Shown piece by piece: positions 1 through 64,000 of a stretch of 64,000 nucleotides of DNA. The notes under the pieces were generated by a model. The model was not told the DNA's origin. It saw nothing but the letters and a program-made list of their open reading frames with translations, and ran no database searches. This DNA is from Kribbella sp. VKM Ac-2569 (lineage in GTDB: Bacteria > Actinomycetota > Actinomycetes > Propionibacteriales > Kribbellaceae), in contig NZ_SGXJ01000003.1 of assembly GCF_004216905.1 (NCBI RefSeq), positions 1,054,001-1,118,000 of the forward strand, read 5' to 3'. The stretch's first letter is position 1. The number at the start of each line of letters is the position of its first letter. The position numbers were made by a program, and so were the translations under genes.

Positions 1-583
1 CCGGGCTGTTGAACTCCGCGTCGAGCGACGGGAGCGCGAGGACGTAGCGCGACGCGATGATGCCCATGTCGGCGTACGCCTGCTTGATCAGTTTCAAAGC
101 CCCGGCAGCCTCTCCAGCCACCTGATCCAGGCGGCAGAAGATGTGGGCGTCGTTGAGTTGCATCGCGCGGACCCGGCTCAGGCCGCCGATCGCTCCGGAG
201 AGTTCGGCGCGGTACTGCCCGCCGAGCTCCGAGTAGCGGAGTGGGAGTTCGCGGTAGCTGTGTGAGCGGGATCGGAACATCAGCGCGTGGTGCGGGCAGA
301 TGCTGGGTCGCAGGACCAGTTGCTCGCCGCCCATATCCATCGGCGGGTACATGTCCTCGTGGTACTTGGCCCAGTGGCCCGAGATCTCGTACAGCTCGCG
401 CTTGCCGAGGACCGGCGAATAGACCTGCTGGTAGCCCGCTCTTCGTTCCACGTCGGCGATGTAGCTCTCCAAAGCGTGCCGAACGGCGGCGCCCGCGGGC
501 AGCCAGTAGGGCAGTCCCGCGCCGATCAGCGGGTCGGAGTCGAACAGGCCGAGTTCGCGGCCGAGCTTGCGGTGGTCGTACAT
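1..583 (-). CDS. thrS: Threonyl-tRNA synthetase paralogue, short form (partial, 3' end outside window)
   Basis: Class II aminoacyl-tRNA synthetase expected to charge tRNA-Thr in the cytoplasm. The 194 visible residues start directly at the catalytic core (MYDHRKLGRELGLF), the point reached only after about 250 residues in the full-length ThrRS at 27222-29243, so the TGS and editing domains are absent. ThrRS hallmarks are present: YSPVLGKRELYEISGHW, the Cys of SMCPHHA (zinc ligand), SYRELPLR and LNDAHIFC. The ATG follows a GGAGG ribosome binding site. It is the last visible gene of an operon with an amino acid ABC transporter, separated from it by a Thr leader peptide and attenuator. It may be a stress or resistance isoform lacking proofreading; family assignment is firm, role is inferred. 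Confidence 0.9.
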   Translation of the reverse strand, partial: MYDHRKLGRELGLFDSDPLIGAGLPYWLPAGAAVRHALESYIADVERRAGYQQVYSPVLGKRELYEISGHWAKYHEDMYPPMDMGGEQLVLRPSICPHHALMFRSRSHSYRELPLRYSELGGQYRAELSGAIGGLSRVRAMQLNDAHIFCRLDQVAGEAAGALKLIKQAYADMGIIASRYVLALPSLDAEFNSP

Positions 584-593
584 GATTCCTCCA

Positions 594-614
594 TGGGTTG
601 AGGCGAGCAACCCA
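594..614 (-). promoter_or_regulatory. Hairpin just upstream of the ThrRS ribosome binding site
   Basis: Perfect 7-bp inverted repeat (TGGGTTG / CAACCCA, 7-nt loop) ending two bases before the GGAGG of the short thrS. It lies between the attenuator hairpin and the start codon. It could modulate ribosome access or act as a competitor fold; no function is demonstrated. Confidence 0.45.
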
Positions 615-626
615 CGGAGCACGACA

Positions 627-654
627 AAGCCCCGGGGCACTCGCCCCGGGGCTT
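627..654 (-). terminator. Attenuator-type terminator between Thr leader peptide and short thrS
   Basis: A perfect 12-bp G+C stem (AAGCCCCGGGGC / GCCCCGGGGCTT) with a 4-nt loop, followed on the minus strand by a short T-containing tract (TTTGTCGT). It sits 17 nt after the leader peptide stop and 43 nt before the thrS start codon. This is the position expected for the terminator of a ribosome-mediated attenuator. An upstream pause hairpin can also be drawn: CAGCGCGC (712-719) pairs with GCGCGCTG (673-680) around the Thr codons. Confidence 0.75.
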
Positions 655-671
655 GGTCAGACAGTCAGGTG

Positions 672-725
672 TCAGCGCGCCAGGACGAGGTCCGGCGTCG
701 TCGTGACTACTGCGCGCTGCAACAT
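672..725 (-). CDS. Threonine leader peptide (17 aa) of the short thrS attenuator
   Basis: Short frame MLQRAVVTTTPDLVLAR-stop, preceded by GGAG four bases before the ATG. Three consecutive ACG threonine codons (696-704) lie inside the loop of a hairpin formed by codons 3-5 and 16-18, and the stop is followed by a strong terminator hairpin and then a threonyl-tRNA synthetase. That arrangement is diagnostic of attenuation sensing Thr-tRNA charging: stalling at Thr codons would open the pause hairpin and favour readthrough into thrS. It starts 12 nt after the ABC ATPase stop, so it can uncouple thrS from the transporter genes within one transcript. The peptide itself is probably unstable and non-functional. 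Confidence 0.8.
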   Translation of the reverse strand: MLQRAVVTTTPDLVLAR

Positions 726-737
726 GTCTCCACGGTA

Positions 738-1502
738 TCAGAGGAAACGGGAAAGGAACGCACGAGTTCGTTCGTGCTGCGGATTGTCGATCACCTGCTC
801 CGGCGTGCCCTGCTCGACGACCTGGCCGGCGTCCATGAAGACGACCCGATCGGCGGCCTCGCGGGCGAAACTGATCTCGTGAGTGACGACGACCATCGTG
901 AGACCGGCACTGGCGAGACGCTTCATCGTGGCGAGCACCTCGCCGACCAGCTCGGGGTCGAGCGCCGAGGTCGGCTCGTCGAACAGCATCAGCTTCGGCC
1001 GCATCGCCAGCGCCCGGGCGATCGCCACGCGTTGCTGCTGACCGCCGGAGAGCTGTCGCGGGTACGCCTTCTCACGGCCGGCCAGTCCGACCTCGGCGAG
1101 CAGGCCGACCGCCCGCTCGGTCGCCTCCCGTCGCCCCTCCCCCAGGACCGCGATCGGCGCCTCGATGATGTTCTCCAGCGCGGTCATGTGCGGGAATAGG
1201 TTGAACTGCTGGAACACCATGCCGATGTCCTTGCGCCGGCGGGCGATCTCGTTCGGCGACAGCTCGTGCAGCCGGCCGTTGCGTACGTCGTACCCGACAT
1301 CGCGGCCGTCGACGGTGATGCGGCCGGCGTCGAGGGACTCGAGCAGGTTGATGCACCGCAGGAAGGTCGACTTGCCGGATCCGGACGGGCCGAGGACGAC
1401 CACGGTCTCGCCCGGCGTCACGTCGAGATCGATCCCGGACAGTACTTCGGTGTGCCCGAAGCTCTTGCGGACGCCACGCGCCTGCAGGACCGCCGTACTC
1501 AT
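738..1502 (-). CDS. Polar amino acid ABC transporter, ATP-binding protein
   Basis: 254-residue cytoplasmic ATPase of the GlnQ/HisP type that powers amino acid uptake. Walker [10 protein letters not shown] is at residues 38-46, Q-loop in [12 protein letters not shown] near 97-108, signature LSGGQ at 151-155, Walker B LMLFDEP at 171-177 and the switch His at 208. The start codon overlaps the permease stop (ATGA), indicating translational coupling. Length is typical for the family and all catalytic motifs are intact. The substrate cannot be read from the sequence; a Thr-responsive leader and a ThrRS follow in the same direction, which makes threonine or an analogue a candidate, by inference only. 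Confidence 0.95.
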
Positions 1503-2422
1503 GCCGCACTCCCCTTCGGACGGATACGCAAGAAGTCCCAGAAGCTGGGAGCCTGATGCCGCGCGCCGCGGTTGTAGTGCCGTTCGATGAACGATTGGAC
1601 GACGTACAGCACCGAGGTGACCGCGAGATACCAGAGGCAGACCACGATCAGCATCGGGATCGTCTCGAAGGTCCGGTTGTAGATCGACTGCGCCGTGTAG
1701 AGCAGGTCGGAGAGCGCGATCACACTGACCAGTGCGGTCGCCTTCACCATGCTGATCACCTGGTTGCCGGTCGGCGGCACGATGAAGCGCATCGCCTGCG
1801 GCAGGATGATTCGCTTCATGATCCGCGAGTTCTTCATCCCGAGCGCCTGACCTGCCTCGCGCTGGCCGGGGTCGACCGAGAGCAGACCGCCGCGGACGAT
1901 CTCGGCCATGTAGGCGCCCTCGTTCAGCCCGAGTCCCAGAATCGCGGCCAGCAACGGGGTGATCAGGGTGTTCGTGTCGACGCTGGTGAAGACCGGTCCG
2001 AACGGGATGCCTATGTTCAGCTTGGGCAGCAGCGCGGACAGGTTGTAGAAGAAGATCAGCTGCACGAGCGTCGGCGTACCGCGGAAGAACCAGATGTAGA
2101 GTCCGGCGGCGCTGCGCAACAGTGGATTGGCCGAGATCCGGCAGACCGCGAGGAGTACACCGAGCACGACGCCGATCACCATCGCGACGACAGTCAGCAT
2201 CAGCGTGATGCCGAGGCCCCGCACGATCGACTCGGCCCGCAACCAGGCCCAGACCACGTCCCAGCCGAAGTTGTCGTTGGTGACCAGCATCTTCACCAGC
2301 TGCGCGGCGAACACCAGGACGACGAGCGCCGACAGCCAGCGCCAGGGGTGTTTGCGGTGCGCCGCGTTGCGGACGTCGAGCTCCAGGCCGGCGGCCGGAG
2401 CGTCCTGCACCGTGGTTGCCAT
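1499..2422 (-). CDS. Polar amino acid ABC transporter permease
   Basis: 307-residue integral membrane permease of the HisM/GlnP type. After a cytoplasmic N-terminus and a first membrane segment (about residues 30-45), the family region runs from the [20 protein letters not shown] helix through [10 protein letters not shown] to the EAA-like loop [20 protein letters not shown], which docks on the ATPase. A single permease is present, so it probably forms a homodimer. The start used here (MATTV) is 2 nt after the binding-protein stop. Upstream in-frame codons would overlap the binding-protein gene extensively and are rejected. Same operon as the flanking ATPase and lipoprotein. Confidence 0.93.
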
Positions 2423-2424
2423 GG

Positions 2425-3360
2425 TCAGCCCTTCCCGAGGTTGAGGCCGGGTTTGGCCAGCTTGTTCTTCTCCAGACCCCACTTCGCCATGATCGCGTCA
2501 TAGGTGCCGTTGGCATGCAGTTTCTCGAAAGCAGCGAGCAGTACGCCGGCCAGCGGCGACCCGATCGGCACGAGCGCACCCTGGAACAGGTCCTCGAAAC
2601 CGTTGCCCTTGCCAACGCCGGCCAGTTCCAGCTTGCCACCGGACTGCGCGACGAAGTAGGTCAGCGGCGCCTGCGACGAGAAGAATGCGTCGGCCCGGTT
2701 GGACTGGACCGCGAGGATCGACGACGGCTGGTCCTTGTACGACTGCACCTCGACCGCCGGCTTCCCGGCCGCCACGCACTTGGTCGACTGCGCCTTGATC
2801 ACCTTCTCCGCCGATCCCGCTGCCTGTACGGCGATCCGCTTGCCGCACGCGGTGTCCAGACCGTCGATGCCCTTCGGATTCCCCTTGTGCACGGCGAAGA
2901 CGACGTACTCCTGGACGTAGTCGATGAAGGTCGCCTGCTTCTGCCGCTCGACGAAGTCGCCGGTCGGTCCCAGGTCCAGGTCGTACCGCTTGGCCTGCAT
3001 TCCGGACAGCACACTGGCCAGGCCGTCGACGGTGGTGTGCTCGATCCGGATGCCGAGCAGCTGGCTGATCGCCTGGGACAGGTCGGCGGTCGCGCCTTCG
3101 ATCGAGGCATCCTTGTCGGTGCCGACGATGACGTACGGCGGGAACGAGCCGTTGTTGACGGCAACGATCTTGCCGGCCGTCTTGATCTTCTCCGGCAGCT
3201 GGTCGTGCAAGGCCTTGTCTACCTGCTGCTGCGGGATCGCGGCGGCCGGTGCCTTCGCGTTGGCGTTCGTGCTGGTGTCGACCGGGTCTGCGGTGCACGC
3301 GGTGACACCGAGCACGCTGAGGGCCAGTACGGCGATAGTTGCGGTGCGGGGGATAGACAC
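2425..3360 (-). CDS. Amino acid ABC transporter substrate-binding lipoprotein
   Basis: 311-residue extracellular binding protein of SBP family 3. A type II signal peptide ends in the lipobox GVTAC, with Cys22 as the predicted lipidated residue. The mature protein has the two-lobe periplasmic-binding features: [21 protein letters not shown] near the start, GVQ-type hinge segments, and [13 protein letters not shown] before the second lobe. It delivers ligand to the permease and ATPase encoded immediately downstream, and lies 16 nt after the nitrilase gene. Ligand identity is unknown. An Asn/Ala-rich linker after the lipobox is typical. Confidence 0.93.
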
Positions 3361-3376
3361 GACTACTCCTACGGCT

Positions 3377-4201
3377 TCAGCTGGTGGGGACGGCTTCGAC
3401 CGGTCGAGGGGTGGGGCTGACGGAGAAGCGCCGGTTGATCAGGACCGGCAGACGGCGGCGGGCGTCGGTCAGACGCTGCCGGGAGACGACGGCCGTGATG
3501 GTGGCCGGCTCCTCTGCTGCTTGGGCGAGCGGGACACCGAGCGGGTCGACGATGAGGCTCTGGCCGATGTTGCGCTGACCGCATTCACCACTCGCGACGA
3601 CGTACACGGTGTTCTCGAGCGCGCGGGCGGTGACGAGGGTCTGCCAGTGGTGTTCCTTGAGCGGACCTTTGACCCACGCGGCCGGCAGCACGAGTACGTC
3701 GGCGCCGTCGAGGGCGAGGAGGCGGGACAGCTCGGGGAACCGGACGTCGTAGCAGGTCATCAGGCCGACCTTGAAACCGTTGACGTCGATCAGTTCGGGG
3801 ACGACGTCGGCCGGAGTCACGTTGTCGGACTCCAGTTGGCTGAACGCGTCGTACAGGTGGAGTTTGCGGTAGAGCCCGGTGATCGCGCCGTCCTTCAGGA
3901 CGACGAGGGTGTTGTACGGCTTGTCGTTGGCGGACTTCTCGTGGATGCCGACGACGACGGTGAGTTGCAGGCCCTCGGTGGCCTTGAGCAGGCCGGTGAC
4001 GAAGGGGCCGTCGAGCGGCTGGGCGTACTCGCGGATGCGCTCACGCTCCTCGATGAAGCGCGCGAGCACGCCTTCGGGGAGCACGAGCAGGTCGACGCCG
4101 TCGGCGTCCGTCTGCTTGATGAGCTGAGTCGCCGTGTCCAGGTTCTCCTGCCAGTCGACGCTCGCGACGAACTGCGCGGCCGAGACGTTCAGCGTACTCA
4201 T
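3377..4201 (-). CDS. Carbon-nitrogen hydrolase (nitrilase superfamily)
   Basis: 274-residue cytoplasmic amidohydrolase that cleaves non-peptide C-N bonds (amide, nitrile or N-carbamoyl). The catalytic triad is visible: Glu43 in LLVLPEG, Lys113 in YRKLHLYD and Cys150 in LMTCYDVRFPE. The overall pattern resembles deaminated-glutathione/omega-amidase-like members more than true nitrilases. It overlaps the upstream binding-protein-like gene by ATGA and precedes an amino acid ABC transporter, so it probably processes an imported amide or amino acid derivative. The exact substrate cannot be inferred. Length is normal for the family. Confidence 0.9.
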   Translation of the reverse strand: MSTLNVSAAQFVASVDWQENLDTATQLIKQTDADGVDLLVLPEGVLARFIEERERIREYAQPLDGPFVTGLLKATEGLQLTVVVGIHEKSANDKPYNTLVVLKDGAITGLYRKLHLYDAFSQLESDNVTPADVVPELIDVNGFKVGLMTCYDVRFPELSRLLALDGADVLVLPAAWVKGPLKEHHWQTLVTARALENTVYVVASGECGQRNIGQSLIVDPLGVPLAQAAEEPATITAVVSRQRLTDARRRLPVLINRRFSVSPTPRPVEAVPTS

Positions 4202-5151
4202 GCGATCTTCTCCAACGGGTCGATCTGGTAGGGAAAGAGGTCTTCAGCGGGCACGGGCTGCGCGAGCAACTCCTGGGCGACAAGGTGGTCCTGGAAGGCG
4301 GCGACCATGCGGCGGTCGGCGGAGACGCCGTACGGCATCCAGTCCGGACCGAAGATCCTGGTGGTGACGCCGACTTCCTCGTTGTGCCAGGGGGTGACGT
4401 CCATCAGCTTGTTGCGGCGCTGGAAGCTGAGCTGCTTCGCCTGCTCGAACAGATCGATGAGCTGCTGAGCGATCTCGGGCCTTTCCTGCAGCACTTCCTT
4501 GCGCAGGGCAAGCAAGTGGATACCGGGGATGAAGCCGTGGCGACCGTAGTACGCACGCTCCTCGGCACGGGTGTCACGGAAAAGCGTGCGGTACGGCGAA
4601 TCCTGGTCATGGAATCCCGGCGGCATGAACGGCGTCATCACGGCGTCGAGTTCCTTGTCCAGCAGGAGATCCACGAGCCGGGCGCCGTCGGCGGTGTGCC
4701 GGATGTTGTTGCTGACCGCAACTCCCCCGATGCGGTCCAGCACCGGGTGGGCCGCGGTCAGCGGGCCGACCTGCCAGTCGGCGTCGTGGATGCCGACGCC
4801 GGCCTCGGCGAGGATCGCGCGGGTCCAGGTGTTGCCGCTGTCCGGCCAGCCGGTCAGGCCGATCCGGGCGCCCTTCAGGTCCGCCGCGATCTCGGCCGTC
4901 GAGTCCCGCCGCACGATGATGCAGCGATGCCGGAAGCCGCGCATCAGGAAGATCGGCAGCGCGACCACCCGGTCGTCCCCCGCCGCACGGGCCCGGACGT
5001 AGCGGCTGAACGAGGTCTCGCCGCCGTCGTACTCGGGGGAACCCCACAGGTCCGGCGTCGCCTCCAGCCGGGTGACGGTCGGGCCGGGGACGTCGCCGAG
5101 GGCCAACGGGATCACGTGGTCCCAGTGCCGTACGCCGAGGTGAAGCTTCAC
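4198..5151 (-). CDS. Periplasmic-binding-fold protein related to 4,5-dihydroxyphthalate decarboxylase/NMT1-like proteins
   Basis: 317 residues starting at a GTG nine bases after an AAGGA ribosome binding site. The stretch around GFRHRCIIVRRDS followed by DLKGARIGLTGWPDSGNTW resembles the family annotated as 4,5-dihydroxyphthalate decarboxylase, which shares the type 2 periplasmic-binding fold. No signal peptide is visible, so it is either an enzyme or a cytoplasmic binding protein. It is the first gene of the operon, with its stop overlapping the nitrilase start. Whether it is catalytic is unclear: the annotation of this family is historical and weak. A larger in-frame upstream extension would run through the regulator promoter and is rejected. 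Confidence 0.75.
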   Translation of the reverse strand: MKLHLGVRHWDHVIPLALGDVPGPTVTRLEATPDLWGSPEYDGGETSFSRYVRARAAGDDRVVALPIFLMRGFRHRCIIVRRDSTAEIAADLKGARIGLTGWPDSGNTWTRAILAEAGVGIHDADWQVGPLTAAHPVLDRIGGVAVSNNIRHTADGARLVDLLLDKELDAVMTPFMPPGFHDQDSPYRTLFRDTRAEERAYYGRHGFIPGIHLLALRKEVLQERPEIAQQLIDLFEQAKQLSFQRRNKLMDVTPWHNEEVGVTTRIFGPDWMPYGVSADRRMVAAFQDHLVAQELLAQPVPAEDLFPYQIDPLEKIA

Positions 5152-5226
5152 GCGGTGTGTTCCTTCGATGCCGGGACGCTCTCGTGGGGTCCGGGTCGGA
5201 TGCGCGACGTCGCTGTCGCGAGCTCG

Positions 5227-5267
5227 ATTGTTCGGTAGCCTATGTTCAGCGCGATTGCCCGAACAAT
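5227..5267. promoter_or_regulatory. Divergent promoter with 9-bp inverted repeat, probable MocR operator
   Basis: Perfect arms ATTGTTCGG (5227-5235) and CCGAACAAT (5259-5267), centre-to-centre distance 32 bp, i.e. about three helical turns, in the intergenic region between a MocR-type regulator and the operon it faces. On the minus strand TTGTTC (5261-5266) and TAGGCT (5237-5242) could serve as -35 and -10 with an 18-nt spacer, so the right arm would overlap the operon -35. A second 10-bp palindrome, CATTGCAATG, follows at 5269-5278. Regulator identity is inferred from adjacency. Confidence 0.65.
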
Positions 5268-5305
5268 GCATTGCAATGTTACTGATCAAAAACCTGGGGG
5301 ACGGC

Positions 5306-6664
5306 ATGGCCGAAGACGTTCCACCGCAGGACGGTCCGGCGGTGTCGTCGGCCTGGCTCGCGGAGCAGATCACCGAGTCCAGTGCGGCGGGGATCGCGGC
5401 GGCGATCTCCCGGCTGGTCCGGCACGGTGAACTCGAACCGCAGACCCGCCTTCCGACGGTACGCGCGCTGGCTCCCCGGCTGGACGTCAGCCCGGCGACC
5501 GTGTCCGCGGCCTGGGCGACCCTGCGCAAGCAACGCGTCGTCGCCGGCGGCGGACGGCAGGGCACCTGGGTGCTCGGCGGACTCGCGGTCCCCCGGCCGA
5601 CCCGCTACGAGAACATCTCCCGCCTCTGGCCGGATCAGACCCTCAACCTCACGCGCGCGATCCCTGACCCCGCCCTGCTGCCGGACATGTCCGCCGCGTT
5701 CGTCCACGCCCTCCGCGACCCCGACCTGCACTCCTACGAGGTCGTCTCGATCAGCGCGCCACTCCGCGCCGCCGTGGCCCGGACGTGGCCCTTCGAGACC
5801 GACCACTGGATGTGCGTGAACGGCGGCTACGAAGGTCTCCTCCTGTTGATGCGTACGACGGTTGTCCCCGGCGAACACGTCGCGATCGAAGAGCCCGCGA
5901 CCCCACGCCTGCTGGACATCCTCGACAACGTCGGCGCGCGGCCGGTGCCCGTCGCGACCGACGCGGAGGGGCCGGTCCCGGCATCGTTGCGGGAAGCGCT
6001 CCAGCACGATCCGGTCGCCTTCATCTACGAGCCGCGGAGCAGCTCACATTTCGGCGCCTCGGTGACGCCGTCGCGCCGCGACGAGCTCGCGGCCCTGCTC
6101 GCCGGGACCGACACCCTTGTGATCGAGGACGACGGGCTCGGCGAGCTGAGCTCGTTCGAGTACCACGGGATAGCCGAAGTACTGCCGGCGCAGAGCGTGC
6201 TGGTGCGGAGCTACTCCAAGTCCCACTCCCCCGACCTCCGGCTCGCCGTGATGGCCGGCGCCGCCGAGCCGATCGAGCGAGTCCGCGTCTACCGGCAGTT
6301 CGGATCGGGCTGGACGAGCCGCATGCTCCAGAACGCGCTCGCCTGGCTGCTCGACGACGAGCCGTCGAAGACCGCGGTCGCCACCGCGCGTACGACGTAC
6401 CGGGAACGCCGCGACCACCTCACGGGACTGCTGGCCGCCCGCGGTGTCCAGGCGACCGGCCTCGACGGCCTGGCGATCTGGGTACCGGTTCGCAGCGAAC
6501 ACGAGGCACTCCTCGTCCTCGCGTCACACGGCATCGCCGCCGCCGGCGCGAGCGCCAGCTGGACGAAGCCCGGCCCGCCCGCCATCCGCATCGCCACCGG
6601 CCTCCCTATTCCCGCCCCCGACCGAGTCGCCGACGCCGTCGCCCGCGCCGTACAGGCCCGATGA
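5306..6664 (+). CDS. MocR-family transcriptional regulator (GntR HTH + aminotransferase domain)
   Basis: 452-residue DNA-binding regulator. The N-terminal winged helix contains LPTVRALAPRLDVSPATV, typical of GntR proteins; the rest is a fold-type I aminotransferase domain with the PLP-binding Lys305 in SYSKSHSPDLR and the substrate/PLP contact DDGLGE. Such proteins sense PLP-amino-acid adducts and control divergent genes. The start at 5306 is chosen because it follows a GGGGG purine run by five bases; upstream in-frame codons cross the divergent promoter. It is divergent from the nitrilase/ABC/ThrRS operon, which is its likely target. It converges with tesB, 7 nt apart. Confidence 0.88.
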   Translation: MAEDVPPQDGPAVSSAWLAEQITESSAAGIAAAISRLVRHGELEPQTRLPTVRALAPRLDVSPATVSAAWATLRKQRVVAGGGRQGTWVLGGLAVPRPTRYENISRLWPDQTLNLTRAIPDPALLPDMSAAFVHALRDPDLHSYEVVSISAPLRAAVARTWPFETDHWMCVNGGYEGLLLLMRTTVVPGEHVAIEEPATPRLLDILDNVGARPVPVATDAEGPVPASLREALQHDPVAFIYEPRSSSHFGASVTPSRRDELAALLAGTDTLVIEDDGLGELSSFEYHGIAEVLPAQSVLVRSYSKSHSPDLRLAVMAGAAEPIERVRVYRQFGSGWTSRMLQNALAWLLDDEPSKTAVATARTTYRERRDHLTGLLAARGVQATGLDGLAIWVPVRSEHEALLVLASHGIAAAGASASWTKPGPPAIRIATGLPIPAPDRVADAVARAVQAR

Positions 6665-6671
6665 CCCGGGA

Positions 6672-7511
6672 CTAGCCCTCGAGGTCCAGGCCGACGGGAC
6701 GGATGAGACCTTCCTGGGCGACGGAAGCGACGAGGCTGCCTGCCTCGTTGTAGAGGCGGCCGGTGGCGAAGCCGCGGGCTCCCGATGCGGACGGCGACGA
6801 CTGGTCGTACAGCAGCCACTCGTCGGCGCGGAACGGGCGGTGGAACCAGAGTGCGTGATCGAGCGAAGCCGGCTGGATGCGGCGGTCGCCGATGACGATG
6901 CCGTGCGGGAGCAGGCTGGCGCCGAGCAGCGTCAGGTCACTGGCATAGGCCAGCACACATGCGTGCAGCGCCGGGTCGTCGGGAAGCTTGCCGGCGGCCC
7001 TTATCCAGAATTGGCGTCCGGTGACTCCGGCCAGGCGTACGTCGAGCGCCGCCCACTCCTTGTCCCAGTCGGCCGCCGGTCGACCGGACCGCGCCTCGAG
7101 GACGGTCGCGAGTCGCGGGGCCTCTTCCGGCGGTACGGCGTCGTCCGGCATCGGATCCTGGTGATCCAGGCCGGCTTCGGGGCGTTGGAAGGACGCGGAC
7201 ATGTAGAAGATCGGCTTCCCGTTCTGCGACGCCACCACTCGGCGGCTGCTGAACGATCCGCCGTCGCGGGTCGGCTCCGGGCGATACACGATCGGCACGG
7301 AGGTATCGCCGGCGCGCAGGAAGTAGCCGTGCAGCGAGTGCACCACCCGCTCCGGGTCGACGGTGCGGCTCGCGGCAGCCAGCGCTTGTCCCAGCACCTG
7401 ACCGCCGAACACCCGTTGCATCGAGGTCTGCGGCTGACGACCCCGGAACAGGTCGACGTCGATCATCTCCAGGTCGAGCAGCTCGACCAGATCCTCCAGC
7501 GACTCAGGCAT
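6672..7511 (-). CDS. tesB: Acyl-CoA thioesterase II
   Basis: 279-residue double-hotdog thioesterase that hydrolyses acyl-CoA to free acid and CoA in the cytoplasm. Family markers are the first hotdog stretch QRVFGGQVLGQALAAA with HSLHGYFLRAGD, and the second hotdog SLDHALWFHRPFRADEW with RGFATGRLYN near the C-terminus. Length matches TesB. It converges with the MocR gene and lies upstream of a long palindromic element. No operon partner. Physiological substrate not deducible. Confidence 0.93.
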   Translation of the reverse strand: MPESLEDLVELLDLEMIDVDLFRGRQPQTSMQRVFGGQVLGQALAAASRTVDPERVVHSLHGYFLRAGDTSVPIVYRPEPTRDGGSFSSRRVVASQNGKPIFYMSASFQRPEAGLDHQDPMPDDAVPPEEAPRLATVLEARSGRPAADWDKEWAALDVRLAGVTGRQFWIRAAGKLPDDPALHACVLAYASDLTLLGASLLPHGIVIGDRRIQPASLDHALWFHRPFRADEWLLYDQSSPSASGARGFATGRLYNEAGSLVASVAQEGLIRPVGLDLEG

Positions 7512-7590
7512 GCCTCATCCTGACAGCCCCAACCGCCGCGCAACGCCGTACCCGCTGTGGAAACCGTCACGTGCGCTCAACGCGCCCGTC

Positions 7591-7683
7591 CCCATTTGCC
7601 TGGCAGACCCATCAAATGAGGGGTTCCTGACCCTGGGTAAGGGTCAGGAACCCCTCATTTGGTGGGTCAGCCAGGCAAATGGG
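7591..7683. repeat. Long palindromic element: 44-bp stem, 5-nt loop
   Basis: Arms 7591-7634 and 7640-7683 pair over 44 positions with only one mismatch and one G-T wobble, around the loop GGGTA. The outer part reads CCCATTTGCCTGGC and the inner part GAGGGGTTCCTGACCCT. A third, partial copy of the outer motif (ACCAGGCAAATGAGGG) follows at 7691-7706. It lies between the tesB start and the PAC2-gene stop, so it could terminate PAC2 transcription, but it is far longer than ordinary terminators and lacks a T tract. A dispersed palindromic repeat is equally possible. Confidence 0.7.
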
Positions 7684-7735
7684 TAGGTCCACCAGGCAAA
7701 TGAGGGTGTGTGACGGGGCGGTGGTGCGGCGCGGG

Positions 7736-8650
7736 TTACTCGTTGTCCTCGCGGTTGAGTTCGGCGAGGAACTGTTCTACTTCTGCGCCTAGCTCGTCGG
7801 CCGACGGAGTGGAGTCGGCGAGGAGGCTCTTGCGGGTGAGGGAGCCTTCGGCGGCGTCGTACTGCGTTTCCAGTGCCTTGACGACTGCACTCGCATCCTC
7901 GGACGCATCGACCTGCTCGTCGACCAGCCGGCCGGTGACGGCGGCCTCGTCGAGCAGGGCCTTGCTAGGGAGGAGCAGGCCGGTCGCGGCCGAGATCGCG
8001 TGGACGAGGGCCAGTGCTGCACCCGGGAAGCGGTTCTCGGCCAGGTAGTGCGGCACATGGACGGCGAAGCCCATCGCGTCCTTGCCCGCCTCGCCGAGAC
8101 GGACCTGGAGCATCGTCCCCGCGCTCGCGGGCAGCACCATCTCGCCGTCCCAGATGTTCGAGCGGGTGACCAGCTCGGGCCGTGTCGCGTGCGCCGTCAG
8201 ACCGAGGGGCCGCGTGTGCGGCACACCCATCGGGATGCCGTGCACACCGACCGTGAGCGTCACGTTGTAGAGGTCGTTGAGCTGCCGGATCGCCCCGGCG
8301 AACCGGTCCCAGTGGTTGTCCGGTTCGGCGCCCTCGAGCAGCAGGAAGTCGACGCCCGCGTCGTCGGTCACCAGATGCAGGCTCAGGTGCGGCGGGGTGT
8401 AGTCGGTGAACCGGTCCTCGGCGAACGTCACCTCGGGCCGCCGGGCCCGGTAGTCGTGCAGGAGGTCGATGTCGAACCGTGCCAGCAGCCGGTGGTCGAG
8501 CACCTCGAGCAGGTGGTCGGCGGTCACGCGCCCGGCCTGGCCGGCGTCCATGAAACCGTCCAGCGAGTGCACCAGGACCTTCGGCGTCGCCGCCGGGCCG
8601 GTGGCCACCGACTCGTCGACGATCTCGTAGAGGTCGTCCGGTCGCAGCAT
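7736..8650 (-). CDS. PAC2 family protein
   Basis: 304-residue protein of the proteasome-assembly-chaperone-2-like family (Pfam PAC2), widespread in actinobacteria and of uncertain function. Recognisable segments are VLVHSLDGFMDAGQAG near the N-terminus, the LLLEGAEPDNHWDRF block and GVHGIPMGVPHTRP. A C-terminal helical region with an acidic end (NREDNE) follows. The start MLRPDDLYE is chosen because GAAGGAG lies seven bases upstream; an in-frame start 54 bases earlier has no such site. It is not next to proteasome genes here, so no pathway is suggested by context. Confidence 0.88.
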   Translation of the reverse strand: MLRPDDLYEIVDESVATGPAATPKVLVHSLDGFMDAGQAGRVTADHLLEVLDHRLLARFDIDLLHDYRARRPEVTFAEDRFTDYTPPHLSLHLVTDDAGVDFLLLEGAEPDNHWDRFAGAIRQLNDLYNVTLTVGVHGIPMGVPHTRPLGLTAHATRPELVTRSNIWDGEMVLPASAGTMLQVRLGEAGKDAMGFAVHVPHYLAENRFPGAALALVHAISAATGLLLPSKALLDEAAVTGRLVDEQVDASEDASAVVKALETQYDAAEGSLTRKSLLADSTPSADELGAEVEQFLAELNREDNE

Positions 8651-8794
8651 CGTCGTCTCCTTCGCAACTTCCAACAGACTGACAGGCAGTTCTACCTTCC
8701 CCAACGCCGCGATGTCGCGGAGTAATTCCGACCCTGGCGAACTTGCCGGAAAGATTCAGGATGTTCCAAGACTCGGCGGTCGGCGCGACAGCGC

Positions 8795-8810
8795 TGGAAA
8801 GCGCTTGCTA
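8795..8810. promoter_or_regulatory. LacI/GalR-type operator candidate
   Basis: TGGAAAGCGCTTGCTA contains the AAGCGCTT core with flanking partial symmetry characteristic of LacI-family operators. It lies 11 bp before the start codon of the hydroxyacid dehydrogenase, so repressor binding would block transcription or initiation. A matching LacI gene is not adjacent. Confidence 0.5.
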
Positions 8811-8820
8811 AGTTGTCGTC

Positions 8821-9837
8821 GTGAGCCCTGAACCAAACTCCGCCCTGACCGTCATGCTGGCGATGAACGACGCCAGCCGGGACCGCGTCCTCGTGCCGCG
8901 GGTCCGGCAGCGCCTCGACGCGATCGCCACCGTGCTGCCGGTCGGACCCGGGAGCAGTTTCCTCGCGGACCCCGCCGTACGGGCGGCGCTCCCGGACGTC
9001 GACGTACTGCTCACTGGCTGGGGTTGCCCGCGGATCGGGCCGGAGGTTCTCGAGGCGGCACCGAAGCTGCAAGCCATCCTGCACGCCGCGGGCTCGGTCA
9101 AGGCGATCGTCGATCCGGCGGCGTTCGACCGCGGCATCCAGGTCTCGTCGGCGGCCACGGCGAACGCGCAGCCGGTCGCCGAGTTCACGGTCGCGGCGAT
9201 CGTGCTGGCGGGGAAGCGGGCGTTCCGGCTCGCGGCGCAGTACCGGCTGGAGCGGCGTAAGACGGACCCGCACGGGATGCCGGGCAGTTACGGTACGACG
9301 GTCGGTCTGCTGGGGGCCTCGCGGATCGCGAAGATGGTCGCGGAGCGGTTGCGCGGATTCGACCTGGAAGTGCTGATCAGCGACCCGTACCTAACCACGG
9401 ACGAGGCCGCGGCGCTCGGTGCGGAGCTGGTCGACAACGACACGCTCTTCCGCCGTAGCGACATCCTCAGCGTGCACGCGCCGCTGCTGCCGGAGACGGT
9501 AGGCCTGGTGGACGCGCGGCTGCTCGCGCTGCTGAAGGACGGCTCGTCGCTGATCAATACGGCCCGCGGCAAGATCATCGACTCCGAGGCGCTGATCCGC
9601 GAGTGCGTGACCGGCCGGATCGACGCGATCCTCGATGTCACCGACCCTGAGCCGCTGCCGCCGGACTCGCCGCTGCTCGACCTGCCGAACGTCTTCGTCA
9701 CCCCACACGTCGCCGGTGCCGTCGGCAACGAGATCGCCCGCCTCGGCGAGCTCGCGGTCAGCGAACTCGAACGCCTCGCCACCGGCCAACCCCTGCAACA
9801 CGCCATCAGCCCCACCGAGATCGGAAGGCTCGCATGA
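8821..9837 (+). CDS. D-isomer-specific 2-hydroxyacid dehydrogenase family protein
   Basis: 338-residue NAD(P)-dependent oxidoreductase. The Rossmann stretch GLLGASRIAKMVAERL carries a loose glycine motif. Catalytic residues fit the family: Arg249 (NTARGK), Glu277 (TDPEPLPP) and His296 (TPHVAG). Members reduce 2-ketoacids or glyoxylate-like compounds. Translation probably begins at a GTG lacking a clear ribosome binding site, so the transcript may be leaderless; an ATG 11 codons in is possible. A LacI-like operator precedes it and a DUF2264 gene follows in the same direction, suggesting a carbohydrate-related unit. Confidence 0.87.
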   Translation: MSPEPNSALTVMLAMNDASRDRVLVPRVRQRLDAIATVLPVGPGSSFLADPAVRAALPDVDVLLTGWGCPRIGPEVLEAAPKLQAILHAAGSVKAIVDPAAFDRGIQVSSAATANAQPVAEFTVAAIVLAGKRAFRLAAQYRLERRKTDPHGMPGSYGTTVGLLGASRIAKMVAERLRGFDLEVLISDPYLTTDEAAALGAELVDNDTLFRRSDILSVHAPLLPETVGLVDARLLALLKDGSSLINTARGKIIDSEALIRECVTGRIDAILDVTDPEPLPPDSPLLDLPNVFVTPHVAGAVGNEIARLGELAVSELERLATGQPLQHAISPTEIGRLA

Positions 9838-9883
9838 CTGTTTCATTGCCACACCTCCGGCGCGGCGGGTCATCGGGCTGTTA

Positions 9884-9947
9884 CTCCCGGTCTTCCCTCG
9901 TCGCTCCAGTCGCTTCGCTCCCTACGCTCCTCAGTCCAGACCGGGAG
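9884..9947 (+). promoter_or_regulatory. 10-bp inverted repeat that can cover the DUF2264 ribosome binding site
   Basis: CTCCCGGTCT (9884-9893) is perfectly complementary to AGACCGGGAG (9938-9947); the right arm contains the GGGAG ribosome binding site of the gene starting at 9953. The 44-nt loop holds repeated GCTCC words. Pairing would hide the ribosome binding site. Function not known. Confidence 0.4.
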
Positions 9948-9952
9948 GCCCG

Positions 9953-11860
9953 ATGACCAGCCTCATCCTGCCGGACACCGACCGTGAGCTCTCCCGTCAG
10001 ACCGGATGGGTGCGGGCGCACTGGGAGGCGCTCGCGGACCACCTGCTCGACTCGCTCGTTCCGTACTTCTCCCCCGGCGCCTCCCTGGTCGAGCTCCCGG
10101 GCCGGCCGAGCCGGTCGGGTATGGCGTCCGACGCGCTGGAGGGATTCGCCCGGTCGTTCATGCTCGCCGCGTTCCGGATCGCCGGCGTCCAGGGCAAGGG
10201 CTGCGAGGAACTGATCGAGCGGTACGCGCGGGGTGTCGCGAACGGCGCCAACCCGGACCACCCCGAGGCGTGGCTGCGGCTCACCCCGAGGTCGCAGCAG
10301 ATGGTGGAGGCCGCGGCGATCGCGGTGTCACTGCACGAGACCCGCGAATGGATCTGGGACCGCCTCGACACGCGGGCCCAGGAACACGTCGCGGAGTGGC
10401 TCGGCGGCTTCAACGGATCGACGACGCACGACAACAACTGGCGGCTGTTCCAGGTCGTCAGCGAGCAGTTCCTCGCGTCGGTCGGAGCGCCGTACTCGCA
10501 GGAGGACATCGACGGCGGCCTCGACCGGATCGAGGACTGGTACGTCGGCAACGGCTGGTACTCCGACGGCGACGGGCAGAACTTCGACAACTACATCGGC
10601 TGGGCGATGCACCTGTACCCGGGCCTGTGGGCGCGGATGGCGGCCGCGACGCCGGGAGCGCAGTACGAGGACCGGCTGAAGCTCTACAAGGAACGGATCA
10701 AGCTCTTCCTCGAAGACGCCGTACACCTGGTCGGGAACGACGGGGCGCCGATCTACCAGGGGCGGTCGCTGACCTACCGGATGGCGGCCGCGGCGCCGTA
10801 CTGGATGGGTGCGATCCTCAACTCGACACCGTTGACGCCGGGTGAGACGCGACGGCTGTGCTCGGGCGTCGCGCGGCATTTCGTGCAGCACGGGGTGCCG
10901 GACGAGCGTGGCGTGCTGACGCTCGGGTGGTACGACACGTTCCTGCCGACGACGCAGCAGTACTCCGGTCCTGGTTCGCCGTACTGGGCCTCGAAGGGGT
11001 TTGTCGGGTTGATCCTGCCGCCAGAGCATCCGGTGTGGTCGGACCCGGAGGGCTCGATTCCGCTGGACAACGCGGATCAGCTCCGAGCGATGCCCGAGCC
11101 CGGGTGGATTGTGCACGCGAGTCGCCACGACCAGGTCGTGCAGCTGGTGAACCACGGCGCCGACCATGCGCCGGTGGCCGAGCCGCAGGGCGTGGAGCCG
11201 GCGGGCGATCCGCACTACAACCGGCTGGCGTACGCGAACCACGCGGGCCCGGACCTGTCGGATCACGAGCCACACATCGACAACCTGATCTCGCTGGTCT
11301 CCCCCGACGGGCAGGCCAGCGGGCGCGGGCGGATCCGACGGCTCGGCGTGGATGGCAGTACGGCGTCGTCGTGGCACAACGCCTGGCTCGGCGACGAAGG
11401 ACCGTGGGCGATCGAGATCACGTCCGTGGTGCACAGTGGCTGGGAAATCCGGTGCGCTCTGGTCGACGGCCCGGACGGAGCACTGGTGCGCAGCGGTGGA
11501 TTCGCGGTCGCGGGCGACTCTTTGCCAGAGGCAACAGCCAGCGAAAGGTCCGCCTCCGCACGGAATTCAGATGGGTTGGTGTCGGCGGTGGTCGGCCTGC
11601 ACGGGTACGACGAAGCAGGCGTGCACCGCGGGCTTGGAGTGAACCCGTACGGCGCGCACTCGGCGACGCCGTACCTGACGGCACCGCATCACGGGGAGCC
11701 GTTGGTGCTCGTGAACGCCGTACTGCTGACCCGCGACGCGCTCCGGCCGGAGGCGCTTGCCGAGGGCATCGATATCGCCGTGGACGGTACGACGGTGCGG
11801 ATCAGCCTGCCCGGAGGCGGTACCGAGGTGGTCGAACTGGGACGGAATCGAGCCGGTTAG
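9953..11860 (+). CDS. DUF2264 domain-containing protein
   Basis: 635-residue protein of the DUF2264 family, often found near polysaccharide-degradation genes and suspected to act on glycans. Visible features are an all-alpha N-terminal part with the DNNWRLFQVVSEQFL and GDGQNFDNYIGWAMHLYPG segments, an aromatic-rich middle, and a beta-rich C-terminal third similar in style to heparinase/lyase accessory domains. No signal peptide is seen, so it is likely cytoplasmic. The ATG follows GGGAGG by five bases. It is preceded by the hydroxyacid dehydrogenase with a 115-bp spacer containing a ribosome-site hairpin. Enzymatic activity is not established for the family. Confidence 0.85.
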   Translation: MTSLILPDTDRELSRQTGWVRAHWEALADHLLDSLVPYFSPGASLVELPGRPSRSGMASDALEGFARSFMLAAFRIAGVQGKGCEELIERYARGVANGANPDHPEAWLRLTPRSQQMVEAAAIAVSLHETREWIWDRLDTRAQEHVAEWLGGFNGSTTHDNNWRLFQVVSEQFLASVGAPYSQEDIDGGLDRIEDWYVGNGWYSDGDGQNFDNYIGWAMHLYPGLWARMAAATPGAQYEDRLKLYKERIKLFLEDAVHLVGNDGAPIYQGRSLTYRMAAAAPYWMGAILNSTPLTPGETRRLCSGVARHFVQHGVPDERGVLTLGWYDTFLPTTQQYSGPGSPYWASKGFVGLILPPEHPVWSDPEGSIPLDNADQLRAMPEPGWIVHASRHDQVVQLVNHGADHAPVAEPQGVEPAGDPHYNRLAYANHAGPDLSDHEPHIDNLISLVSPDGQASGRGRIRRLGVDGSTASSWHNAWLGDEGPWAIEITSVVHSGWEIRCALVDGPDGALVRSGGFAVAGDSLPEATASERSASARNSDGLVSAVVGLHGYDEAGVHRGLGVNPYGAHSATPYLTAPHHGEPLVLVNAVLLTRDALRPEALAEGIDIAVDGTTVRISLPGGGTEVVELGRNRAG

Positions 11861-11911
11861 GTCAGGCTCGCCAAGGGTGTGGATTCGGCGGACGGCCATT
11901 AGATTGACGGA

Positions 11912-12439
11912 ATGAGCACGTACGAGAAACTCCTGCAGGAACAGATCCGTAACGAATTCACGGCCGCGCAGCAGTACGTGGCAGTCGCTGTCTGGTTCGA
12001 CGACCAGGACCTGCCGCAGCTGGCCGCGCACTTCTACAAGCAGTCACTGGAAGAGCGCAACCACGCGATGATGATGGTCCAGTACCTGCTCGACAAGGAC
12101 ATCCGGCCGCACATCCCGTCGGTCGGTGAGGTCGAGTCGGACTTCAAGACCGCGTTGGAGCCGCTCGAGCTCGCGCTGGCGCAGGAGATCACGGTCACCA
12201 AGCAGATCGAGATGCTCGCGCGCACGGCCCGTGACGAGAGCGACTACGTCGGTGAGCAGTTCATGCAGTGGTTCCTCAAGGAGCAGGTCGAGGAGGTCGC
12301 GGCCATGAACACCCTGGTCAACGTCGCCAAGCGCGCCGGCGACAATCTCTTCCACCTCGAGGACTTCCTGGCTCGCGAGACCGTTGGCGACGCCGGCGCC
12401 GACCCCACGGCCCCCACAGCGGCAGGCGGAACGGTCTGA
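11912..12439 (+). CDS. Ferritin
   Basis: 175-residue non-haem ferritin that oxidises and stores iron in a 24-subunit shell. The ferroxidase centre ligands fit EFTAAQQYVAV (Glu of helix A), SLEERNHAMMM (Glu-Arg-Asn-His of helix B) and EQVEEVAAMN (helix D). The C-terminal tail GADPTAPTAAGGTV is extended and disordered compared with the core. It is monocistronic and converges with a DUF2207 gene, the two stops being only a few bases apart. Confidence 0.93.
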   Translation: MSTYEKLLQEQIRNEFTAAQQYVAVAVWFDDQDLPQLAAHFYKQSLEERNHAMMMVQYLLDKDIRPHIPSVGEVESDFKTALEPLELALAQEITVTKQIEMLARTARDESDYVGEQFMQWFLKEQVEEVAAMNTLVNVAKRAGDNLFHLEDFLARETVGDAGADPTAPTAAGGTV

Positions 12440-12440
12440 C

Positions 12441-14354
12441 CTACCAGCTCCCGCCGCCACCGCCTCCTCCGCCGCCGCCCGACGAACCCGAGGACGACGA
12501 TGACGAGGAACCGCTGTACGAGCTGAAGCCGGATGAGCTGCCGCCGCCGGATCCCGGCTCGGGCGCGGGAGGTGGTGGCGCCACGAACGTGGTCTGGACC
12601 GCGGTGCTCATCGAGGCGGCCGACCAGTTGGAGTGGTAGTACGACGGGCCGACGTACCAAGTCGGATCGGGCGTCAGCCGGCCGGCCTCCACGAGCTCCG
12701 CACAGACCCGCTGCCAGCGGGAGGCGAGACCGAAGGCGATGGCCCAGGGCAGGTACTTCGAGAAGATGTCCTCGCCCTCCTCGAAGCGCAGCTGATCCGC
12801 CTCGGCGGTCGCGAGGTACACCTGGAACCCGATGACCTGGTCCGTGATCGCGCGACCTTCTGCGCTCCGCTGCCCGCGCCGTCTCCTCCCGATCCACATC
12901 CAGAGCAGCGTCAGCAGGGCGCAGCCGGGAATGATGATCGCGATCACGCGGCCCGCGGTTGCCGGGCCAGACCCGATCTGTGCAGCGCCGAAGCAGAGGA
13001 TGCCGAGAGCGAACGTGAGCATCCAGCCGAGAGCCGTCGAGCCGTCGCCGTTACCGGACGAGGCCGGCAGCCTGAGGTACCACTGCTGCCGTCTGATGTT
13101 GGTCCACACGGCGTCGTACATCTTGTCCGCGGCCTGCACCAGCGTGTAGTCGCCGACCTCGGCGCGTTCGAGCGCCCGCTCCTCGCCTGGCTCCTGCTTC
13201 GGGAACAATCCCTTGAGCAGCACCTTCTCGTGCTTCGCCGTCGCAACCTCCGGGTCGACCAGCACTGCCTTGCGCGCGCCGTCATCGGTGTTGTCGAGGT
13301 GGATCGCACCGCGGACAGCGAGGTGGATCAGCGTTGCCGCGAGGGCAGTGGACTTGTCCGCCGCCTCGGCCATCAGGGCGCCCTCCGCGACCGTGACCTC
13401 GGGCGGCGCGAACGCCACCGGGATCTGGTCGTCCGTGAGCTGATCCCGTCCGATCTGTGCACTCGCGCCCGCGGGCGGAACGGTCCCCGGCGGCAGGCCG
13501 ACGTACCGCAGATCGCGGAGGCCGCGCCGGTTGTAGAGGAACGCAGCGGCGATGCCGGCCGCGGTGGCCAGAGCGGATCCGGCGAGTGCGAGCCAGGACA
13601 TCCCGTTGCGCTCCAGCCAGTTCGGCGGGTCGACCACGATCGGTGTGTCGTTCTGCACGGCGCCGGCCTTGATCCCGGCCACGATCGTCAGCTGGCTCCC
13701 TTCGAGGATGTCGGATTGGGTGAAGCGCCCGACGCCGCCGGTGACGGCCTTGCTCTCGCAGGGAGTGTTGGAGCCTGACCAGCCGCTGTAGCACTCGACC
13801 CGTTGCACGCCCTGCGGTGCGTGGACGCTCACCGCGACCTTCTTGATGTCGGCGTCCCAAGCGGAACCGGTGGCGTCCCAGTACAGCTCGCTGTGGTCGT
13901 CGAAGTGCCGGAGCGCGCCACGGACGTCGTACGAGATCACGTACTTCGCGCTGGTCGACCAGATCGTCCGGTCCTTCGAGCCGATCTTGATCCGCAGCGT
14001 CTGGTCCCGGTCGCCGTTGAGCTTCGCCGTCTCGGTCGTGAACTCGTCCGGTGCGGTCGGCGACGACACCTCGATGTTCGAGACCTCGTACTTCTGGTCC
14101 TTCGTCTTGTCGTCGGCGTACGGCTCGCGGATCACCAGGTCGCGGTAGATCCCGTGCCGTCCGGACTCCGCGAAGGTGTAGTCGATCGTCTCCTCGACGT
14201 GCAGTACGCCGTCCTCGGAGACGCTGTAGATGATCGCGAACGATTCGATCTCGTCGCCGTACGCCGTGGTCGCGGCCTCGGCCGGTACGGCGAAACCCGC
14301 CACCGCGAGAACGGTGAACAGTGAGCTGATGACGATCCCGAGTCCCCGACGCAT
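12441..14354 (-). CDS. DUF2207 membrane protein, copy 1
   Basis: 637-residue exported protein. A signal peptide (MRRGLGIVISSLFTVLAVAG) is followed by a beta-rich extracytoplasmic DUF2207 domain (HVEETIDYTF, RHGIYRDLV, HFDDHSELYWDATG). A membrane helix lies near WLALAGSALATAAGIAAAFL, then a cytoplasmic domain, a further hydrophobic pair around GRVIAIIIPGCALLTLLWMW, and a low-complexity Ser/Gly tail ending in Trp. It is a tandem paralogue of the next gene, which shares the same order and several identical stretches. The start matches the paralogue; no strong ribosome binding site is visible. Function unknown; a cell-envelope role is likely. Confidence 0.85.
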   Translation of the reverse strand: MRRGLGIVISSLFTVLAVAGFAVPAEAATTAYGDEIESFAIIYSVSEDGVLHVEETIDYTFAESGRHGIYRDLVIREPYADDKTKDQKYEVSNIEVSSPTAPDEFTTETAKLNGDRDQTLRIKIGSKDRTIWSTSAKYVISYDVRGALRHFDDHSELYWDATGSAWDADIKKVAVSVHAPQGVQRVECYSGWSGSNTPCESKAVTGGVGRFTQSDILEGSQLTIVAGIKAGAVQNDTPIVVDPPNWLERNGMSWLALAGSALATAAGIAAAFLYNRRGLRDLRYVGLPPGTVPPAGASAQIGRDQLTDDQIPVAFAPPEVTVAEGALMAEAADKSTALAATLIHLAVRGAIHLDNTDDGARKAVLVDPEVATAKHEKVLLKGLFPKQEPGEERALERAEVGDYTLVQAADKMYDAVWTNIRRQQWYLRLPASSGNGDGSTALGWMLTFALGILCFGAAQIGSGPATAGRVIAIIIPGCALLTLLWMWIGRRRRGQRSAEGRAITDQVIGFQVYLATAEADQLRFEEGEDIFSKYLPWAIAFGLASRWQRVCAELVEAGRLTPDPTWYVGPSYYHSNWSAASMSTAVQTTFVAPPPPAPEPGSGGGSSSGFSSYSGSSSSSSSGSSGGGGGGGGGGSW

Positions 14355-14395
14355 AGCCGGGAATGTAGCGGCCCAAAAGGCCACGCAGCAGCCCA

Positions 14396-16288
14396 CTACC
14401 AGCTGCCGCCGCCTCCACCGCCGCCACCGCCGCCCGAGGACCCGCCGCTGAAACCGGACGAGCTGCCGCCGCCACCGCCGGAGCTGGACGGCGTGGGCGG
14501 CGGGCTGAAGGTGTTCGCGACGGTAGTGCTGACCGCGGCCGCGGTCCAGCCGGAGGTGTAGTAGGACGGTCCGTAGTACCAGTACGGGTCGGGCGTGATG
14601 CGGCCGGCGGCGACGAGCTGCTCGCACACCCGTTGCCAGCGGTCGGCGAGGCCGAAAGCGATGGCCCAGGGCAGGTACTTCGAGAAGATGTCCTCGCCCT
14701 CCTCGAAGCGCAGCTGGTCCGCCTCGGCCGTGGCCAGGTACTTGCGGAAGCCGATCAGCTGGTCGGCCACCGCGCGGCCGGCCGGGTTCCGTTGCCCGCG
14801 GCCCCGGACCGCGATCCAGATGCCGATGGCAACGATGACCGCGATCACCGGCACCGCGACGACCACCGCCCGGCCGAATCCCCCGGTCGCGGCGCTGATC
14901 ACGGTGCCCATCAAACCGGCGCCGACGACCCAGATGCCGATCATCGCCATACAGGCGCAGCCGAAGCCGTTCTTGAACGCCGAGCCGCCACCGGCCCGCG
15001 GCATCCGCAGGTACCACTGGCGGGCCTTCACCTGGTCACGGAGTGCCTTGATCATCTCGTTGTGCGCGTTGCGCATGGTGTTGTCACCCACCGCACCGCG
15101 CTCCAGTTGCACCTCCATGCCCGGCTGCAGCCCCGGGTACAGGCCGAGCATCAGCGCCTGCTCGTGCGGTGCGGTCGCGGCCGCCGGGTTCAGCAGCACC
15201 GCCTTCTGCGACGTGCCGTCGTTCTCGATCCGTACGCCGCCGCGCACCGCCAGGTCGATCAGCGTCGCGGCCGTCTCGGTCGTGTTCGCCTTCGCGTCGA
15301 TCAGCAGGCCGCCCTCGGCGACCGGGATCCGTGGCGGCGCGAACGCGACCGGGATCTGGTCCTCGGTGAGGTCGTCCTTCACCGGCTGCGCGGCGACCCC
15401 GTCCGGTGGGAACGCGCCCGGCGGCATCCCGGCGTACCGCTGGTCCTTGTTGCCGAACTTCGCGTAGAGCGAGGCGAGCACGATGGCGGCTGCGGTCGCG
15501 ACGCCGGAGCCGATCAGCGAGAGCCAGGACACCCCGTTGCGCTCCAGCCAGCTCGGCGGGTCGACCAGGATCGGGGTGTCGTTCTGGACGGCGCCGGCGG
15601 TGATTCCGGCGACGATCGTCAACTGCTCGCCCTGATCGAGCTGGGAGGCGCCGAACACTCCCTTCTCGCCGACGACCGACTTCTGCTGGCACGTGCGGTT
15701 CGATCCGGCGGTGCCCAGGAAGCACTCGGTCTTGGTGACGCCCTGCGGTACGTCGACGTTGACCGTGACCTGGTCGATCACCGCGCTCCACGCGCTGCCG
15801 GTGGCGTCCCAGTACAGCTCGCTGTGGTCGTCGAAGTGCCGGAGCGCGCCGCGCACGTCGTACGAGATCTTGTACGTCGCCTCGGTGCCGGAGATCGTCT
15901 TGTCCGGGTCGCCGATCTTGACCTGCAGTTCCCCGTAGCGGCCCTTGTTCCCCTCGTACGTGTCGACGGTGAACTCGTCCGGCGCGCCGGTCGGGGACGA
16001 CACGTCGATGTTCGAGACCTGGTACTCCTGGTCCTTCGAGTCGTCGTCCTTGTAGGGCTCGCGGGTGACCAGGTCCCGGTAGATCCCGTGCCGCCCGGAC
16101 TCCGCGAAGTGGTAGTCGATCGTCTCCTCGACGTGCAGCACGCCCTCGGCGGACACGGTGTAGTCGATCCTGAAGTTCCTGATCTCGTCACCGGCCTCCG
16201 CCGTACCCGCGCTTGCCGGTACAGCGAAACCGGCCAGCGCCAGGACGGCGACCAACGTACTGATGACGACCCCGAGTGCCCTACGCAT
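14396..16288 (-). CDS. DUF2207 membrane protein, copy 2
   Basis: 630-residue paralogue of the downstream gene, 41 nt apart and in the same direction. Architecture: signal peptide (MRRALGVVISTLVAVLALAG), DUF2207 ectodomain with HVEETIDYHF and HFDDHSELYWDATG, a helix near LIGSGVATAAAIVLASLYA, a cytoplasmic part with FEEGEDIFSKYLPWAIAFGL, two more hydrophobic segments, and a Gly/Ser tail ending GGSW. Both copies carry an extracellular Cys pair around ECFLGTAGSNRTC that could form a disulfide. The near-identical poly-Gly-Trp termini suggest recent duplication or gene conversion. Function unknown. Confidence 0.86.
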   Translation of the reverse strand: MRRALGVVISTLVAVLALAGFAVPASAGTAEAGDEIRNFRIDYTVSAEGVLHVEETIDYHFAESGRHGIYRDLVTREPYKDDDSKDQEYQVSNIDVSSPTGAPDEFTVDTYEGNKGRYGELQVKIGDPDKTISGTEATYKISYDVRGALRHFDDHSELYWDATGSAWSAVIDQVTVNVDVPQGVTKTECFLGTAGSNRTCQQKSVVGEKGVFGASQLDQGEQLTIVAGITAGAVQNDTPILVDPPSWLERNGVSWLSLIGSGVATAAAIVLASLYAKFGNKDQRYAGMPPGAFPPDGVAAQPVKDDLTEDQIPVAFAPPRIPVAEGGLLIDAKANTTETAATLIDLAVRGGVRIENDGTSQKAVLLNPAAATAPHEQALMLGLYPGLQPGMEVQLERGAVGDNTMRNAHNEMIKALRDQVKARQWYLRMPRAGGGSAFKNGFGCACMAMIGIWVVGAGLMGTVISAATGGFGRAVVVAVPVIAVIVAIGIWIAVRGRGQRNPAGRAVADQLIGFRKYLATAEADQLRFEEGEDIFSKYLPWAIAFGLADRWQRVCEQLVAAGRITPDPYWYYGPSYYTSGWTAAAVSTTVANTFSPPPTPSSSGGGGGSSSGFSGGSSGGGGGGGGGGSW

Positions 16289-16408
16289 GTCCGCGACACT
16301 ATCGAGCGCCAGGGTCCGCGGGTCGCAGGCTCGACACGAATCCGCGAGCTGAGGGGCCTTGTGCGAAGTGTCGGTTAGGGGAATCGTGGGTGGACCAGGA
16401 GGAACGTC

Positions 16409-18559
16409 ATGGCAGACAAGACGAACGCTTCCCAAGGCACCGGGGCCGCGCCCGCTGTGGACAACCCGGGAGCCATCCGCAACGTGGTGCTGGTCGGCCC
16501 TTCGGGCTCCGGCAAGACCACCCTCGTCGAGGCCTTGCTGGTGGCCTCCGGAGTCCTGAACAGACCCGGCACCGTCCTGGACGGAACCACGGTGTGCGAC
16601 TTCGACGACGCCGAGATCCGGCAGCAGCGCTCTGTGGGCCTGTCGCTCGCCTCGCTGCCGCACGACGCCGGCCAGGGGAAGGTCAAGATCAACCTGATCG
16701 ACACGCCCGGATACGCCGACTTCGTCGGTGAGCTGCGGGCCGGTCTTCGCGCCGCCGACTGTGCGCTGTTCGTGATCTCGGCGAACGAGGGCGTCGACGA
16801 GCCGACCCGGACGGTCTGGCAGGAGTGCGAGCAGGTGGGAATGCCGCGCGCGGTCGTGATCACGAAGCTCGACCACGCCCGCGCGAACTACCAGAACGCG
16901 CTCTCCACGGCGCAGAACGCGTTCGGCGACAAGGTGCTGCCGCTCTACCTGCCCGCTGGTGACGGGCTGATCGGGCTGCTCTCCCAGTCGTACTTCGAGT
17001 ACGCCGACGGCAAACGTTCGACCGCGGCGCCGGACCCGTCGTACGCCGACGAGATCGAGGAGCTGCGCGGCACGCTGATCGAGGGCATCATCGAGGAGTC
17101 CGAGGACGAGTCCTTGATGGACCGCTACCTCGGCGGCGAGGAGATCGACCAGAAGGTCCTGATCGACGACCTCGAGCGCGCCGTCGCCCGCGGCTCGTTC
17201 TTCCCGGTGGTCCCGGTCTGCAGCGCCTCCGGGGTCGGCACGCTGGAGCTCCTCGAGGTGATCACCAGCGGTTTCCCGTCACCGCCAGAGCACAAGCTCC
17301 CGGAGGTCTTCACCCCGCACGGAGTCGCCCGCCAGGGCCTCACGTGCGACACCGCCGGACCGCTGCTCGCCGAGGTGGTGAAGACGACGTCGGACCCGTA
17401 CGTCGGCAGGGTCAGCCTGGTGCGGGTGTTCTCCGGCACCATCAGGCCCGACACGACGGTTCACGTGTCGGGCCATTTCACGTCGTTCTTCGGTGACCAC
17501 AACGGAGCGTCGCACGGGCACGAGGACCACGACGAGGACGAGCGGATCGGCACGCTGTCGTTCCCGCTCGGCAAGACGCAGCGTCCGGCGGGGCAGGTGA
17601 TCGCCGGTGACCTGTGCGCGATCGGCCGGCTGACCCGCGCGGAAACCGGTGACACGCTCTCCGACAAGGCGGATCCGCTGCTGCTGCGGCCGTGGAACAT
17701 GCCGGAGCCGTTGCTGCCGATCGCCGTCCAGGCGCATGCGAAGACCGACGAGGACAAGCTCGGGGCCGGGCTGCAGCGGCTGGCGGCCGAGGATCCGACG
17801 TTGCGGATCGAGCAGAACCCGGAGACCCACCAGATCGTGCTGTGGTGCATGGGCGAGGCGCACTCGGACGTCGTACTGGACGCGCTGTCGAACCGGTACG
17901 GCGTGACCGTGGACACCGTCGAGCTACGGGTGCCGCTGCGGGAGACGTTCGGCGGGTCGGCCAAGGGTCACGGACGGCACGTGAAGCAGTCCGGCGGGCA
18001 CGGTCAGTACGCCGTGTGTGACATCGAGGTCGAGCCGCTGCCGGGAGGGTCGGGCTTCGAGTTCGTCGACAAGGTGGTCGGCGGTGCCGTGCCGAGGCAG
18101 TTCATCCCGAGCGTCGAGAAGGGCATCCGGGCGCAGATGGAGAAGGGCGTCGGGGCCGGGTATCCGATGGTCGACATCCGGGTCACGTTGCGCGACGGGA
18201 AGGCGCACAGCGTCGACTCGTCCGACATGGCGTTCCAGATGGCCGGCGGGCTGGCGCTGCGTGAGGCGGCGGCCGCAACCAAGGTCGCGATGCTGGAGCC
18301 GGTGGATCTGGTGTCGGTGCTGGTGCCCGACGATCTCGTCGGTGCGGTGATGAGCGACCTGTCCGGGCGTCGCGGGCGGCTGCTCGGGACCGACAAGATC
18401 GGCGAGAACAGGACGCTGGTGAAGGCCGAAGTACCGCAGGTGGAGATCACCCGCTACTCGATCGACCTCCGCTCGCTGTCCCACGGTTCGGCGTCGTTCA
18501 GCCGCGAGTTCTCCCGGTACGAGGCGATGCCGGAGTCGGTCGCGTCGAGGCTGAAGTGA
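16409..18559 (+). CDS. Elongation factor G-like protein (EF-G2 type)
   Basis: 716-residue translational GTPase paralogue. G1 is GPSGSGKT, G3 is DTPGYADF and G4 is TKLDH. The switch I/G2 region is atypical (EIRQQRSVGLSLAS), as in the EF-G-like proteins of actinobacteria, which are thought not to replace EF-G in translocation. A His/Asp-rich insertion (SHGHEDHDEDER) lies in domain II. The C-terminal domains IV and V are present. The gene stands alone and converges with an AAA+ ATPase gene with a single base between stops. Function is uncertain; a ribosome-associated stress role is possible. Confidence 0.9.
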   Translation: MADKTNASQGTGAAPAVDNPGAIRNVVLVGPSGSGKTTLVEALLVASGVLNRPGTVLDGTTVCDFDDAEIRQQRSVGLSLASLPHDAGQGKVKINLIDTPGYADFVGELRAGLRAADCALFVISANEGVDEPTRTVWQECEQVGMPRAVVITKLDHARANYQNALSTAQNAFGDKVLPLYLPAGDGLIGLLSQSYFEYADGKRSTAAPDPSYADEIEELRGTLIEGIIEESEDESLMDRYLGGEEIDQKVLIDDLERAVARGSFFPVVPVCSASGVGTLELLEVITSGFPSPPEHKLPEVFTPHGVARQGLTCDTAGPLLAEVVKTTSDPYVGRVSLVRVFSGTIRPDTTVHVSGHFTSFFGDHNGASHGHEDHDEDERIGTLSFPLGKTQRPAGQVIAGDLCAIGRLTRAETGDTLSDKADPLLLRPWNMPEPLLPIAVQAHAKTDEDKLGAGLQRLAAEDPTLRIEQNPETHQIVLWCMGEAHSDVVLDALSNRYGVTVDTVELRVPLRETFGGSAKGHGRHVKQSGGHGQYAVCDIEVEPLPGGSGFEFVDKVVGGAVPRQFIPSVEKGIRAQMEKGVGAGYPMVDIRVTLRDGKAHSVDSSDMAFQMAGGLALREAAAATKVAMLEPVDLVSVLVPDDLVGAVMSDLSGRRGRLLGTDKIGENRTLVKAEVPQVEITRYSIDLRSLSHGSASFSREFSRYEAMPESVASRLK

Positions 18560-18560
18560 C

Positions 18561-19823
18561 CTAGGGCTTGGAGTCGCGGGTGAGGCGGCGGCGTACGTCG
18601 CGGGACTTGAGGTACGCCGCCACATCGTCGTACCGCTCGCTCTGGTTGGCGAACTCGATGTACGAGCGGACGCGGTGCAGCCAGTCGAGCGTCGACGGCT
18701 TCACCGCGGTCAGCGCGTCGGTGAGGTGGCGCATCGCGAGTGGCGGTTCGCCACCGCTCGAAAGCGCCTCGTCGATCACCTTGTCGACGCCGCGCTCGAT
18801 CAGCGCGCGCAGGTCGGCGCCGCTGAACATCGCTGTCTGGCTTGCGAGGGCCTTCAGGTCGAGGCCGTCGGCCGGGACCTCCTTCGTCAGCACGGACAGG
18901 ATGTCGGAACGGGCCGGTTCGTCCGGCGGCGGTACGAAGATCACCCGGTCGAAACGGCCGGGGCGGAGCATCGCCTCGTCGACGTCCCACGGCGCGTTCG
19001 TCGCGGCGAGCACCAGCAGGCCCTCGTTCTCAGAGCCGATCGCGTCCAGCTCCTGCAGCAGTACGTCGACCAGCCGGCGCGCCTCGGACCCGCCGTGCTT
19101 GTGGCGCGCGAACGCCAGCGCGTCCAGCTCGTCGAGGAACAGCACGCACGGAGAGTTGGCGCGGGCGCGCTCGAACGCGGCGTGCAGATTGCGCTCGGAG
19201 ACACCGAGGTACGGGTCCATCACGTCCTCGATCCGGACGTTAATGAACGGCAGCCCGCACTCCCCCGCGGTCGCACGCGCCAGCAGCGTCTTGCCGCAGC
19301 CGGGCGGCCCGTACAGCATCACGCCGCCGCCGGATTTCCGCCCGTACTTCTCGTACAGCTCCGGCCGGCTCAGCGGGAGGATCACCATCCTGTGGATGAC
19401 CCGCTTGATCTCCTCCATGCCACCGACCTGGTCGAAGGTGGTGGTCTCCTTGGGCGTGTCCGGGATCAGCGGATCCTGCTCGTCCTCGGGCCCGACCTTG
19501 ATCCGTACGCCGCTGCGCTCGGCGATCATGCCGTCCACGAGCTGCTGCAAGCGCCCGGTCCCCTCGACGACGCCGCGCTGGCGAGCCGCTTCGAGCAGGT
19601 TCCGCAGCAGGGCGAGCCGCCCGTTCGCCGCGGCCAGTTCACCGACCGGCACGAACTGGTCGTCGGGTAACCCACGCTGATCGAGCAGTACGACGTACTG
19701 GTCGAGCGCCTCCTCGGTCTCACCGGCCGCGGCCAGCGACTCCGCGAGCACGAGCCGCAGCAGTACGTCGTCCGGCGCCGCGTCGACTGCCTTACGCAGC
19801 GCCTCGATGCGGTCGTTGCTCAT
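18561..19823 (-). CDS. AAA+ ATPase with N-terminal TPR-like region
   Basis: 420-residue cytoplasmic ATPase. The first ~100 residues are helical repeats resembling TPR (DVLLRLVLAESLAAAGETEE). The AAA core has Walker A GPPGCGKT (172-179), Walker B VLFLDELD (227-234), sensor-1 Asn276 and second-region-of-homology arginines in MLRPGRFDR (287-293), all intact, as in Cdc48/FtsH-like modules. It lacks a protease domain. The start overlaps the stop of an upstream TPR membrane-protein gene (ATGA), so both proteins are translationally coupled and probably work together, perhaps as an unfoldase recruited to the membrane; this last point is inference. Confidence 0.9.
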   Translation of the reverse strand: MSNDRIEALRKAVDAAPDDVLLRLVLAESLAAAGETEEALDQYVVLLDQRGLPDDQFVPVGELAAANGRLALLRNLLEAARQRGVVEGTGRLQQLVDGMIAERSGVRIKVGPEDEQDPLIPDTPKETTTFDQVGGMEEIKRVIHRMVILPLSRPELYEKYGRKSGGGVMLYGPPGCGKTLLARATAGECGLPFINVRIEDVMDPYLGVSERNLHAAFERARANSPCVLFLDELDALAFARHKHGGSEARRLVDVLLQELDAIGSENEGLLVLAATNAPWDVDEAMLRPGRFDRVIFVPPPDEPARSDILSVLTKEVPADGLDLKALASQTAMFSGADLRALIERGVDKVIDEALSSGGEPPLAMRHLTDALTAVKPSTLDWLHRVRSYIEFANQSERYDDVAAYLKSRDVRRRLTRDSKP

Positions 19824-20695
19824 GAGCCCCACTTTCGGTTGAGCCAACGGCGGACCAGCGGTGGGACCACCCAGGAGTAGACGCAGAAGCCCAGCCACAC
19901 CATGGCGAAGGCGAAGGACAGCGGTGCGAGCCCGGCCGCGCGGAGGCCGTAGATGACTGCGACCGCGCCGACCCAGACGACCAGCGGATTGATGCGCGCG
20001 AACGGACGCAGCGGAACCATCAGCGGGTGGTTGAACAGCTTCGCCTCGCGGGCGGCGGCCCGCAGGTCGGCGTCACCTGGTTGCGAGGCGGCGGCGGACC
20101 GCAGCGAGTTGTATCCGGCTCGGGAGTCCCCGGTCAGCATCGACGCCGTACCGTGCAACGCCCGCGCGTTCGGGTCCTCGGGGTCGTACGACAACGCCTC
20201 GGTGCTGTGCCGGTGCATGTCGCGGTCCTTGCCGAGCGCGAACGCCACCTGTGCACGGGCAGCCGAGACAGCCACACTCTCCGGCGCGTGCGACGCGGCA
20301 CGCTCGACCAGGGCGCTCGCCTTCTCGGCCTGCCCGGCCGCCAAACAGACATGGGCGTACCCGAGCAGCAGGTCCGGATCGTTCGGGTCGAGGCTCAGGC
20401 CCTGCAGGAACGCGGCCTCGGCCTCGGGCAGACGGCCCTCCGAACGCAGCGCGGACCCGAGAACGTGCAGCATCGCGGGGAACGGGCCGTGCTGGGCAAG
20501 GCCGTCCCGCAGTACGTCGACCGCCTCGGCGTCCCGGTCCAGCGCATGCAACGCGGCACCGCGGAACAGGTACGCGCGGTAGTCCACCGCCGCATCGCCG
20601 GACAGCCCCTGCAGTTCGTCGAGCACGCGCTCGGGGCGGCCGATCTGCAGCCAGTGCGCGGCCATCCGCAGCCGTGCCTCACTCGGTTCGTTCAC
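19820..20695 (-). CDS. TPR-repeat membrane protein
   Basis: 291-residue protein beginning at a GTG that overlaps the upstream gene's stop (GTGA). Residues ~15-200 form about five tetratricopeptide-like repeats (for example GAALHALDRDAEAVDVLRDG and LPEAEAAFLQGLSLDPNDPD). Two hydrophobic helices near the C-terminus (PLVVWVGAVAVIYGLRAAG and SFAFAMVWLGFCVYSWVV) anchor it, leaving the repeats cytoplasmic. It is flanked by a small membrane protein and the AAA+ ATPase, all overlapping. The repeats suggest a scaffold for the ATPase. No enzymatic motif. Confidence 0.85.
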   Translation of the reverse strand: MNEPSEARLRMAAHWLQIGRPERVLDELQGLSGDAAVDYRAYLFRGAALHALDRDAEAVDVLRDGLAQHGPFPAMLHVLGSALRSEGRLPEAEAAFLQGLSLDPNDPDLLLGYAHVCLAAGQAEKASALVERAASHAPESVAVSAARAQVAFALGKDRDMHRHSTEALSYDPEDPNARALHGTASMLTGDSRAGYNSLRSAAASQPGDADLRAAAREAKLFNHPLMVPLRPFARINPLVVWVGAVAVIYGLRAAGLAPLSFAFAMVWLGFCVYSWVVPPLVRRWLNRKWGS

Positions 20696-21141
20696 AGCAC
20701 CACCGTCACCAGGAAGAGGATCAACGCCTCGGCGATCGCGCCGCCGATCGTCACCGCGATCCCCCAGCCCCACAGGGATCCGTAGTCCGCACCCCGCAGC
20801 TGGAACGCGCGGTCCATCGGACGCTGCAGGCGGAGCTGGACCATGCAGCACAGTACGGCGACCACGCGGATGCTGACCCGGAGACCCGACGTGACGCCGG
20901 CGTCGTCGTACAGCAGGACGAACACGCCGATCACCGCGAGCAGGCCGACCAGTCCGGTCAGCAGGATCAGCCGGCGCTTGGCGACGTCGACGCCGAGCCG
21001 GCCCGCGTTGAGGTAGGCCACGGCCGTGGACGCGAGCACGCCGCCGAAGAACGCGACGTACGTCTGGGACATCAAGCGCCACGGGCGCGCCGACATGTCC
21101 ACGCCGGCGCCGACGGTCGGGCGCAGGAGTTCGTCCGGCAT
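20692..21141 (-). CDS. Small integral membrane protein
   Basis: 149 residues with four predicted membrane segments: TYVAFFGGVLASTAVAYLNA, RLILLTGLVGLLAVIGVFVL, VSIRVVAVLCCMVQL and WGIAVTIGGAIAEALILFLV. I do not recognise a family. It is the first gene of a three-gene overlapping unit with the TPR membrane protein and AAA+ ATPase, which suggests that the three form a membrane-associated assembly. The start MPDELLRP is the longest that does not invade the divergent HIT gene promoter. Confidence 0.75.
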   Translation of the reverse strand: MPDELLRPTVGAGVDMSARPWRLMSQTYVAFFGGVLASTAVAYLNAGRLGVDVAKRRLILLTGLVGLLAVIGVFVLLYDDAGVTSGLRVSIRVVAVLCCMVQLRLQRPMDRAFQLRGADYGSLWGWGIAVTIGGAIAEALILFLVTVVL

Positions 21142-21198
21142 CGGGCTCCAAGGGCAGATGGGCACAGGTTCGGCTCGCGCAGTGTATAGCCTGGGCCG

Positions 21199-21612
21199 AT
21201 GAGCGAGAACTGCATCTTCTGCGGGATCGTGGCCGGCACCATTCCCTCCACACGGGTCGCCGAGACCGACCGGGCGATCGCGTTCATGGACATCAACCCC
21301 GGCACGACCGGACACCTGCTGGTGGTGCCGCGCGAACACTCGACGGATCTCCGCGATGCCGCTCCCGAGGACCTCACCGCCGCGACCCTGCTCGCCCAGT
21401 CGCTGGTCTCCCGGGTGATCGACCGCCTCGAGGGCGCGACCGGGGCGAACCTGCTCAGCTGCATCGGCTCGGACGCCTGGCAGTCCGTCTTCCACACCCA
21501 CCTGCACGTCATCCCCCGCTACCCGAACGACCCCCTGGTGCTGCCGTGGACGCCGCACCCTGGCGACCTCGACGAGATCAAGACCATCAGCGAGAAGCTG
21601 GCCCAAGCCTGA
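21199..21612 (+). CDS. HIT family hydrolase
   Basis: 137-residue histidine-triad nucleotide-binding protein, typically an adenosine-5'-phosphoramidate hydrolase in the cytoplasm. The catalytic triad HTHLHVIPR places His99, His101 and His103 (HxHxH). The N-terminal CIFCGIVAG segment is characteristic of HINT-type proteins. Normal length. It is divergent from the small-membrane-protein/TPR/AAA unit and monocistronic; a palindrome follows it. A second, different HIT gene is at 26656-27225. Confidence 0.92.
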   Translation: MSENCIFCGIVAGTIPSTRVAETDRAIAFMDINPGTTGHLLVVPREHSTDLRDAAPEDLTAATLLAQSLVSRVIDRLEGATGANLLSCIGSDAWQSVFHTHLHVIPRYPNDPLVLPWTPHPGDLDEIKTISEKLAQA

Positions 21613-21916
21613 ACGCAGCCGTCACTCCCTACGCTTCCCGCTGCCCGCACCGGTGCACCGCCTGTCGAGCTGACCATCACCCGCAATCCCCCTGGCTGCT
21701 GTCAGTCCCCAAACCGGTTTGGGGACCATTTCGACCGGGACTGGGGAGCCCTCCCCCCGGAAACGGCAGGTGAAACTCCCCAAACCCCGGCCGCTCTCAC
21801 CCAGGTCCCACGCCCACGTCCCACGCGCGAACCGGGCCACGCGCTGCGCCGCGACGGCCCGGCTGTCTCCGCCGTGGCGGTGGCTTCATTTCTGGGGTGA
21901 GGCTGCGGGGTGACGC
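21613..21916. other. 304-bp intergenic region between HIT gene and pimA
   Basis: Convergent intergenic stretch with no plausible coding sequence. It holds a perfect 22-bp palindrome at 21705-21726 and further C-rich words such as ACTCCCCAAACCCC. Nothing else recognisable. Confidence 0.6.
21705..21726. terminator. Perfect 22-bp palindrome, probable bidirectional terminator
   Basis: Arms GTCCCCAAACC and GGTTTGGGGAC are exactly complementary with no spacer (effective stem about 9 bp with a 4-nt loop). It sits about 90 bp downstream of the HIT gene in a convergent intergenic region, where a terminator is expected; an operator is less likely here. No T tract. Confidence 0.5.
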
Positions 21917-23014
21917 TCATCGGCGGGCGACGAGCTCGTAGACCGAGAGCAGCTCCGGGAGCAGGACGGACCAGTCGTACTTCGGTACGCCGGCCAACCC
22001 CACGGCTCGCAATTGCTCGCGCTCGTCGGGCCGGCGCAGTAGTCGGAGAGCACGGGCCGCGAGCTCGCCGGCGTTCCCTGGCTCGAACAACTCCCCCAGC
22101 TGCCCGCCCTCCAGCACGTGCCGGAACGCGGGCAGGTCACTCGCCAGCACCGGCGCACCGGCCGCCATCGCCTCCAGCAAGACGATGCCGAAGCTCTCGC
22201 CACCGAGATGCGGGGCGACGTAGACGTCCGAACCGGCCAGCATGTCTGCCCGAGCCTCGTCGTCGATCGCGCCCAGGAACAGCACGTTGTCCTGATACCG
22301 CGGCGGCAGCGCCTCGTCGGCCTGTCCTGATCCGGCGACCAGGATCTTCAACCGTGGACGCTCGGCGATCAGCGCCGGTACGGCGTCCAGCAGCACGCCG
22401 AGGCCCTTGCGCGGCTCGTCCAGCCGTCCAAGGAAGCTGATCGTGCCGTCCTCGCCCATCCACTCCGGGCGCGGGCTGCCCTTGAACCGCGCGGTGTAGA
22501 GACCGTTCGGGATCACCACAGCCTCGCCGCCGATGTGCTGCACCATCATCGAGCGCGCGTTCTCGGAGACCGCGATCCGGGCGTCGATCTTCTCCAGCGC
22601 CGGCCGGAGCAGGCTGGACGCCACGCTCATCGCCCGGGACCGGACCTGCCAGGTATGGAAGGTGGCGACGAACGGCCCGTCGGCGGACCACAGCGCGATG
22701 ATCGAGGCGCTCGGCGTGGTCGGCTCGTGGACGTGGACGACGTCGAAGTTTCCGTCGGCGAGCCAGCTCTTCACGCGCGCCGCCGTACGCGGACCAAACG
22801 TCACACGAGCGACCGACCCGTTGTACGGCACGCCGACGGCCCGTCCGGACGAGACGACGTACGGCGGGATCGCGCTGTCCGAGGACTCGTCGACCGGGGC
22901 CAGGACCGACACCCCGTGACCGAGGGAGAGTAGGGCCTCGGCGAGGTCGCGGACGTGGTTCTGCACCCCGCCGGGCGTGCCCAGCGAGTACGGGCAGACC
23001 ACGCCGATCCTCAT
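21917..23014 (-). CDS. pimA: Phosphatidylinositol alpha-mannosyltransferase
   Basis: 365-residue GT4 glycosyltransferase (GT-B fold) that transfers the first mannose from GDP-mannose to phosphatidylinositol on the inner membrane face, starting PIM synthesis. The N-terminal YSLGTPGGVQNHVRDLAEAL loop, VHVHEPTTPS and the C-terminal E-x7-E segment GGESFGIVLLEAMAAGAPV match PimA. It is the last gene of the conserved set pgsA1-patA-pimA, with 15 nt to patA. Identification rests on synteny plus family motifs. Confidence 0.93.
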   Translation of the reverse strand: MRIGVVCPYSLGTPGGVQNHVRDLAEALLSLGHGVSVLAPVDESSDSAIPPYVVSSGRAVGVPYNGSVARVTFGPRTAARVKSWLADGNFDVVHVHEPTTPSASIIALWSADGPFVATFHTWQVRSRAMSVASSLLRPALEKIDARIAVSENARSMMVQHIGGEAVVIPNGLYTARFKGSPRPEWMGEDGTISFLGRLDEPRKGLGVLLDAVPALIAERPRLKILVAGSGQADEALPPRYQDNVLFLGAIDDEARADMLAGSDVYVAPHLGGESFGIVLLEAMAAGAPVLASDLPAFRHVLEGGQLGELFEPGNAGELAARALRLLRRPDEREQLRAVGLAGVPKYDWSVLLPELLSVYELVARR

Positions 23015-23029
23015 ACAGCGATTCTCGCG

Positions 23030-23896
23030 CTAGTCCACGAAGATGCGCTGCAGCATGTGCCAGTCCTGCGGGTGCTCGGCGATCCCGATCGCGAAGGCGT
23101 CGGCGCATCGCTGGGTCATCGCCGCCATGCCGCCGTCGGGATCGACCACGTCATGGAAGGTGATGACGAGATCCGGACCGTCGTAGTGCAACGTCGCCGG
23201 GACCAGCGGCGCGCCGGTCTTCAGGCTCAAGGCGGCCGGTCCGGCAGGCATTCGCGACGGCCGCCCGAAGAACGTGACCGGGACACCGCGCTCGGACAGG
23301 TCCCGATCGGCGACCAGGCACACGAATCCCCCGGCCCGCAGGCGGTCCGCGAGTACGCCGGTGACGTCGTCGTCACCGCCCGTCAGCGGGAGTACCTCCA
23401 TGCCGAGCTTCTTCCGGTACGCGATGAAGCGGTCGAACAGCGATTCCGGCTGCAGACGTTCCGCGACCGTCGACACCGGCATCCCGGTCAGCCCGGCCCA
23501 AGCACCCGCGTGGTCGTAATTCGCCAGGTGTGGCAGCGCGCAGATCACGCCCTGCCCCGCGGCGTACGCGTCCCGCAGCACCTTCTCGTTGACCGTCCGG
23601 ACCCGGCCGACGATCTCCTCGTCGCTCCACTCGGGCAGGCGGAACGCTTCCTGCCAGTAGCGCAGATACGACCGCATCCCGGCGTGCGTGAGCTCGTCGA
23701 CCTCGCCCTCGCCGGCTTCTGGACGTACGGCGGCCAGGTTGCCGCGCAGTCGCCGTACGCCGCGGCCGTTGCGGCGGAACGTGCGGTCCGCGGCCCGTTG
23801 GAACAGCCACGTGACGGTCCGCTCGGGCAGGCGTCGTACCAGGGTCCAGGCGAGCGCGAAGGCCAGGTCGACGACCCGGTGCCGGACGCCTTCCAT
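23030..23896 (-). CDS. patA: Phosphatidylinositol mannoside acyltransferase
   Basis: 288-residue membrane-associated acyltransferase of the LpxL/HtrB-like superfamily that acylates PIM1/PIM2 on the mannose. The active-site segment CALPHLANYDHAG contains the expected His (HxxxxD/E-type motif: His-Leu-Ala-Asn-Tyr-Asp). The start overlaps the pgsA1 stop by one base (TGATG), and pimA follows 15 nt later. The same gene order occurs in mycobacteria. Length normal. Confidence 0.92.
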   Translation of the reverse strand: MEGVRHRVVDLAFALAWTLVRRLPERTVTWLFQRAADRTFRRNGRGVRRLRGNLAAVRPEAGEGEVDELTHAGMRSYLRYWQEAFRLPEWSDEEIVGRVRTVNEKVLRDAYAAGQGVICALPHLANYDHAGAWAGLTGMPVSTVAERLQPESLFDRFIAYRKKLGMEVLPLTGGDDDVTGVLADRLRAGGFVCLVADRDLSERGVPVTFFGRPSRMPAGPAALSLKTGAPLVPATLHYDGPDLVITFHDVVDPDGGMAAMTQRCADAFAIGIAEHPQDWHMLQRIFVD

Positions 23897-24552
23897 CAGG
23901 CCTTGGGGTCCGGCGGCGGCGTGTCCAGCCCCGAGTTGGACGGGTCGGCCAGGACCTGCTTGCGCACGGACAGCGCCCGCTGGACAACGGTGACCGTGCT
24001 CGCCGCGGCGAGGTACCAGATCACGATCTCCAGCAGGATCGGCAGGTTCAGCACGTCGGAGAAGAACGCGAGGACCAGCGTCAGCACCAAGCGGTCCGCG
24101 CGCTCGGCGAGGCCGCCGCTCGCCTTAAGGCCGAGGCTTTCCGCCTTGGCCCGCGCGTACGACGTGACCGCGCCCATCACCAGTGCCCACAGCGTCACGG
24201 CCGCCATCAGCGTCGAGTCGCCGGCCTGCGAGTTCGCGTAGTACATCACCAGGCCGCCGTAGACCGCGCCATCGGCGATCCGGTCCAGCGTCGAGTCGAG
24301 GAACGAGCCCCACTTCGACGACGTACCCGACGTCCGGGCCATGTGGCCGTCGATCAGGTCCGAGAACACGAAGCAGGTGATGACCACCGTGCCGATCCAC
24401 AGCTGGCCGCGCGGAAAGAAGATCAGCGCTCCGGCGGACACACCGATGGTGCCCACCAGCGTGACCACGTCGGCGCTCACGCCGAGCTTGAGCAGGAGGG
24501 TGGCGATCGGCGTGATCACCTTGGTCCAGAACTGACGGAATCTGTTAAGCAT
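23896..24552 (-). CDS. pgsA: Phosphatidylinositol phosphate synthase (CDP-alcohol phosphatidyltransferase)
   Basis: 218-residue integral membrane enzyme that makes phosphatidylinositol phosphate from CDP-diacylglycerol and inositol phosphate. The family signature D-x2-D-G-x2-A-R-x8-G-x3-D-x3-D is complete: DLIDGHMARTS followed by GSFLDSTLDRIAD. About six membrane segments are visible. Its product feeds PatA/PimA encoded just downstream. The ATG at 24552 lacks a good ribosome binding site; an in-frame GTG seven codons earlier is an alternative start. In mycobacteria the HIT gene and thrS directly precede it; here two opposite-strand genes intervene. Confidence 0.9.
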   Translation of the reverse strand: MLNRFRQFWTKVITPIATLLLKLGVSADVVTLVGTIGVSAGALIFFPRGQLWIGTVVITCFVFSDLIDGHMARTSGTSSKWGSFLDSTLDRIADGAVYGGLVMYYANSQAGDSTLMAAVTLWALVMGAVTSYARAKAESLGLKASGGLAERADRLVLTLVLAFFSDVLNLPILLEIVIWYLAAASTVTVVQRALSVRKQVLADPSNSGLDTPPPDPKA

Positions 24553-24659
24553 GGCGACGCGATCGTAGTTCACCGGGGTCACCACCGGGTGACGCGGCAC
24601 GGGTTTCGGCCTGCGCCAGGCCCTCGCACGGAGGATGCTGGGGTGAGGAGGTGACCGGC

Positions 24660-25622
24660 ATGGGTCGCAGGCAGCTCGCGCGCGGCCTCGTCCTCCTGCT
24701 CGCGGCGAGCGGTTGCACCGCCGGTTGCTCCGTCGCGCAGCGCGCCGACGGCACCGCGCCGGCCCCCGTGCCGCCCTCGGTGATCATCCCGACCGCCATC
24801 GCTCCCACGCAGCCCGAGGGACTCGACGGTACGTCGGGAGCACCCGGGCCACAGGTGTGTACGGCGATCACGCGCCAGCTGACCGCGAAGTTCCGCGGCC
24901 CGGTCACGGCCAAGCCGAACGCCTGGAACGACGGCGGCCTTCCGGCGATGGACCTCTGCACCCTGCTGCTCGGAGACCTGCCGGTCACGATCGGCGTCAG
25001 CGCGCTGCCGATCCAGCCGGACACGCTCAGCCGGCTCGTGGAGAATCCCGGGGCGGTCGAGTCGCTGCCGGAGCTCGGGCCGGAAGCAACCATCAGCGAG
25101 TCCCGGATCGTCTTCCGGGTCGCAGACCGTGCGGTGCGGATCAGCCCCGCCGGCGGCATCGACCGCGATCCCGCGGACGGGATCGAGAAGGCGCGAGCGA
25201 TCGCGATCGCTCTGGCCGCGCGGGACGCCGTACCCCGTAGCCTGCGGCCGGCCCGGCAGGCGGACGAGACGTGTCAGCTGGCGACCTCGGCGGCCGAGCG
25301 GTTCATCCGGCTGCAGGTGCAGTTGCGGCGGGACTACCGGGTGAAGGGCGCGCTCACCTGCATCTGGGGAACGTACGACGCGACCGTGTCGATCGTGGAG
25401 GCGTTCGACCAGCTGACGATCCCGGAAGCGCAGCAGGTGCCACCGCCACGATTCGCGCCGATCGGGCAGCCCGGGTACTACCTCCCCGAGGCCGGCGAAC
25501 TCGTCTTCCGTCAGGGCCGCCGGGTCGTCCGCGTCACCGCGCTGACGAACCCACCGCGCGAGGTCACGCTGGCCACCCTCACCAACCTCGTCGACCCCAT
25601 GCTCCCGCTCTTCTTGCGCTGA
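24660..25622 (+). CDS. Putative lipoprotein of unknown function
   Basis: 320 residues with a hydrophobic N-terminus ending in a lipobox-like LAASGC (Cys19), so probably exported and lipid-anchored. A Pro-rich linker (APAPVPPSVIIPTAIAPTQP) precedes a mixed alpha/beta domain with several Cys (VCTAIT, MDLCTLL, ETCQLA, LTCIWG) that could form disulfides; the style resembles the DUF3558-type actinobacterial lipoproteins but no family is claimed. The ATG follows GGAGG by eight bases. It sits on the opposite strand inside the otherwise conserved PIM/thrS cluster, followed by another exported protein gene in the same direction. Confidence 0.8.
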   Translation: MGRRQLARGLVLLLAASGCTAGCSVAQRADGTAPAPVPPSVIIPTAIAPTQPEGLDGTSGAPGPQVCTAITRQLTAKFRGPVTAKPNAWNDGGLPAMDLCTLLLGDLPVTIGVSALPIQPDTLSRLVENPGAVESLPELGPEATISESRIVFRVADRAVRISPAGGIDRDPADGIEKARAIAIALAARDAVPRSLRPARQADETCQLATSAAERFIRLQVQLRRDYRVKGALTCIWGTYDATVSIVEAFDQLTIPEAQQVPPPRFAPIGQPGYYLPEAGELVFRQGRRVVRVTALTNPPREVTLATLTNLVDPMLPLFLR

Positions 25623-25679
25623 ACTTTCCGGTCCAGACCAGCGTCCAACCACCATCTATCAGTGATGGGGGTGGTGGAA

Positions 25680-26597
25680 ATGCGCACACTTCTCAGGTAC
25701 GGCGGGTTGATGGCCGCCGCGACGCTCACCACGGGACTGCTCACGGCCGGCACGGCGACGGCGGAGCAGAGCGGGACGACGGCGCCGTGCAGGATCTCGG
25801 TCGGCTCGGTGACGGCCGGCGGGGATCACCGGATGCAGACCTTCTCGGCGACAGCACCGGTCACGAAGGTCACCGACAAGATCGTCGCGAAGGACATCTA
25901 TGCGGACGGTCAGACGCGACTCAGCGCGGCCGTCAGGTACGGCCCGGGCGAGGGCTCGGAGTTGCACACGGGTCAGGTGGTGCTGGGATCGGTTCTGTAC
26001 GACTTCTCGTACCGCACGCCGACCGGCGGCGGGACGGTGTCGCAGAAGCAGCTCACGCGGGTCGGGCCGGGGTGGCAGAACTACCGGACCCTTGACCGGT
26101 CGACGGTCGGGGCGAAGTCCGTCGAATGGTCGCTGACCAACGACGGGGCGGAGCTGGAGCGCCGTACCGTCAAGATCGACAACGGGCGGATCTACCGTCA
26201 CATGGACGGTTGGGCCTCCAACTTCCGCGGCGTGAAGGGGATGGCGTTGATCAGCCAGAGCTCGACGTACGACACGTTCCTGATGACGCACAGCACCGGG
26301 CGGCTGTACACGGCCCGTCTCCCGCGCGTCAGCGGGCACATCATCCAGCCGGTCGTGAAGCCGATCCGGATCTCGACCTGGGGGGTGTTCGAGACGCTGG
26401 TGGCCGCACCGTGCGGTACAGGCACGATCATCCTCGGCATCGACCGCGACACCGGCAACGGCTACCTGTACTCCGTTGGCCACGCCAACGGACTGTCGAC
26501 GGTCATCAAGGGCCTCGGCAAGGCTCCCGGCACGTTCAAGGACCCGGTGTACTTCAGCTGGACCAAGTACAGCGACCCACTGCTCTTCGGCGAGTGA
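25680..26597 (+). CDS. Secreted protein of unknown function
   Basis: 305 residues with a Sec signal peptide (MRTLLRYGGLMAAATLTTG) and a likely cleavage after TATA near residue 28. The remainder is beta-rich with repeated aromatic/Gly segments (YLYSVGHANGLSTVIKGLG, YFSWTKYSDPLLFGE), reminiscent of a propeller or lectin-like sheet, and has an AAPCGTGT segment with one of only two Cys residues in the mature part. No family recognised. It follows the lipoprotein gene by 57 bp, probably co-transcribed, and ends at a strong terminator facing the HIT gene. Confidence 0.8.
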   Translation: MRTLLRYGGLMAAATLTTGLLTAGTATAEQSGTTAPCRISVGSVTAGGDHRMQTFSATAPVTKVTDKIVAKDIYADGQTRLSAAVRYGPGEGSELHTGQVVLGSVLYDFSYRTPTGGGTVSQKQLTRVGPGWQNYRTLDRSTVGAKSVEWSLTNDGAELERRTVKIDNGRIYRHMDGWASNFRGVKGMALISQSSTYDTFLMTHSTGRLYTARLPRVSGHIIQPVVKPIRISTWGVFETLVAAPCGTGTIILGIDRDTGNGYLYSVGHANGLSTVIKGLGKAPGTFKDPVYFSWTKYSDPLLFGE

Positions 26598-26618
26598 CCA
26601 CTGCACCCTGGGGACAAC

Positions 26619-26646
26619 CGCCCCACCCGATCCGTCGGGTGGGGCG
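26619..26646. terminator. Bidirectional terminator
   Basis: Perfect 12-bp stem CGCCCCACCCGA / TCGGGTGGGGCG with tetraloop TCCG, followed by ATTGTTCGTTT on the plus strand. It lies between the stops of the convergent secreted-protein gene and the HIT/Ap4A gene. Confidence 0.85.
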
Positions 26647-26655
26647 ATTGTTCGT

Positions 26656-27225
26656 TTACGGCCAGGACTTCGCGAGGAGTGCTCGGGTGTCCGGGAGGAG
26701 TTGGGGCAGGACCTTGGTGTGGGCGATCGCGGGCATGAAGTTGGTGTCGCCGGCCCATCTCGGGACCACGTGCTGGTGCAGGTGGGCGGCGATGCCGGCG
26801 CCGGCGATCTCGCCCTGGTTCATGCCGATGTTGAAGCCGTGCGCCCCCGACACGGTGCGGATCGCCTGCATCGCCTGCCGGGTCAGCGTGGAGACGTCGG
26901 CGACCTCCGCCTCGCTCAGCTCGGTGTAGTCGGCGACGTGCCGGTAGGGCACGACCATCAGGTGACCTGGGTTGTACGGGTACAGATTCAGGACGGCGTA
27001 CGCCGCCTCACCGCGGTGCACGATCAACGCGTCCGCGTCCGGCAGCCCCGGAAGCCGGCAGAACGGGCAGCCCGAACCCGCCTCATCACTGGTGGGTTTG
27101 TTCTCGCCCTCGATGTACGCCATCCGGTGCGGCGTCCACAACCGCATGAACGGATCGGGCACCCCGACCCCGTCCTGACCCACCAGTTCTTCAGGTGTGT
27201 ACGGCGAGTCGGGGGTGTCCGTCAT
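26656..27225 (-). CDS. HIT-domain protein, Ap4A phosphorylase-like
   Basis: 189-residue histidine-triad protein corresponding by position and sequence style to the mycobacterial diadenosine tetraphosphate phosphorylase next to thrS. The triad region reads [10 protein letters not shown], with CPFCRLPG upstream and [19 protein letters not shown] in the core. Likely role: degrade Ap4A, a by-product of aminoacyl-tRNA synthetases, fitting its translational coupling to thrS (ATGA overlap at 27222-27225). Its usual downstream partner pgsA1 is displaced by two opposite-strand genes. Confidence 0.9.
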
Positions 27226-29243
27226 ACCTGAACGCGCTTCTGCACGGACTCGACGATCTCGGCCACGGCGTCGGCGATCGGTACGCCGTTCTTCTGCGTG
27301 CCGTCGCGGTACCGGAACGAGACCGATCCGGCCGCCATGTCGTCGTCGCCGGCGATCAGCATGTACGGCACCTTGGCCTTCTGGGCGTTCCGGATCTTCT
27401 TCTGCATCCGGTCGTCGGACGCGTCGACCTCGACCCGGATCCCCTGTGCCTTCAGCTGCTTGGCGATCTCGAACAGGTAGTCCACGTGCCCGTCGGTGAT
27501 CGGGATGCCGATCACCTGGACCGGGGCCAGCCAGGGCGGGAAGACGCCGGCGTAGTGCTCGGTCAGCACCGCGACGAACCGCTCGATCGAGCCGAACAGC
27601 GCACGGTGGATCATCACCGGCCGCTGCCGGGAGCCGTCCGGCGCGGTGTACTCCAGCTCGAACCGCTCCGGCAGGTTGAAGTCCAGCTGGATCGTCGACA
27701 TCTGCCAGGTCCGGCCGATCGCGTCCCGGGCCTGGACGGAGATCTTCGGGCCGTAGAACGCGGCGCCGCCCGGGTCCGGGACCAGCTCCAGTCCGGAGCC
27801 CTCGGCAACTTCCCGGAGCGTCTCGGTGGCCTCCTCCCAGACCTCGTCGGTGCCGACGAACTTGTCCGGGTTCTTGGTGGAGAGCTCGAGGTAGAAGTCG
27901 TCCAGGCCGTAGTCGGCGAGCAGGCCGAGCACGAACGTCAGCAGGTTGCGCAGCTCGTCGCGCATCTGCTCACGGGTGCAGTAGATGTGCGCGTCGTCCT
28001 GGGTGAAGCCGCGGGCGCGGGTCATGCCGTGCACAACGCCGGACTTCTCCAGCCGGTAGACCGTGCCGAACTCGAACAGCCGCAGCGGCAGCTCCCGGTA
28101 CGACCGGCCGCGGGCCGCGAAGATCAGGTTGTGCATGGGGCAGTTCATCGGCTTCAGGTAGTAGTCCTGGCCCTGCTTGCGGATCTGCCCGTCCGCGCCG
28201 CGCTCCTCGTCCAGGTGCATGGGCGGGTACATGCCGTCGGCGTACCAGTCCAGGTGACCGGAGGTCTCGAACAGCTGGCCCTTGGTGATGTGCGGTGAGT
28301 AGACGAACTCGTAGTCGTCCTCGACGTGCCGCTGGCGGGAGTAGTCCTCCATCACCTTCCGCAGCACGCCGCCCTTCGGGTGGAACACCGCGAGACCCGA
28401 GCCGATCTCGTCCGGGAAGCTGAACAGGTCGAGCTCGGTGCCCAGCTTGCGGTGGTCGCGCTTGGCGGCCTCCTCGAGACGGGTCAGGTACGCCTTCAGC
28501 TCGTCGCGCGACTCCCACGCGGTGCCGTAGATCCGCTGCAGCTGGGGGTTCTTCTCACTCCCCCGCCAGTACGCCGCCGCCGTACGCATCAGCTTGAAGT
28601 TGCCGAGGTACCCCGTCGCCGGGACGTGCGGGCCGCGGCACAGGTCCTTCCAGGCGACGCTGTCGTCGCGCCGGACGTTGTCGTAGATCGTCAGCTCGCC
28701 GCCGCCGACCTCGACCGAAGCGCCCTCGGCCGCGTCGGCCGCGGAGCCCTTGATGCCGATCAGCTCGAGCTTGTACGGCTCGGCCGCGAGCTCGTCGCGC
28801 GCGTCGTCGTCGGTGACCACCCGGCGGCTGAACCGCTGCCGCTCCTTGATGATCTGCTGCATCTTCTTCTCGAGCTTGGTCAGGTCCTCCGGCGTGAACG
28901 GCGTCGGTACGTCGAAGTCGTAGTAGAACCCGTTCTCCACCGGCGGACCGATGCCGAGCTTGGCCTCCGGGAACAGGTCCTGCACCGCCTGCGCGAGGAC
29001 GTGCGCGGTCGAGTGCCGGATGATCGCCCGGCCGTCCTCCGACGCCGCCTTGACCGGCTCGATCTCGTCGCCGTCGGCGACCACCCGGGACAGGTCCCGC
29101 AGCTCACCGTTGACCCGGGCGGCGATGGCGGAGCGGTCCTGGCCGAAGATCCCGGCGAACAGCTCCCCGATCGTCGTCGTCTCGGTCACACTCCGCTCAG
29201 CCTCGCCCTCGACGCCGATCAGGTGGACCTTGACTTCCGACAC
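27222..29243 (-). CDS. thrS: Threonyl-tRNA synthetase, full length
   Basis: 673-residue housekeeping ThrRS that charges tRNA-Thr. Domains in order: TGS (residues ~1-60), editing/second-additional domain with [10 protein letters not shown] and CRGPH, class II core from [12 protein letters not shown] with NCPMH and QDDAHIYC, and the C-terminal anticodon-binding domain ([20 protein letters not shown]). The GTG at 29243 is preferred over one six bases upstream because GAGGA then has a six-base spacing. The downstream HIT gene overlaps by ATGA. No leader peptide comparable to that of the short paralogue at 1-583 was found. Confidence 0.96.
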
Positions 29244-29404
29244 GTGCACTCCTCAGGTCTCGACCAGCCGAATACCGGTCACGCACAGATGGTATCGACA
29301 CACCTGACGAAAGTAGGGGTCGGGACCAGCCGCTCGTCCGATGTGCCGGGGGCGCCTCCATTTCTAGGTTCGAGGTACCACAAGGACCAGGAAAGGGCCC
29401 CGGC

Positions 29405-30322
29405 GTGATCACGCTCGAAGGACTCACCAAGAGGTACGGCGGGACGACCGCCGTGGACTCGCTCGACCTCACCATCTCCCCCGGCCGGGTGACCGGCTTC
29501 CTCGGGCCGAACGGCGCCGGCAAGTCGACCACGATGCGGATGATCCTCGACCTCGACAGCCCGTCCGCGGGCACCGCGCTCGTCGACGGACGCCCGTACG
29601 CCGAGTGGCCGCGCCCGCTGACCAAGGTCGGGGCCCTGCTCGACGCCAAGGCCCTGCACCCTCGCCGGTCGGCCCGTGACCATCTGGTCGCGATGGCCCG
29701 CAGCAACGGCGTCCCGGTCACCCGCGTCGACGAGGTGCTGTCGATCGTCGGCCTGGACGCGGTGACCAGGAAACGCGCCGGGCAGTTCTCGCTCGGCATG
29801 GGCCAGCGGCTCGGCATCGCCGGCGCGCTGCTCGCCGACCCCGAGGTGCTGATGTTCGACGAGCCGGTGAACGGCCTCGACCCGGACGGTGTTCGCTGGG
29901 TCCGTGAGCTCATGCGCTCGCTCGCGGCCGAGGGCCGCACGGTCTTCGTCTCCAGCCATCTGATGAGCGAGATGCAACTGACCGCCGACCAGTTGGTCGT
30001 GATCGGTCGCGGCCGCCTCATCGCGGACGCCGCGGTCGGCGACGTGATCGCGGGATCGTCCAGGACGACCGTCGCGGTGCGGATCCCCGACCGGACCCAG
30101 CTCGCCGTACTGCGGGACCGGCTGGCGGCTGAGGCCGAGCGGGTCGAGGCCGTAGAGGAGGGGCTGGTGGTGACCGGCGTACCGGCCGAACGGGTGGGCG
30201 ATCTCGCCTATGAACTCGGCGTACGGCTGCACGAACTGGTGACGGAGCGGGCGTCCCTCGAGGAGGCTTACATGGAGCTCACCGCGGACAGCGTCGAGTA
30301 CGGCGTGGCGGTGGCGTCATGA
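29405..30322 (+). CDS. ABC transporter ATP-binding protein
   Basis: 305-residue ATPase of the drug/lipid exporter (CcmA/BcrA-like) group. Walker A GPNGAGKST is near residues 35-43, signature FSLGMGQRLG replaces the usual LSGGQ with SLGMG, as in many BcrA-type proteins, and Walker B is VLMFDEP followed by NGLDPDG. A C-terminal regulatory tail of about 80 residues follows. GTG start with GGAAAGG upstream. The permease partner is at 30963-31757, separated by a DedA gene; all three overlap by ATGA, so they are one translationally coupled unit. Confidence 0.92.
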   Translation: MITLEGLTKRYGGTTAVDSLDLTISPGRVTGFLGPNGAGKSTTMRMILDLDSPSAGTALVDGRPYAEWPRPLTKVGALLDAKALHPRRSARDHLVAMARSNGVPVTRVDEVLSIVGLDAVTRKRAGQFSLGMGQRLGIAGALLADPEVLMFDEPVNGLDPDGVRWVRELMRSLAAEGRTVFVSSHLMSEMQLTADQLVVIGRGRLIADAAVGDVIAGSSRTTVAVRIPDRTQLAVLRDRLAAEAERVEAVEEGLVVTGVPAERVGDLAYELGVRLHELVTERASLEEAYMELTADSVEYGVAVAS

Positions 30323-30966
30323 GCGACGCGATCCTGCAGTTCGCGCACGAACTGATGTCGTCCTGGTGGATCTACCTCGCGTTGTGGGGGTTCGCCGCGC
30401 TGGACGGGTTCTTCCCGGCCATCCCGTCGGAGACGTTGGTCGTCACGGCAGGAGTGTTCGCCGCCGGCGGTGAGCCCAACCTGTACGCCGTCATCGTCGT
30501 CGCGGCGGTCGGAGCCTTCATGGGCGATCACGTCTCCTATGCCCTCGGGCGCGGCGCCGGCGGACGGGTGCTCGACCGGATGAAGCCAGGGACCCGGCGG
30601 TACGCCGCGGTGCTCTGGGCCCGGCAGGCTCTGGTCGAGCGCGGCGGGCTGGTCCTGGTCGTCGCCAGGTACGTGCCCGGAGGACGTACTGCGGTCACGC
30701 TGACGATGGGATCGGTCCGCTACCCGCTCCGGCAGTTCTCCGCGTTCGCGGCACTGGCCGCGGTCAGCTGGGGCATCTACTGCACCTTGGTCGGCTACAT
30801 CGGCGGGAAAGCGTTCGAGGACAACCCGCTGAAGGGCGTGGTCCTCGGCATCGGGCTGGCGCTCGCAGTCACGCTCGTCGTCGAGGTTGTCCGGCATCGC
30901 CTCAAGAAGCGGCGTCAAGCTCAAGTCGAGGCTCAGGGTGAGCTCGTGGAAGCAGGTGGACGGTGA
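30319..30966 (+). CDS. DedA family membrane protein
   Basis: 215-residue integral membrane protein of the DedA/VTT superfamily. Family features are GFFPAIPSETLVVTAGVFAA near the N-terminus, GAFMGDHVSYALGRGAG and the ARYVPGGRTAVTLTMG motif with the functional Arg/Gly. Members are linked to lipid scrambling and membrane homeostasis. It is embedded between an ABC ATPase and permease with four-base overlaps on each side, hinting that lipid flipping and this exporter work together. The C-terminus is a charged tail (LKKRRQAQVEAQGELVEAGG). Confidence 0.9.
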   Translation: MSDAILQFAHELMSSWWIYLALWGFAALDGFFPAIPSETLVVTAGVFAAGGEPNLYAVIVVAAVGAFMGDHVSYALGRGAGGRVLDRMKPGTRRYAAVLWARQALVERGGLVLVVARYVPGGRTAVTLTMGSVRYPLRQFSAFAALAAVSWGIYCTLVGYIGGKAFEDNPLKGVVLGIGLALAVTLVVEVVRHRLKKRRQAQVEAQGELVEAGGR

Positions 30967-31757
30967 GTGCGGCGATCCTCGCAGTGGGGACCGGTTCCGG
31001 TCTGTCGAATGCGGTTCGATCGGAGTGGACCAAGCTGTGGTCGGTCCGGTCCAGCTGGCTCAATATCGTGGCTGCCGTCGTACTGAGCACGTTGCTCGGG
31101 ATGCAGTACGGCTGGGGACTCGCGTACGACAACACGCACCTCGGGCCGGGCGAGGTCGCGGAGCAGCAGCCGATCGGGCACTTCGGCGCCTCGGCGATGC
31201 TGATCGTGCAGGTGGTCATTGCCGCGTTCGCCCTGCTGACAGTCACCTCGGAGTACGCGACCGGCAGCATCCGTTCGACTCTGCAGTGGACTCCGGTGCG
31301 GCGGGACGTCGTACTCGCCAAGGCTGCCGTTCTCGCACCGGTCCTGTTCGTCTACGGGATCGCAATGGCCGCGCTCGCTTCCGTGGCAGGCGGTCTGACC
31401 GCCGGCTCCTGGGCTGACTGGAACCTGACCGACCTCGTGGTCGATCTGCTGTCTGTCGGTTTCTACGCGACTGCTGCCGGCCTCTTCAGCTCCGGAGTCG
31501 CCTGGGTGGTCCGGAGTACTGCAGGCACGCTGACAGTTGCCTTCCTGCTGCTTCTTGTGGTCCCGCTGATGCTGGGCCAGGCCTCATTGCGCGCTCTGGT
31601 GTGGACAGCCGCGCTCCTCCCAGGCGGGGCCGGCCAGAACTTCCTGACAGGCGCCACGGATCCGCTCTCCCCCACACTGAGCGCGGCAATCCTGATCGCC
31701 TGGGCAGCCGGCGCACTCGTCTTGGGCGCGATCGTCCTCAAGCGACGCGACGCCTGA
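30963..31757 (+). CDS. ABC transporter permease
   Basis: 264-residue six-helix permease of the ABC-2 type. The N-terminal SEWTKLWSVRSSWL amphipathic segment is typical for exporters of this group in actinobacteria, followed by hydrophobic segments around NIVAAVVLSTLLGMQYG, MLIVQVVIAAFALLTV, VLAPVLFVYGIAMAALASVA, LSVGFYATAAGLFSSGVAWV, VAFLLLLVVPLMLG and SAAILIAWAAGALVLGAIV. It works with the ATPase at 29405-30322. A 17-bp-stem terminator closes the operon just after its stop. Confidence 0.88.
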   Translation: MSAAILAVGTGSGLSNAVRSEWTKLWSVRSSWLNIVAAVVLSTLLGMQYGWGLAYDNTHLGPGEVAEQQPIGHFGASAMLIVQVVIAAFALLTVTSEYATGSIRSTLQWTPVRRDVVLAKAAVLAPVLFVYGIAMAALASVAGGLTAGSWADWNLTDLVVDLLSVGFYATAAGLFSSGVAWVVRSTAGTLTVAFLLLLVVPLMLGQASLRALVWTAALLPGGAGQNFLTGATDPLSPTLSAAILIAWAAGALVLGAIVLKRRDA

Positions 31758-31761
31758 ACGG

Positions 31762-31799
31762 CAACGAGGCGGTCCGGAAGTGTCCGGACCGCCTCGTTG
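31762..31799. terminator. Strong bidirectional terminator
   Basis: Perfect 17-bp stem starting CAACGAGGCGG and ending CCGCCTCGTTG with loop AGTG. It lies 5 bp after the ABC permease stop and 8 bp before the convergent ParA-like gene's stop, serving both. Confidence 0.88.
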
Positions 31800-31806
31800 A
31801 CTGTGC

Positions 31807-33360
31807 TCAGCGCGGGGTGTTGAGCGCGATGGTGATCTGCTCCGAAACCCGGGCCGCGAGCTCCAGGGCGGCGCGGCGGGTGCCAGGCTGCAGGGCGTTG
31901 TGGTCCAGCGGACCTTCCGCCGCGACGTGCATGTCGGTCGGGATGTCGATGACGGCGGCCGCACGGGACTCGAAGTACGGGCGGAGCTGCTTCTCGACCT
32001 CTTTGTTCACATCGCCAGGGCCGTTGGAGACCGCGATGATCGCGCGGCGGATCAACCGCTGCGCCTCCGGGCCCTGGTTGTCGAGCTCCTCGAGCATCTG
32101 CACGGCAGCCGCGCAGGACAGGCTCTTCCACTTGATCGGGATGACGAGGGCGTCGGCCGCCTTCATCGCCTCGCGCCAGTTGCTCGAGCCCTCGTTGTTC
32201 CCGGTGTCGATCACGAGCACCTTGTAGAACCGGCTCAGCAGGCGGTGGATCTGGTCGAAGTCCTTGGCCTCGATCTGCGCGTACGTCGTGGTCGCCGATG
32301 TGAGCACGTCGTACTGACCGGCCACCTGGTGCCGCAGGTACGCCGCGACGTCGCCGAGCCGGGCGTCCGGCTGGGTCAGCATCGGCATCGCCTGCAGCAT
32401 GTCCGTGACGGTCGACCGCGAGTTCGTGTCGTGAGTCCGCAGGTGCATGTTGCCGCGCAGCTCGTTGTTGTCCCAGGCGACGACACCGCCGCCACGGGCC
32501 TGGCCGAGGGCACCGGCCAGCATCAGGGTGGTCGGCGTCTTACCCGAGCCGCCCTTCGGGTTCGCCACGACGATCGTCACCGGACGACGGAAGGCCGTCG
32601 CCGCAGTCGCCCGCGCGATCCGCTCGGAACGCTCCGAGCTACCCGGACGCAGCTTCAGCATGCTCCGCATGCCCCGCTCGGCGGGAGCCTCCCGCGGCAA
32701 CGGCAGCGCCTGGATCAGCTCGTCGGCCCGGTACGACAGGTTCTGCGGGGGCTGCTGCGCCTGCTGACCGGGCACGCCCTGCGGGAAGAAGTGCTGAGCG
32801 GCCGGCGACAGCGGCTGGCCGCCCTGTCCCGGCTGGGGCGCCGGAGCGGGCTGCGGAGGCTGGGCCGGCGGGAACTGGGCTCCCTGCGGCTGCGCGCCCT
32901 GGTCCTGACCGGAGCCGTGGAACGACGAACCGCCGAACACGGGGCTGTTCTGACCGGCATCCTGAGCGGGCGCAGCGGCGTCGTCGGTGGTGGCCGCCGG
33001 CTCGGCCTCGAGAGCGGCCTCATCGTCCTGCTCTTCCGGCTGACTCCACGACGCGGCACCGGACTCAGCGGCCGGCTGCGTCCACGACGGGGTCGGCGCG
33101 CTCGGCTGCGGCTGGGTCCACGGCGCCGGCTGGTCGACGGGCTTGCCGGCAGGTCCGGACCACGAGTCGCCGGGGAACTCCTGCGACAGGGCGTCCGCCT
33201 GCTCTTCGGTCTCCTCGACGGGCTGTGCATCCGATTGGGCGTCGGTCGACTGGTTAGGGTCCGGCTGAGACCAGGAGGGGGTCGGCTGCCACATTCTCCG
33301 GACCTCGGCCGCCGCCGCTTCCCGGTCCTTGTGCTGTCCGGAGTTGTGCGAGTCGGTCAC
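31807..33360 (-). CDS. ParA/MinD-like ATPase with long Pro/Gln-rich N-terminal region
   Basis: 517 residues. The first ~215 residues are low-complexity, rich in Pro, Gln and Ser, with a recurring PxWxQP pattern (TPSWSQPD, APWTQPQ, TPSWTQP, ASWSQPE). The C-terminal half is a deviant-Walker ATPase: KGGSGKT at 269-275, WDNNELRGNMHLRTH and VLVIDTGNNEGSSNW as switch regions. Domain order resembles EspI/proline-rich MinD proteins linked to ESX secretion and polar positioning, but no secretion genes are nearby. The GTG at 33360 is chosen; the frame stays open further upstream (to 33477), so the start is uncertain. Monocistronic. Confidence 0.82.
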   Translation of the reverse strand: MTDSHNSGQHKDREAAAAEVRRMWQPTPSWSQPDPNQSTDAQSDAQPVEETEEQADALSQEFPGDSWSGPAGKPVDQPAPWTQPQPSAPTPSWTQPAAESGAASWSQPEEQDDEAALEAEPAATTDDAAAPAQDAGQNSPVFGGSSFHGSGQDQGAQPQGAQFPPAQPPQPAPAPQPGQGGQPLSPAAQHFFPQGVPGQQAQQPPQNLSYRADELIQALPLPREAPAERGMRSMLKLRPGSSERSERIARATAATAFRRPVTIVVANPKGGSGKTPTTLMLAGALGQARGGGVVAWDNNELRGNMHLRTHDTNSRSTVTDMLQAMPMLTQPDARLGDVAAYLRHQVAGQYDVLTSATTTYAQIEAKDFDQIHRLLSRFYKVLVIDTGNNEGSSNWREAMKAADALVIPIKWKSLSCAAAVQMLEELDNQGPEAQRLIRRAIIAVSNGPGDVNKEVEKQLRPYFESRAAAVIDIPTDMHVAAEGPLDHNALQPGTRRAALELAARVSEQITIALNTPR

Positions 33361-33573
33361 GACCTGGATCCCCGATCTGTGCGAGGGGGCGGGTGGCCCC
33401 TGGAGGCTTGCTGGGTGGTCCGGAGAGGTGAGGTCTCCGGACGGGTCCACTATCCCATGACCCGGTGTCCTCACCACGTCACCACCCGGAGCGTCCGATG
33501 ACGGTTCCGCAACCAGTATCCAGGCTCGCGCCGACCATGCATCGCGGTGACCCGAAGCGGCCAGATCCGCCCC

Positions 33574-34239
33574 TCAGCTCGTGACCAGACCGGCTTCGTA
33601 GGCGACGATTGCCGCCTGGACCCGGTTCTTCACGCCGAGCCGCAGCAGGACGGCACTGACGTACGCCTTCACGGTCCCCTCGACCAGATACAGCCGCCCC
33701 GCGATCTCGGCGTTCGACAGGCCGGCACCGACCAGTCCAAGGACCTCCAGCTCCCGGGGAGTCAGTACGGCGACCTGCTCCTTGGCGGCCGTCGCACGCG
33801 CCATCGCACCGCCACCGGACCCGGCGCTCAGCTCGGCGATCACCCGCTGCGCGACCTTCGGGGACAGGTAGGCGGCGCCTTCGGCTACGGCCTTCAGCCC
33901 TGCGATGAGCTCCCGCGGGTCGCCGGACTTCAGCAGGAAGCCACTCGCGCCGTCGCCGAGCGCACGGGCGATGTAGGCGTCCTCCGAGAAGGTCGTGAGG
34001 ATGACTACCGCCGTGTCCGGGACGGTCCGCCGGATCTCTGCGCCGGCAGCCAGTCCGTCCATCTTCGGCATCCGGATGTCCAGTACGGCGACGTCCGGTC
34101 GGTGTCGCCGTACCGCTTCGACGGCTTCCACGCCGTCGGCTGCCTCGGCAACGACCTCGATCTCGTCGTCGGTGCCGAGGATCGCGCGCACACCGGCCCG
34201 CACCATCGCCTCGTCGTCGGCGAGCATCACCCTGATCAT
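33574..34239 (-). CDS. LuxR/NarL-type response regulator
   Basis: 221-residue DNA-binding response regulator. The receiver domain has the acidic pair ADDE near residues 7-10, phospho-acceptor Asp54 in AVLDIRMPKMDG, the Thr switch in VILTTFSED and the Lys of GFLLKSG. The C-terminal LuxR HTH is LTPRELEVLGLVGAGLSNAE onward. The start MIRVMLADDE overlaps the stop of the upstream kinase gene (ATGA), so it is the cognate partner. Targets are not evident. Confidence 0.94.
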   Translation of the reverse strand: MIRVMLADDEAMVRAGVRAILGTDDEIEVVAEAADGVEAVEAVRRHRPDVAVLDIRMPKMDGLAAGAEIRRTVPDTAVVILTTFSEDAYIARALGDGASGFLLKSGDPRELIAGLKAVAEGAAYLSPKVAQRVIAELSAGSGGGAMARATAAKEQVAVLTPRELEVLGLVGAGLSNAEIAGRLYLVEGTVKAYVSAVLLRLGVKNRVQAAIVAYEAGLVTS

Positions 34240-35792
34240 CCGTTGCCTTCCGGGGTCGGTGGGACAGAACCGCTCTGTACGACGGCCTTGGCGACCAGTG
34301 CGCCGTTCGCGAAACACAGGCGGTACACGTAGTTGCTGGAGAACGGAGCCGCAGGCCGGTAGTACCGGCAGCTCCAGTCGGCCGGTGGCTGGTAGCCCTC
34401 TCCAGGTGGGTCGATCATCTGCATCCGCGGCAGTACCTTCGCCACGTCGGCCTCGGACTGGCCGATGGTGAGTCCGTCGTACTGCGCGGGTCGCAGGATC
34501 GCGCTGTAGCCGGCGACGAGGTAGTAGCCAAGGGCAACCGCACCGACCAGCGCACCTAGTAGTACCGGCGCGGCAATGGCGGTGATCAGGCCACGCTGTG
34601 CGCTCCGCCGTACCGTGGCTCGCTCAACCGCGGCAGTCGGTGGCTCGGGTCGGCCACCGGCCCGCGGAATCGTGGCACTGACCTGGAAACCACCACCTGG
34701 TCGTGGGCCTGCAGTGAATGAGCCGCCAGCGAGCCGGACGCGTTCACGCAGTCCGTCGAGGCCACGCCCACCTGACGGCGCAGCCACTGGTTGACTCGCT
34801 CCGGTGTCGACAACCTGCACCTGTACGTCGTCCTCGTGTGTCGTCACGCTGACAGTCACGGACGCGCCAGGTGCGTGTTTGCTCGCATTCGTCAACGACT
34901 CCTGCACCACGCGGTGCACAGCACGGTCCACCATCGGCGCCAGTACGCCGTCGACGTCCTCAGTCAGCCGCACCGCCAGACCGGACGCAGCAGCACGGTC
35001 CACCAACGCACGCACGGTTTCGTCATGCGGAACGGTCGGTGCGTCCTGGTCACGCAGTACGCCGACGATCTCGCCGAGCCGCTCCGTCGCCGTGGCGGCT
35101 GACTCGCGTAGCTCACCCGCAGCCCGTCGGTGCTCCTCTGGCAGTGACGGGTCGAGTTCGAGGGCTGCCGCGCGCAGTGCGATCAGGCTGAGCTCGTGAC
35201 CGACCGAATCGTGCATGTCCTCGGCGATCCGGGACCTCTCGCGCAGGCGCTCCTGGTCGATCTCCATCTGCTGCTCACGCTCGATCCGCTCGGCGCGCTC
35301 CCAGCCGGCTGTCGCCAGCAAGGCCTGCTGCGCCCGGTAGCGGCCGATCAACCACGGCAGCACGACCAGCAGTAGTGCGAGCAGAAGCATCAGGAGCCAC
35401 GTCAGCACGGACTCTGTCGCCTGAGCTCCCCTGCGCATCGTCAGAGCGAGCAGGAGCATCCCGATCAGCGACCAACTGCACAGCAGGACGAAGTGCTTGA
35501 GCTGCGTCTCCCGACGACCAGCCAGGTAGCTCAACAGGCTGATCGCCGGTACCAGGGCAATCTGCACGCCGTTCGTCGTACCGAGCGCGAAGGCGAGGAT
35601 GACGATCTCTGTCCACGCCACGACGCTCAGAGCCACCAGCGGCCACCTACGTCGCCCGAAGACCGCAAACGCCAGTACGGCGAGGCAGACAGCGCGGAAC
35701 CAGTACGGGTCGTGCCGTGCACCGCTCTCTGCGAGCACCAGGAAGCTCAGCGCGGCCCACAGACCCACGTCCCCCAGGCGCCGCCACTTCAT
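34236..35792 (-). CDS. Sensor histidine kinase with extra C-terminal membrane helix and exported domain
   Basis: 518-residue NarL-family (HisKA_3) kinase. Five or six N-terminal membrane segments (residues ~10-150) precede the dimerisation helix with phospho-His194 in AEDMHDSVGHELS, and a HATPase domain with the N box VVQESLTNASKHAPG (295-309) and G2 box GGRGLDGLRERV. Unusually, a further membrane helix (about 404-426, LITAIAAPVLLGALVGAVAL) follows the catalytic domain, leading to a ~90-residue C-terminal domain with DGLTIGQSEADVAKVLP (SmpA/BLIP-like style) and Cys475/Cys493. That domain would lie outside the cell and could sense envelope signals. Coupled to the downstream response regulator. 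Confidence 0.9.
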   Translation of the reverse strand: MKWRRLGDVGLWAALSFLVLAESGARHDPYWFRAVCLAVLAFAVFGRRRWPLVALSVVAWTEIVILAFALGTTNGVQIALVPAISLLSYLAGRRETQLKHFVLLCSWSLIGMLLLALTMRRGAQATESVLTWLLMLLLALLLVVLPWLIGRYRAQQALLATAGWERAERIEREQQMEIDQERLRERSRIAEDMHDSVGHELSLIALRAAALELDPSLPEEHRRAAGELRESAATATERLGEIVGVLRDQDAPTVPHDETVRALVDRAAASGLAVRLTEDVDGVLAPMVDRAVHRVVQESLTNASKHAPGASVTVSVTTHEDDVQVQVVDTGASQPVAAPSGGRGLDGLRERVRLAGGSFTAGPRPGGGFQVSATIPRAGGRPEPPTAAVERATVRRSAQRGLITAIAAPVLLGALVGAVALGYYLVAGYSAILRPAQYDGLTIGQSEADVAKVLPRMQMIDPPGEGYQPPADWSCRYYRPAAPFSSNYVYRLCFANGALVAKAVVQSGSVPPTPEGNG

Positions 35793-35839
35793 GACGTAGA
35801 CGCTACACAGTCGCAGTGCGCGCGCCGTACTGCCGAAAG

Positions 35840-36919
35840 TCAGGTCTGCGCGTCAATCAGCTCGAACGGCACGAGGGACAGGTTCGGAACAGGCTCGCCG
35901 CGCAGCTGCGCGAGTAGTAGGTCCACGGCACGCCGGCCCATCTCTGCCTGGTTCTGCCGGACATGCAGGTACGGCGGTCCGCCGATGGAGTCCCCCGGTG
36001 AGTCGAAGCAGGCGACCACGCGGTCACCGCCCAGCGCCCTGTCGACCATGCGGGCCAGGTTGTACTCACACGCGAAGTACGCGGTCACCTCGGGCCTCTG
36101 GTCGCGGAAGGCGCGGATGGTGTCCATGTCCGCGCGCACGCTCTCAGTGGTCGTCGAGCCGGGCAGTGTGCTCCGCAGGTCGGTCAGCTCGTAGGGCTGA
36201 CCATGCTTTTGGTCGGCGAAGGCGGCACGGAAACCCTCCAGCCGGTCCTCGATCGAGGAGGTGTTCACCGGAGGCGGCGAGACGAAGGCAACGTGCTCAT
36301 GCCCCCGCTCCAGCAGCCGCGTGGTGAGTGCCCGAGCAGCGGCCACGTTGTCCGTGTGCACCGCGGCCACAGGGATGCCGGAGAGATGACGGTCCACCAC
36401 AACCACCGGGAACCCGTCGAGCACCTGCCGGAGCAGGCTGGCGTTGTAGAAGTCGCCGTGCACCGGGAACACGATCAGGCCGTCCACAGTGGCCACCAGC
36501 GAGTCGACAGCCTTCTCCTCGTCGGTCTGCCGGCCGTGCGTACGCCGTACCACCAGGTGGGCGCCGTACTCCGCGCAGCGCTCCTCGATCGCGTTGAGAA
36601 GATCCAGCCCGTACGCCTCGGACATATCAGGCACGATCAGCGCGATCGACCGGGCCTCGCGACGCGGCGTCGAACGCAGCGGGACGGTCAGATCGGTGAG
36701 GTCGGGCAGCCGGCGTACGACGAATGTCCCCTTGCCCCGGACGCGCTCCACCAGACCGGCTTCCCGCAGTACCTCCAAGGCGCGCTTGGACGTGATCCGG
36801 CTGACCGCGAACTGGGCCGCCAGCTCCATCTCGGACGGCACCCGGTCCCCCGGCCGCAGCGCGCCCCGGCGGAGCTGCTCCAGCACGTGAGCACAGATCC
36901 GCTCGTACAGCAGAGCCAC
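35840..36919 (-). CDS. GntR-type HTH / LacI-type sensor transcriptional regulator
   Basis: 359-residue regulator. The N-terminal GntR winged helix (LLYERICAHVLEQLRRGALR, PGDRVPSEMELAAQF, SRITSKRALEVL) is fused to a periplasmic-binding-type effector domain (SIALIVPDMSEAYGLDLLNA; GLIVFPVHGDFYN; ALTTRLLERGHEHVAFVS), as in AraR-like sugar regulators. The GTG at 36919 is chosen because GAGGGG lies eight bases upstream; an upstream extension would run into the divergent SDR gene. It is divergent from that SDR gene, which is a likely target. Effector probably a sugar, by family only. Confidence 0.87.
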   Translation of the reverse strand: MALLYERICAHVLEQLRRGALRPGDRVPSEMELAAQFAVSRITSKRALEVLREAGLVERVRGKGTFVVRRLPDLTDLTVPLRSTPRREARSIALIVPDMSEAYGLDLLNAIEERCAEYGAHLVVRRTHGRQTDEEKAVDSLVATVDGLIVFPVHGDFYNASLLRQVLDGFPVVVVDRHLSGIPVAAVHTDNVAAARALTTRLLERGHEHVAFVSPPPVNTSSIEDRLEGFRAAFADQKHGQPYELTDLRSTLPGSTTTESVRADMDTIRAFRDQRPEVTAYFACEYNLARMVDRALGGDRVVACFDSPGDSIGGPPYLHVRQNQAEMGRRAVDLLLAQLRGEPVPNLSLVPFELIDAQT

Positions 36920-36944
36920 AGCGCCTACCCCTCGGAAGTTCCGG

Positions 36945-36973
36945 TTGACATATCCAATCATCCCGCAAACTGT
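36945..36973 (+). promoter_or_regulatory. Promoter of the SDR gene (consensus -35)
   Basis: A perfect TTGACA (36945-36950), a 17-nt spacer and AACTGT (36968-36973) as a weak -10, ending 25 bp before the SDR start codon, in the interval shared with the divergent GntR/LacI regulator. Activity is predicted only. Confidence 0.5.
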
Positions 36974-36998
36974 CGGTGCGGCCTGGGACCGTAACGAC

Positions 36999-37715
36999 AT
37001 GGAAATCGCGGGAAAGGTCGCAGTGGTCACGGGCGCCGCGGTCGGCATCGGGCGCGCGATCGCGGTCCGCCTGGGCGCGGCGGGCGCCTCGGTGGTGGTC
37101 GCGGACATCGATGCGTCCGGCGGACAGCGGACATGCGAGCTGATCGGGCCGTCGGCACGCTTCGCCCAGGTTGATATGCGGGACGACGCGGCGGTGGCCG
37201 AGCTGATGGCATGTCAGCCACAGATCCTGGTCAACAACGCAGGCGGCGGCGCCGTGCTTACCCCGTGCTTTCCGGAGGCCTCGGTCGCCCGCTGGACGGC
37301 GTCACTCGAGGTGAACCTTCGCGCGCCGATGCTGTCCACACAGCTCGCTCTTCCTGGCATGCGGGCGGCAGGCGGCGGGACGGTGGTGAACGTCGGCTCG
37401 ACGGCCGGAGTGGGCTTCGGACCACACGTGTCCCCCGAATACAGCGCGGCGAAGGCTGCCCTGATCCGGCTCACCACGACGCTGACTCCCCTGCACGCCA
37501 GTCACGGCGTCCGGGTGAACTGCGTCGTACCCGACTGGGTGGCGACCGAGCGCGGACTGCGCGAACGCGACGCCTTACCGCCGGACGAGCGCGGCCCGGC
37601 GCTGATCCCGCTGGAGACTGTCACCGACGCCGTCGTCCGCTTCGTCGAGGACGAGTCACTGACCGGCCGCGTCCTGCTCCTGGAACGCGAGCAAGAACCC
37701 CACCTGTTGAACTAG
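36999..37715 (+). CDS. Short-chain dehydrogenase/reductase
   Basis: 238-residue NAD(P)-dependent oxidoreductase of the classical SDR family. Cofactor motif TGAAVGIG near residues 12-19, structural NNAGGG, catalytic Ser in NVGSTAG and Tyr/Lys in EYSAAK are all present. The acidic VADIDASG after the second strand suggests NAD preference. Divergent from the GntR/LacI regulator with a TTGACA promoter between. It could act on a sugar or polyol given the regulator type; that is inference. Confidence 0.92.
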   Translation: MEIAGKVAVVTGAAVGIGRAIAVRLGAAGASVVVADIDASGGQRTCELIGPSARFAQVDMRDDAAVAELMACQPQILVNNAGGGAVLTPCFPEASVARWTASLEVNLRAPMLSTQLALPGMRAAGGGTVVNVGSTAGVGFGPHVSPEYSAAKAALIRLTTTLTPLHASHGVRVNCVVPDWVATERGLRERDALPPDERGPALIPLETVTDAVVRFVEDESLTGRVLLLEREQEPHLLN

Positions 37716-37747
37716 TCGCAGCCCCGTTCGGCTGACACCATGCCGCC

Positions 37748-39205
37748 ATGACCCGCCCACCGGTGCCTGCGTTCGCTCTGAGGCCTGTGGCGACCGTCGC
37801 GTTGATCGTCGGTGCGGTGCTGACTGCGCTGTCCGGCCGCTACGGCTACCACCGCGACGAGCTGTACTTCGTGGTCGCCGGCAGGCATCTCAGCTGGGGG
37901 TACGTCGATCAGCCGCCGCTGACCCCGTTCCTCGCACGCGTGTCGACGGCTGTCTTCGGCGACACAGTCATGGGTTTGCGGGTGCTGTCGACGCTGAGCA
38001 CTGTCGCCACGATCGTCGTCGTCGCGCTGATCGCGCGGGAGTTCGGCAGCGAGCGGCGTGCGCAGATCCTGGCTGCTGTCTGCGCTGCGGTGTCCGGCTT
38101 CGTACTCGGCGTCGGGCACTTGGTCTCCACGGCGACGTACGACCTGCTTGCCTGGATGCTGATCGGTCTGTTCGCGGTGAAGCTGCTGCGGACGGGCGAC
38201 GGCCGCTGGTGGCTCGCGCTCGGGCTGACGGCCGGGATCGCGTTGGAGAACAAGTACCTCGTCGTGCTGCCGATCGGCGCGCTGCTCATCTCGCTGCTGA
38301 TCGTGGGACCGCGCGGGGTGCTGCGGTCCTGGTGGCTGGTCGCGGGCGTGGCGGTCGCGGGGCTGATCGCGTTGCCGAACGTGCTGTGGCAGTTCCAGCA
38401 CGATTGGCCGCAGCTCACGGTCGCCAGCGGTATCAGCCAGGACGACGGCACCGAGAACCGGATCATGTTCGTCCCGCTCCAGCTCTTGCAGCTGTCACCG
38501 TTCCTGGTCCCGGTGTGGGTGGCCGGCTTCCTCCGGATCTGGCGGCAGCTCCGCTGGGCTCGTTCGGTCGCCCTGGCGTACCCCGTGTTGTGCGTCGTCG
38601 TGCTCGTGACCGGCGGGAAGTCGTACTACGCGCTGCCGCTGCTGCTCGTGCTCGTGGCAGCCGGTTGTGAGCCCACACTGCACTGGGTCGATCGTCATCG
38701 AGCGCAGGCTGTCGTCGGTCTCGTCCTGACTGCTGTGACGTCTGCCCTCTTCACGCTGCCGGTCCTGCCCGCGCCGGCGGCCGACTTCGTCATCCCGGTG
38801 AACAAGGAGCAGGGCGAGCAGATCGGGTGGCCGGCGTTCACCGCGTCCGTCGCGAGCGCCTGGGGCCAGATCCCATCTGCGGAGCGAGCGACTCTCTTCA
38901 CCGGCAACTATGGCGAGGCCGGGGCACTCGTGCGCTACGGGCCTGCGCACGGTCTGCCAGCGCCGTACTCCTCGCACATGAGCTTCTGGGACTGGTCGCG
39001 GCCGCCGGACACCAACACCGGCCCGGTACTTCTCGTCGAGATCGAACGGAACCCGGGCCTCGAGTCGCACTTCCGCGACTGCAAGCAGGTCGGCACGGTG
39101 GACAGCATCGTCTCGAACGACGAGGACGGCACCGCCTTGGTCCTGTGCGCCGCGCCCGCCGAGCCCTGGTCCACCTTGTGGCCGAAGATCCGCCAGTTCT
39201 ATTGA
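37748..39205 (+). CDS. Membrane glycosyltransferase, GT39/ArnT-like
   Basis: 485-residue integral membrane protein with about ten hydrophobic helices. The first extracytoplasmic loop has the family motif HRDELYF with the acidic pair, and GYVDQPPLTPFLARVS, typical of the PMT_2/ArnT-like mannosyl or aminoarabinose transferases that use polyprenyl-phosphate sugars. A C-terminal exported domain of ~130 residues follows (for example GNYGEAGALVRYGPAHG). It starts 32 bp after the SDR stop in the same direction. Acceptor and sugar cannot be inferred. Confidence 0.88.
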   Translation: MTRPPVPAFALRPVATVALIVGAVLTALSGRYGYHRDELYFVVAGRHLSWGYVDQPPLTPFLARVSTAVFGDTVMGLRVLSTLSTVATIVVVALIAREFGSERRAQILAAVCAAVSGFVLGVGHLVSTATYDLLAWMLIGLFAVKLLRTGDGRWWLALGLTAGIALENKYLVVLPIGALLISLLIVGPRGVLRSWWLVAGVAVAGLIALPNVLWQFQHDWPQLTVASGISQDDGTENRIMFVPLQLLQLSPFLVPVWVAGFLRIWRQLRWARSVALAYPVLCVVVLVTGGKSYYALPLLLVLVAAGCEPTLHWVDRHRAQAVVGLVLTAVTSALFTLPVLPAPAADFVIPVNKEQGEQIGWPAFTASVASAWGQIPSAERATLFTGNYGEAGALVRYGPAHGLPAPYSSHMSFWDWSRPPDTNTGPVLLVEIERNPGLESHFRDCKQVGTVDSIVSNDEDGTALVLCAAPAEPWSTLWPKIRQFY

Positions 39206-39223
39206 TGCCCTTACGGTTGGACG

Positions 39224-39826
39224 ATGCTCTTTGCTGACCTTCCCGCCGGACTGCTGTTCCTGCGGGACGACCGGGTCGGCAAACGGTGGCATGTGAACCT
39301 GTCCGCCTTCCGTCTGGCCCGGTACCCGATGACTCACGGCGAGTTGCCGCTCACCGGCGTGAGCTGGTACGACGCAGTTGCCTTGTGCAACCAGTTGTCG
39401 TCGGAGGCCGGCCTGCCCGTCGCCTACACGATCGAGGGCGAGCAGGTCGACTGGGACCAGTCCTCCCCCGGTTTCCGACTGCCCACCGAGGCGGAGTGGC
39501 AGTACGCGTGCACCGCCGGCACGCCCGGCTATCGCTACGGTCCGCTCGACGAGATCGCCTGGTACGCCGAGAACTCCGACGGTCATGCCCATCCCGTCGG
39601 TCTGCGCACGCCGAACGCCTGGGGGCTGCACGACATGCTCGGCAACGTGTGGGAGTGGTGCTGGGATCTGTACGACCCGGAGGCCTACGGCTCGTACAGG
39701 ATCTTCCGTGGCGGCGGTTTCGCGGACGGGGAGCGCTCTCTAGGCTCCACCGTCCGCCGACGATCGCATCCGACGTTCGCGATCGAGGACCTCGGCTTCC
39801 GGGTCGCGCAGTCAGTCGTCGGCTGA
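39224..39826 (+). CDS. Formylglycine-generating-enzyme-like (SUMF1-fold) protein, short form
   Basis: 200-residue protein with the FGE-sulfatase/SUMF1 fold: YPMTHGELPLTGVSWYDAVA, the signature LPTEAEWQYACTAGTP, WGLHDMLGNVWEWCWDLYDP and the closing FRGGGFADGE and GFRVAQS. It is shorter than canonical FGE (around 300 residues), lacking the N-terminal strands. The Cys in EWCWD is near the position of the FGE copper-site Cys, but the second one is not obvious, so enzymatic activity is doubtful. It may instead be a C-type-lectin-like binding protein. No sulfatase gene is nearby. It overlaps the tail of the convergent pseudogene by 15 bp. Confidence 0.85.
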   Translation: MLFADLPAGLLFLRDDRVGKRWHVNLSAFRLARYPMTHGELPLTGVSWYDAVALCNQLSSEAGLPVAYTIEGEQVDWDQSSPGFRLPTEAEWQYACTAGTPGYRYGPLDEIAWYAENSDGHAHPVGLRTPNAWGLHDMLGNVWEWCWDLYDPEAYGSYRIFRGGGFADGERSLGSTVRRRSHPTFAIEDLGFRVAQSVVG

Positions 39827-40540
39827 CGGTCGGAGGGCGAGCTTGCCGACGGTGGCACGGGCCTCGAGTTCGACGAGTGCCTTCGGACCATCGGCGAGGT
39901 CGTAGACGGTAGGACGGCCGGGCGGATACACACTCTTCTTGATCAGCTCGTCCAACTCTTCGAGAACCTCGGCAAAGAGTTCAGGCGCGTGCTGGATCGT
40001 GGTGGTCAGGTGCTGGCCGATCACGTGCACCGGGTGCTTGAAGTTGAGCTCCCAGTTGCTGATCGACGACTCACCGGCCGCGGCTCCGATCACGACAACC
40101 TTCCCAGTCACCCGGCGCGCGACCTCAACGCTCTGCCGGAACGTGTCACCGCCGACGGATTCGAGCACGATGTCGACACCACACCCACCCGTCGCTCCAG
40201 CCGGTTGGGACCGGTACGACGGCGTTCGCGGGCATCAGCATGTAGTCCGCGAACGCGCCGGCACCCGTGCCGATGACGTGGTCGCCGACAGCCACGTTCG
40301 TCACGTTCTCCCCGAGGGCGACGATTTCTCCGGCTGCCTCGAAGCCCGCGAGGTACGGGGGCTTCGGACCGCCGTCGTACGTGCCTCGCGTCTGCATCAC
40401 GTCGGCGAAGTTCACCCCGGCGGCACCGACTTTCACGAGGACCTCCCCGGCCCCGCCACCGGCACCGCGACATCCACGAGCCGCATCACTCCCGGACCGT
40501 CCAACGAAGGCTGTTCCAGCGCCCGCACGACCTTCACCAT
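39812..40540 (-). pseudogene. Broken zinc-type/quinone oxidoreductase (MDR superfamily)
   Basis: Three pieces of one medium-chain dehydrogenase are spread over different frames. The N-terminus MVKVVRALEQPSLDGPG starts at 40540 and is lost by a one-base shift at about 40440 (VAGPGRSS instead of continuing to VLVKVGAAGVNFADVM). The second piece runs to VPTGWSDG at about 40190. There it joins GVDIVLESVGGDTFR in another frame, with most of the Rossmann cofactor domain (roughly 85 residues by comparison with the family) missing. The C-terminal piece ends at 39812. Two independent lesions indicate a pseudogene; a sequencing error could explain one of them but not the deletion. Confidence 0.85.
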
Positions 40541-40644
40541 CCTCAAGTTTGTTTGATGATGATCGTACAGGTGTTTGTCAGTTGTCGAACTCCTTCGCGA
40601 AAATCCGGTCGCGTCCGGCTCACGACGGCGGCTAGCTTGCCGGG

Positions 40645-41163
40645 ATGGAGCTGCCACTCATCACCCGCAGGCTGGCTCTCCGCTGGCCGATCGAGTCCGA
40701 CTTCCAGACGCTCGTCGAGCTCTGGACCGACCCGCGCGTCGCCCGCTTCATGGACGACTTCGGCCCCCGCGACGAGCAGGCCGTCCGCGAATGGCTCGAC
40801 CTCCACAGCAGCACCACCACCCGAGACGGCACCCACCTCCAACTGATCCTCACCCGCCGAACCGACGCCACCCCCGTCGGCTGGCTAGGCCTGGGCGTCA
40901 GCAACGACCCCACCGCCGACTGGAGCTTCGGCTACGCCATCCACCCCGCCCACCGCTCCAACGGCTACGCCACGGAAGCCCTAGCTGCCGCCCTAACCCA
41001 CCTGGACGTATCAGTCTGGGGCGAATGCCACCTGACAAACGACGCCTCAGCCCACGTAATGCAATCCGCCGGCATGCAAGAACTACCCCCCACCACCAGC
41101 CGCCGCTTCCTCCACCCCGCCCCGGTGAGTGACACACGAACCCGACCCGCGCGCGTGAGCTAA
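40645..41163 (+). CDS. GNAT family N-acetyltransferase
   Basis: 172-residue acetyl-CoA-dependent acyltransferase of the RimJ/RimL type. It begins LITRRLALRWPIESDFQTLV, has the acetyl-CoA-binding segment YAIHPAHRSNGYATEALAA and the following GECHLTNDASAHVMQSAGM helix. The last ~20 residues (APVSDTRTRPARVS) are encoded by the edge of a repeat shared with 43.5 kb and probably differ from the ancestral C-terminus. Codon use is unlike its neighbours: several CTA, ACA and GAA codons in the second half. Substrate unknown. Confidence 0.85.
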   Translation: MELPLITRRLALRWPIESDFQTLVELWTDPRVARFMDDFGPRDEQAVREWLDLHSSTTTRDGTHLQLILTRRTDATPVGWLGLGVSNDPTADWSFGYAIHPAHRSNGYATEALAAALTHLDVSVWGECHLTNDASAHVMQSAGMQELPPTTSRRFLHPAPVSDTRTRPARVS

Positions 41164-41318
41164 CTGCCCAACCCAACCCCCGCAGCCGAGCGAAGCGAAG
41201 GCGCAAAGGGGGTGCGGGTGGCGAAGCCCCCGCCGCGCGGCAAGCGAAGCGCAGCCGCACAAATGACGAAGGCGACCCGGTCCGCGCTTTCCGCGGACAC
41301 GAGTCGCCTATCGGCTTC
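41160..41318 (-). repeat. Repeat downstream of tRNA-Val(GAC), copy 1, including terminator
   Basis: Read on the minus strand it contains the tRNA terminator hairpin (arms 41270-41276/41303-41309 and 41280-41286/41292-41298), then CTTCGTCATTTGTGCGGCTG and a long stretch with GCTTCGCTTGCCGCGCGG and TGGGTTGGGCAGTTAGCTC. The same string, with scattered changes, follows tRNA-Val(CAC) at 43424-43590. The two copies are inverted relative to each other. Confidence 0.85.
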
Positions 41319-41319
41319 G

Positions 41320-41391
41320 TGGACGATACTGGGATCGAACCAGTGACCTCTTCCGTGTCAGGGAAGCGCGCTACCGCTGCGCCAATCGTCC
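41320..41391 (-). tRNA. tRNA-Val(GAC)
   Basis: 72 nt; anticodon loop CTGACAC in the stem CTTCC/GGAAG; T-loop GGTTCGATCC; acceptor GGACGAT/ATCGTCC with discriminator A; CCA not encoded. Identical to the copy at 47245-47316. Last gene of the minus-strand Gly-Cys-Val cluster. Confidence 0.96.
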
Positions 41392-41415
41392 AAGGGAACC
41401 TTGTTGGGGTCCTCG

Positions 41416-41486
41416 AGGTGGAGACGGGATTCGAACCCGTGTACACGGCTTTGCAGGCCGTTGCCTCGCCTCTCGGCCACTCCACC
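41416..41486 (-). tRNA. tRNA-Cys(GCA)
   Basis: 71 nt; anticodon loop CTGCAAA, T-loop GGTTCGAATCC, acceptor GGTGGAG/CTCCACC with discriminator U, as expected for tRNA-Cys. It differs from the copy at 47171-47241 by a compensated C-G to A-T pair at the bottom of the anticodon stem. Confidence 0.96.
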
Positions 41487-41518
41487 ACTGAGAAAGCTGG
41501 CCTGCCGAACCCTCTCCG

Positions 41519-41591
41519 AGCGGACGACCGGGTTCGAACCGGCGACCTCAACCTTGGCAAGGTTGCGCTCTACCAACTGAGCTACGTCCGC
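41519..41591 (-). tRNA. tRNA-Gly(GCC)
   Basis: 73 nt; anticodon loop TTGCCAA in the stem CAACC/GGTTG, D-loop AGTTGGTAGA, acceptor GCGGACG/CGTCCGC, discriminator U. Identical to 47048-47120. First gene of the minus-strand cluster. Confidence 0.96.
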
Positions 41592-41628
41592 AGTGCGCCC
41601 GAACTTCCGTGTCTCCGGCGCGAGAAGA

Positions 41629-41656
41629 ACATTAGCCCATCTCCGCTCCAGTTCAA
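41629..41656 (-). promoter_or_regulatory. Promoter of the minus-strand tRNA cluster
   Basis: On the minus strand TTGAAC (41651-41656) and TAATGT (41629-41634) are separated by 16 nt, 37 bp upstream of tRNA-Gly. Good match to a vegetative sigma-70-type promoter. Confidence 0.65.
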
Positions 41657-41766
41657 AAACCGGGGCCCCCGGTACGTCGACGTACCGTCATCAACTGCTC
41701 ACCTTCGGACTCCCGCGCGGACCGGGATCACCTGCGCACTAAGGTGTTCCGCGGAAGGAGCACCAC

Positions 41767-42585
41767 ATGCGTATCTGGCTGAACGGCGCCTTGCTTGACG
41801 ACGAGGCGACGGTCTCGCCGCTGGACCACGGGCTGACCACCGGTGACGGCGTTTTCGAGACGATCAAGATCGAGAATGGCAACCCGTTCGCGGTACGACG
41901 GCATCTCGACCGCCTCGTCCGCTCGGCGGTCGGACTCGGCCTCCCGGCACCGGATGTCGCGGCGATCGAAGCGGGTATCGACGCGGTGGTCGCGGCCGAT
42001 CCCGGCATCCCGTTCGGCCGGCTCCGGATCACGTACACGGGCGGCGTCTCTCCGCTGTCGTCGGACCGCGGTACGTCGGGCCCGACCGTCCTGATCGCGA
42101 CACAGGAGATCAAGCGCCCGTCGCCGGTGTCCGAGATCGTCACCGTCCCGTGGGTGCGCAACGAACGCAGCGCGGTCGCCGGCCTCAAGACCACGTCGTA
42201 CGCCGAGAACGTCCGCGCCCTCGCCTACGCGAAGGAACGCGGCGGCAGCGAGGCGATCTTCGCCAACACGATCGGCAACCTCAGCGAAGGCACCGGCTCG
42301 AACATCTTCTGCGTGTACGACGGTGAACTCGTCACGCCGACCCTCGAGTCGGGCGCACTGGCCGGCGTGACGCGCGGACTCGTCCTCGAATGGTTCGGCG
42401 GCGTCGAGCGCGACGTACCCCTGGAGCAGCTCTTCGAGGCCGAGGAGATCTTCCTCACATCGACAACGCGAGACGTTCAGGCCATCCAGCGTGTCGACGA
42501 CCGCGATCTCCCGGCCCCCGGCACGATCACCGCCCAGGTCGCCAAGATCTTCACCGAGCGCTCCACCGAAAGCCTGAACCCGTAG
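41767..42585 (+). CDS. Aminotransferase class IV (aminodeoxychorismate lyase/branched-chain aminotransferase-like)
   Basis: 272-residue PLP enzyme of fold type IV. The PLP Lys is Lys141 in AVAGLKTTSYAENV, with the phosphate-binding GNLSEGTGSNIFCVYDG segment and the N-terminal DHGLTTGDGVFETIKIENG. Spacing and length fit 4-amino-4-deoxychorismate lyase (PabC, folate pathway) or D-amino acid aminotransferase; they cannot be separated from sequence alone. An AAGGAGC ribosome binding site precedes the ATG. Monocistronic, between the tRNA cluster and a convergent CGNR gene. Confidence 0.9.
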   Translation: MRIWLNGALLDDEATVSPLDHGLTTGDGVFETIKIENGNPFAVRRHLDRLVRSAVGLGLPAPDVAAIEAGIDAVVAADPGIPFGRLRITYTGGVSPLSSDRGTSGPTVLIATQEIKRPSPVSEIVTVPWVRNERSAVAGLKTTSYAENVRALAYAKERGGSEAIFANTIGNLSEGTGSNIFCVYDGELVTPTLESGALAGVTRGLVLEWFGGVERDVPLEQLFEAEEIFLTSTTRDVQAIQRVDDRDLPAPGTITAQVAKIFTERSTESLNP

Positions 42586-42591
42586 CGCCCG

Positions 42592-42642
42592 CTCTTTCCG
42601 GAACATAACTGCCAACAGGCGCAGAAAAGGTTCCGGAAAGAG
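42592..42642. terminator. Inverted repeat between convergent genes, probable terminator
   Basis: Arms CTCTTTCCGGAAC (42592-42604) and GTTCCGGAAAGAG (42630-42642), 13 bp perfect, around a 25-nt loop containing GCCAACAGGCGC. Placed between the stops of the aminotransferase and CGNR genes. Confidence 0.65.
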
Positions 42643-42652
42643 ACGGACCTGG

Positions 42653-43219
42653 TTACTCGCCGGAGGCTTTGCGGCGTTCGCGGTAGGCGGCTACGTGCAA
42701 ACGGTTGCCGCAGGTGCGGGCGTCGCAGTAGCGCTTGGAGCGGTTGCGGGACAGATCGATCAAGGCGTCGTCGCAATCCGGCGCCTCGCATCTGCGGAGG
42801 CGTTCACGCTCGCCGGCCGAAATCACCTGGGCAAGCGCGATCCCGCACTCCACCGTGATCCGGCACGCCATCGACGCACCCGCGCGGGAGTAGTGGATGT
42901 GCCACGGATGCCCGTCGTGGTTGGTCAGCCGCGGAGTCGACGTACCACGCGCGATGATCGCGTTGATCATCGTCGCCGCGGACGCGTCGGAATCCGTCGT
43001 GAACACCGGCGCGAACAACGGCCGCAGGTCGCGAACCTCGGCCAGGTCCTTCTCCGTCAACGTGTCGACCGCGCTGAACTCCCGTTCCTGGACGAACTTC
43101 TCCAGTTCCTCCAAGGTCTCCAGCGAATCGACCTGGCTGTTCGGCCCGGGCATCGTGTTGACGAGCCGGACCAGCGTCCCGAGCGCCTGCTCGGTGTCGT
43201 GCGAGAAAGTCACAATCAC
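42653..43219 (-). CDS. CGNR zinc-finger protein
   Basis: 188-residue protein of the ABATE/CGNR family, putative stress-linked transcriptional regulators. The C-terminal zinc finger is clear: CEAPDCDDALIDLSRNRSKR, then YCDARTCGNR with the name-giving CGNR motif, and the basic RLHVAAYRERRK helix. The N-terminal ABATE-like domain (LGTLVRLVNTMPG...DLRPLFAPVF) precedes it. Monocistronic. DNA target not evident. Confidence 0.9.
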   Translation of the reverse strand: MIVTFSHDTEQALGTLVRLVNTMPGPNSQVDSLETLEELEKFVQEREFSAVDTLTEKDLAEVRDLRPLFAPVFTTDSDASAATMINAIIARGTSTPRLTNHDGHPWHIHYSRAGASMACRITVECGIALAQVISAGERERLRRCEAPDCDDALIDLSRNRSKRYCDARTCGNRLHVAAYRERRKASGE

Positions 43220-43340
43220 GTCTCCAACGTGACGGGGTCTCCGTCCTGCAGCAAGAGTAGCCCGGCCGGATTAGATCGTCGCTTCATCATGCGCTATGGT
43301 TTCACCCGCAACACCACACAAGAAACATCAGCACCACCCC

Positions 43341-43412
43341 GGGCGATTGGCGCAGTGGTAGCGCGCTTCGTTCACACCGAAGAGGTCACTGGTTCGAACC
43401 CAGTATCGCCCA
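43341..43412 (+). tRNA. tRNA-Val(CAC)
   Basis: 72 nt; anticodon loop TTCACAC in the stem CTTCG/CGAAG; T-loop GGTTCGAACC; acceptor GGGCGAT/ATCGCCC with discriminator A; CCA not encoded. It lies between the two Gly-Cys-Val clusters, on the plus strand. Confidence 0.96.
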
Positions 43413-43423
43413 CGAGAGTCGAC

Positions 43424-43463
43424 AGGCGACGTGTGTCCGCAGAATGCGCGGACCTCGTCGCCT
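43424..43463 (+). terminator. Terminator of tRNA-Val(CAC)
   Basis: Stacked hairpin with outer arms AGGCGACG / CGTCGCCT and inner arms GTCCGC / GCGGAC, followed by TCGTCATTT. The same design, with different bulges, terminates the minus-strand cluster at 41270-41309. Confidence 0.8.
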
Positions 43464-43590
43464 TCGTCATTTGTGCGGCTGCGCTTCGCTTGCCGCGCGG
43501 CGGGGGCTCCGCCACCCGCACCCCCTATGCGCCTTCGCTTCGCTCGGCTGCGGGCGTTGGGTTGGGCAGTTAGCTCGCGTGTGCGGGTCC
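43424..43590 (+). repeat. Repeat downstream of tRNA-Val, copy 2
   Basis: Matches the complement of 41160-41318 with only scattered differences, covering the terminator, CTTCGTCATTTGTGCGGCTG, the GCTTCGCTTGCCGCGCGG block and GGGTTGGGCAGTTAGCTC. Confidence 0.85.
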
Positions 43591-43610
43591 GGTTTGCGCG
43601 TCGGTCACCA

Positions 43611-43700
43611 CACCCCCGACCGTCCGTCGGTGGACGCCTTCGCTTCGCTGGGCTGCAGGCTGGGTTGGGCAGTTCGCTCACGTGCGTGGGTCGGGTTGGC
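43611..43700 (+). repeat. Partial repeat, copy 3
   Basis: Begins near CGGTGGACGCCTTCGCTTCG and continues through GGGTTGGGCAGTTCGCTCAC, repeating the distal half of copy 2 directly downstream of it with more divergence, i.e. an internal tandem duplication. Confidence 0.75.
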
Positions 43701-43788
43701 TTGCGGCGTGTGCGAGCCCGGGGCGCTCGCGCGTCCCGGGCTCGTTGGGCTCTGCCTGCCTGGAGGGGTGTCGGGGCAGAGCTTTCCT

Positions 43789-45168
43789 TTACGGGTCGAT
43801 GACGACCGTGCAGGTGTAGGTGCCCGGCGGGAGGTTGGTCGCCGCGGCTGAGCCGTCGCCGTTCGCGCCGGTAGTGCCACTGGCTACTGTGCCGCCGCCA
43901 GGGCCGGTGCAGACGATCGTCGACGCCGTACCGCCGTCGATCTGCGAGTTGACCGAGACGGACAGGTCGGTCAGTGGAGTGTTGCCGAAGCTGACGGACT
44001 CACCTGCGTACGGCGTGGCTGTGCAACTCGCCACGTTGTCGACCACGACTGTCTTCGTGAGAGGCCCGTCGGCGACGTAACCAACCGGCAGAGTCTCGGT
44101 CACCGAGTAGCTACCGAACTGCAGGTTGCCGAAGCACGTCTGACCGTTGGCGTCGGTCGTCTGGGTGACCCCGTTCACGGTGAACGAGACACCTGCCTGC
44201 GGATGAGATCCAGCCCCCTCGGCCGCGTGCTTCCTCGTCTTGGTGATCTTGATCGCGCCGCAGCTGGCGAGGTTGAGCGGTGCGGGAGCGATGAAGTCCT
44301 TCAGCGCTGCGGTGAACGAGTCGGACGACCGGCTCTTCAGGTACGCGCTGCCGAACGACACGCAGGGATCTGTGCCGCCGCCGAGCGCCGAGAAGTCGAT
44401 CGACGCCTCTCCGAACGTCCGCGCCGAGACCGAGTTCGGGGCCGTTGCCAGGCCGTCGGAATCGGCTGCCGGGATCGCCGTGGTGTTGATCGAGCCCGTG
44501 GCGTCGCCCTGTGCCGACAGGTTCTGCTTGTCGCTCCAGCACGGCAGGGAGTTCGATGCCTCGCACGCCGAGGTCGGGCCGCTGGTGAGCCACCGGGACA
44601 GGAACAGCACCGGGTTGGTGCCGCCCTGTGACAGGTCGTACTGGATCAGGACATCGCCCGCGGTCCGGACCGGGGTGGTGCCGTTGGCACTGGTAGCGAG
44701 GGACTTGTTGAACTCGAAGTCCATGTTGGTGGTTCCGGACGGCTCCTGCACGCGATGCCAGAACAGGTGCAAGAAGTCGGTGGTTCCGGTGTCCTCCAGA
44801 TAGACACCGAAAGTGAGCAGGTCGCTCTTGTTCGGCGGGATGCTGCCGTCGACCACAGTCGGTACGGCGGTGTCCTCCTTGGTGCCCTGGCCGAACGAAT
44901 CGTCCGTCGCACCGGTGGGCTTGTCTGCCTTTCGGATCTCGGTGACACTCGCCCAGTCGATCGACGGCGCCGGGTCGTCGACCTTCAGGTTCGCGTTGGT
45001 GTCGATCTCGAAATTACTGCCCGGCAGACTGACCTCAGGATGCGAGGCCTCCGCCGGAGACGCGATCAGGGCGCTTGCCACCAGCAACAGCCCCGCGGCC
45101 CCGATCAACGGCCGCCGCACCCTACGTGATGTGCCGGCATGCGAGCCGGCCTGCAACGAAGACGTCAT
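43789..45168 (-). CDS. Secreted protein with SpaA/CnaB-like (prealbumin-like) domain
   Basis: 459 residues. A long signal peptide (hydrophobic RPLIGAAGLLLVASALIASP, cleavage after AEA near residue 41) is followed by a ~250-residue beta-rich N-terminal domain (LLTFGVYLEDTGTTDFLHLF). A prealbumin-like SpaA domain comes next (IKITKTRKHAAEG, AGVSFTVNGVTQTTDANGQT, CFGNLQFGSYSVTETLPVGY), then a second shorter beta domain ending NLPPGTYTCTVVIDP. Such proteins usually carry an LPXTG motif and membrane anchor; none is present, so it is either released or truncated. The ribosome binding site GGGGGAG is strong. Adhesin-like role is inferred. Confidence 0.85.
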   Translation of the reverse strand: MTSSLQAGSHAGTSRRVRRPLIGAAGLLLVASALIASPAEASHPEVSLPGSNFEIDTNANLKVDDPAPSIDWASVTEIRKADKPTGATDDSFGQGTKEDTAVPTVVDGSIPPNKSDLLTFGVYLEDTGTTDFLHLFWHRVQEPSGTTNMDFEFNKSLATSANGTTPVRTAGDVLIQYDLSQGGTNPVLFLSRWLTSGPTSACEASNSLPCWSDKQNLSAQGDATGSINTTAIPAADSDGLATAPNSVSARTFGEASIDFSALGGGTDPCVSFGSAYLKSRSSDSFTAALKDFIAPAPLNLASCGAIKITKTRKHAAEGAGSHPQAGVSFTVNGVTQTTDANGQTCFGNLQFGSYSVTETLPVGYVADGPLTKTVVVDNVASCTATPYAGESVSFGNTPLTDLSVSVNSQIDGGTASTIVCTGPGGGTVASGTTGANGDGSAAATNLPPGTYTCTVVIDP

Positions 45169-45470
45169 TGTCTCCCCCTCGGAGATCCAAATCCCGGTCC
45201 GTGTCTCGGCCGGGCGGTCTCCTCACGGCAAGGCGCGCGCGTAGCCCTCCCTACGCAGCCGGTGCTCCCCCATCCCCCCGTGGCGAGGTCGCACACCAGC
45301 CCCCCAGCCGGCCGCGTCGCCAGAATTCCGCTGCCGACGTTACGCCCGCGAGAGTCGCCGTACAACGGTTGATCACGGCCACTACCGCCACGGCCCAACC
45401 GGCCACACCGCGTGGTCTAACAGGGCGCAATGGCGCGATAACAAAGGGCCGCTGACGTTTCTCTGGTGGG
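45169..45470. other. 302-bp intergenic region upstream of the secreted-protein gene
   Basis: Leader/promoter region of the minus-strand secreted-protein gene. On that strand TTGTTA and a TGTTAG hexamer 16 nt later (around 45420-45443) might be a promoter, which would leave a ~250-nt G+C-rich 5' untranslated region with a small GCGTAG/CTACGC hairpin near 45240-45257. I tried and failed to match it to a riboswitch class. Confidence 0.45.
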
Positions 45471-45911
45471 TCAGACGAGCCAGGTGCCGTTGTTCATCAG
45501 TACACGGTCTTTGAGTTCGTTGACCTCGCGCCAGGCCTGGATCTTCGTCGGCGTGACGCGGAAGAACGGGTAGTTCGGCAGCGGACGCGGGTCGAAGCCG
45601 GCCTTCGCCGCGAACGCCGCGCCCTCGGCCTCCGACACCTCTGTGATCGAGACCGTGCCGGCCACATGGATCACGTCGCGCACCTCCCCCAGCGTCAGCT
45701 GTACGACGGGATTCGCGAGCAGGTTGCGCGCCGTCGGATTGGACCGCGACGTCGACAGCAGCAGGGTCCCGTCGCTCCACAGGAACGAGAGCGGCATCAA
45801 GTACGGCGTACCGTCGAGCGACGCCGTGGACACCCACGCGTCGACGTCGTTCTCCAGACGGTTCAGGGTGTCCTGCTTGCGGACCTCCAACGGGCGGACC
45901 TCGGCCGTCAT
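45471..45911 (-). CDS. Pyridoxamine 5'-phosphate oxidase-fold protein
   Basis: 146-residue split-barrel protein of the PNPOx-like family that binds FMN or F420. Typical segments are DAWVSTASLDGTPYLMPLSF (first strands with the substrate side), LLLSTSRSNPTARNLLANP (cofactor phosphate-binding Thr/Ser/Arg) and PTKIQAWREVNEL near the end. The start follows GAGGAG by six bases. It is divergent from an ECF41 sigma factor gene and carries an ECF41-type promoter, so it is probably the direct target of that factor. In mycobacteria similar proteins are F420-dependent reductases; cofactor here unknown. Confidence 0.9.
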   Translation of the reverse strand: MTAEVRPLEVRKQDTLNRLENDVDAWVSTASLDGTPYLMPLSFLWSDGTLLLSTSRSNPTARNLLANPVVQLTLGEVRDVIHVAGTVSITEVSEAEGAAFAAKAGFDPRPLPNYPFFRVTPTKIQAWREVNELKDRVLMNNGTWLV

Positions 45912-45923
45912 CGCTCACTCCTC

Positions 45924-45950
45924 TGTCACATGTGGTGCTCGTGCTCCGTC
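45924..45950 (+). promoter_or_regulatory. ECF41-type promoter of the sigma factor gene
   Basis: TGTCACA (45924-45930), 16-nt spacer, CGTC (45947-45950). This matches the published ECF41 consensus (TGTCACA at -35, CGTC at -10). It points to the sigma factor gene starting at 46020, implying autoregulation. Confidence 0.8.
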
Positions 45951-45958
45951 AATCGCAT

Positions 45959-45985
45959 GACGGCGCTCGGCCGGTCAGTGTGACA
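45959..45985 (-). promoter_or_regulatory. ECF41-type promoter of the PNPOx-like gene
   Basis: On the minus strand TGTCACA (45979-45985), 16-nt spacer, CGTC (45959-45962): the same elements with the same spacing as the facing promoter. It drives the gene beginning at 45911. The two -10 elements are only 8 bp apart and each transcript crosses the other promoter's -35. Confidence 0.8.
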
Positions 45986-46019
45986 GCTCAACATATGACA
46001 GGTGAAGGATGTGATCCGG

Positions 46020-46889
46020 ATGGGCGGGGACGACTGGCTCGCGACGCGGTTCGAGCAGAACCGGGACCGGCTGCGGGCTGTCGCGTACCGGATCCTGGGC
46101 TCCGAGCCGGAGGCTGAGGACGCGGTCCAGGAGACCTGGATCCGGCTCAGTCGCAGCGACAGCGCGACGATCGACAACCTGGGCGGCTGGCTGACGACCG
46201 TGGTCGGGCGGATTTGCCTCGACATGCTGCGGACCCGGCGCGGGCGGCCCGAGTTGCCGGTCGGCGAGCACTCCCCGGTCCTCGCGGACGACGTCGTACC
46301 GGATCCCGAACTCGAAGCAGTACAGGCGGATTCGGTCGGGCTAGCACTGCTAGTGGTTCTCGAGACGCTGTCGCCGGCCGAGCGCCTCGCGTTCGTGCTG
46401 CACGATCTGTTCGCCGTACCGTTCGAGGACATCGCGCCGATCATCGGCAAGTCCCCCGCCGCCGCCCGCCAGATCGCCAGCCGGGCGCGACGAAGGGTCC
46501 GCGGTACGCCGGAACCGACCGACGTCGACGTGGTGCGCCAGAAGGAAGTCGTCACCGCCTTCCTCGCCGCAGCACGGGGTGCGGACTTCTCGGCACTACT
46601 TCACGTCCTCGACCCGGAGGTCGTCGTACGTTCGGACGCCGGCGCCGCTGCCTACGGCGGTACGCCGGGGCTCGCCGGAGCCGACCGGGTCGCGCAGGAG
46701 TTCTCCGGTCGGGCGGCCGCCGCGAAGTTGGTGCTCGTCGACGGAATGCCTGGCCTGGTGTGGATGCAGCGCGGTGAACCGCTGATTGTGTTCTCTTTCA
46801 CCGTGGTCGACGGGCGTGTCGCCGCGATCGATCTCCGGGGCGATGCGGAGTACCTCGAGAACGTCGATCTGGTATCGCTGAAGGCGTGA
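46020..46889 (+). CDS. ECF41 family RNA polymerase sigma factor (SigJ-like) with C-terminal SnoaL-like domain
   Basis: 289-residue sigma factor. Region 2 contains RDRLRAVAYRILGSEPEAED and the -10-reading helix through GGWLTTVVGRICLDMLRTRR. Region 4 is LSPAERLAFVLHDLFAVPFE followed by IGKSPAAARQIASRARRRVR. A ~110-residue C-terminal domain with the SnoaL fold (FLAAARGADFSALLHVLDPE, VVVRSDAGAA) is fused, the mark of ECF41 proteins, where it replaces an anti-sigma factor. The ATG at 46020 is preferred for its AAGGA site; GTG codons at 46002 and 46011 are alternatives. Own promoter and the divergent gene's promoter both carry the ECF41 motif. Confidence 0.92.
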   Translation: MGGDDWLATRFEQNRDRLRAVAYRILGSEPEAEDAVQETWIRLSRSDSATIDNLGGWLTTVVGRICLDMLRTRRGRPELPVGEHSPVLADDVVPDPELEAVQADSVGLALLVVLETLSPAERLAFVLHDLFAVPFEDIAPIIGKSPAAARQIASRARRRVRGTPEPTDVDVVRQKEVVTAFLAAARGADFSALLHVLDPEVVVRSDAGAAAYGGTPGLAGADRVAQEFSGRAAAAKLVLVDGMPGLVWMQRGEPLIVFSFTVVDGRVAAIDLRGDAEYLENVDLVSLKA

Positions 46890-46979
46890 CCGGACGGCGT
46901 GGCGAGTGGACAGGATCGATGGGACTCGTGTGACGGATGGGGTGCGATTCAGGCTCGTCGCGACCCGGTGAAATCGGGT

Positions 46980-47008
46980 TTTTGTCCGGGCGGAAAGTGC
47001 GCTACTGT
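46980..47008 (+). promoter_or_regulatory. Promoter of the plus-strand tRNA cluster
   Basis: TTTTGT (46980-46985), 17-nt spacer and TACTGT (47003-47008), 39 bp before tRNA-Gly. The -10 is good, the -35 weak. Confidence 0.5.
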
Positions 47009-47047
47009 TCTGCTCTCGCACCGAGCGGAAACGCCACGGAGCGCAGT

Positions 47048-47120
47048 GCGGACGTAGCTCAGTTGGTAGAGCGCAACCTTGCCAAGGTTGAGGTCGCCGG
47101 TTCGAACCCGGTCGTCCGCT
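47048..47120 (+). tRNA. tRNA-Gly(GCC)
   Basis: 73 nt, identical to the minus-strand gene at 41519-41591; anticodon loop TTGCCAA; discriminator U. First gene of the plus-strand Gly-Cys-Val cluster. Confidence 0.96.
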
Positions 47121-47170
47121 CGGAGAAGGTTCGGCAGGCCACCGCCCTCAAGTGGCGGAACGGCCTCTCT

Positions 47171-47241
47171 GGTGGAGTGGCCGAGAGGCGAGGCAACGGA
47201 CTGCAAATCCGTGTACACGGGTTCGAATCCCGTCTCCACCT
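47171..47241 (+). tRNA. tRNA-Cys(GCA)
   Basis: 71 nt; anticodon loop CTGCAAA in stem ACGGA/TCCGT; discriminator U. Only 3 nt separate it from the following tRNA-Val. Confidence 0.96.
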
Positions 47242-47244
47242 CGA

Positions 47245-47316
47245 GGACGATTGGCGCAGCGGTAGCGCGCTTCCCTGACACGGAAGAGGTCACTGGTTCG
47301 ATCCCAGTATCGTCCA
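47245..47316 (+). tRNA. tRNA-Val(GAC)
   Basis: 72 nt, identical to 41320-41391. The 24-nt Cys-Val spacer of the other cluster is shortened to 3 nt here, consistent with a deletion between two GGAC words. A hairpin terminator follows. Confidence 0.96.
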
Positions 47317-47321
47317 CGAAC

Positions 47322-47357
47322 AACAGGCGGTGGGTGCGAAAGCGCCCACCGCCTGTT
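47322..47357. terminator. Terminator between tRNA cluster and EamA gene
   Basis: 16-bp stem AACAGGCGGTGGGTGC / GCGCCCACCGCCTGTT with one G-T wobble and a GAAA loop. It ends the plus-strand tRNA cluster and lies 6 bp from the convergent EamA stop. Confidence 0.88.
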
Positions 47358-47363
47358 CGCATT

Positions 47364-48188
47364 TCAGCGGCGACTCTGGGCCGCAACCGCCAGCAGAAGC
47401 ACTACTGCCCCTAGCAGTGCTAGCGGAGTCAGTCGTTCGTGAAACGCGAGGATGCCGATCGCTGCGGCTACTACTGGTTCTAGCAGCGCTAGCACCGATG
47501 CGGTTGAGGCTTTCAGGGTTCTCAGGCCGACGTAGAACAGGGTGTAGGCGAAGGCCGTGGGGACGAGTCCGAAGTACGCGATCAGCAGCCAGCCGATGGG
47601 CGTGGTGGGTAGCGCGGCGAAGGGTGCCAGGAACAAGGCACCGGCGGTGAAGCCCAGGAGCGCGGTGGTCAGGGGGTCTGGTGTGTTGCGGTTCAGGAGC
47701 GTTGTCAGCGAGTAGCCCGCCGCGGACGCCACGGCTGCTGCGAGACCGGTCAGGTTGGCTGTGCCGCTGGTGGCGGACAGGAGGACCAGGCCGACCACGG
47801 CAGCGAAGAGAGCTGGGGTCAGCCGTTCGCGGGCGGCGACCGTGATGAAGATCGGGGCGGAGCCCAAGGCGATCACGGTTGCTACGCCGACGCCGACGCG
47901 TGGGATCGCGGTGAAGTAGCCGAGTTGGCAAACGGCCAGACCCAAACCGCTCAAAACGTGGCGGAGCGGGCTAGCCGCGAGTACGGGTCGGAGCGCAGTT
48001 CGGCGTACGGCGAGGCGCGCGAAGGCCAGCCATACAACGGCTGCGGCCAAACGCCAGAAGGACGTAGCCAGTGGTGTGAGGCCGGCGTACTGGGACAGAA
48101 GGGCGCCGGTCGGTCCACCGGTACCCCAGGCCAGGGCGGCGAGAACGACGTAGACGAGGGCACGCCTCGTCGAGAGACGATGATGCAT
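47364..48188 (-). CDS. EamA/DMT family transporter
   Basis: 274-residue membrane protein with ten predicted helices arranged as two EamA repeats (first: VYVVLAALAWGTGGPTGALL; second: AAVASAAGYSLTTLLNRNTP). Members export amino acids and other metabolites. Leu-rich helix stretches LALLGAVV and LALLEPVV are encoded with rare CTA codons inside CTAGC...GCTAG words. A ~180-bp leader precedes it; no clear regulatory element was identified there. Substrate unknown. Confidence 0.9.
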   Translation of the reverse strand: MHHRLSTRRALVYVVLAALAWGTGGPTGALLSQYAGLTPLATSFWRLAAAVVWLAFARLAVRRTALRPVLAASPLRHVLSGLGLAVCQLGYFTAIPRVGVGVATVIALGSAPIFITVAARERLTPALFAAVVGLVLLSATSGTANLTGLAAAVASAAGYSLTTLLNRNTPDPLTTALLGFTAGALFLAPFAALPTTPIGWLLIAYFGLVPTAFAYTLFYVGLRTLKASTASVLALLEPVVAAAIGILAFHERLTPLALLGAVVLLLAVAAQSRR

Positions 48189-48365
48189 CGGACACTCCGG
48201 GAAGGTGTTCGCAACGAATGGTCGGGGCGTCTGCGAACAGCCCGAAGAAGCCCAGGCCGCAAGACCTGAGCGCGAGGAAGCCGTCCGCTAAACGGCGGCC
48301 GGCGGAGTGATGATGCGATGCACAAACAGGACCCTAACCAGTCCAAAACCGGTGGGCGAACGGAT

Positions 48366-49109
48366 TTACATCCGCAGGTACGAGCCGCCGTTGAAGTCGA
48401 GGACGGTCCCGGTCGCGAACTCGGCTTCGCGTGACGCCAGGTACAGAATCGCGGCCGCGACCTCGGACGGGTCGGCCACGCGCTCGAGCGGGCTCTCCTG
48501 CCGGCGGCGGTCGTACCCCTCACCGGCCAGGTTCACCGCGGCCATGTCGGTGACGGTCCAGCCCGGAGCGATCGCGGTCACCGCGATCCCTTCCGGCCCC
48601 AACGCCCGCGCCAGCGACTGGGTGAACGAGACGATCGCCGCCTTCGAGGCGCCGTACGCAGGCTGGTTCGGCTCGCCGCGGAACGCGCCGCGGGACGACA
48701 CGTTCACGATCCGGCCGCCACGCGACATGTGCCGCACCGCGCACCACGTGACGTTGGACGGCCCAACGAGATTCACCGCGAGCGTGTCCGCCCACGCCTG
48801 CTGCCATTCGGCGTACGTCGTCTCGCGGATCCGGTGCGGGTGATACACGCCGGCGTTGTTCACGAGTACGTCGATACTCCCCAGCGCCGCGGCGGCGTCC
48901 GACACCATCGCCTCGATCGCCGCCGGATCCGCCAGATCTGCCTGCACCGTCAGATGCCCTGAGCCCGGCAGTTCCTTCAGCACCTGCGCCGCGGCGTCCG
49001 CCGAGGCGCTGTAATGGATCGCCACCCGGTCACCCGCGGCAGCGAACGCCCGCGCCGCCGCCGCACCGATCCCCCGCGAAGCCCCCGTCACCAGCACCGA
49101 TCGGTTCAT
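48366..49109 (-). CDS. Short-chain dehydrogenase/reductase (FabG-like)
   Basis: 247-residue NADP(H)-type SDR. TGASRGIG near residues 8-15, NNAGVYHP, catalytic Ser in NVSSRGAF and YGASK are intact, with the C-terminal GTVLDFNGGSYLRM typical of 3-oxoacyl-ACP reductase-like proteins. The start MNRSVLVTG is chosen over longer in-frame options with no ribosome binding site and no homology. It is 31 nt downstream of rsgA in the same direction and may be co-transcribed. Substrate unknown. Confidence 0.92.
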   Translation of the reverse strand: MNRSVLVTGASRGIGAAAARAFAAAGDRVAIHYSASADAAAQVLKELPGSGHLTVQADLADPAAIEAMVSDAAAALGSIDVLVNNAGVYHPHRIRETTYAEWQQAWADTLAVNLVGPSNVTWCAVRHMSRGGRIVNVSSRGAFRGEPNQPAYGASKAAIVSFTQSLARALGPEGIAVTAIAPGWTVTDMAAVNLAGEGYDRRRQESPLERVADPSEVAAAILYLASREAEFATGTVLDFNGGSYLRM

Positions 49110-49140
49110 ACGACCGATCCTGCCATCAAAAGGCACAGCA

Positions 49141-50208
49141 TCACGGTCGGGGCTTGTGGTCGCGGCGGTAGGACTTGCTGGCGCGAACCCATTCCTTCTT
49201 CGCCTCGGTCCGGAGCCGGACGTCCGCACGACGGGCCATGTACGCCGCCTCGCGTTGCAGCTTCACCCAACTGTCGTAGCGCCGGTACGGCAGCGACCCG
49301 TCGTCCAAAGCCGCCCGTACCGCACACTCGGGCTCCATCACGTGTGAGCAGTCCTTGAACTTGCACTGCGCTGCGAACGCCGTGATGTCGGGGAACGCCG
49401 CCGCCAGCCCCTCACCGCTCTCCTGCAGACCGATCCCCCGCAGCCCAGGCGTGTCGATCACCACCCCGCCCTGAGGTAGCGCGATCAGCTCGCGCCGTAC
49501 CGAGGTGTGCCGGCCCTTCCCGTCCTCACGGATGTCCTGCACGTTCAGCAGCTCCACACCCGCCAGCGCGTTCACCAGCGACGACTTGCCCGCGCCACTC
49601 GAACCTAGCAACGCTAGCGTCGCGTTCCCGTCGAGCAGCGCCCGTACGTCGTCCATGCCCGCGCCCGTGGTCGCGCTGCACACCAGTACGTCGGCACCCG
49701 GCGCGGCGACCGCGACGTCCTCGGCCACCGAGTCGGCATCCCCGACGAGGTCGGACTTGGTCAGTACGACGACCGGTCGCGCACCGCTCTCCCAGGCCAA
49801 CGCCATGAACCGCTCGATGCGCACGATGTTCGGCTCCGGGACCAGCCCGACGACGATGGCGATCACGTCGACGTTGGACGCGAGCACCTGCCCGCGCGAC
49901 GAGCCGCCGACCTCGGCCCGGACGATCGTCGTACGGCGGGGCAGCACCGATTCGAGCGTGATCCGGTCGTCCGGCCAGAACCGCAGGACGACCCAGTCCC
50001 CTGTGCAGGGGCCGGCCTGCGCGTCGGCGGCGATCTCGGCGAGCAGCGCCCCGGACCAGCTGGCGCGGACCGGACCGTGCTCGGTGAGAACCGTCGCCAG
50101 GCCCTTGTCGACCCGGGCGACGCGTCCCGGGACGAGGTCCTCCGGGACGGACTGCAGAAACTCGGCCGTGGAACTGTCGAGTCCCAGGGCCTGAAGCGTG
50201 GCTGACAT
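49141..50208 (-). CDS. rsgA: Ribosome small-subunit-dependent GTPase A
   Basis: 355-residue circularly permuted GTPase that helps 30S subunit maturation. Motif order G4-G1-G3 is visible: TKSD (150-153), GSSGAGKSS (202-210), DTPG (252-255). The OB-fold occupies the N-terminus, and the C-terminal zinc knuckle reads CKFKDCSHVMEPEC (282-295) with Cys282, Cys287, His289 and Cys295. All functional residues are present. A candidate 19-codon upstream ORF precedes it at 50242-50301. Confidence 0.95.
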   Translation of the reverse strand: MSATLQALGLDSSTAEFLQSVPEDLVPGRVARVDKGLATVLTEHGPVRASWSGALLAEIAADAQAGPCTGDWVVLRFWPDDRITLESVLPRRTTIVRAEVGGSSRGQVLASNVDVIAIVVGLVPEPNIVRIERFMALAWESGARPVVVLTKSDLVGDADSVAEDVAVAAPGADVLVCSATTGAGMDDVRALLDGNATLALLGSSGAGKSSLVNALAGVELLNVQDIREDGKGRHTSVRRELIALPQGGVVIDTPGLRGIGLQESGEGLAAAFPDITAFAAQCKFKDCSHVMEPECAVRAALDDGSLPYRRYDSWVKLQREAAYMARRADVRLRTEAKKEWVRASKSYRRDHKPRP

Positions 50209-50241
50209 GCGGCGAACCTTTCAGCGGGTCCGGCCGCGAGA

Positions 50242-50301
50242 TCAGCTCAGCGGACGGACGGTGCGGGAGACAACGGCCCAATGGGCCTGTTGCAAGCTCA
50301 T
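50242..50301 (-). CDS. Possible small upstream ORF (19 aa) before rsgA
   Basis: MSLQQAHWAVVSRTVRPLS-stop, with GGGAGG eight bases before the ATG, stopping 33 bp ahead of the rsgA start. The ribosome binding site is better than that of rsgA itself. Composition does not point to a single amino acid, so it is not an obvious attenuator. It may be a real small protein, a translational regulator or chance. Confidence 0.4.
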   Translation of the reverse strand: MSLQQAHWAVVSRTVRPLS

Positions 50302-50362
50302 GGCAGGTGCCTCCCTTCCGAATCCCAGCGGTCCCGAGCCGGAACCGTGTGTCGCGATGCCG

Positions 50363-51610
50363 TCAGCCTAGGTCGTCGGTGTCACTCTGCGCACCGGATT
50401 TTCCGACTGAAGCGGGCTTCCGCGGAGCATCAGGCTCAACTTGAGCTTCAGGCTCACGCTCAGGTCGAGGCGCAGCGGAGGGAGCAACCTTCCGGGGCCG
50501 CTCGGCCAGCTTCTCCACCTTCCGCCCGATGGCCGCCTCCGGCCGCTCCTCCGACTCCACCGGCGTCGGCACGTAGCCCTCCTCGTGGTGCGGATCCGGC
50601 TCCGCCTTCATCACCGGCTCGACCTCGTCGTCCTCCACCCGGTCGTCGTCCTCCACCCGGTCGTCGTCCTCCTCGACAGGCTCGGCCTGCTTGACCTCGG
50701 TGATGTGCGCCTTGTGCGGCCACAGCCGGTCCACGACCGCGTTCAGCGCCGCACCGATCAGTACGGCGATGGCGGTCATGTAGAGCCACATCAGTACGGC
50801 GATCGGCGCCGCCAGCGGGCCGTAGATCGACGTACCGCCGACCGTGCTCTGCAGGATCCACCGGAGCACGAAGCTGCCGAGGATCCAGATCGACAGCGCC
50901 AGGAACGAGCCGGGGAGGTCCGAGACCCACGGCGTACGGATCGGGACCGAGAGGTGATACAGGGTGTTCAAGAAGCCCGCGGACAGGATCGTGACCACCG
51001 GCCAGTACAGCTGGTTCAGGAAGTCCAGCCGGTGCGGCAGGAGAGCGTCGACCGCGTCGGGTCCGGCCAGCACCAGCGGCAGGACGATCACCCCGATCAC
51101 CAGCGCCGCGCAGTACAGCGAGAACGACAGCGCGCGGGTGCGGACGATGCCGCGCTTGCCGCCCATCCCGTACATGATCGTGATCGTGTCGACGAACACG
51201 TTCAGCGCGCGGCTGCCCGACCACAGCGCCAGCACGAAACCGATCGAGATGACGTCCGGGCGGCCGCCGTTCAGCACCTGGTCCAGCGTCGGCGCGATGA
51301 CGTTCTTGATCGAGTCGTCGGTCAGCGCCCGGGCGGCCAGGTCGACGATCTGCTGCTTGATGTCGTTGATCGTCTCGACCTCGAACCACTTGCTCGCGAT
51401 GTAACCGAGCGAGCCGGCCAGCCCGAAGATCAGCGGCGGCAGCGAGAGGATCGCGAAGAACGCCCCCTCGGCCGCGAGTCCGGTGACCCGGTAGCGCAGA
51501 CAGACCCCGATCGTCTGGGTGAGCAGCTTCCAGGTCGTCGCGGGGACCCTGCGAACCCATGCCAATGAGAGGGAGCTCCCACCAGTGGGTCCTGCCCCAG
51601 AACGTGCCAT
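50363..51610 (-). CDS. YihY/BrkB family membrane protein with acidic C-terminal tail
   Basis: 415-residue integral membrane protein. The family core (residues ~35-300) contains GLAAEGAFFAILSLPPLIFG, SIGFVLALWSGSRALNVFVD, and the TPWVSDLPGSFLALSIWILG, SIYGPLAAPIAVLMWLYMTA blocks with six helices. A long cytoplasmic tail (residues ~305-415) is highly charged, with a short internal repeat EDDDRV-EDDDRV and later Pro/Glu-rich sequence. BrkB proteins were once called ribonuclease BN, which is now known to be wrong; their function is still unclear. Divergent from aidB, 18 bp apart. Confidence 0.9.
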   Translation of the reverse strand: MARSGAGPTGGSSLSLAWVRRVPATTWKLLTQTIGVCLRYRVTGLAAEGAFFAILSLPPLIFGLAGSLGYIASKWFEVETINDIKQQIVDLAARALTDDSIKNVIAPTLDQVLNGGRPDVISIGFVLALWSGSRALNVFVDTITIMYGMGGKRGIVRTRALSFSLYCAALVIGVIVLPLVLAGPDAVDALLPHRLDFLNQLYWPVVTILSAGFLNTLYHLSVPIRTPWVSDLPGSFLALSIWILGSFVLRWILQSTVGGTSIYGPLAAPIAVLMWLYMTAIAVLIGAALNAVVDRLWPHKAHITEVKQAEPVEEDDDRVEDDDRVEDDEVEPVMKAEPDPHHEEGYVPTPVESEERPEAAIGRKVEKLAERPRKVAPSAAPRPEREPEAQVEPDAPRKPASVGKSGAQSDTDDLG

Positions 51611-51628
51611 ACCGCTTACCGTACTGAC

Positions 51629-53242
51629 ATGGCGGACCCATTCGCGGTAACGAATCAGGCTCCCCCACTGCGGGGCGTGAACTTCTTCACCCAGGACCCG
51701 GCTCTCGGTGACGCTCTGCGTCCGTACGCCGACCTCGCCGGCGATCCCGGTCTGCACCGGATCGGCGAGCTCGCGGGATCCGAGGAGGCGCTGTCTCACG
51801 CTCTTCCGGCGAACCAGAACCCGCCGGTGCTGCGCACCCATGACCGCTACGGGAACCGGATCGACGAGGTCGAGTTCCACCCGTCGTGGCACTGGCTCAT
51901 GGAACAAGCCGTCGGATTCGGGCTGCAGGCGGCGCCGTGGACGAGCGAGCGCCCGTCGCCGCACCTCACCCGTGCGGCCGGGTTCTACCTCTGGTCGCAG
52001 GTCGAGCCGGGCCACGGCTGCCCGATCTCGATGACGTACGCCGCCGTGCCCGCGCTCAAGGCGGACGCGCAACTGGCGAAGGAGTGGGTCCCGCAGCTCG
52101 CCTCCACGCAGTACGACATACGCCGGCTGCCGGCCGCGGCGAAGAACGGTGTCCTCGCCGGGATGGGGATGACTGAGAAGCAGGGCGGTTCCGACGTACG
52201 AGCGAATCTCACGACGGCGACGCCCGCCGGCGATGTGTACCAGCTGAACGGGCACAAGTGGTTCTGCTCGGCGCCGCAGGTGGACCTGTTCCTGGTCCTC
52301 GCGCAGGCACCCGACGGGCTGAGCTGCTTCGTCGTACCGCGGGTTCTTGCCGACGGCAACCGGAACCCGTTCGCGCTGCAGCGGCTGAAGGACAAGCTCG
52401 GCAACCGCTCGAACGCCTCCAGCGAGGTCGAGTTCCACGGCACGATCGGGTACCGCCTCGGCGACGAGGGCGCCGGCGTACGGACGATCATCGAGATGGT
52501 CGCGGCGACCCGGCTGGACTGCGTGCTCGGCTCGGCGGCACTCCAGCGGCGCGCACTCGTCGAAGCGAGCTGGCACACGCAGCACCGCTCGGCCTTCGGC
52601 GGCCTGCTCGCCGACAAGCCCGCGATGCAGAACGCGCTGGCCGACCTCGCCCTGGAGAGCGAGGCAGCGACGGCTCTGGGGATGCGGCTGGCCGCCGCAG
52701 TGGATTCCTCGGACCCGAAGGAAGCAGCTTTCCGGCGGATTGCGCTTCCCCTCGCGAAGTTCTGGGTGTGCAAGCGGACGCCGTTCATGGTCGCGGAGGC
52801 GCTCGAGTGCCTCGGCGGCAACGGGTACGTCGAGGAGTCCGGGCTGCCGCTGCTCTACCGTGAGTCGCCGCTGAACTCGATCTGGGAAGGATCGGGCAAC
52901 GTCAACGCGCTCGACGTACTGCGTGCGCTCCGCCGCCCGGAGTCGCTCGAGGCGTGGCTGCTCGAGGTCGGCTCGGTCCAGGGTGCCGATGCGCGGCTCG
53001 ATGCGGCGGTCAACGACGTACTGCAAGCGCTTGCTGACATCGAGAACGCCGAGGCCGGGGCACGGCGGCTGGCTGCGCGGATGGCCCTGTGCCTGCAGGC
53101 GTCGCTGCTGATCCGGCACTCGACGCCGGAGGTCGCGGACGCGTTCGTGGCGTCGCGGTTGGCCAACGACTGGGGTGGTGTGTTCGGGACGCTCCCACGG
53201 ACTACGCCGTTCGAGCAGATCGTCAGCCGCGCGATAGGGTAA
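51629..53242 (+). CDS. aidB: Acyl-CoA dehydrogenase family protein, AidB-like
   Basis: 537-residue flavoprotein of the AidB branch. The N-terminal extension [20 protein letters not shown] and the LEVE-like [20 protein letters not shown] segment are characteristic, as are [18 protein letters not shown] (FAD site), [15 protein letters not shown] and [20 protein letters not shown]. AidB in E. coli is induced by alkylation and binds DNA; whether this homologue does is not known. It precedes the ZTP-riboswitch-controlled glyA in the same direction. Confidence 0.9.
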
Positions 53243-53257
53243 CTGTGCCTTTCTTTT

Positions 53258-53335
53258 GGGCAGTCGCGACTGGCGCGCTGAAGGTGGAGAACCACCGGGG
53301 AGCGAAACCCGTCGGCACCGTGCGCCTGGGTGCCT
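53258..53335 (+). ncRNA. ZTP (pfl) riboswitch upstream of glyA
   Basis: The conserved blocks of the pfl motif are present in order: GTCGCGACTGGCG (53263-53275), the GGTGG...CCACC stem closing on ACCGGGGAGCG (53292-53304), and GCGCCTGGGTGCC (53322-53334). The class binds the purine precursor ZTP/ZMP, which signals 10-formyl-THF shortage, and typically controls folate one-carbon genes. glyA starts 32 bp downstream. No obvious intrinsic terminator follows, so control is probably at translation. Confidence 0.9.
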
Positions 53336-53366
53336 TCGACCCACTGCAACCGCAGGAGAGACAACG

Positions 53367-54815
53367 ATGACTCAATCCTTCGACGCCGCCGCCGCGTCGG
53401 CCGCGTACAACAACGCGCTGCAGGTGATCGCCGCGGTGGAACCCACCATCGCCGGCGCGATCAGGGCCGAGCTCGCCGACCAGCGGTCCTCGCTGAAGCT
53501 GATCGCGAGCGAGAACTACGCCTCCCCCGCCACGCTGCTCACGATGGGCAACTGGCTGTCGGACAAGTACGCCGAGGGCACCATCGGGCACCGCTTCTAC
53601 GCCGGCTGCCAGAACGTCGACACCGTCGAGCAGACCGCCGCCGACCATGCCAAGGCCCTGTTCAACGCGCCCCACGCCTATGTCCAGCCGCACTCCGGCA
53701 TTGACGCGAACCTGGTCGCGTTCTGGGCGATCCTGGCGCAGCGGATCGAGTCCCCGGCGCTGGCCGAGGCGGGCGCGAAGCATGTCAACGACCTGACCGA
53801 CGAGGACTGGGCCAAGCTCCGCAAGGCGCTCGGCGACCAGAAGATGCTCGGTATGTCGCTGGACGCCGGCGGTCACCTGACGCATGGTTTCCGGCCGAAC
53901 ATCTCCGGCAAGATGTTCAACCAGCACTCGTACGGCACCGACCCGGAGACCGGGCTGCTGGACTACGACGAGGTCGCGCGGAAGGCCCGCGAATTCAAGC
54001 CGCTGATCCTGATCGCCGGCTACTCGGCGTACCCGCGCAAGGTGAACTTCGCCAAGATGCGCGAGATCGCCGACGAGGTCGGCGCCACCCTGATGGTCGA
54101 CATGGCGCACTTCGCCGGCCTGGTCGCGGGCAAGGTCTTCGCCGGCGACTTCGACCCGGTCCCCCACGCGCACGTCACCACGACCACGACCCACAAGTCG
54201 CTGCGCGGCCCGCGCGGCGGCATGGTGCTCTGTCAGCCGGAGTACGCCGACGCCGTCGACCGCGGGTGCCCCATGGTCCTCGGCGGTCCGCTCAGCCAGA
54301 CGATGGCCGCGAAGGCGGTCGCGCTGGCCGAGGCGCGGCAGCCCTCGTTCCAGGACTACGCACAATCCGTCGCCGACAACGCGGTCACGCTGGCCGAAGG
54401 GCTGATGAAGCGCGGCGTGAAGCTGGTGACGGACGGCACCGAGAACCACCTGGTGCTGCTGGACGTCTCGTCGTACGGCATCACCGGCCGGCAGGCCGAG
54501 TCGGCGCTTCTCGACGCGGGCATCGTCACCAACCGGAACGCCGTACCGCGCGACCCGAACGGCGCCTGGTACACGTCCGGTGTCCGGATCGGTACGCCGG
54601 CACTCACCACGCGCGGCCTCGGCGGCGACGAGTTCGACCGGGTCGCGGAGCTGATCGTGGACGTCCTGTCCTCGACGACGCCGACCACGACCGCGGCGGG
54701 CGCTGCGTCCAAGGCGAAGTACGTGCTGGCCGACGGTGTGGCCGACAAGACCAAGGCCGCTTCGGCCGAGATGCTCGACAAGTTCCCGCTGTACCCGGGC
54801 CTCGTGCTCAGCTGA
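53367..54815 (+). CDS. glyA: Serine hydroxymethyltransferase
   Basis: 482-residue PLP enzyme converting serine and THF to glycine and methylene-THF. [20 protein letters not shown] and the PLP Lys277 in [15 protein letters not shown] are diagnostic, with [15 protein letters not shown] and the C-terminal [16 protein letters not shown]. It is longer than canonical GlyA because of an insertion around residues 125-165 ([18 protein letters not shown]), which marks a known actinobacterial SHMT subtype. A CAGGAG site precedes the ATG. Controlled by the ZTP riboswitch just upstream. Confidence 0.95.
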
Positions 54816-54824
54816 CACACGTCA

Positions 54825-54859
54825 CAGCGCCCGCTCCTCGCTTCGGGGAGCGGGCGCTG
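54825..54859. terminator. Bidirectional terminator between glyA and the MFS gene
   Basis: 13-bp perfect stem CAGCGCCCGCTCC / GGAGCGGGCGCTG with a 9-nt loop, 10 bp after both convergent stops. Confidence 0.85.
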
Positions 54860-54869
54860 GTCTGTCTGG

Positions 54870-56423
54870 TCAGGCGTCCTGCTTGACACGCATCAGGGCA
54901 TCCTGCGAGGGCTTCTCGGCTCTCGCGGGCATCAGGACAGCGGCGAGGATCGCGCCGGCGACGGCGATGCCGGCCGAGACCCACATCGTGGTGTTGAGAC
55001 TGTTGATGAAGGCGTCGCGCACGTTGTCCAGCAGCTCCGGCGAACCGGCCTTCTCGGCGACCGCGAGCCCACCAGCCAGGCTCTTCTCCACCGCGTCGGC
55101 GGCCTCCGCGGGCAACCCGGCGGTGTCGACGTTGTTCCGGTAAACCGAGTTCAGCACGGTTCCGAGTACGGCGACACCGACCGTCCCGCCGACCTGCCGG
55201 AACGCCTGCAGCAGGCCGGATCCGGTCCCGGCGCGCTCCGGGTCGAGTACGCCGAGCGCCGCGTTCATTGCCTGCGGCATCGAGCACCCGAGGCCGAACC
55301 CGACCACTGCGAACCAGATCGCGGTGTACCCGTACCCGGTCCCAAGATCCGTGAAGGCACCGAGCACGAACCCGGCCGCCATCACCACGAACCCGGCCAT
55401 CACCACGAGCCGCGTACCGGCCTTCGCCTCCACCGGCTCGGCCAGCTTGGCGCCGACCGTCATACCGCCGATGAACGGCAGCAACTTGAGACCGGTGTGC
55501 AGCGCGTCCGACCCGTTGATGCCCTGGAAGTACTGCGGCATCGTGAACAGCAACCCGAAGATCGCGAACACCGACACCGTCAGCAACACGGCGCCACCGG
55601 TGAACACCCGCTCGCTGAACAGCCGCAGCTCGATCAACGGTTCGCTGTTGCGCCGCTGCCACACCAGGAACCCGGCGATCAGTACGACGGCCAGTCCGAG
55701 GAACACGATCGTCACGGTGTCGCCCCAGGACGCCTCCCCCGCCTTGGTCACGCCGTACACGAGGGCCGCGAGACCGGCGCTCGACAGGATCATGCCGAGC
55801 CAGTCGATCGCCGGGCGGTTCGCGCTCCGGCTCTCCGGGACGAGCAGGGTCACCGCTAGCGCTGCCAGGAACGCGATCGGGATGTTGATCACGAAGATCC
55901 ACTGCCAGCCGGCGTGGTCGAGCAGCAGACCGCCGACGATCGGGCCGAGCGGCATACCGATGCTGTTGGCAACGACGAAGAACCCGATCGCCTTCTTCCG
56001 CTCCTCCGCGGTGCGGAACAGCACGGTGATCAGCGAGAGCGCGACCGGGACGATCATCGCCGCACCGATGCCGAGGAAGGCCCGGGCCGCGATCAGGGTC
56101 CCCGCGGAGTCGGCCAACGCACAGGCCAGCGAGGCGGCGCCGAACAGCGTGAGCGCGATCGCGATGATCTTGCGCCGACCGTACCGGTCCCCGAGCAGAC
56201 CGGCCGGAAGCAGCAGCGCCGCGAGTACGAGGTTGTAGCTGTTGGCCATCCACTGCAGTTGGCTGGTGGACGCCTGCAGGTCCTTGGCCAGCGTCGGCAG
56301 CGCGACGTTGAGCACAGTCGTGTCCAGACCGAGGACGAGGACCGCGAGGCAGAGCGCGATGAGTACTCCGAAGCGGCGGGCGCCGGTCAGCGTCTGTCCT
56401 TCGGCGTCGGAGGTTGAGGTCAT
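54870..56423 (-). CDS. MFS drug efflux transporter, DHA2 (EmrB/QacA) family
   Basis: 517-residue proton-driven exporter with 14 predicted helices. Motif A-like LLGDRYGRRK, the first-helix pattern VLVLGLDTTVLNVALPTLAK with the DHA2-typical Asp, and motif C GPIVGGLLLDHAGWQWIFVI are visible. The loop near the C-terminus (PELLDNVRDAFINSLNTTMW) is typical of the actinobacterial members. Divergent from a MarR-like regulator with an AT-rich operator region between them, the standard repressor-pump arrangement. Substrate unknown. Confidence 0.93.
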   Translation of the reverse strand: MTSTSDAEGQTLTGARRFGVLIALCLAVLVLGLDTTVLNVALPTLAKDLQASTSQLQWMANSYNLVLAALLLPAGLLGDRYGRRKIIAIALTLFGAASLACALADSAGTLIAARAFLGIGAAMIVPVALSLITVLFRTAEERKKAIGFFVVANSIGMPLGPIVGGLLLDHAGWQWIFVINIPIAFLAALAVTLLVPESRSANRPAIDWLGMILSSAGLAALVYGVTKAGEASWGDTVTIVFLGLAVVLIAGFLVWQRRNSEPLIELRLFSERVFTGGAVLLTVSVFAIFGLLFTMPQYFQGINGSDALHTGLKLLPFIGGMTVGAKLAEPVEAKAGTRLVVMAGFVVMAAGFVLGAFTDLGTGYGYTAIWFAVVGFGLGCSMPQAMNAALGVLDPERAGTGSGLLQAFRQVGGTVGVAVLGTVLNSVYRNNVDTAGLPAEAADAVEKSLAGGLAVAEKAGSPELLDNVRDAFINSLNTTMWVSAGIAVAGAILAAVLMPARAEKPSQDALMRVKQDA

Positions 56424-56434
56424 GGAATACAAAT

Positions 56435-56452
56435 TATCAGAAGATTGTGATA
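56435..56452. promoter_or_regulatory. Operator-like inverted repeat in the MFS/MarR divergent promoter
   Basis: TATCA (56435-56439) and TGATA (56448-56452) flank 8 bp; a further GATAAATCAAATC follows. The ~60-bp interval is conspicuously AT-rich for this genome, as expected for divergent promoters with a MarR-type site. Confidence 0.55.
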
Positions 56453-56486
56453 GTTGCGATAAATCAAATCACTGTAAGCTTCAACC

Positions 56487-56957
56487 ATGGCGCAGGAACC
56501 GAGCCCGGAACAGATCAGCCAGTTCGTCGAGCGGTTCGCCGGCGTCCTGGCGAACAGCGGCGTACCGACGATGTCGGCTCGGGTGATGGGCGCGATGCTG
56601 GTCAGCCCGAACGGCACGATGACCGCCGCCGAGCTGGCCGGTGCGCTGAAGATCAGCCAGCCGGCCGTCTCCGGCGCGGTCCGCCAGCTGCTCCAGGTCT
56701 CGTTCATCACCCGCGAGCGCCTGCCCGGCTCCCGCAAGGATCACTACCGCATCCGCGAGGACGTCTTCGCCACGATCCTCGAGCGCCGCAACCAGGGGCT
56801 CGGCGAGTGGGAGTCGACCAGCCGCTCCGGCGCCGAACTCTTCGGCCTCGACACCCCCATCGGCCAGCGCCTCACCGAGGCCGCCGACTTCTTCGCGTTC
56901 ATCCACACCGACATGGACCAGATGATCAAGAACTGGCGCGCGGAACACCCGCGATGA
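56487..56957 (+). CDS. MarR/GbsR-type transcriptional regulator
   Basis: 156-residue winged-helix regulator. The HTH is MTAAELAGALKISQPAVSGA followed by the wing RERLPGSRKDHYRIREDVF. Helical ends provide the dimer interface. It is divergent from the efflux pump, its probable target, and overlaps the next gene by ATGA, suggesting that the downstream protein belongs to the same response. Confidence 0.88.
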   Translation: MAQEPSPEQISQFVERFAGVLANSGVPTMSARVMGAMLVSPNGTMTAAELAGALKISQPAVSGAVRQLLQVSFITRERLPGSRKDHYRIREDVFATILERRNQGLGEWESTSRSGAELFGLDTPIGQRLTEAADFFAFIHTDMDQMIKNWRAEHPR

Positions 56958-58057
56958 ACCGTCGCGAAGCCAAGCAGCTCGTCGGTACGGCGTGGTTGGA
57001 CAGCGACTACCGAACCGGGTGGGAGACGCGCATCATGCGCCGGCGCGTCCCGCTCTACCGCGTCGGAATCGCCGCCCTGCGTGCACTGAACGCCGTGACG
57101 GGTGGCCCGAACCGCCCGTCGCTGAAGGTCACCCGCTGGAACCGGATCGGGCCGCACGGCGGCACCTTCGTGATGGACAAGCTCGAGACGATGACCGGGC
57201 GGACCGATCATCCGGTCACGTCGCGGGCCGAGCTGCGCGCCCGTACGTCGTTCGCGTCCCGGCTGGCGCGGGCCGTCTCCGCGGACGAGTGGCCGCAGAT
57301 CATCGCCGAGTACGAGCGGCGCCGGCGTGGCGAGCGTCCGCAGTACCGGTATGTCGGCCATCGGCCGCTGAACGCGACCTCGCACGCGTTGATGGACGAG
57401 GCGTGGGTACGGGGCGAGCTGCCGACGGATCAGTACCGGGCGTGGAACCTGCTGAAGGACGAGGACGAGGGGGCGTTCTACAGCGAGTTCTTCACCGACG
57501 GCGGCGCGCGGGCTTATCCCGGTGGTGAGACGAATCCCGGCTTCCGGCTGGGGCGGATCACGTTCGACGTCAGTTGGCGGGAGAAGGCGTCGCTCGCGGG
57601 TGAACGCCACGTACTCCGTCGCAGCCGGCTCCTCCGCGCAAAGGAGCTGGTCAAGTTCTTCCGCACGGAGCTCCGCGAAGCTGTCCGGCCGCCCGTGTCC
57701 TCCCCGGCGCAGCCCGACTCGGCTCGCACCCCCGGACGCCACGACGTCTACACCCAGCCAGTTGTCGCTGCGATCGCCGACTTCACCAAACCCGAGGCGC
57801 GGCGCTCCCCCACCGCCCGCGCCGAAACCACGCCGGATCGAAAGCGCGCCTCTGCCATCGATCTCGCCAACACTGTCGCCAAGGCACTCCCACCAGCCGT
57901 CAGCGGAGGGGTGGTTGGGGAAGGTCGGTCAGGACCTGGCGAGCCACTGCCAGGGCAACCTCGTCCGCCCCATGCGGCGCAACAATCTGCGCACCCACCG
58001 GTAGCCCGTCCGCCAACCCCGCCGGAACACTCACCGCGGGATGCCCAGTCACGTTGA
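56954..58057 (+). CDS. Protein of unknown function, coupled to MarR-type regulator
   Basis: 367 residues, start overlapping the regulator stop (ATGA). The first ~240 residues look like a folded basic domain (RRREAKQ-like start, SLKVTRWNRIGPHGGTFVMD, GAFYSEFFTDGGARAYPGG), the remainder is Pro/Arg/Ala-rich and probably disordered ([31 protein letters not shown]). I do not recognise a family. The last ~52 codons are antisense to the convergent amidase gene, so the C-terminus may be extended by loss of an earlier stop, or the tail may simply be permissive. No signal peptide or membrane segment. Confidence 0.6.
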   Translation: MNRREAKQLVGTAWLDSDYRTGWETRIMRRRVPLYRVGIAALRALNAVTGGPNRPSLKVTRWNRIGPHGGTFVMDKLETMTGRTDHPVTSRAELRARTSFASRLARAVSADEWPQIIAEYERRRRGERPQYRYVGHRPLNATSHALMDEAWVRGELPTDQYRAWNLLKDEDEGAFYSEFFTDGGARAYPGGETNPGFRLGRITFDVSWREKASLAGERHVLRRSRLLRAKELVKFFRTELREAVRPPVSSPAQPDSARTPGRHDVYTQPVVAAIADFTKPEARRSPTARAETTPDRKRASAIDLANTVAKALPPAVSGGVVGEGRSGPGEPLPGQPRPPHAAQQSAHPPVARPPTPPEHSPRDAQSR

Positions 58058-59075
58058 AGATCCAGCACGGGTCGCCGGTGACGATGCTCTGCTCGTGCTG
58101 ATCGTAGCCGTGGGCAACAGTCAGCGTTGTCGGCGTCACCAGCGCATCGACCTCGGTGAACAGATCAGCCAGCGCTGTGTTGTTGTGGTCGCGCACCTCG
58201 CGCGCTCGGTTGGCGGCCGCGGCGTCGGCACCCCGCCCGTTGTCGAGCGCTGACAAGACCGACCACGCGTCGTCCGTCGGCGCGAGCTCCAGCGGTACGT
58301 CGACCACCTCGATCCCACACTGGACCAGCCGCTCCCGCACCACCCGATCAACGCCCGGATCCGCACCCCAACGCCCCAGCGTCGAGAAGTACGCAACCCG
58401 CCACCGCCCGATCGGCTCTGGCTCGGTTGGTACGGGCCAGTGGGGTAGGGATGTGGGGTCGAGGCGGTGGGGGCCACTGGCGATGCTGGTAGCGAGGATT
58501 ACGTCGTCGAGGTCTGCGCCGATCACGCCGGCCGTGGTCAGTCCGCCGAGTGCCCGTCCGCCCGGGCGTGGGACGCGACCGTAGGTTCCCTTGAACCCGA
58601 CGATCCCGCAGAACGATGCCGGGATCCGCAGCGATCCGCCGCTGTCACCACCGGTCGCCAGCGGTACGACGCCTGCCGCGACCGCCGCCGCACCACCCGC
58701 GGTCGAACCGCCGGGTGACCGCTCCACGTCCCACGGATTCCGCGTGTACTCGCGCCCGTTCCACCCGAACGTCAGCGACACCGCACCCGGCCGCGCCCGC
58801 GTCGCCCACCCGATCGGGATGGCGCCGGCCGCGATCAGCCGGGTCAGGATCGGCGACTCCGGCGGCGTACGCGCCTTGATCAGGAACGGCACGCCGGCAA
58901 ACGCCCCACTCGGATGCACCCGCTCAGCAGCCCGACGCGCCCCGTCGGCATCCAACTCGTCCAGAAAATGCAACACCGGATCAAGCTCCCGAGCCGCCCA
59001 GAGGGCGCTCTCTACAATCTCCAGCGCAGACACAGCCCCCGACCGCACCTGCTCGGCAACAGCCCGAGCGCTCAT
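57900..59075 (-). CDS. Amidase (amidase-signature family)
   Basis: 391-residue hydrolase. The Ser-cisSer-Lys apparatus can be placed at Lys67 (FLIKART), Ser124 in [14 protein letters not shown] and Ser148 in [16 protein letters not shown]. The usual double Ser is replaced by Ser-Thr at 124-125. The start overlaps the upstream unknown gene by ATGA. It is somewhat shorter than typical members (450-500), mainly before the Lys. It could act on aryl or aliphatic amides. Its 3' end overlaps the convergent gene by 158 bp. Confidence 0.9.
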
Positions 59076-59674
59076 TCGGCTACGAGCGTGTAGGCGAAGG
59101 CGAGGCGGCGATCCAGCCAGGCGGCTTTGATCGTGATCGACTTGGTTGCCTCGGACAACATGACCACGTCGTCTCCGGCCCGCCACTCCAGGACGCGCTC
59201 CTTGGTCGGCTGGTCGCCGCCCTCGGCGCCGAAGCTCGTGAGCGCGTCCAGCACCCCGGTGAAGAGCCGCCCGGCGGCCTTCTCGGCGAGTTGCTTCGCG
59301 TCGCCGCTCAACCACTCGGTCCGCCCGATCACGTCGACCTGGCCAGGCTGCTCGATACGCCAGTTCGGACGGAGCAACGGCCGACCAGATGGGATCCGGG
59401 TAATGGTTCCGACAGCCGACGCACCGGCGTCGTGAACACTCCACGAGTTCTCCCCCGACGGGACCACCGAGCAGAGCAGCTGCGTCAGCTCGGCATCGAG
59501 GTACAGCGAGTGTTCCGGCCCGACGTACGCACAAGCCGCGAGCACCCGGTCGAACTTCCCGCCCTGCGGAACCCGGATCGCCTTCGGACCCCATCCGATC
59601 TTCTTCCGCTTCGGGGTAGCCGGCAGTTCGACCGACCCGACGGTGAATTCGCGGACGCTCTCCCAGCTCGACAC
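59072..59674 (-). CDS. Protein of unknown function upstream of amidase
   Basis: 200-residue soluble protein, no signal peptide. Contains [20 protein letters not shown], a [20 protein letters not shown] segment and a C-terminal [20 protein letters not shown] strand-helix pattern; overall alpha/beta. No family recognised. It overlaps the amidase start by four bases, so the two are translationally coupled and probably share a task. Confidence 0.75.
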
Positions 59675-59689
59675 CCGCCGGAGTTTACG

Positions 59690-60883
59690 TCAGCGGTTGA
59701 CGCGGATCGCTGCCCACAGGACCAGCGACGCGAAGAGGGTGGCTACCAGCACGCAGGCGATCGGGATGCTCGAGAGGCTGATCAGTGCGCCGAAGCCGAC
59801 CATTGCGAGCGGCATCATTGCCTCGTCGGACAGGTTCACGATGCTGAAGCTGCGGCCGAGGTACGTCGGGTCCACGCTCTGCTGAAACGCCGCGGACAGT
59901 TGCGCCGACGCGAGCCCCGCCGTACAGCCGATCATCGCCATCGCGACGAAGACACCGAGCTTCGGCATCAGCCCGATCATCGCGCACCCTGCCGCCTGGA
60001 CGACGAGCGCCAGCAGACCGGACCGCGCCACGTCGGCGGGCTTCCATCGCATCGCGACCAACGCCCCCACCGCGGCCGCGACCCCGGAGCACGCCTCGAA
60101 CCAGCCGTACCAGGCCGAGCCCCACCCGGCGGAATGGGTTCGTTGCACCAGGCCGACGGCGAGGATCGGGCCGACGCACAGGTTCAGCCCGGAGAACGCG
60201 ATCACCAGTGTCCGCGCCCGGGCGTCCCGCTTGAGGTACGCGAACCCGTCGCGCAGGTCGGCGCGGATCGAGTGGCCCGTGGAGACCGGCTGCGGGAGCC
60301 GTGGCTTGACCAGGAACGCCAGCGCCACCGCGATCACCACGAACGACGCCGCGTCGACGATCATCACGGTGATCAGGCCGCCGTGCGCGACCAGCAGGCC
60401 GCCGAGCGGGGCACCCGCGAAGGTCGCGAGCCGCTGCGCCAGCTGGCTCCCGGCCGACAGCTTCACCAGGTCCTCGGAGCGAACCATCCGCCGCGGCAGC
60501 GTCCCGGACGCCGGCGTGTAGAGCGCGTCGACCGCGCCGAACGCGACCGCGACCGTCGCTAGCAGTGCTAGCGAAAGTCCCCAGATCGCCACAGCCGTCG
60601 CGGCGACCGTGAGTACGACAATCCGCGCGAGGTTGGCGAGGATCATCGTCCGGCGGCCGTCGAAACGGTCCGCGAGCGCACCGCCGTACAGCAGGATGAG
60701 TGCCTTCGGCAGCGCCCCGATCCCCATCACGAGACCCGCACCGGCCGGGCCCGTGACCTGTGCGGCACTCCACGCAAGTCCGACGTACCAGGCCATGTCG
60801 CCGGCCTGCGACACCGCGGCCGACGCGATCCATCCCTGCACCCGACGGTCTCTCCGGAGCGGCGGGAAGACCTCGGTGGTCAT
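59690..60883 (-). CDS. MFS transporter (12-helix)
   Basis: 397-residue exporter-like MFS protein. The motif-A region reads YGGALADRFDGRRTMILANL, and helices are regularly spaced to VLVATLFASLVLWAAIRV. It resembles the enterobactin/macrolide-exporter-like group (MFS_3) common next to ArsR regulators. The start overlaps the ArsR gene's stop (ATGA), so it is regulated with it. The segment LSLALLATVAV is encoded with CTA codons in a CTAGC...GCTAG word. Substrate unknown. Confidence 0.9.
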   Translation of the reverse strand: MTTEVFPPLRRDRRVQGWIASAAVSQAGDMAWYVGLAWSAAQVTGPAGAGLVMGIGALPKALILLYGGALADRFDGRRTMILANLARIVVLTVAATAVAIWGLSLALLATVAVAFGAVDALYTPASGTLPRRMVRSEDLVKLSAGSQLAQRLATFAGAPLGGLLVAHGGLITVMIVDAASFVVIAVALAFLVKPRLPQPVSTGHSIRADLRDGFAYLKRDARARTLVIAFSGLNLCVGPILAVGLVQRTHSAGWGSAWYGWFEACSGVAAAVGALVAMRWKPADVARSGLLALVVQAAGCAMIGLMPKLGVFVAMAMIGCTAGLASAQLSAAFQQSVDPTYLGRSFSIVNLSDEAMMPLAMVGFGALISLSSIPIACVLVATLFASLVLWAAIRVNR

Positions 60884-61449
60884 GGGCGGGCAGGTATGGC
60901 GTGCGCGAAGAAGAAGACGCGGTGCGCGTCCTCACCCTCGGCCGGGTGGTCGTAGTACGAGCGGACCAGCTCCTCGATCCGCTCGCTCAGCTCGCTGAGC
61001 TGGTCGGGCGTCAATGTGAGCCATCTCTCGGTGGCGTACGCCGCCCGCACCCAGGGTTCCTCGAACTCGTACCGCATGTCGAACCACTGCCGCACCTTGC
61101 CGACGTGATGAGCGAGGTTCGCGTCCTCGGCGGTGGCCGCGACCAACTCGGCCGCCGGGTCGCCCTTCGCGTCCGCGATCGACCACGAGTACTCCGAGGT
61201 GTCGCCGAGCTTCCACCACCGCTCGCGGCGGTTCTTCGCCAGCTCCGGAGCTTCGACGATCACGCCCGCGGACGCGAGAACCTTCAGGTGATGGCTGACA
61301 TTGCCGACAAGTTCTCCGGTCGACTCGGCCAGCCGGGACGCGGTCGCGGGGCCGTCGATGTGGATCAGGTCGAGCAGCCGGCGGCGCAGCGGGTGGTGCA
61401 TGGCGGCGAGGACGGACGGTGTCACCGTCCGGCGGTTCGGAGGCGTCAT
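60880..61449 (-). CDS. ArsR-type HTH transcriptional regulator
   Basis: 189-residue winged-helix repressor. HTH region: VLAAMHHPLRRRLLDLIHID followed by ATASRLAESTGELVGNVSHH and the recognition helix HHLKVLASAGVIVEA. No Cys cluster for metal sensing is present, so it is a non-metal ArsR-like protein with a C-terminal helical domain (HHVGKVRQWFDMRYEFEEPW). The first gene of a two-gene operon with the MFS transporter; a near-perfect 28-bp palindrome 20 bp before the start is its likely operator. Confidence 0.9.
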   Translation of the reverse strand: MTPPNRRTVTPSVLAAMHHPLRRRLLDLIHIDGPATASRLAESTGELVGNVSHHLKVLASAGVIVEAPELAKNRRERWWKLGDTSEYSWSIADAKGDPAAELVAATAEDANLAHHVGKVRQWFDMRYEFEEPWVRAAYATERWLTLTPDQLSELSERIEELVRSYYDHPAEGEDAHRVFFFAHAIPARP

Positions 61450-61468
61450 GAAGAGCACCGTAGCTTCC

Positions 61469-61496
61469 ACAAGAACTCTTGCACAAGAGTTCTTGT
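61469..61496. promoter_or_regulatory. ArsR/MFS operator: 13-bp perfect inverted repeat
   Basis: Arms ACAAGAACTCTTG and CAAGAGTTCTTGT separated by CA. Each arm is itself nearly self-complementary (AAGA...TCTT), giving two overlapping dimer sites. It lies 20 bp ahead of the ArsR-type regulator start codon, overlapping its expected promoter. Confidence 0.75.
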
Positions 61497-61520
61497 ACGA
61501 TGCGTTCGCCGCCGGAATCA

Positions 61521-61543
61521 ATCTCCACCAGACTGGTGGAGAT
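61521..61543. promoter_or_regulatory. Perfect 11-bp-arm palindrome
   Basis: Arms ATCTCCACCAG and CTGGTGGAGAT around a central A. It sits between the ArsR operator and the sulfite reductase leader, and could be the binding site of a sulfur or other regulator. Owner not identifiable from sequence. Confidence 0.55.
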
Positions 61544-61553
61544 AGCCATATCG

Positions 61554-61568
61554 TGAGATCGGATCTCA
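61554..61568. promoter_or_regulatory. Perfect 7-bp-arm palindrome
   Basis: TGAGATC and GATCTCA around a central G, 10 bp from the previous palindrome; could be a second operator of the sulfur operon. Confidence 0.4.
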
Positions 61569-61678
61569 GGATGTAGGAATGGGAGTTGATTTGTCAGCGG
61601 TTCGCGCTGACGCTTGTGGACATGCTCGCTGCGTTCACCACCCACCTCGTAGGTCGGCTGCATGTCGACCTCGGGCGG

Positions 61679-61714
61679 ATGCGCAGTGCCATCTGTTGTC
61701 CTTCGATGTTCTGA
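61679..61714 (+). CDS. Cysteine leader peptide (11 aa) of the sulfur assimilation operon
   Basis: Frame MRSAICCPSMF-stop with two adjacent TGT cysteine codons (61694-61699), 146 nt ahead of the sulfite reductase start. Short uORFs starting Met-Arg and carrying a Cys-Cys run upstream of cysteine biosynthesis genes are known from actinobacteria, including mycobacteria, where ribosome stalling on Cys codons links cysteine supply to expression of the operon. No strong ribosome binding site (GGGCGG only three bases upstream) and no intrinsic terminator are visible, so a translational mechanism is more likely than transcriptional attenuation. Confidence 0.65.
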   Translation: MRSAICCPSMF

Positions 61715-61860
61715 CAGCCACCCTGCCCGGGCCAACGACGGCCCCCTGATCACCCCCGATCACCGCTGGGTGCGCACCGCGCGGAACGCATCGAACCGAC
61801 GACGCTTCGATCCTGCCGCCCTCGGTGAGCACCTGTCACGAGGACAAGGACACGCCCCGG

Positions 61861-63549
61861 ATGACTGCCGGCGTCACCTCCCCCGCCCGCAAACCGGCCC
61901 GGCCCCGTAAGGGCAAGGGCGAAGGCCAGTGGGCGCTCGGATACCGCGAGCCGCTGAACAAGAACGAAGAGAACAAGAAGAACGACGACGGCCTGAACGT
62001 CCGGGCGCGGATCGAGAACGTCTACGCGCACCGCGGCTTCGACTCGATCGACCCGGCCGACCTGCGCGGCCGCTTCCGCTGGTGGGGTCTGTACACCCAG
62101 CGCAAGCCCGGGATCGACGGCGGCAAGACCGCGACGCTGGAGCCGGAGGAGCTGGACGACCGCTACTTCATGCTGCGGGTCCGGATCGAGGGCGGCCAGC
62201 TGACCGCCGAGCAGCTGCGGGTGATCGCCCACATCTCCACGACGTACGCGCGCGACACCGCGGACATCACCGACCGGCAGAACATCCAGCTGCACTGGAT
62301 CCGGATCGAGGACGTGCCGACGATCTGGGAGCAGCTGGAGTCTGTCGGGCTCTACACGACCGAGGCGTGCGGCGACGTACCGCGGGTCGTGATCGCGAGC
62401 CCGGTCGCGGGGATCGCGGCGGACGAGATCATCGACCCGACGCCGGCCATCGACGAGATCGTCTCGAAGTACATCGGCTCGGACGAGTTCTCCAACCTGC
62501 CGCGGAAGTTCAAGACCGCGCTCACCGGGCACCCGTCGCACGACGTCGTACCGGAGGTCAACGACATCGCGTTCGTCGGTGTCGTGCACCCCGAGCACGG
62601 CCCGGGCTTCGACCTGTGGGTCGGCGGCGGCCTGTCGACGAACCCGATGCTCGCGCAGCGGCTGGGCACCTGGATCCCGCTGAACGAGGTCGCCGAAGCC
62701 TGGTGGGGGGTCACCAGCATCTTCCGCGACTACGGCTATCGCCGGCTGCGGACCCGGGCCCGGCTGAAGTTCCTGCTGGCGGACTGGGGCGTCGAGAAGT
62801 TCCGCGAGGTGCTGGAGGACAAGTACCTCAAGCGGAAGCTGATCGACGGCCCGGCACCCGAGGTCCCCGCGATCCAGGGTGACCACGTCGGCGTCCACAA
62901 GCAGAACGACGGCAAGTACTTCGTCGGCGTCGCACCGGTCGTCGGCCGGGTCTCCGGTACGTCGCTCGCACAGGTCGCCGACGTGGTGGCGCGGCACGGG
63001 TCGGACCGGATCCGGACCACCGCGCAGCAGAAGCTGCTGGTGCTGGACGTCGAGGAGTCGCAGATCGAGTCGCTGGTCGCCGAGCTGAACTCACTCGGAT
63101 ACCAGGCGAACCCGTCGGCGTGGCGGCGGAACACGATGGCCTGCACCGGAATCGAGTTCTGCAAGCTGGCGATCGTCGAGACCAAGGCGAAGGCGGCGCA
63201 GCTGATCAACGAGCTCGAGGAGCGGATCCCCGAACTCGACGTACCGATCACGGTGAACGTCAACGGCTGCCCGAACTCGTGCGCCCGGATCCAGGTCGCG
63301 GACATCGGACTGAAGGGACAGCTCGTACTGGATGCCGACGGCAAGCAGGTGCCGGGCTACCAGGTGCACCTCGGCGGCGGTCTCGGGCTGGACGCCGGGT
63401 TCGGCCGGAAGCTGCGCGGTCACAAGGTCACCGCGGACGGGCTCACGGACTACGTGGAGCGCGTCACCCAGAACTACCTGAAGGAGCGCAACGAGGGCGA
63501 GCGCTTCGCCCAGTGGGTCACCCGAGCGGACCAGGAGGCACTTCAGTGA
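61861..63549 (+). CDS. sir: Ferredoxin-dependent sulfite (or nitrite) reductase
   Basis: 562-residue siroheme/[4Fe-4S] enzyme reducing sulfite to sulfide for cysteine synthesis. The cluster/siroheme Cys residues are Cys428 and Cys434 (CTGIEFC) and Cys470 and Cys474 (CPNSC), with the sirohaem-binding DITDRQNIQLHWIRIED. Context (cysH and a small zinc-ribbon gene directly downstream, Cys leader upstream) favours sulfite over nitrite as substrate. The ATG at 61861 is preferred for its AAGGA site; a GTG 12 codons upstream is possible. A Lys/Arg-rich N-terminus precedes the core. Confidence 0.94.
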   Translation: MTAGVTSPARKPARPRKGKGEGQWALGYREPLNKNEENKKNDDGLNVRARIENVYAHRGFDSIDPADLRGRFRWWGLYTQRKPGIDGGKTATLEPEELDDRYFMLRVRIEGGQLTAEQLRVIAHISTTYARDTADITDRQNIQLHWIRIEDVPTIWEQLESVGLYTTEACGDVPRVVIASPVAGIAADEIIDPTPAIDEIVSKYIGSDEFSNLPRKFKTALTGHPSHDVVPEVNDIAFVGVVHPEHGPGFDLWVGGGLSTNPMLAQRLGTWIPLNEVAEAWWGVTSIFRDYGYRRLRTRARLKFLLADWGVEKFREVLEDKYLKRKLIDGPAPEVPAIQGDHVGVHKQNDGKYFVGVAPVVGRVSGTSLAQVADVVARHGSDRIRTTAQQKLLVLDVEESQIESLVAELNSLGYQANPSAWRRNTMACTGIEFCKLAIVETKAKAAQLINELEERIPELDVPITVNVNGCPNSCARIQVADIGLKGQLVLDADGKQVPGYQVHLGGGLGLDAGFGRKLRGHKVTADGLTDYVERVTQNYLKERNEGERFAQWVTRADQEALQ

Positions 63550-63695
63550 GCGAACGTGCGGCACCTCTGTACTGCCCGTACTGCGGGGACGAGGATCTTC
63601 GTCCCTCTGAAGAAGGCCATGGTGCGTGGGAGTGCCGGCCGTGTGCACGGGTGTTCCAGCTGAAGATGATCGGACTGCGGGTGACGGTGGAATGA
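63546..63695 (+). CDS. Small zinc-ribbon-like protein
   Basis: 49 residues starting at a GTG that overlaps the sulfite reductase stop, and ending in an ATGA overlap with cysH. Two Cys pairs, YCPYCGDEDLRP and WECRPCARVF, form a likely zinc ribbon. Such tiny proteins between sulfite reductase and cysH recur in actinobacteria. A role in electron transfer or assembly of the sulfite/APS reduction enzymes is conceivable but not established. Confidence 0.8.
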   Translation: MSERAAPLYCPYCGDEDLRPSEEGHGAWECRPCARVFQLKMIGLRVTVE

Positions 63696-64000
63696 GTACG
63701 GATCTGAAGACGATCGCCGAGGAGGCGAACGAACGTCTCGCCGACGCGTCGGCGGTGGAGGTGCTCGCGTGGGCGCGGGAGACCTTCGGTGACGAGCTGG
63801 TGGTGACCGCCTCGATGGCCGACGGCGCACTCCCCCATCTCGCGGCCGCCGCGGCGCCCGGGGTCGACGTACTGTTCCTCGACACCGGGTACCACTTCGC
63901 CGAGACGATCGGGACCCGGGACGCGGTGGCGGCGACGCTGCCGATCCACCTGATCAACGCCTTGCCGAAGCAGACGGTCGCCGAGCAGGACGCGGAGTAC
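63692..64000 (+). CDS. cysH: Phosphoadenylyl/adenylyl-sulfate reductase (partial, continues beyond window)
   Basis: 103 visible residues of the PAPS/APS reductase that makes sulfite for the upstream sulfite reductase. VLAWARETFGDELVVTASMA is the P-loop-like start of the PP-loop ATP-pyrophosphatase fold and VLFLDTGYHFAETIGTRDAV is the typical LDTGxxFxET motif. The C-terminal part, with the catalytic Cys and the Cys pair that tells APS from PAPS enzymes, is outside the window. Translationally coupled to the zinc-ribbon gene (ATGA). Confidence 0.93.
   Translation, partial: MSTDLKTIAEEANERLADASAVEVLAWARETFGDELVVTASMADGALPHLAAAAAPGVDVLFLDTGYHFAETIGTRDAVAATLPIHLINALPKQTVAEQDAEY

Follow-up and report, generated by a model that had tools for sequence, protein, structure and literature searches.

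The short threonyl-tRNA synthetase (ThrRS) gene at one end of the window, i.e. the whole stretch of 64,000 nt that was analysed, is preceded on the minus strand by a leader with threonine codons and by alternative hairpins. Sequence comparison confirmed this arrangement before a second, short ThrRS as a real feature. The element is very probably a threonine-codon, ribosome-mediated attenuator of the thrL type. It has a promoter of its own, probably a leaderless one, and would control a spare ThrRS without an editing domain. Its kind is already known; new is a well-conserved member with an extra helix between segments 3 and 5. On the minus strand, the features follow one another in this order: the last part of a gene for an ABC transporter ATPase, a -10 box, the leader ORF, a GC hairpin, a hairpin at the Shine-Dalgarno (SD) sequence and the start of the short ThrRS.

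Read directly on the minus strand, the leader peptide ORF (672..725) has 17 codons, with the ATG at 725-723 and the stop codon at 674-672, and encodes MLQRAVVTTTPDLVLAR. It contains three consecutive ACG codons (696..704), the putative regulatory Thr codons, and is thus a short frame with a codon run for the amino acid of the downstream gene. The preliminary description of this DNA had pointed out this frame and its codon run. At 110 of 111 readable actinomycete loci, a short ThrRS lacking the editing domain is preceded by a leader with three Thr codons, which places the observation beyond chance. Among 110 leaders (L172 and L173 included), the codon following the run is CCG in 108, and the distance from the first ACG to the stop codon is 30 nt in 92, a spacing that fits the footprints of a stalled ribosome versus one at the stop codon. 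For comparison, ACG accounts for 352 of the 860 Thr codons in the 35 long ORFs of the window. The genome harbours tRNA-Thr genes of the CGU, UGU and GGU types, and given the CGU gene, ACG is read by a dedicated tRNA.

It is highly improbable that the role of leader and hairpins is limited to boosting or buffering the translation of thrS, by re-initiation or as an RNA stability hairpin, with the Thr codons reflecting the peptide or codon bias. Re-initiation at leader genes has been proposed for short distances of 10-11 bp (available text of PMC4833913), whereas 88 nt separate the leader stop codon from the thrS ATG in the window. Moreover, all three codons are ACG in 106 of the 110 leaders, while the codons preceding the run vary among the loci.

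An extended -10 element, TGA-TACCGT (732..740, minus strand), was identified by sequence and comparison 6 nt before the leader ATG, overlapping the stop codon of the ABC ATPase gene (740-738). A TANNNT box lies 6 or 7 nt upstream of the leader start codon at 110 of 110 loci, a count that is partly due to selection since the box served as a criterion for picking leader starts. Strings resembling an SD at a distance of 5-13 nt upstream of the leader start occurred at none of the 38 same-genus loci and at 1 of 110 loci overall, which speaks against the ribosome binding site initially assigned to the leader. Judged from the placement of the -10 box, the leader is most likely leaderless and probably driven by its own putative promoter. 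The same geometry was described for promoters of S. lividans, with a mean box-to-start distance of 6.3 nt and a box in 93.4% of leaderless genes (available text of PMC8079986).

The gene upstream of the element is variable among the 38 same-genus loci: an ABC ATPase gene was observed in 9, a gene with a thioesterase-type end in 26 (assigned by script in 25 and by eye in L031, with Pfam run on L007 only) and another or unresolved gene in 3. The element therefore travels with thrS and not with the transporter. Attenuation of the ABC transporter transcript was rejected on the same grounds. The original placement inside an operon, with the transporter transcript running into thrS, is not supported in view of the 9 of 38 loci and of the -10 box before the leader.

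A GAAAWY box (the WblC/WhiB7 motif) was observed 32-34 nt upstream of the leader -10 box in 22 of 63 class loci, e.g. L138, L143 and L157, compared to a shuffled mean of 0.10 loci at that spacing; the numbers are 1 of 9 for same-order loci and 0 of 38 for the window's genus. This box is a possible second control on the spare ThrRS. thrS2 appears among the WblC-activated genes in the available text of PMC7157823, and SCO3778 is named as a threonyl-tRNA synthetase in that of PMC10771440.

The window contains the 5' part of the short ThrRS gene (1..583, minus strand), whose ATG begins at 583 and which encodes 415 aa in the whole genome. With Pfam cut-offs, only the class II core (tRNA-synt_2b) and the anticodon-binding domain (HGTP_anticodon) were detected, and the SAD editing domain was not found. 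A full-length ThrRS with the SAD domain is encoded at 27222-29249, about 27 kb from the short thrS. The same attenuator was considered for this full-length gene and rejected, as inspection by eye revealed no Thr-codon leader upstream.

The short ThrRS (window 1-583; L001:838-2082) features an LND motif, compared to QDD in the full-length enzyme of the same genome. LND is also found in the S. aureus ThrRS 1nyq, its best solved relative. The short enzyme matches its own full-length counterpart at 43% over the first 175 aa, compared to 47-49% over about 400 aa for its best matches beyond actinobacteria, which belong to Geomicrobium, Bacillus, Paenibacillus and a Gemmata MAG. The sequence suggests a Firmicutes-like core for the short ThrRS.

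The short ThrRS is present in the window's genome and in each of the 37 genomes of the same genus that were searched; among 59 same-order genomes, at least 9 have it. In an even sample of the class, it was detected in 48 of 296 genomes, the own genome included (matches down to E 1.2e-122). The first 66 loci consisted of 38 from the genus, 9 from the order and 19 from named actinobacteria, including Streptomyces, Kitasatospora, Nocardia, Amycolatopsis, Micromonospora and Rhodococcus; 65 of them carry a Thr-Thr-Thr leader. Among 46 further class loci, such a leader was present at 45 of the 45 readable ones; L165 ends at a contig edge, and G363 was left out of the upstream reading, also due to a contig edge. 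Conservation of the Thr codons and hairpins at orthologous loci, a check named along with the initial proposal, was thus found. The single exception, L056 (Streptomyces sp. ms191), has the hairpin, segment D and the SD, and no Thr leader was found upstream of position 2500; it either represents a natural variant lacking the leader or results from an assembly artefact.

A covariance model (R1) yielded matches in 44 of the 296 genomes at E 2e-12 or better; it was trained on alignment A2 (see below) including class genomes, so these strong matches arise partly by construction. By coordinates, 43 of the 44 adjoin a short thrS, and the remaining one, in G312, ends at a contig edge. The window's genome has one strong match, located at thrL; the next match there, with E 0.056, is the antisense strand of this hairpin.

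Besides G312, 18 weaker matches were examined, and L184 was the sole one with a Thr leader. At L184:489-642 (G318:C55), the leader MARVFWSTTTPGISRRLSLAR, a hairpin and a D-like segment precede a ThrRS with the SAD domain; for this class genome, no short-ThrRS match is listed at E 1e-90. Eight weak matches (L183, L185, L186, L229, L232, L234, L235 and L238) stand before a gene for DAHP synthase (Pfam on L186). All belong to family f20, with leaders starting with MQRKFWRFYGYRP or MQRNFWRFYGYRP (L229 and L234 were partly seen), which contain Phe, Trp and Tyr codons and are followed by a GC hairpin, often with a U-run. A Phe-Tyr-Phe leader of aroF is known from C. glutamicum (available text of PMC4046766). 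No Thr leader was found at L187, L188, L230, L231, L233, L236, L237, L239 and L240, two of which are tRNA-like.

The RNA from 740 to 590 folds at -77.2 kcal/mol (z = -4.56), with none of 200 shuffles as low. Direct reading and covariation counts indicate a pause hairpin, in which segment 1 (CAGCGCGC, 712..719) can pair with segment 2 (GCGCGCUG, 673..680), in agreement with the pairing noticed earlier. Segment A (CUCGUCCUGG, 680..689), the predicted antiterminator strand inside the leader ORF, forms 10 pairs with CCGGGGCGAG. Both hairpins previously noticed between leader and short ThrRS were also read on the minus strand. The first is a terminator-like hairpin with a perfect stem of 12 bp and the loop GAGU, predicted by folding with the 5' arm AAGCCCCGGGGC (643..654) and, as segment 4, the 3' arm (627..638). 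The second covers the SD: its arms CUCCGUGGGUUG and CAACCCAUGGAG (619-608 with 600-589; hairpin at 589..619, loop CUCGCCU) include the first four bases of segment 6, the thrS SD GGAGGA (587..592), and the helix covaries in relatives.

Two further strands were defined by covariation. Segment 3 (GGGGCGAGUG, 638..647) consists of the 3' half of the 5' arm plus the loop and has three competing partners. Segment 5, or D (UGCUCGCCUC, 600..609), is complementary to it over 10 pairs, some of them G-U; in the window, folding places D in or beside the loop of the SD hairpin and not in the middle of the stem. The segment consensus is GUCCCGGCGCGCUG for A/2, CCGGGGC plus GAGUG for segment 3, CACUCGYYYY for segment 5/D and CGAGGAGACC for the SD region of segment 6. 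The conserved pairings 1:2, A:3 and 3:4 have strands in common and are therefore mutually exclusive.

Covariation was counted in alignment A2, comprising 51 of 62 representatives after 11 long or divergent sequences had been dropped. Pairings 1:2, 3:4 and 5:6 together had 88.6% paired cells and 35 double-change cells, compared to 12.5 after shuffling (0 of 500), and the 3:5 helix of 10 bp had 91.1% paired cells and 25 double-change cells, compared to 8.1 (0 of 500); these shuffles do not preserve relatedness. The covariation score of 3:5 was 0.277, versus 0.208 for shuffled and at most 0.131 for slid versions, the latter comparison being favourable to the counted structures, which were taken from member L052. 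For A:3, 98.3% of the cells are paired with zero double changes.

An alignment-free swap test was performed with 108 elements and 2000 permutations (L172 and L173 were excluded, as their hairpin is not placeable). It yielded z values of -21.6 for the T arms of the terminator-like hairpin, -11.4 for the end of segment 3 plus loop with D and -10.2 for D:SD. For each of the three, 0 of 2000 permutations were as good, also inside three groups, and the SD is hence masked by a conserved hairpin, as expected for a translational attenuator. The pause pairing 1:2 likewise reached 0 of 2000 overall and was weaker inside groups (68/2000). The signal of A:3 was weak (36/2000 overall, 59/2000 inside groups) and nil within the window's genus (1745/2000 permutations as good), since this pairing is near-invariant. 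The nine same-order loci alone showed no excess for D:SD (796/2000) or 1:2 (1734/2000). In the 108 elements, the control pairings A:D, R1:D and T3:D were not favoured, and T3:D was rejected as an alternative helix with 1998 of 2000 permutations as good.

Sequence and comparison thus support the leader, its codons, the promoter box and the predicted pairings 1:2, A:3, 3:4, 3:5 and 5:6. When charged tRNA-Thr is plentiful, the ribosome would reach the stop codon and cover A, so that hairpin 3:4 could form; transcription would then end where that hairpin terminates, and in any full-length RNA segment 5 would mask the thrS SD. When the tRNA-Thr reading ACG is uncharged, the ribosome would stall on the ACG run and A would stay free. 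That a stall leaves A free and the stop position covers it follows from the geometry. Free A would take segment 3 and hairpin 3:4 would fail; segment 5 could then exchange the SD for segment 3 as its partner, and thrS would be transcribed and translated.

The 3:5 helix suggests control of translation as well, i.e. a switch coupling termination and translation. Tentatively, we regard it as possible that thrL is such a linked switch, in which a ten-base strand (5' arm plus loop of the hairpin) is contested by the leader ORF, the 3' arm and the SD-masking segment. A stalled ribosome would both prevent termination and unmask the SD, and leaky read-through would stay untranslated. Two narrower versions of this explanation have to be weighed, in which the element acts by transcription or by translation alone.

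A purely transcriptional attenuator like that of the E. coli thr operon, with roles for 1:2, A:3 and 3:4 only and with segment 5 arising as a by-product of the SD hairpin, appears rather doubtful to us. A:3 and 3:4 are conserved, as this explanation demands, and some members, e.g. L021 and L023, have a real U-tract. In the window, however, the GC stem is followed by UUU and then GUCGU, which is a poor U-tract, and a terminator scan of the window did not list the 12-bp hairpin. The hairpin is followed by a U-run of at least 4 in 10 of 108 elements (L172 and L173 excluded; 9 of 110 by another count), or 6/38, 1/9 and 3/61 by group. With a GC stem but mostly no such U-run, the element was not filed as a classical transcription-termination attenuator, and the designation as terminator given to the 12-bp hairpin beforehand is uncertain due to the missing U-tract. 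Furthermore, 3:5 covaries beyond permutations and slid controls, unlike a by-product, and the SD hairpin itself is conserved.

A crude co-transcriptional model, run like the other folding models without L172 and L173, bears on the same point. With a barrier of 6.5 kcal/mol (n = 108), the hairpin T was formed in 36 elements with a stalled ribosome, 70 with the ribosome at the stop codon and 66 without a ribosome; for A:3, the numbers were 42, 0 and 4. Barriers were compared for 62 of the 108 elements, chosen as representatives. At 6.5 kcal/mol, T was formed in 22/62 when stalled, 114/186 when stalled with shuffled A and 39/62 at the stop codon, and at 8.0 kcal/mol in 30/62, 133/186 and 51/62, respectively. 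At 5.0 kcal/mol the stall effect was gone (28/62, 93/186 and 25/62). At two of the three barriers, 3:4 is thus lost when the ribosome stalls, in agreement with the geometry described above and also with pure transcription attenuation. The latter is further in line with the observation that 3:5 hardly forms in this model (2/108 stalled, 5/108 at the stop codon, 5/108 without a ribosome).

Missing U-tracts would be explained by a pure translational attenuator, in which 3:4 is non-terminating and the stalled ribosome decides whether segment 5 pairs with segment 3 or the SD. The covarying, mutually exclusive helices 3:5 and 5:6 are in line with this, as is the S. lividans thrL, for which one hairpin but no uridine-rich stretch was described (available text of PMC8079986). 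We nevertheless consider this version unlikely. For such a mechanism, a 12-bp hairpin of this high stability would be an unusual choice, and folding does not connect A:3 with SD release: forcing A:3 at equilibrium in 108 elements did not free the SD, with a mean accessibility of 0.26 compared to 0.25 before, an increase in 45 elements and one of more than 0.2 in a single element. Relative to the best A-state fold, the loop:D pairing costs a median of 3.8 kcal/mol, and T is more favourable than 3:5 by 13.9 kcal/mol. In the crude co-transcriptional model, mean SD freedom was 0.37 stalled, 0.35 at the stop codon and 0.34 without a ribosome. For the window's own RNA, T was formed and the SD masked even with a stalled ribosome; L044 alone behaved as proposed, with 3:5 formed and the SD freer when stalled. 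The 3:5 helix thus covaries, yet the models show no SD release by a stalled ribosome, and since neither equilibrium folding nor the crude co-transcriptional model reproduces this step, the coupled switch is put forward conditionally.

The E. coli thr attenuator precedes biosynthesis genes and has an SD-led leader, a U-tract terminator and Ile codons in addition to Thr codons. It shares with the present element the Thr codons in a leader peptide and the logic of pause, antiterminator and terminator, but lacks an SD-linked fifth segment. In Bacillus subtilis, starvation induces a spare ThrRS by the T-box of thrS/thrZ, an RNA that binds tRNA directly. The regulatory logic is the same, but no T-box was matched here, neither at the gathering score in the window nor among the nine sub-threshold Rfam matches at 560-780. 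Other known Rfam families were rejected as well; the matches to Scr3202 and His_leader stayed far below the respective gathering scores. Elsewhere in the window, a ZMP/ZTP riboswitch was matched at 53256-53338 (plus strand, 54.1 bits), and two Gly-Cys-Val tRNA clusters in opposite orientation about 5.5 kb apart (41319-41591, minus strand; 47048-47317, plus strand) look like an inverted duplication.

Leaderless polycysteine attenuators of cys operons in mycobacteria were reportedly described by Canestrari et al. 2020. They share the leaderless short ORF with a codon run, but differ in the amino acid (cysteine) and the controlled cys operons. The available text of PMC13236596 cites them as translation attenuation. 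Attenuators of leuS and trpS in Streptomyces likewise represent attenuation of actinobacterial aminoacyl-tRNA synthetases, but with Leu or Trp codons (available text of PMC1262725); the same text (Seliverstov et al. 2005) states that no conserved structures were found upstream of threonine operons in actinobacteria.

The closest known case is thrL (SLIV_19412) of S. lividans TK24, listed in 2021 as a prediction before thrS SLIV_19410 (available text of PMC8079986), which we infer to be a short ThrRS. The arrangement had been called unfamiliar in the preliminary description, which does not hold given this listing of a leader before thrS, the transporter being incidental. Like the element in the window, the S. 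lividans thrL stands before a thrS and has one hairpin. According to the same available text, it is leaderless and has two Thr codons, compared to three here, as well as no U-rich stretch; termination is called 'not clear', and alternative pairings are not described there. Its leader MKRVRPFLETTPGFVPAR shares the TTP...VPAR end with VIKRAVVTTTPRFVPAR of the window's genus; many same-genus leaders end in TTP-x-x-VPAR, while the window's own ends in TTPDLVLAR. Searches of the open-licence PMC literature yielded no description of the 3:5 helix, and as far as they reach, the covarying helix is new. The Lyubetsky group is said to have published later attenuation surveys.

Taken together, the element very probably serves actinomycetes as a compact threonine sensor that is widely conserved. 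Natural variants are at hand in members with and without U-tracts, in L056, for which no leader was found, and in L184 on a full-length thrS. For part of the class, two controls on the spare ThrRS are suggested, namely tRNA-Thr charging and a WblC/WhiB7-type box. If the coupled switch is true, a GC-rich bacterium that lacks a U-tract terminator could tighten attenuation by making translation dependent on the antiterminated state.
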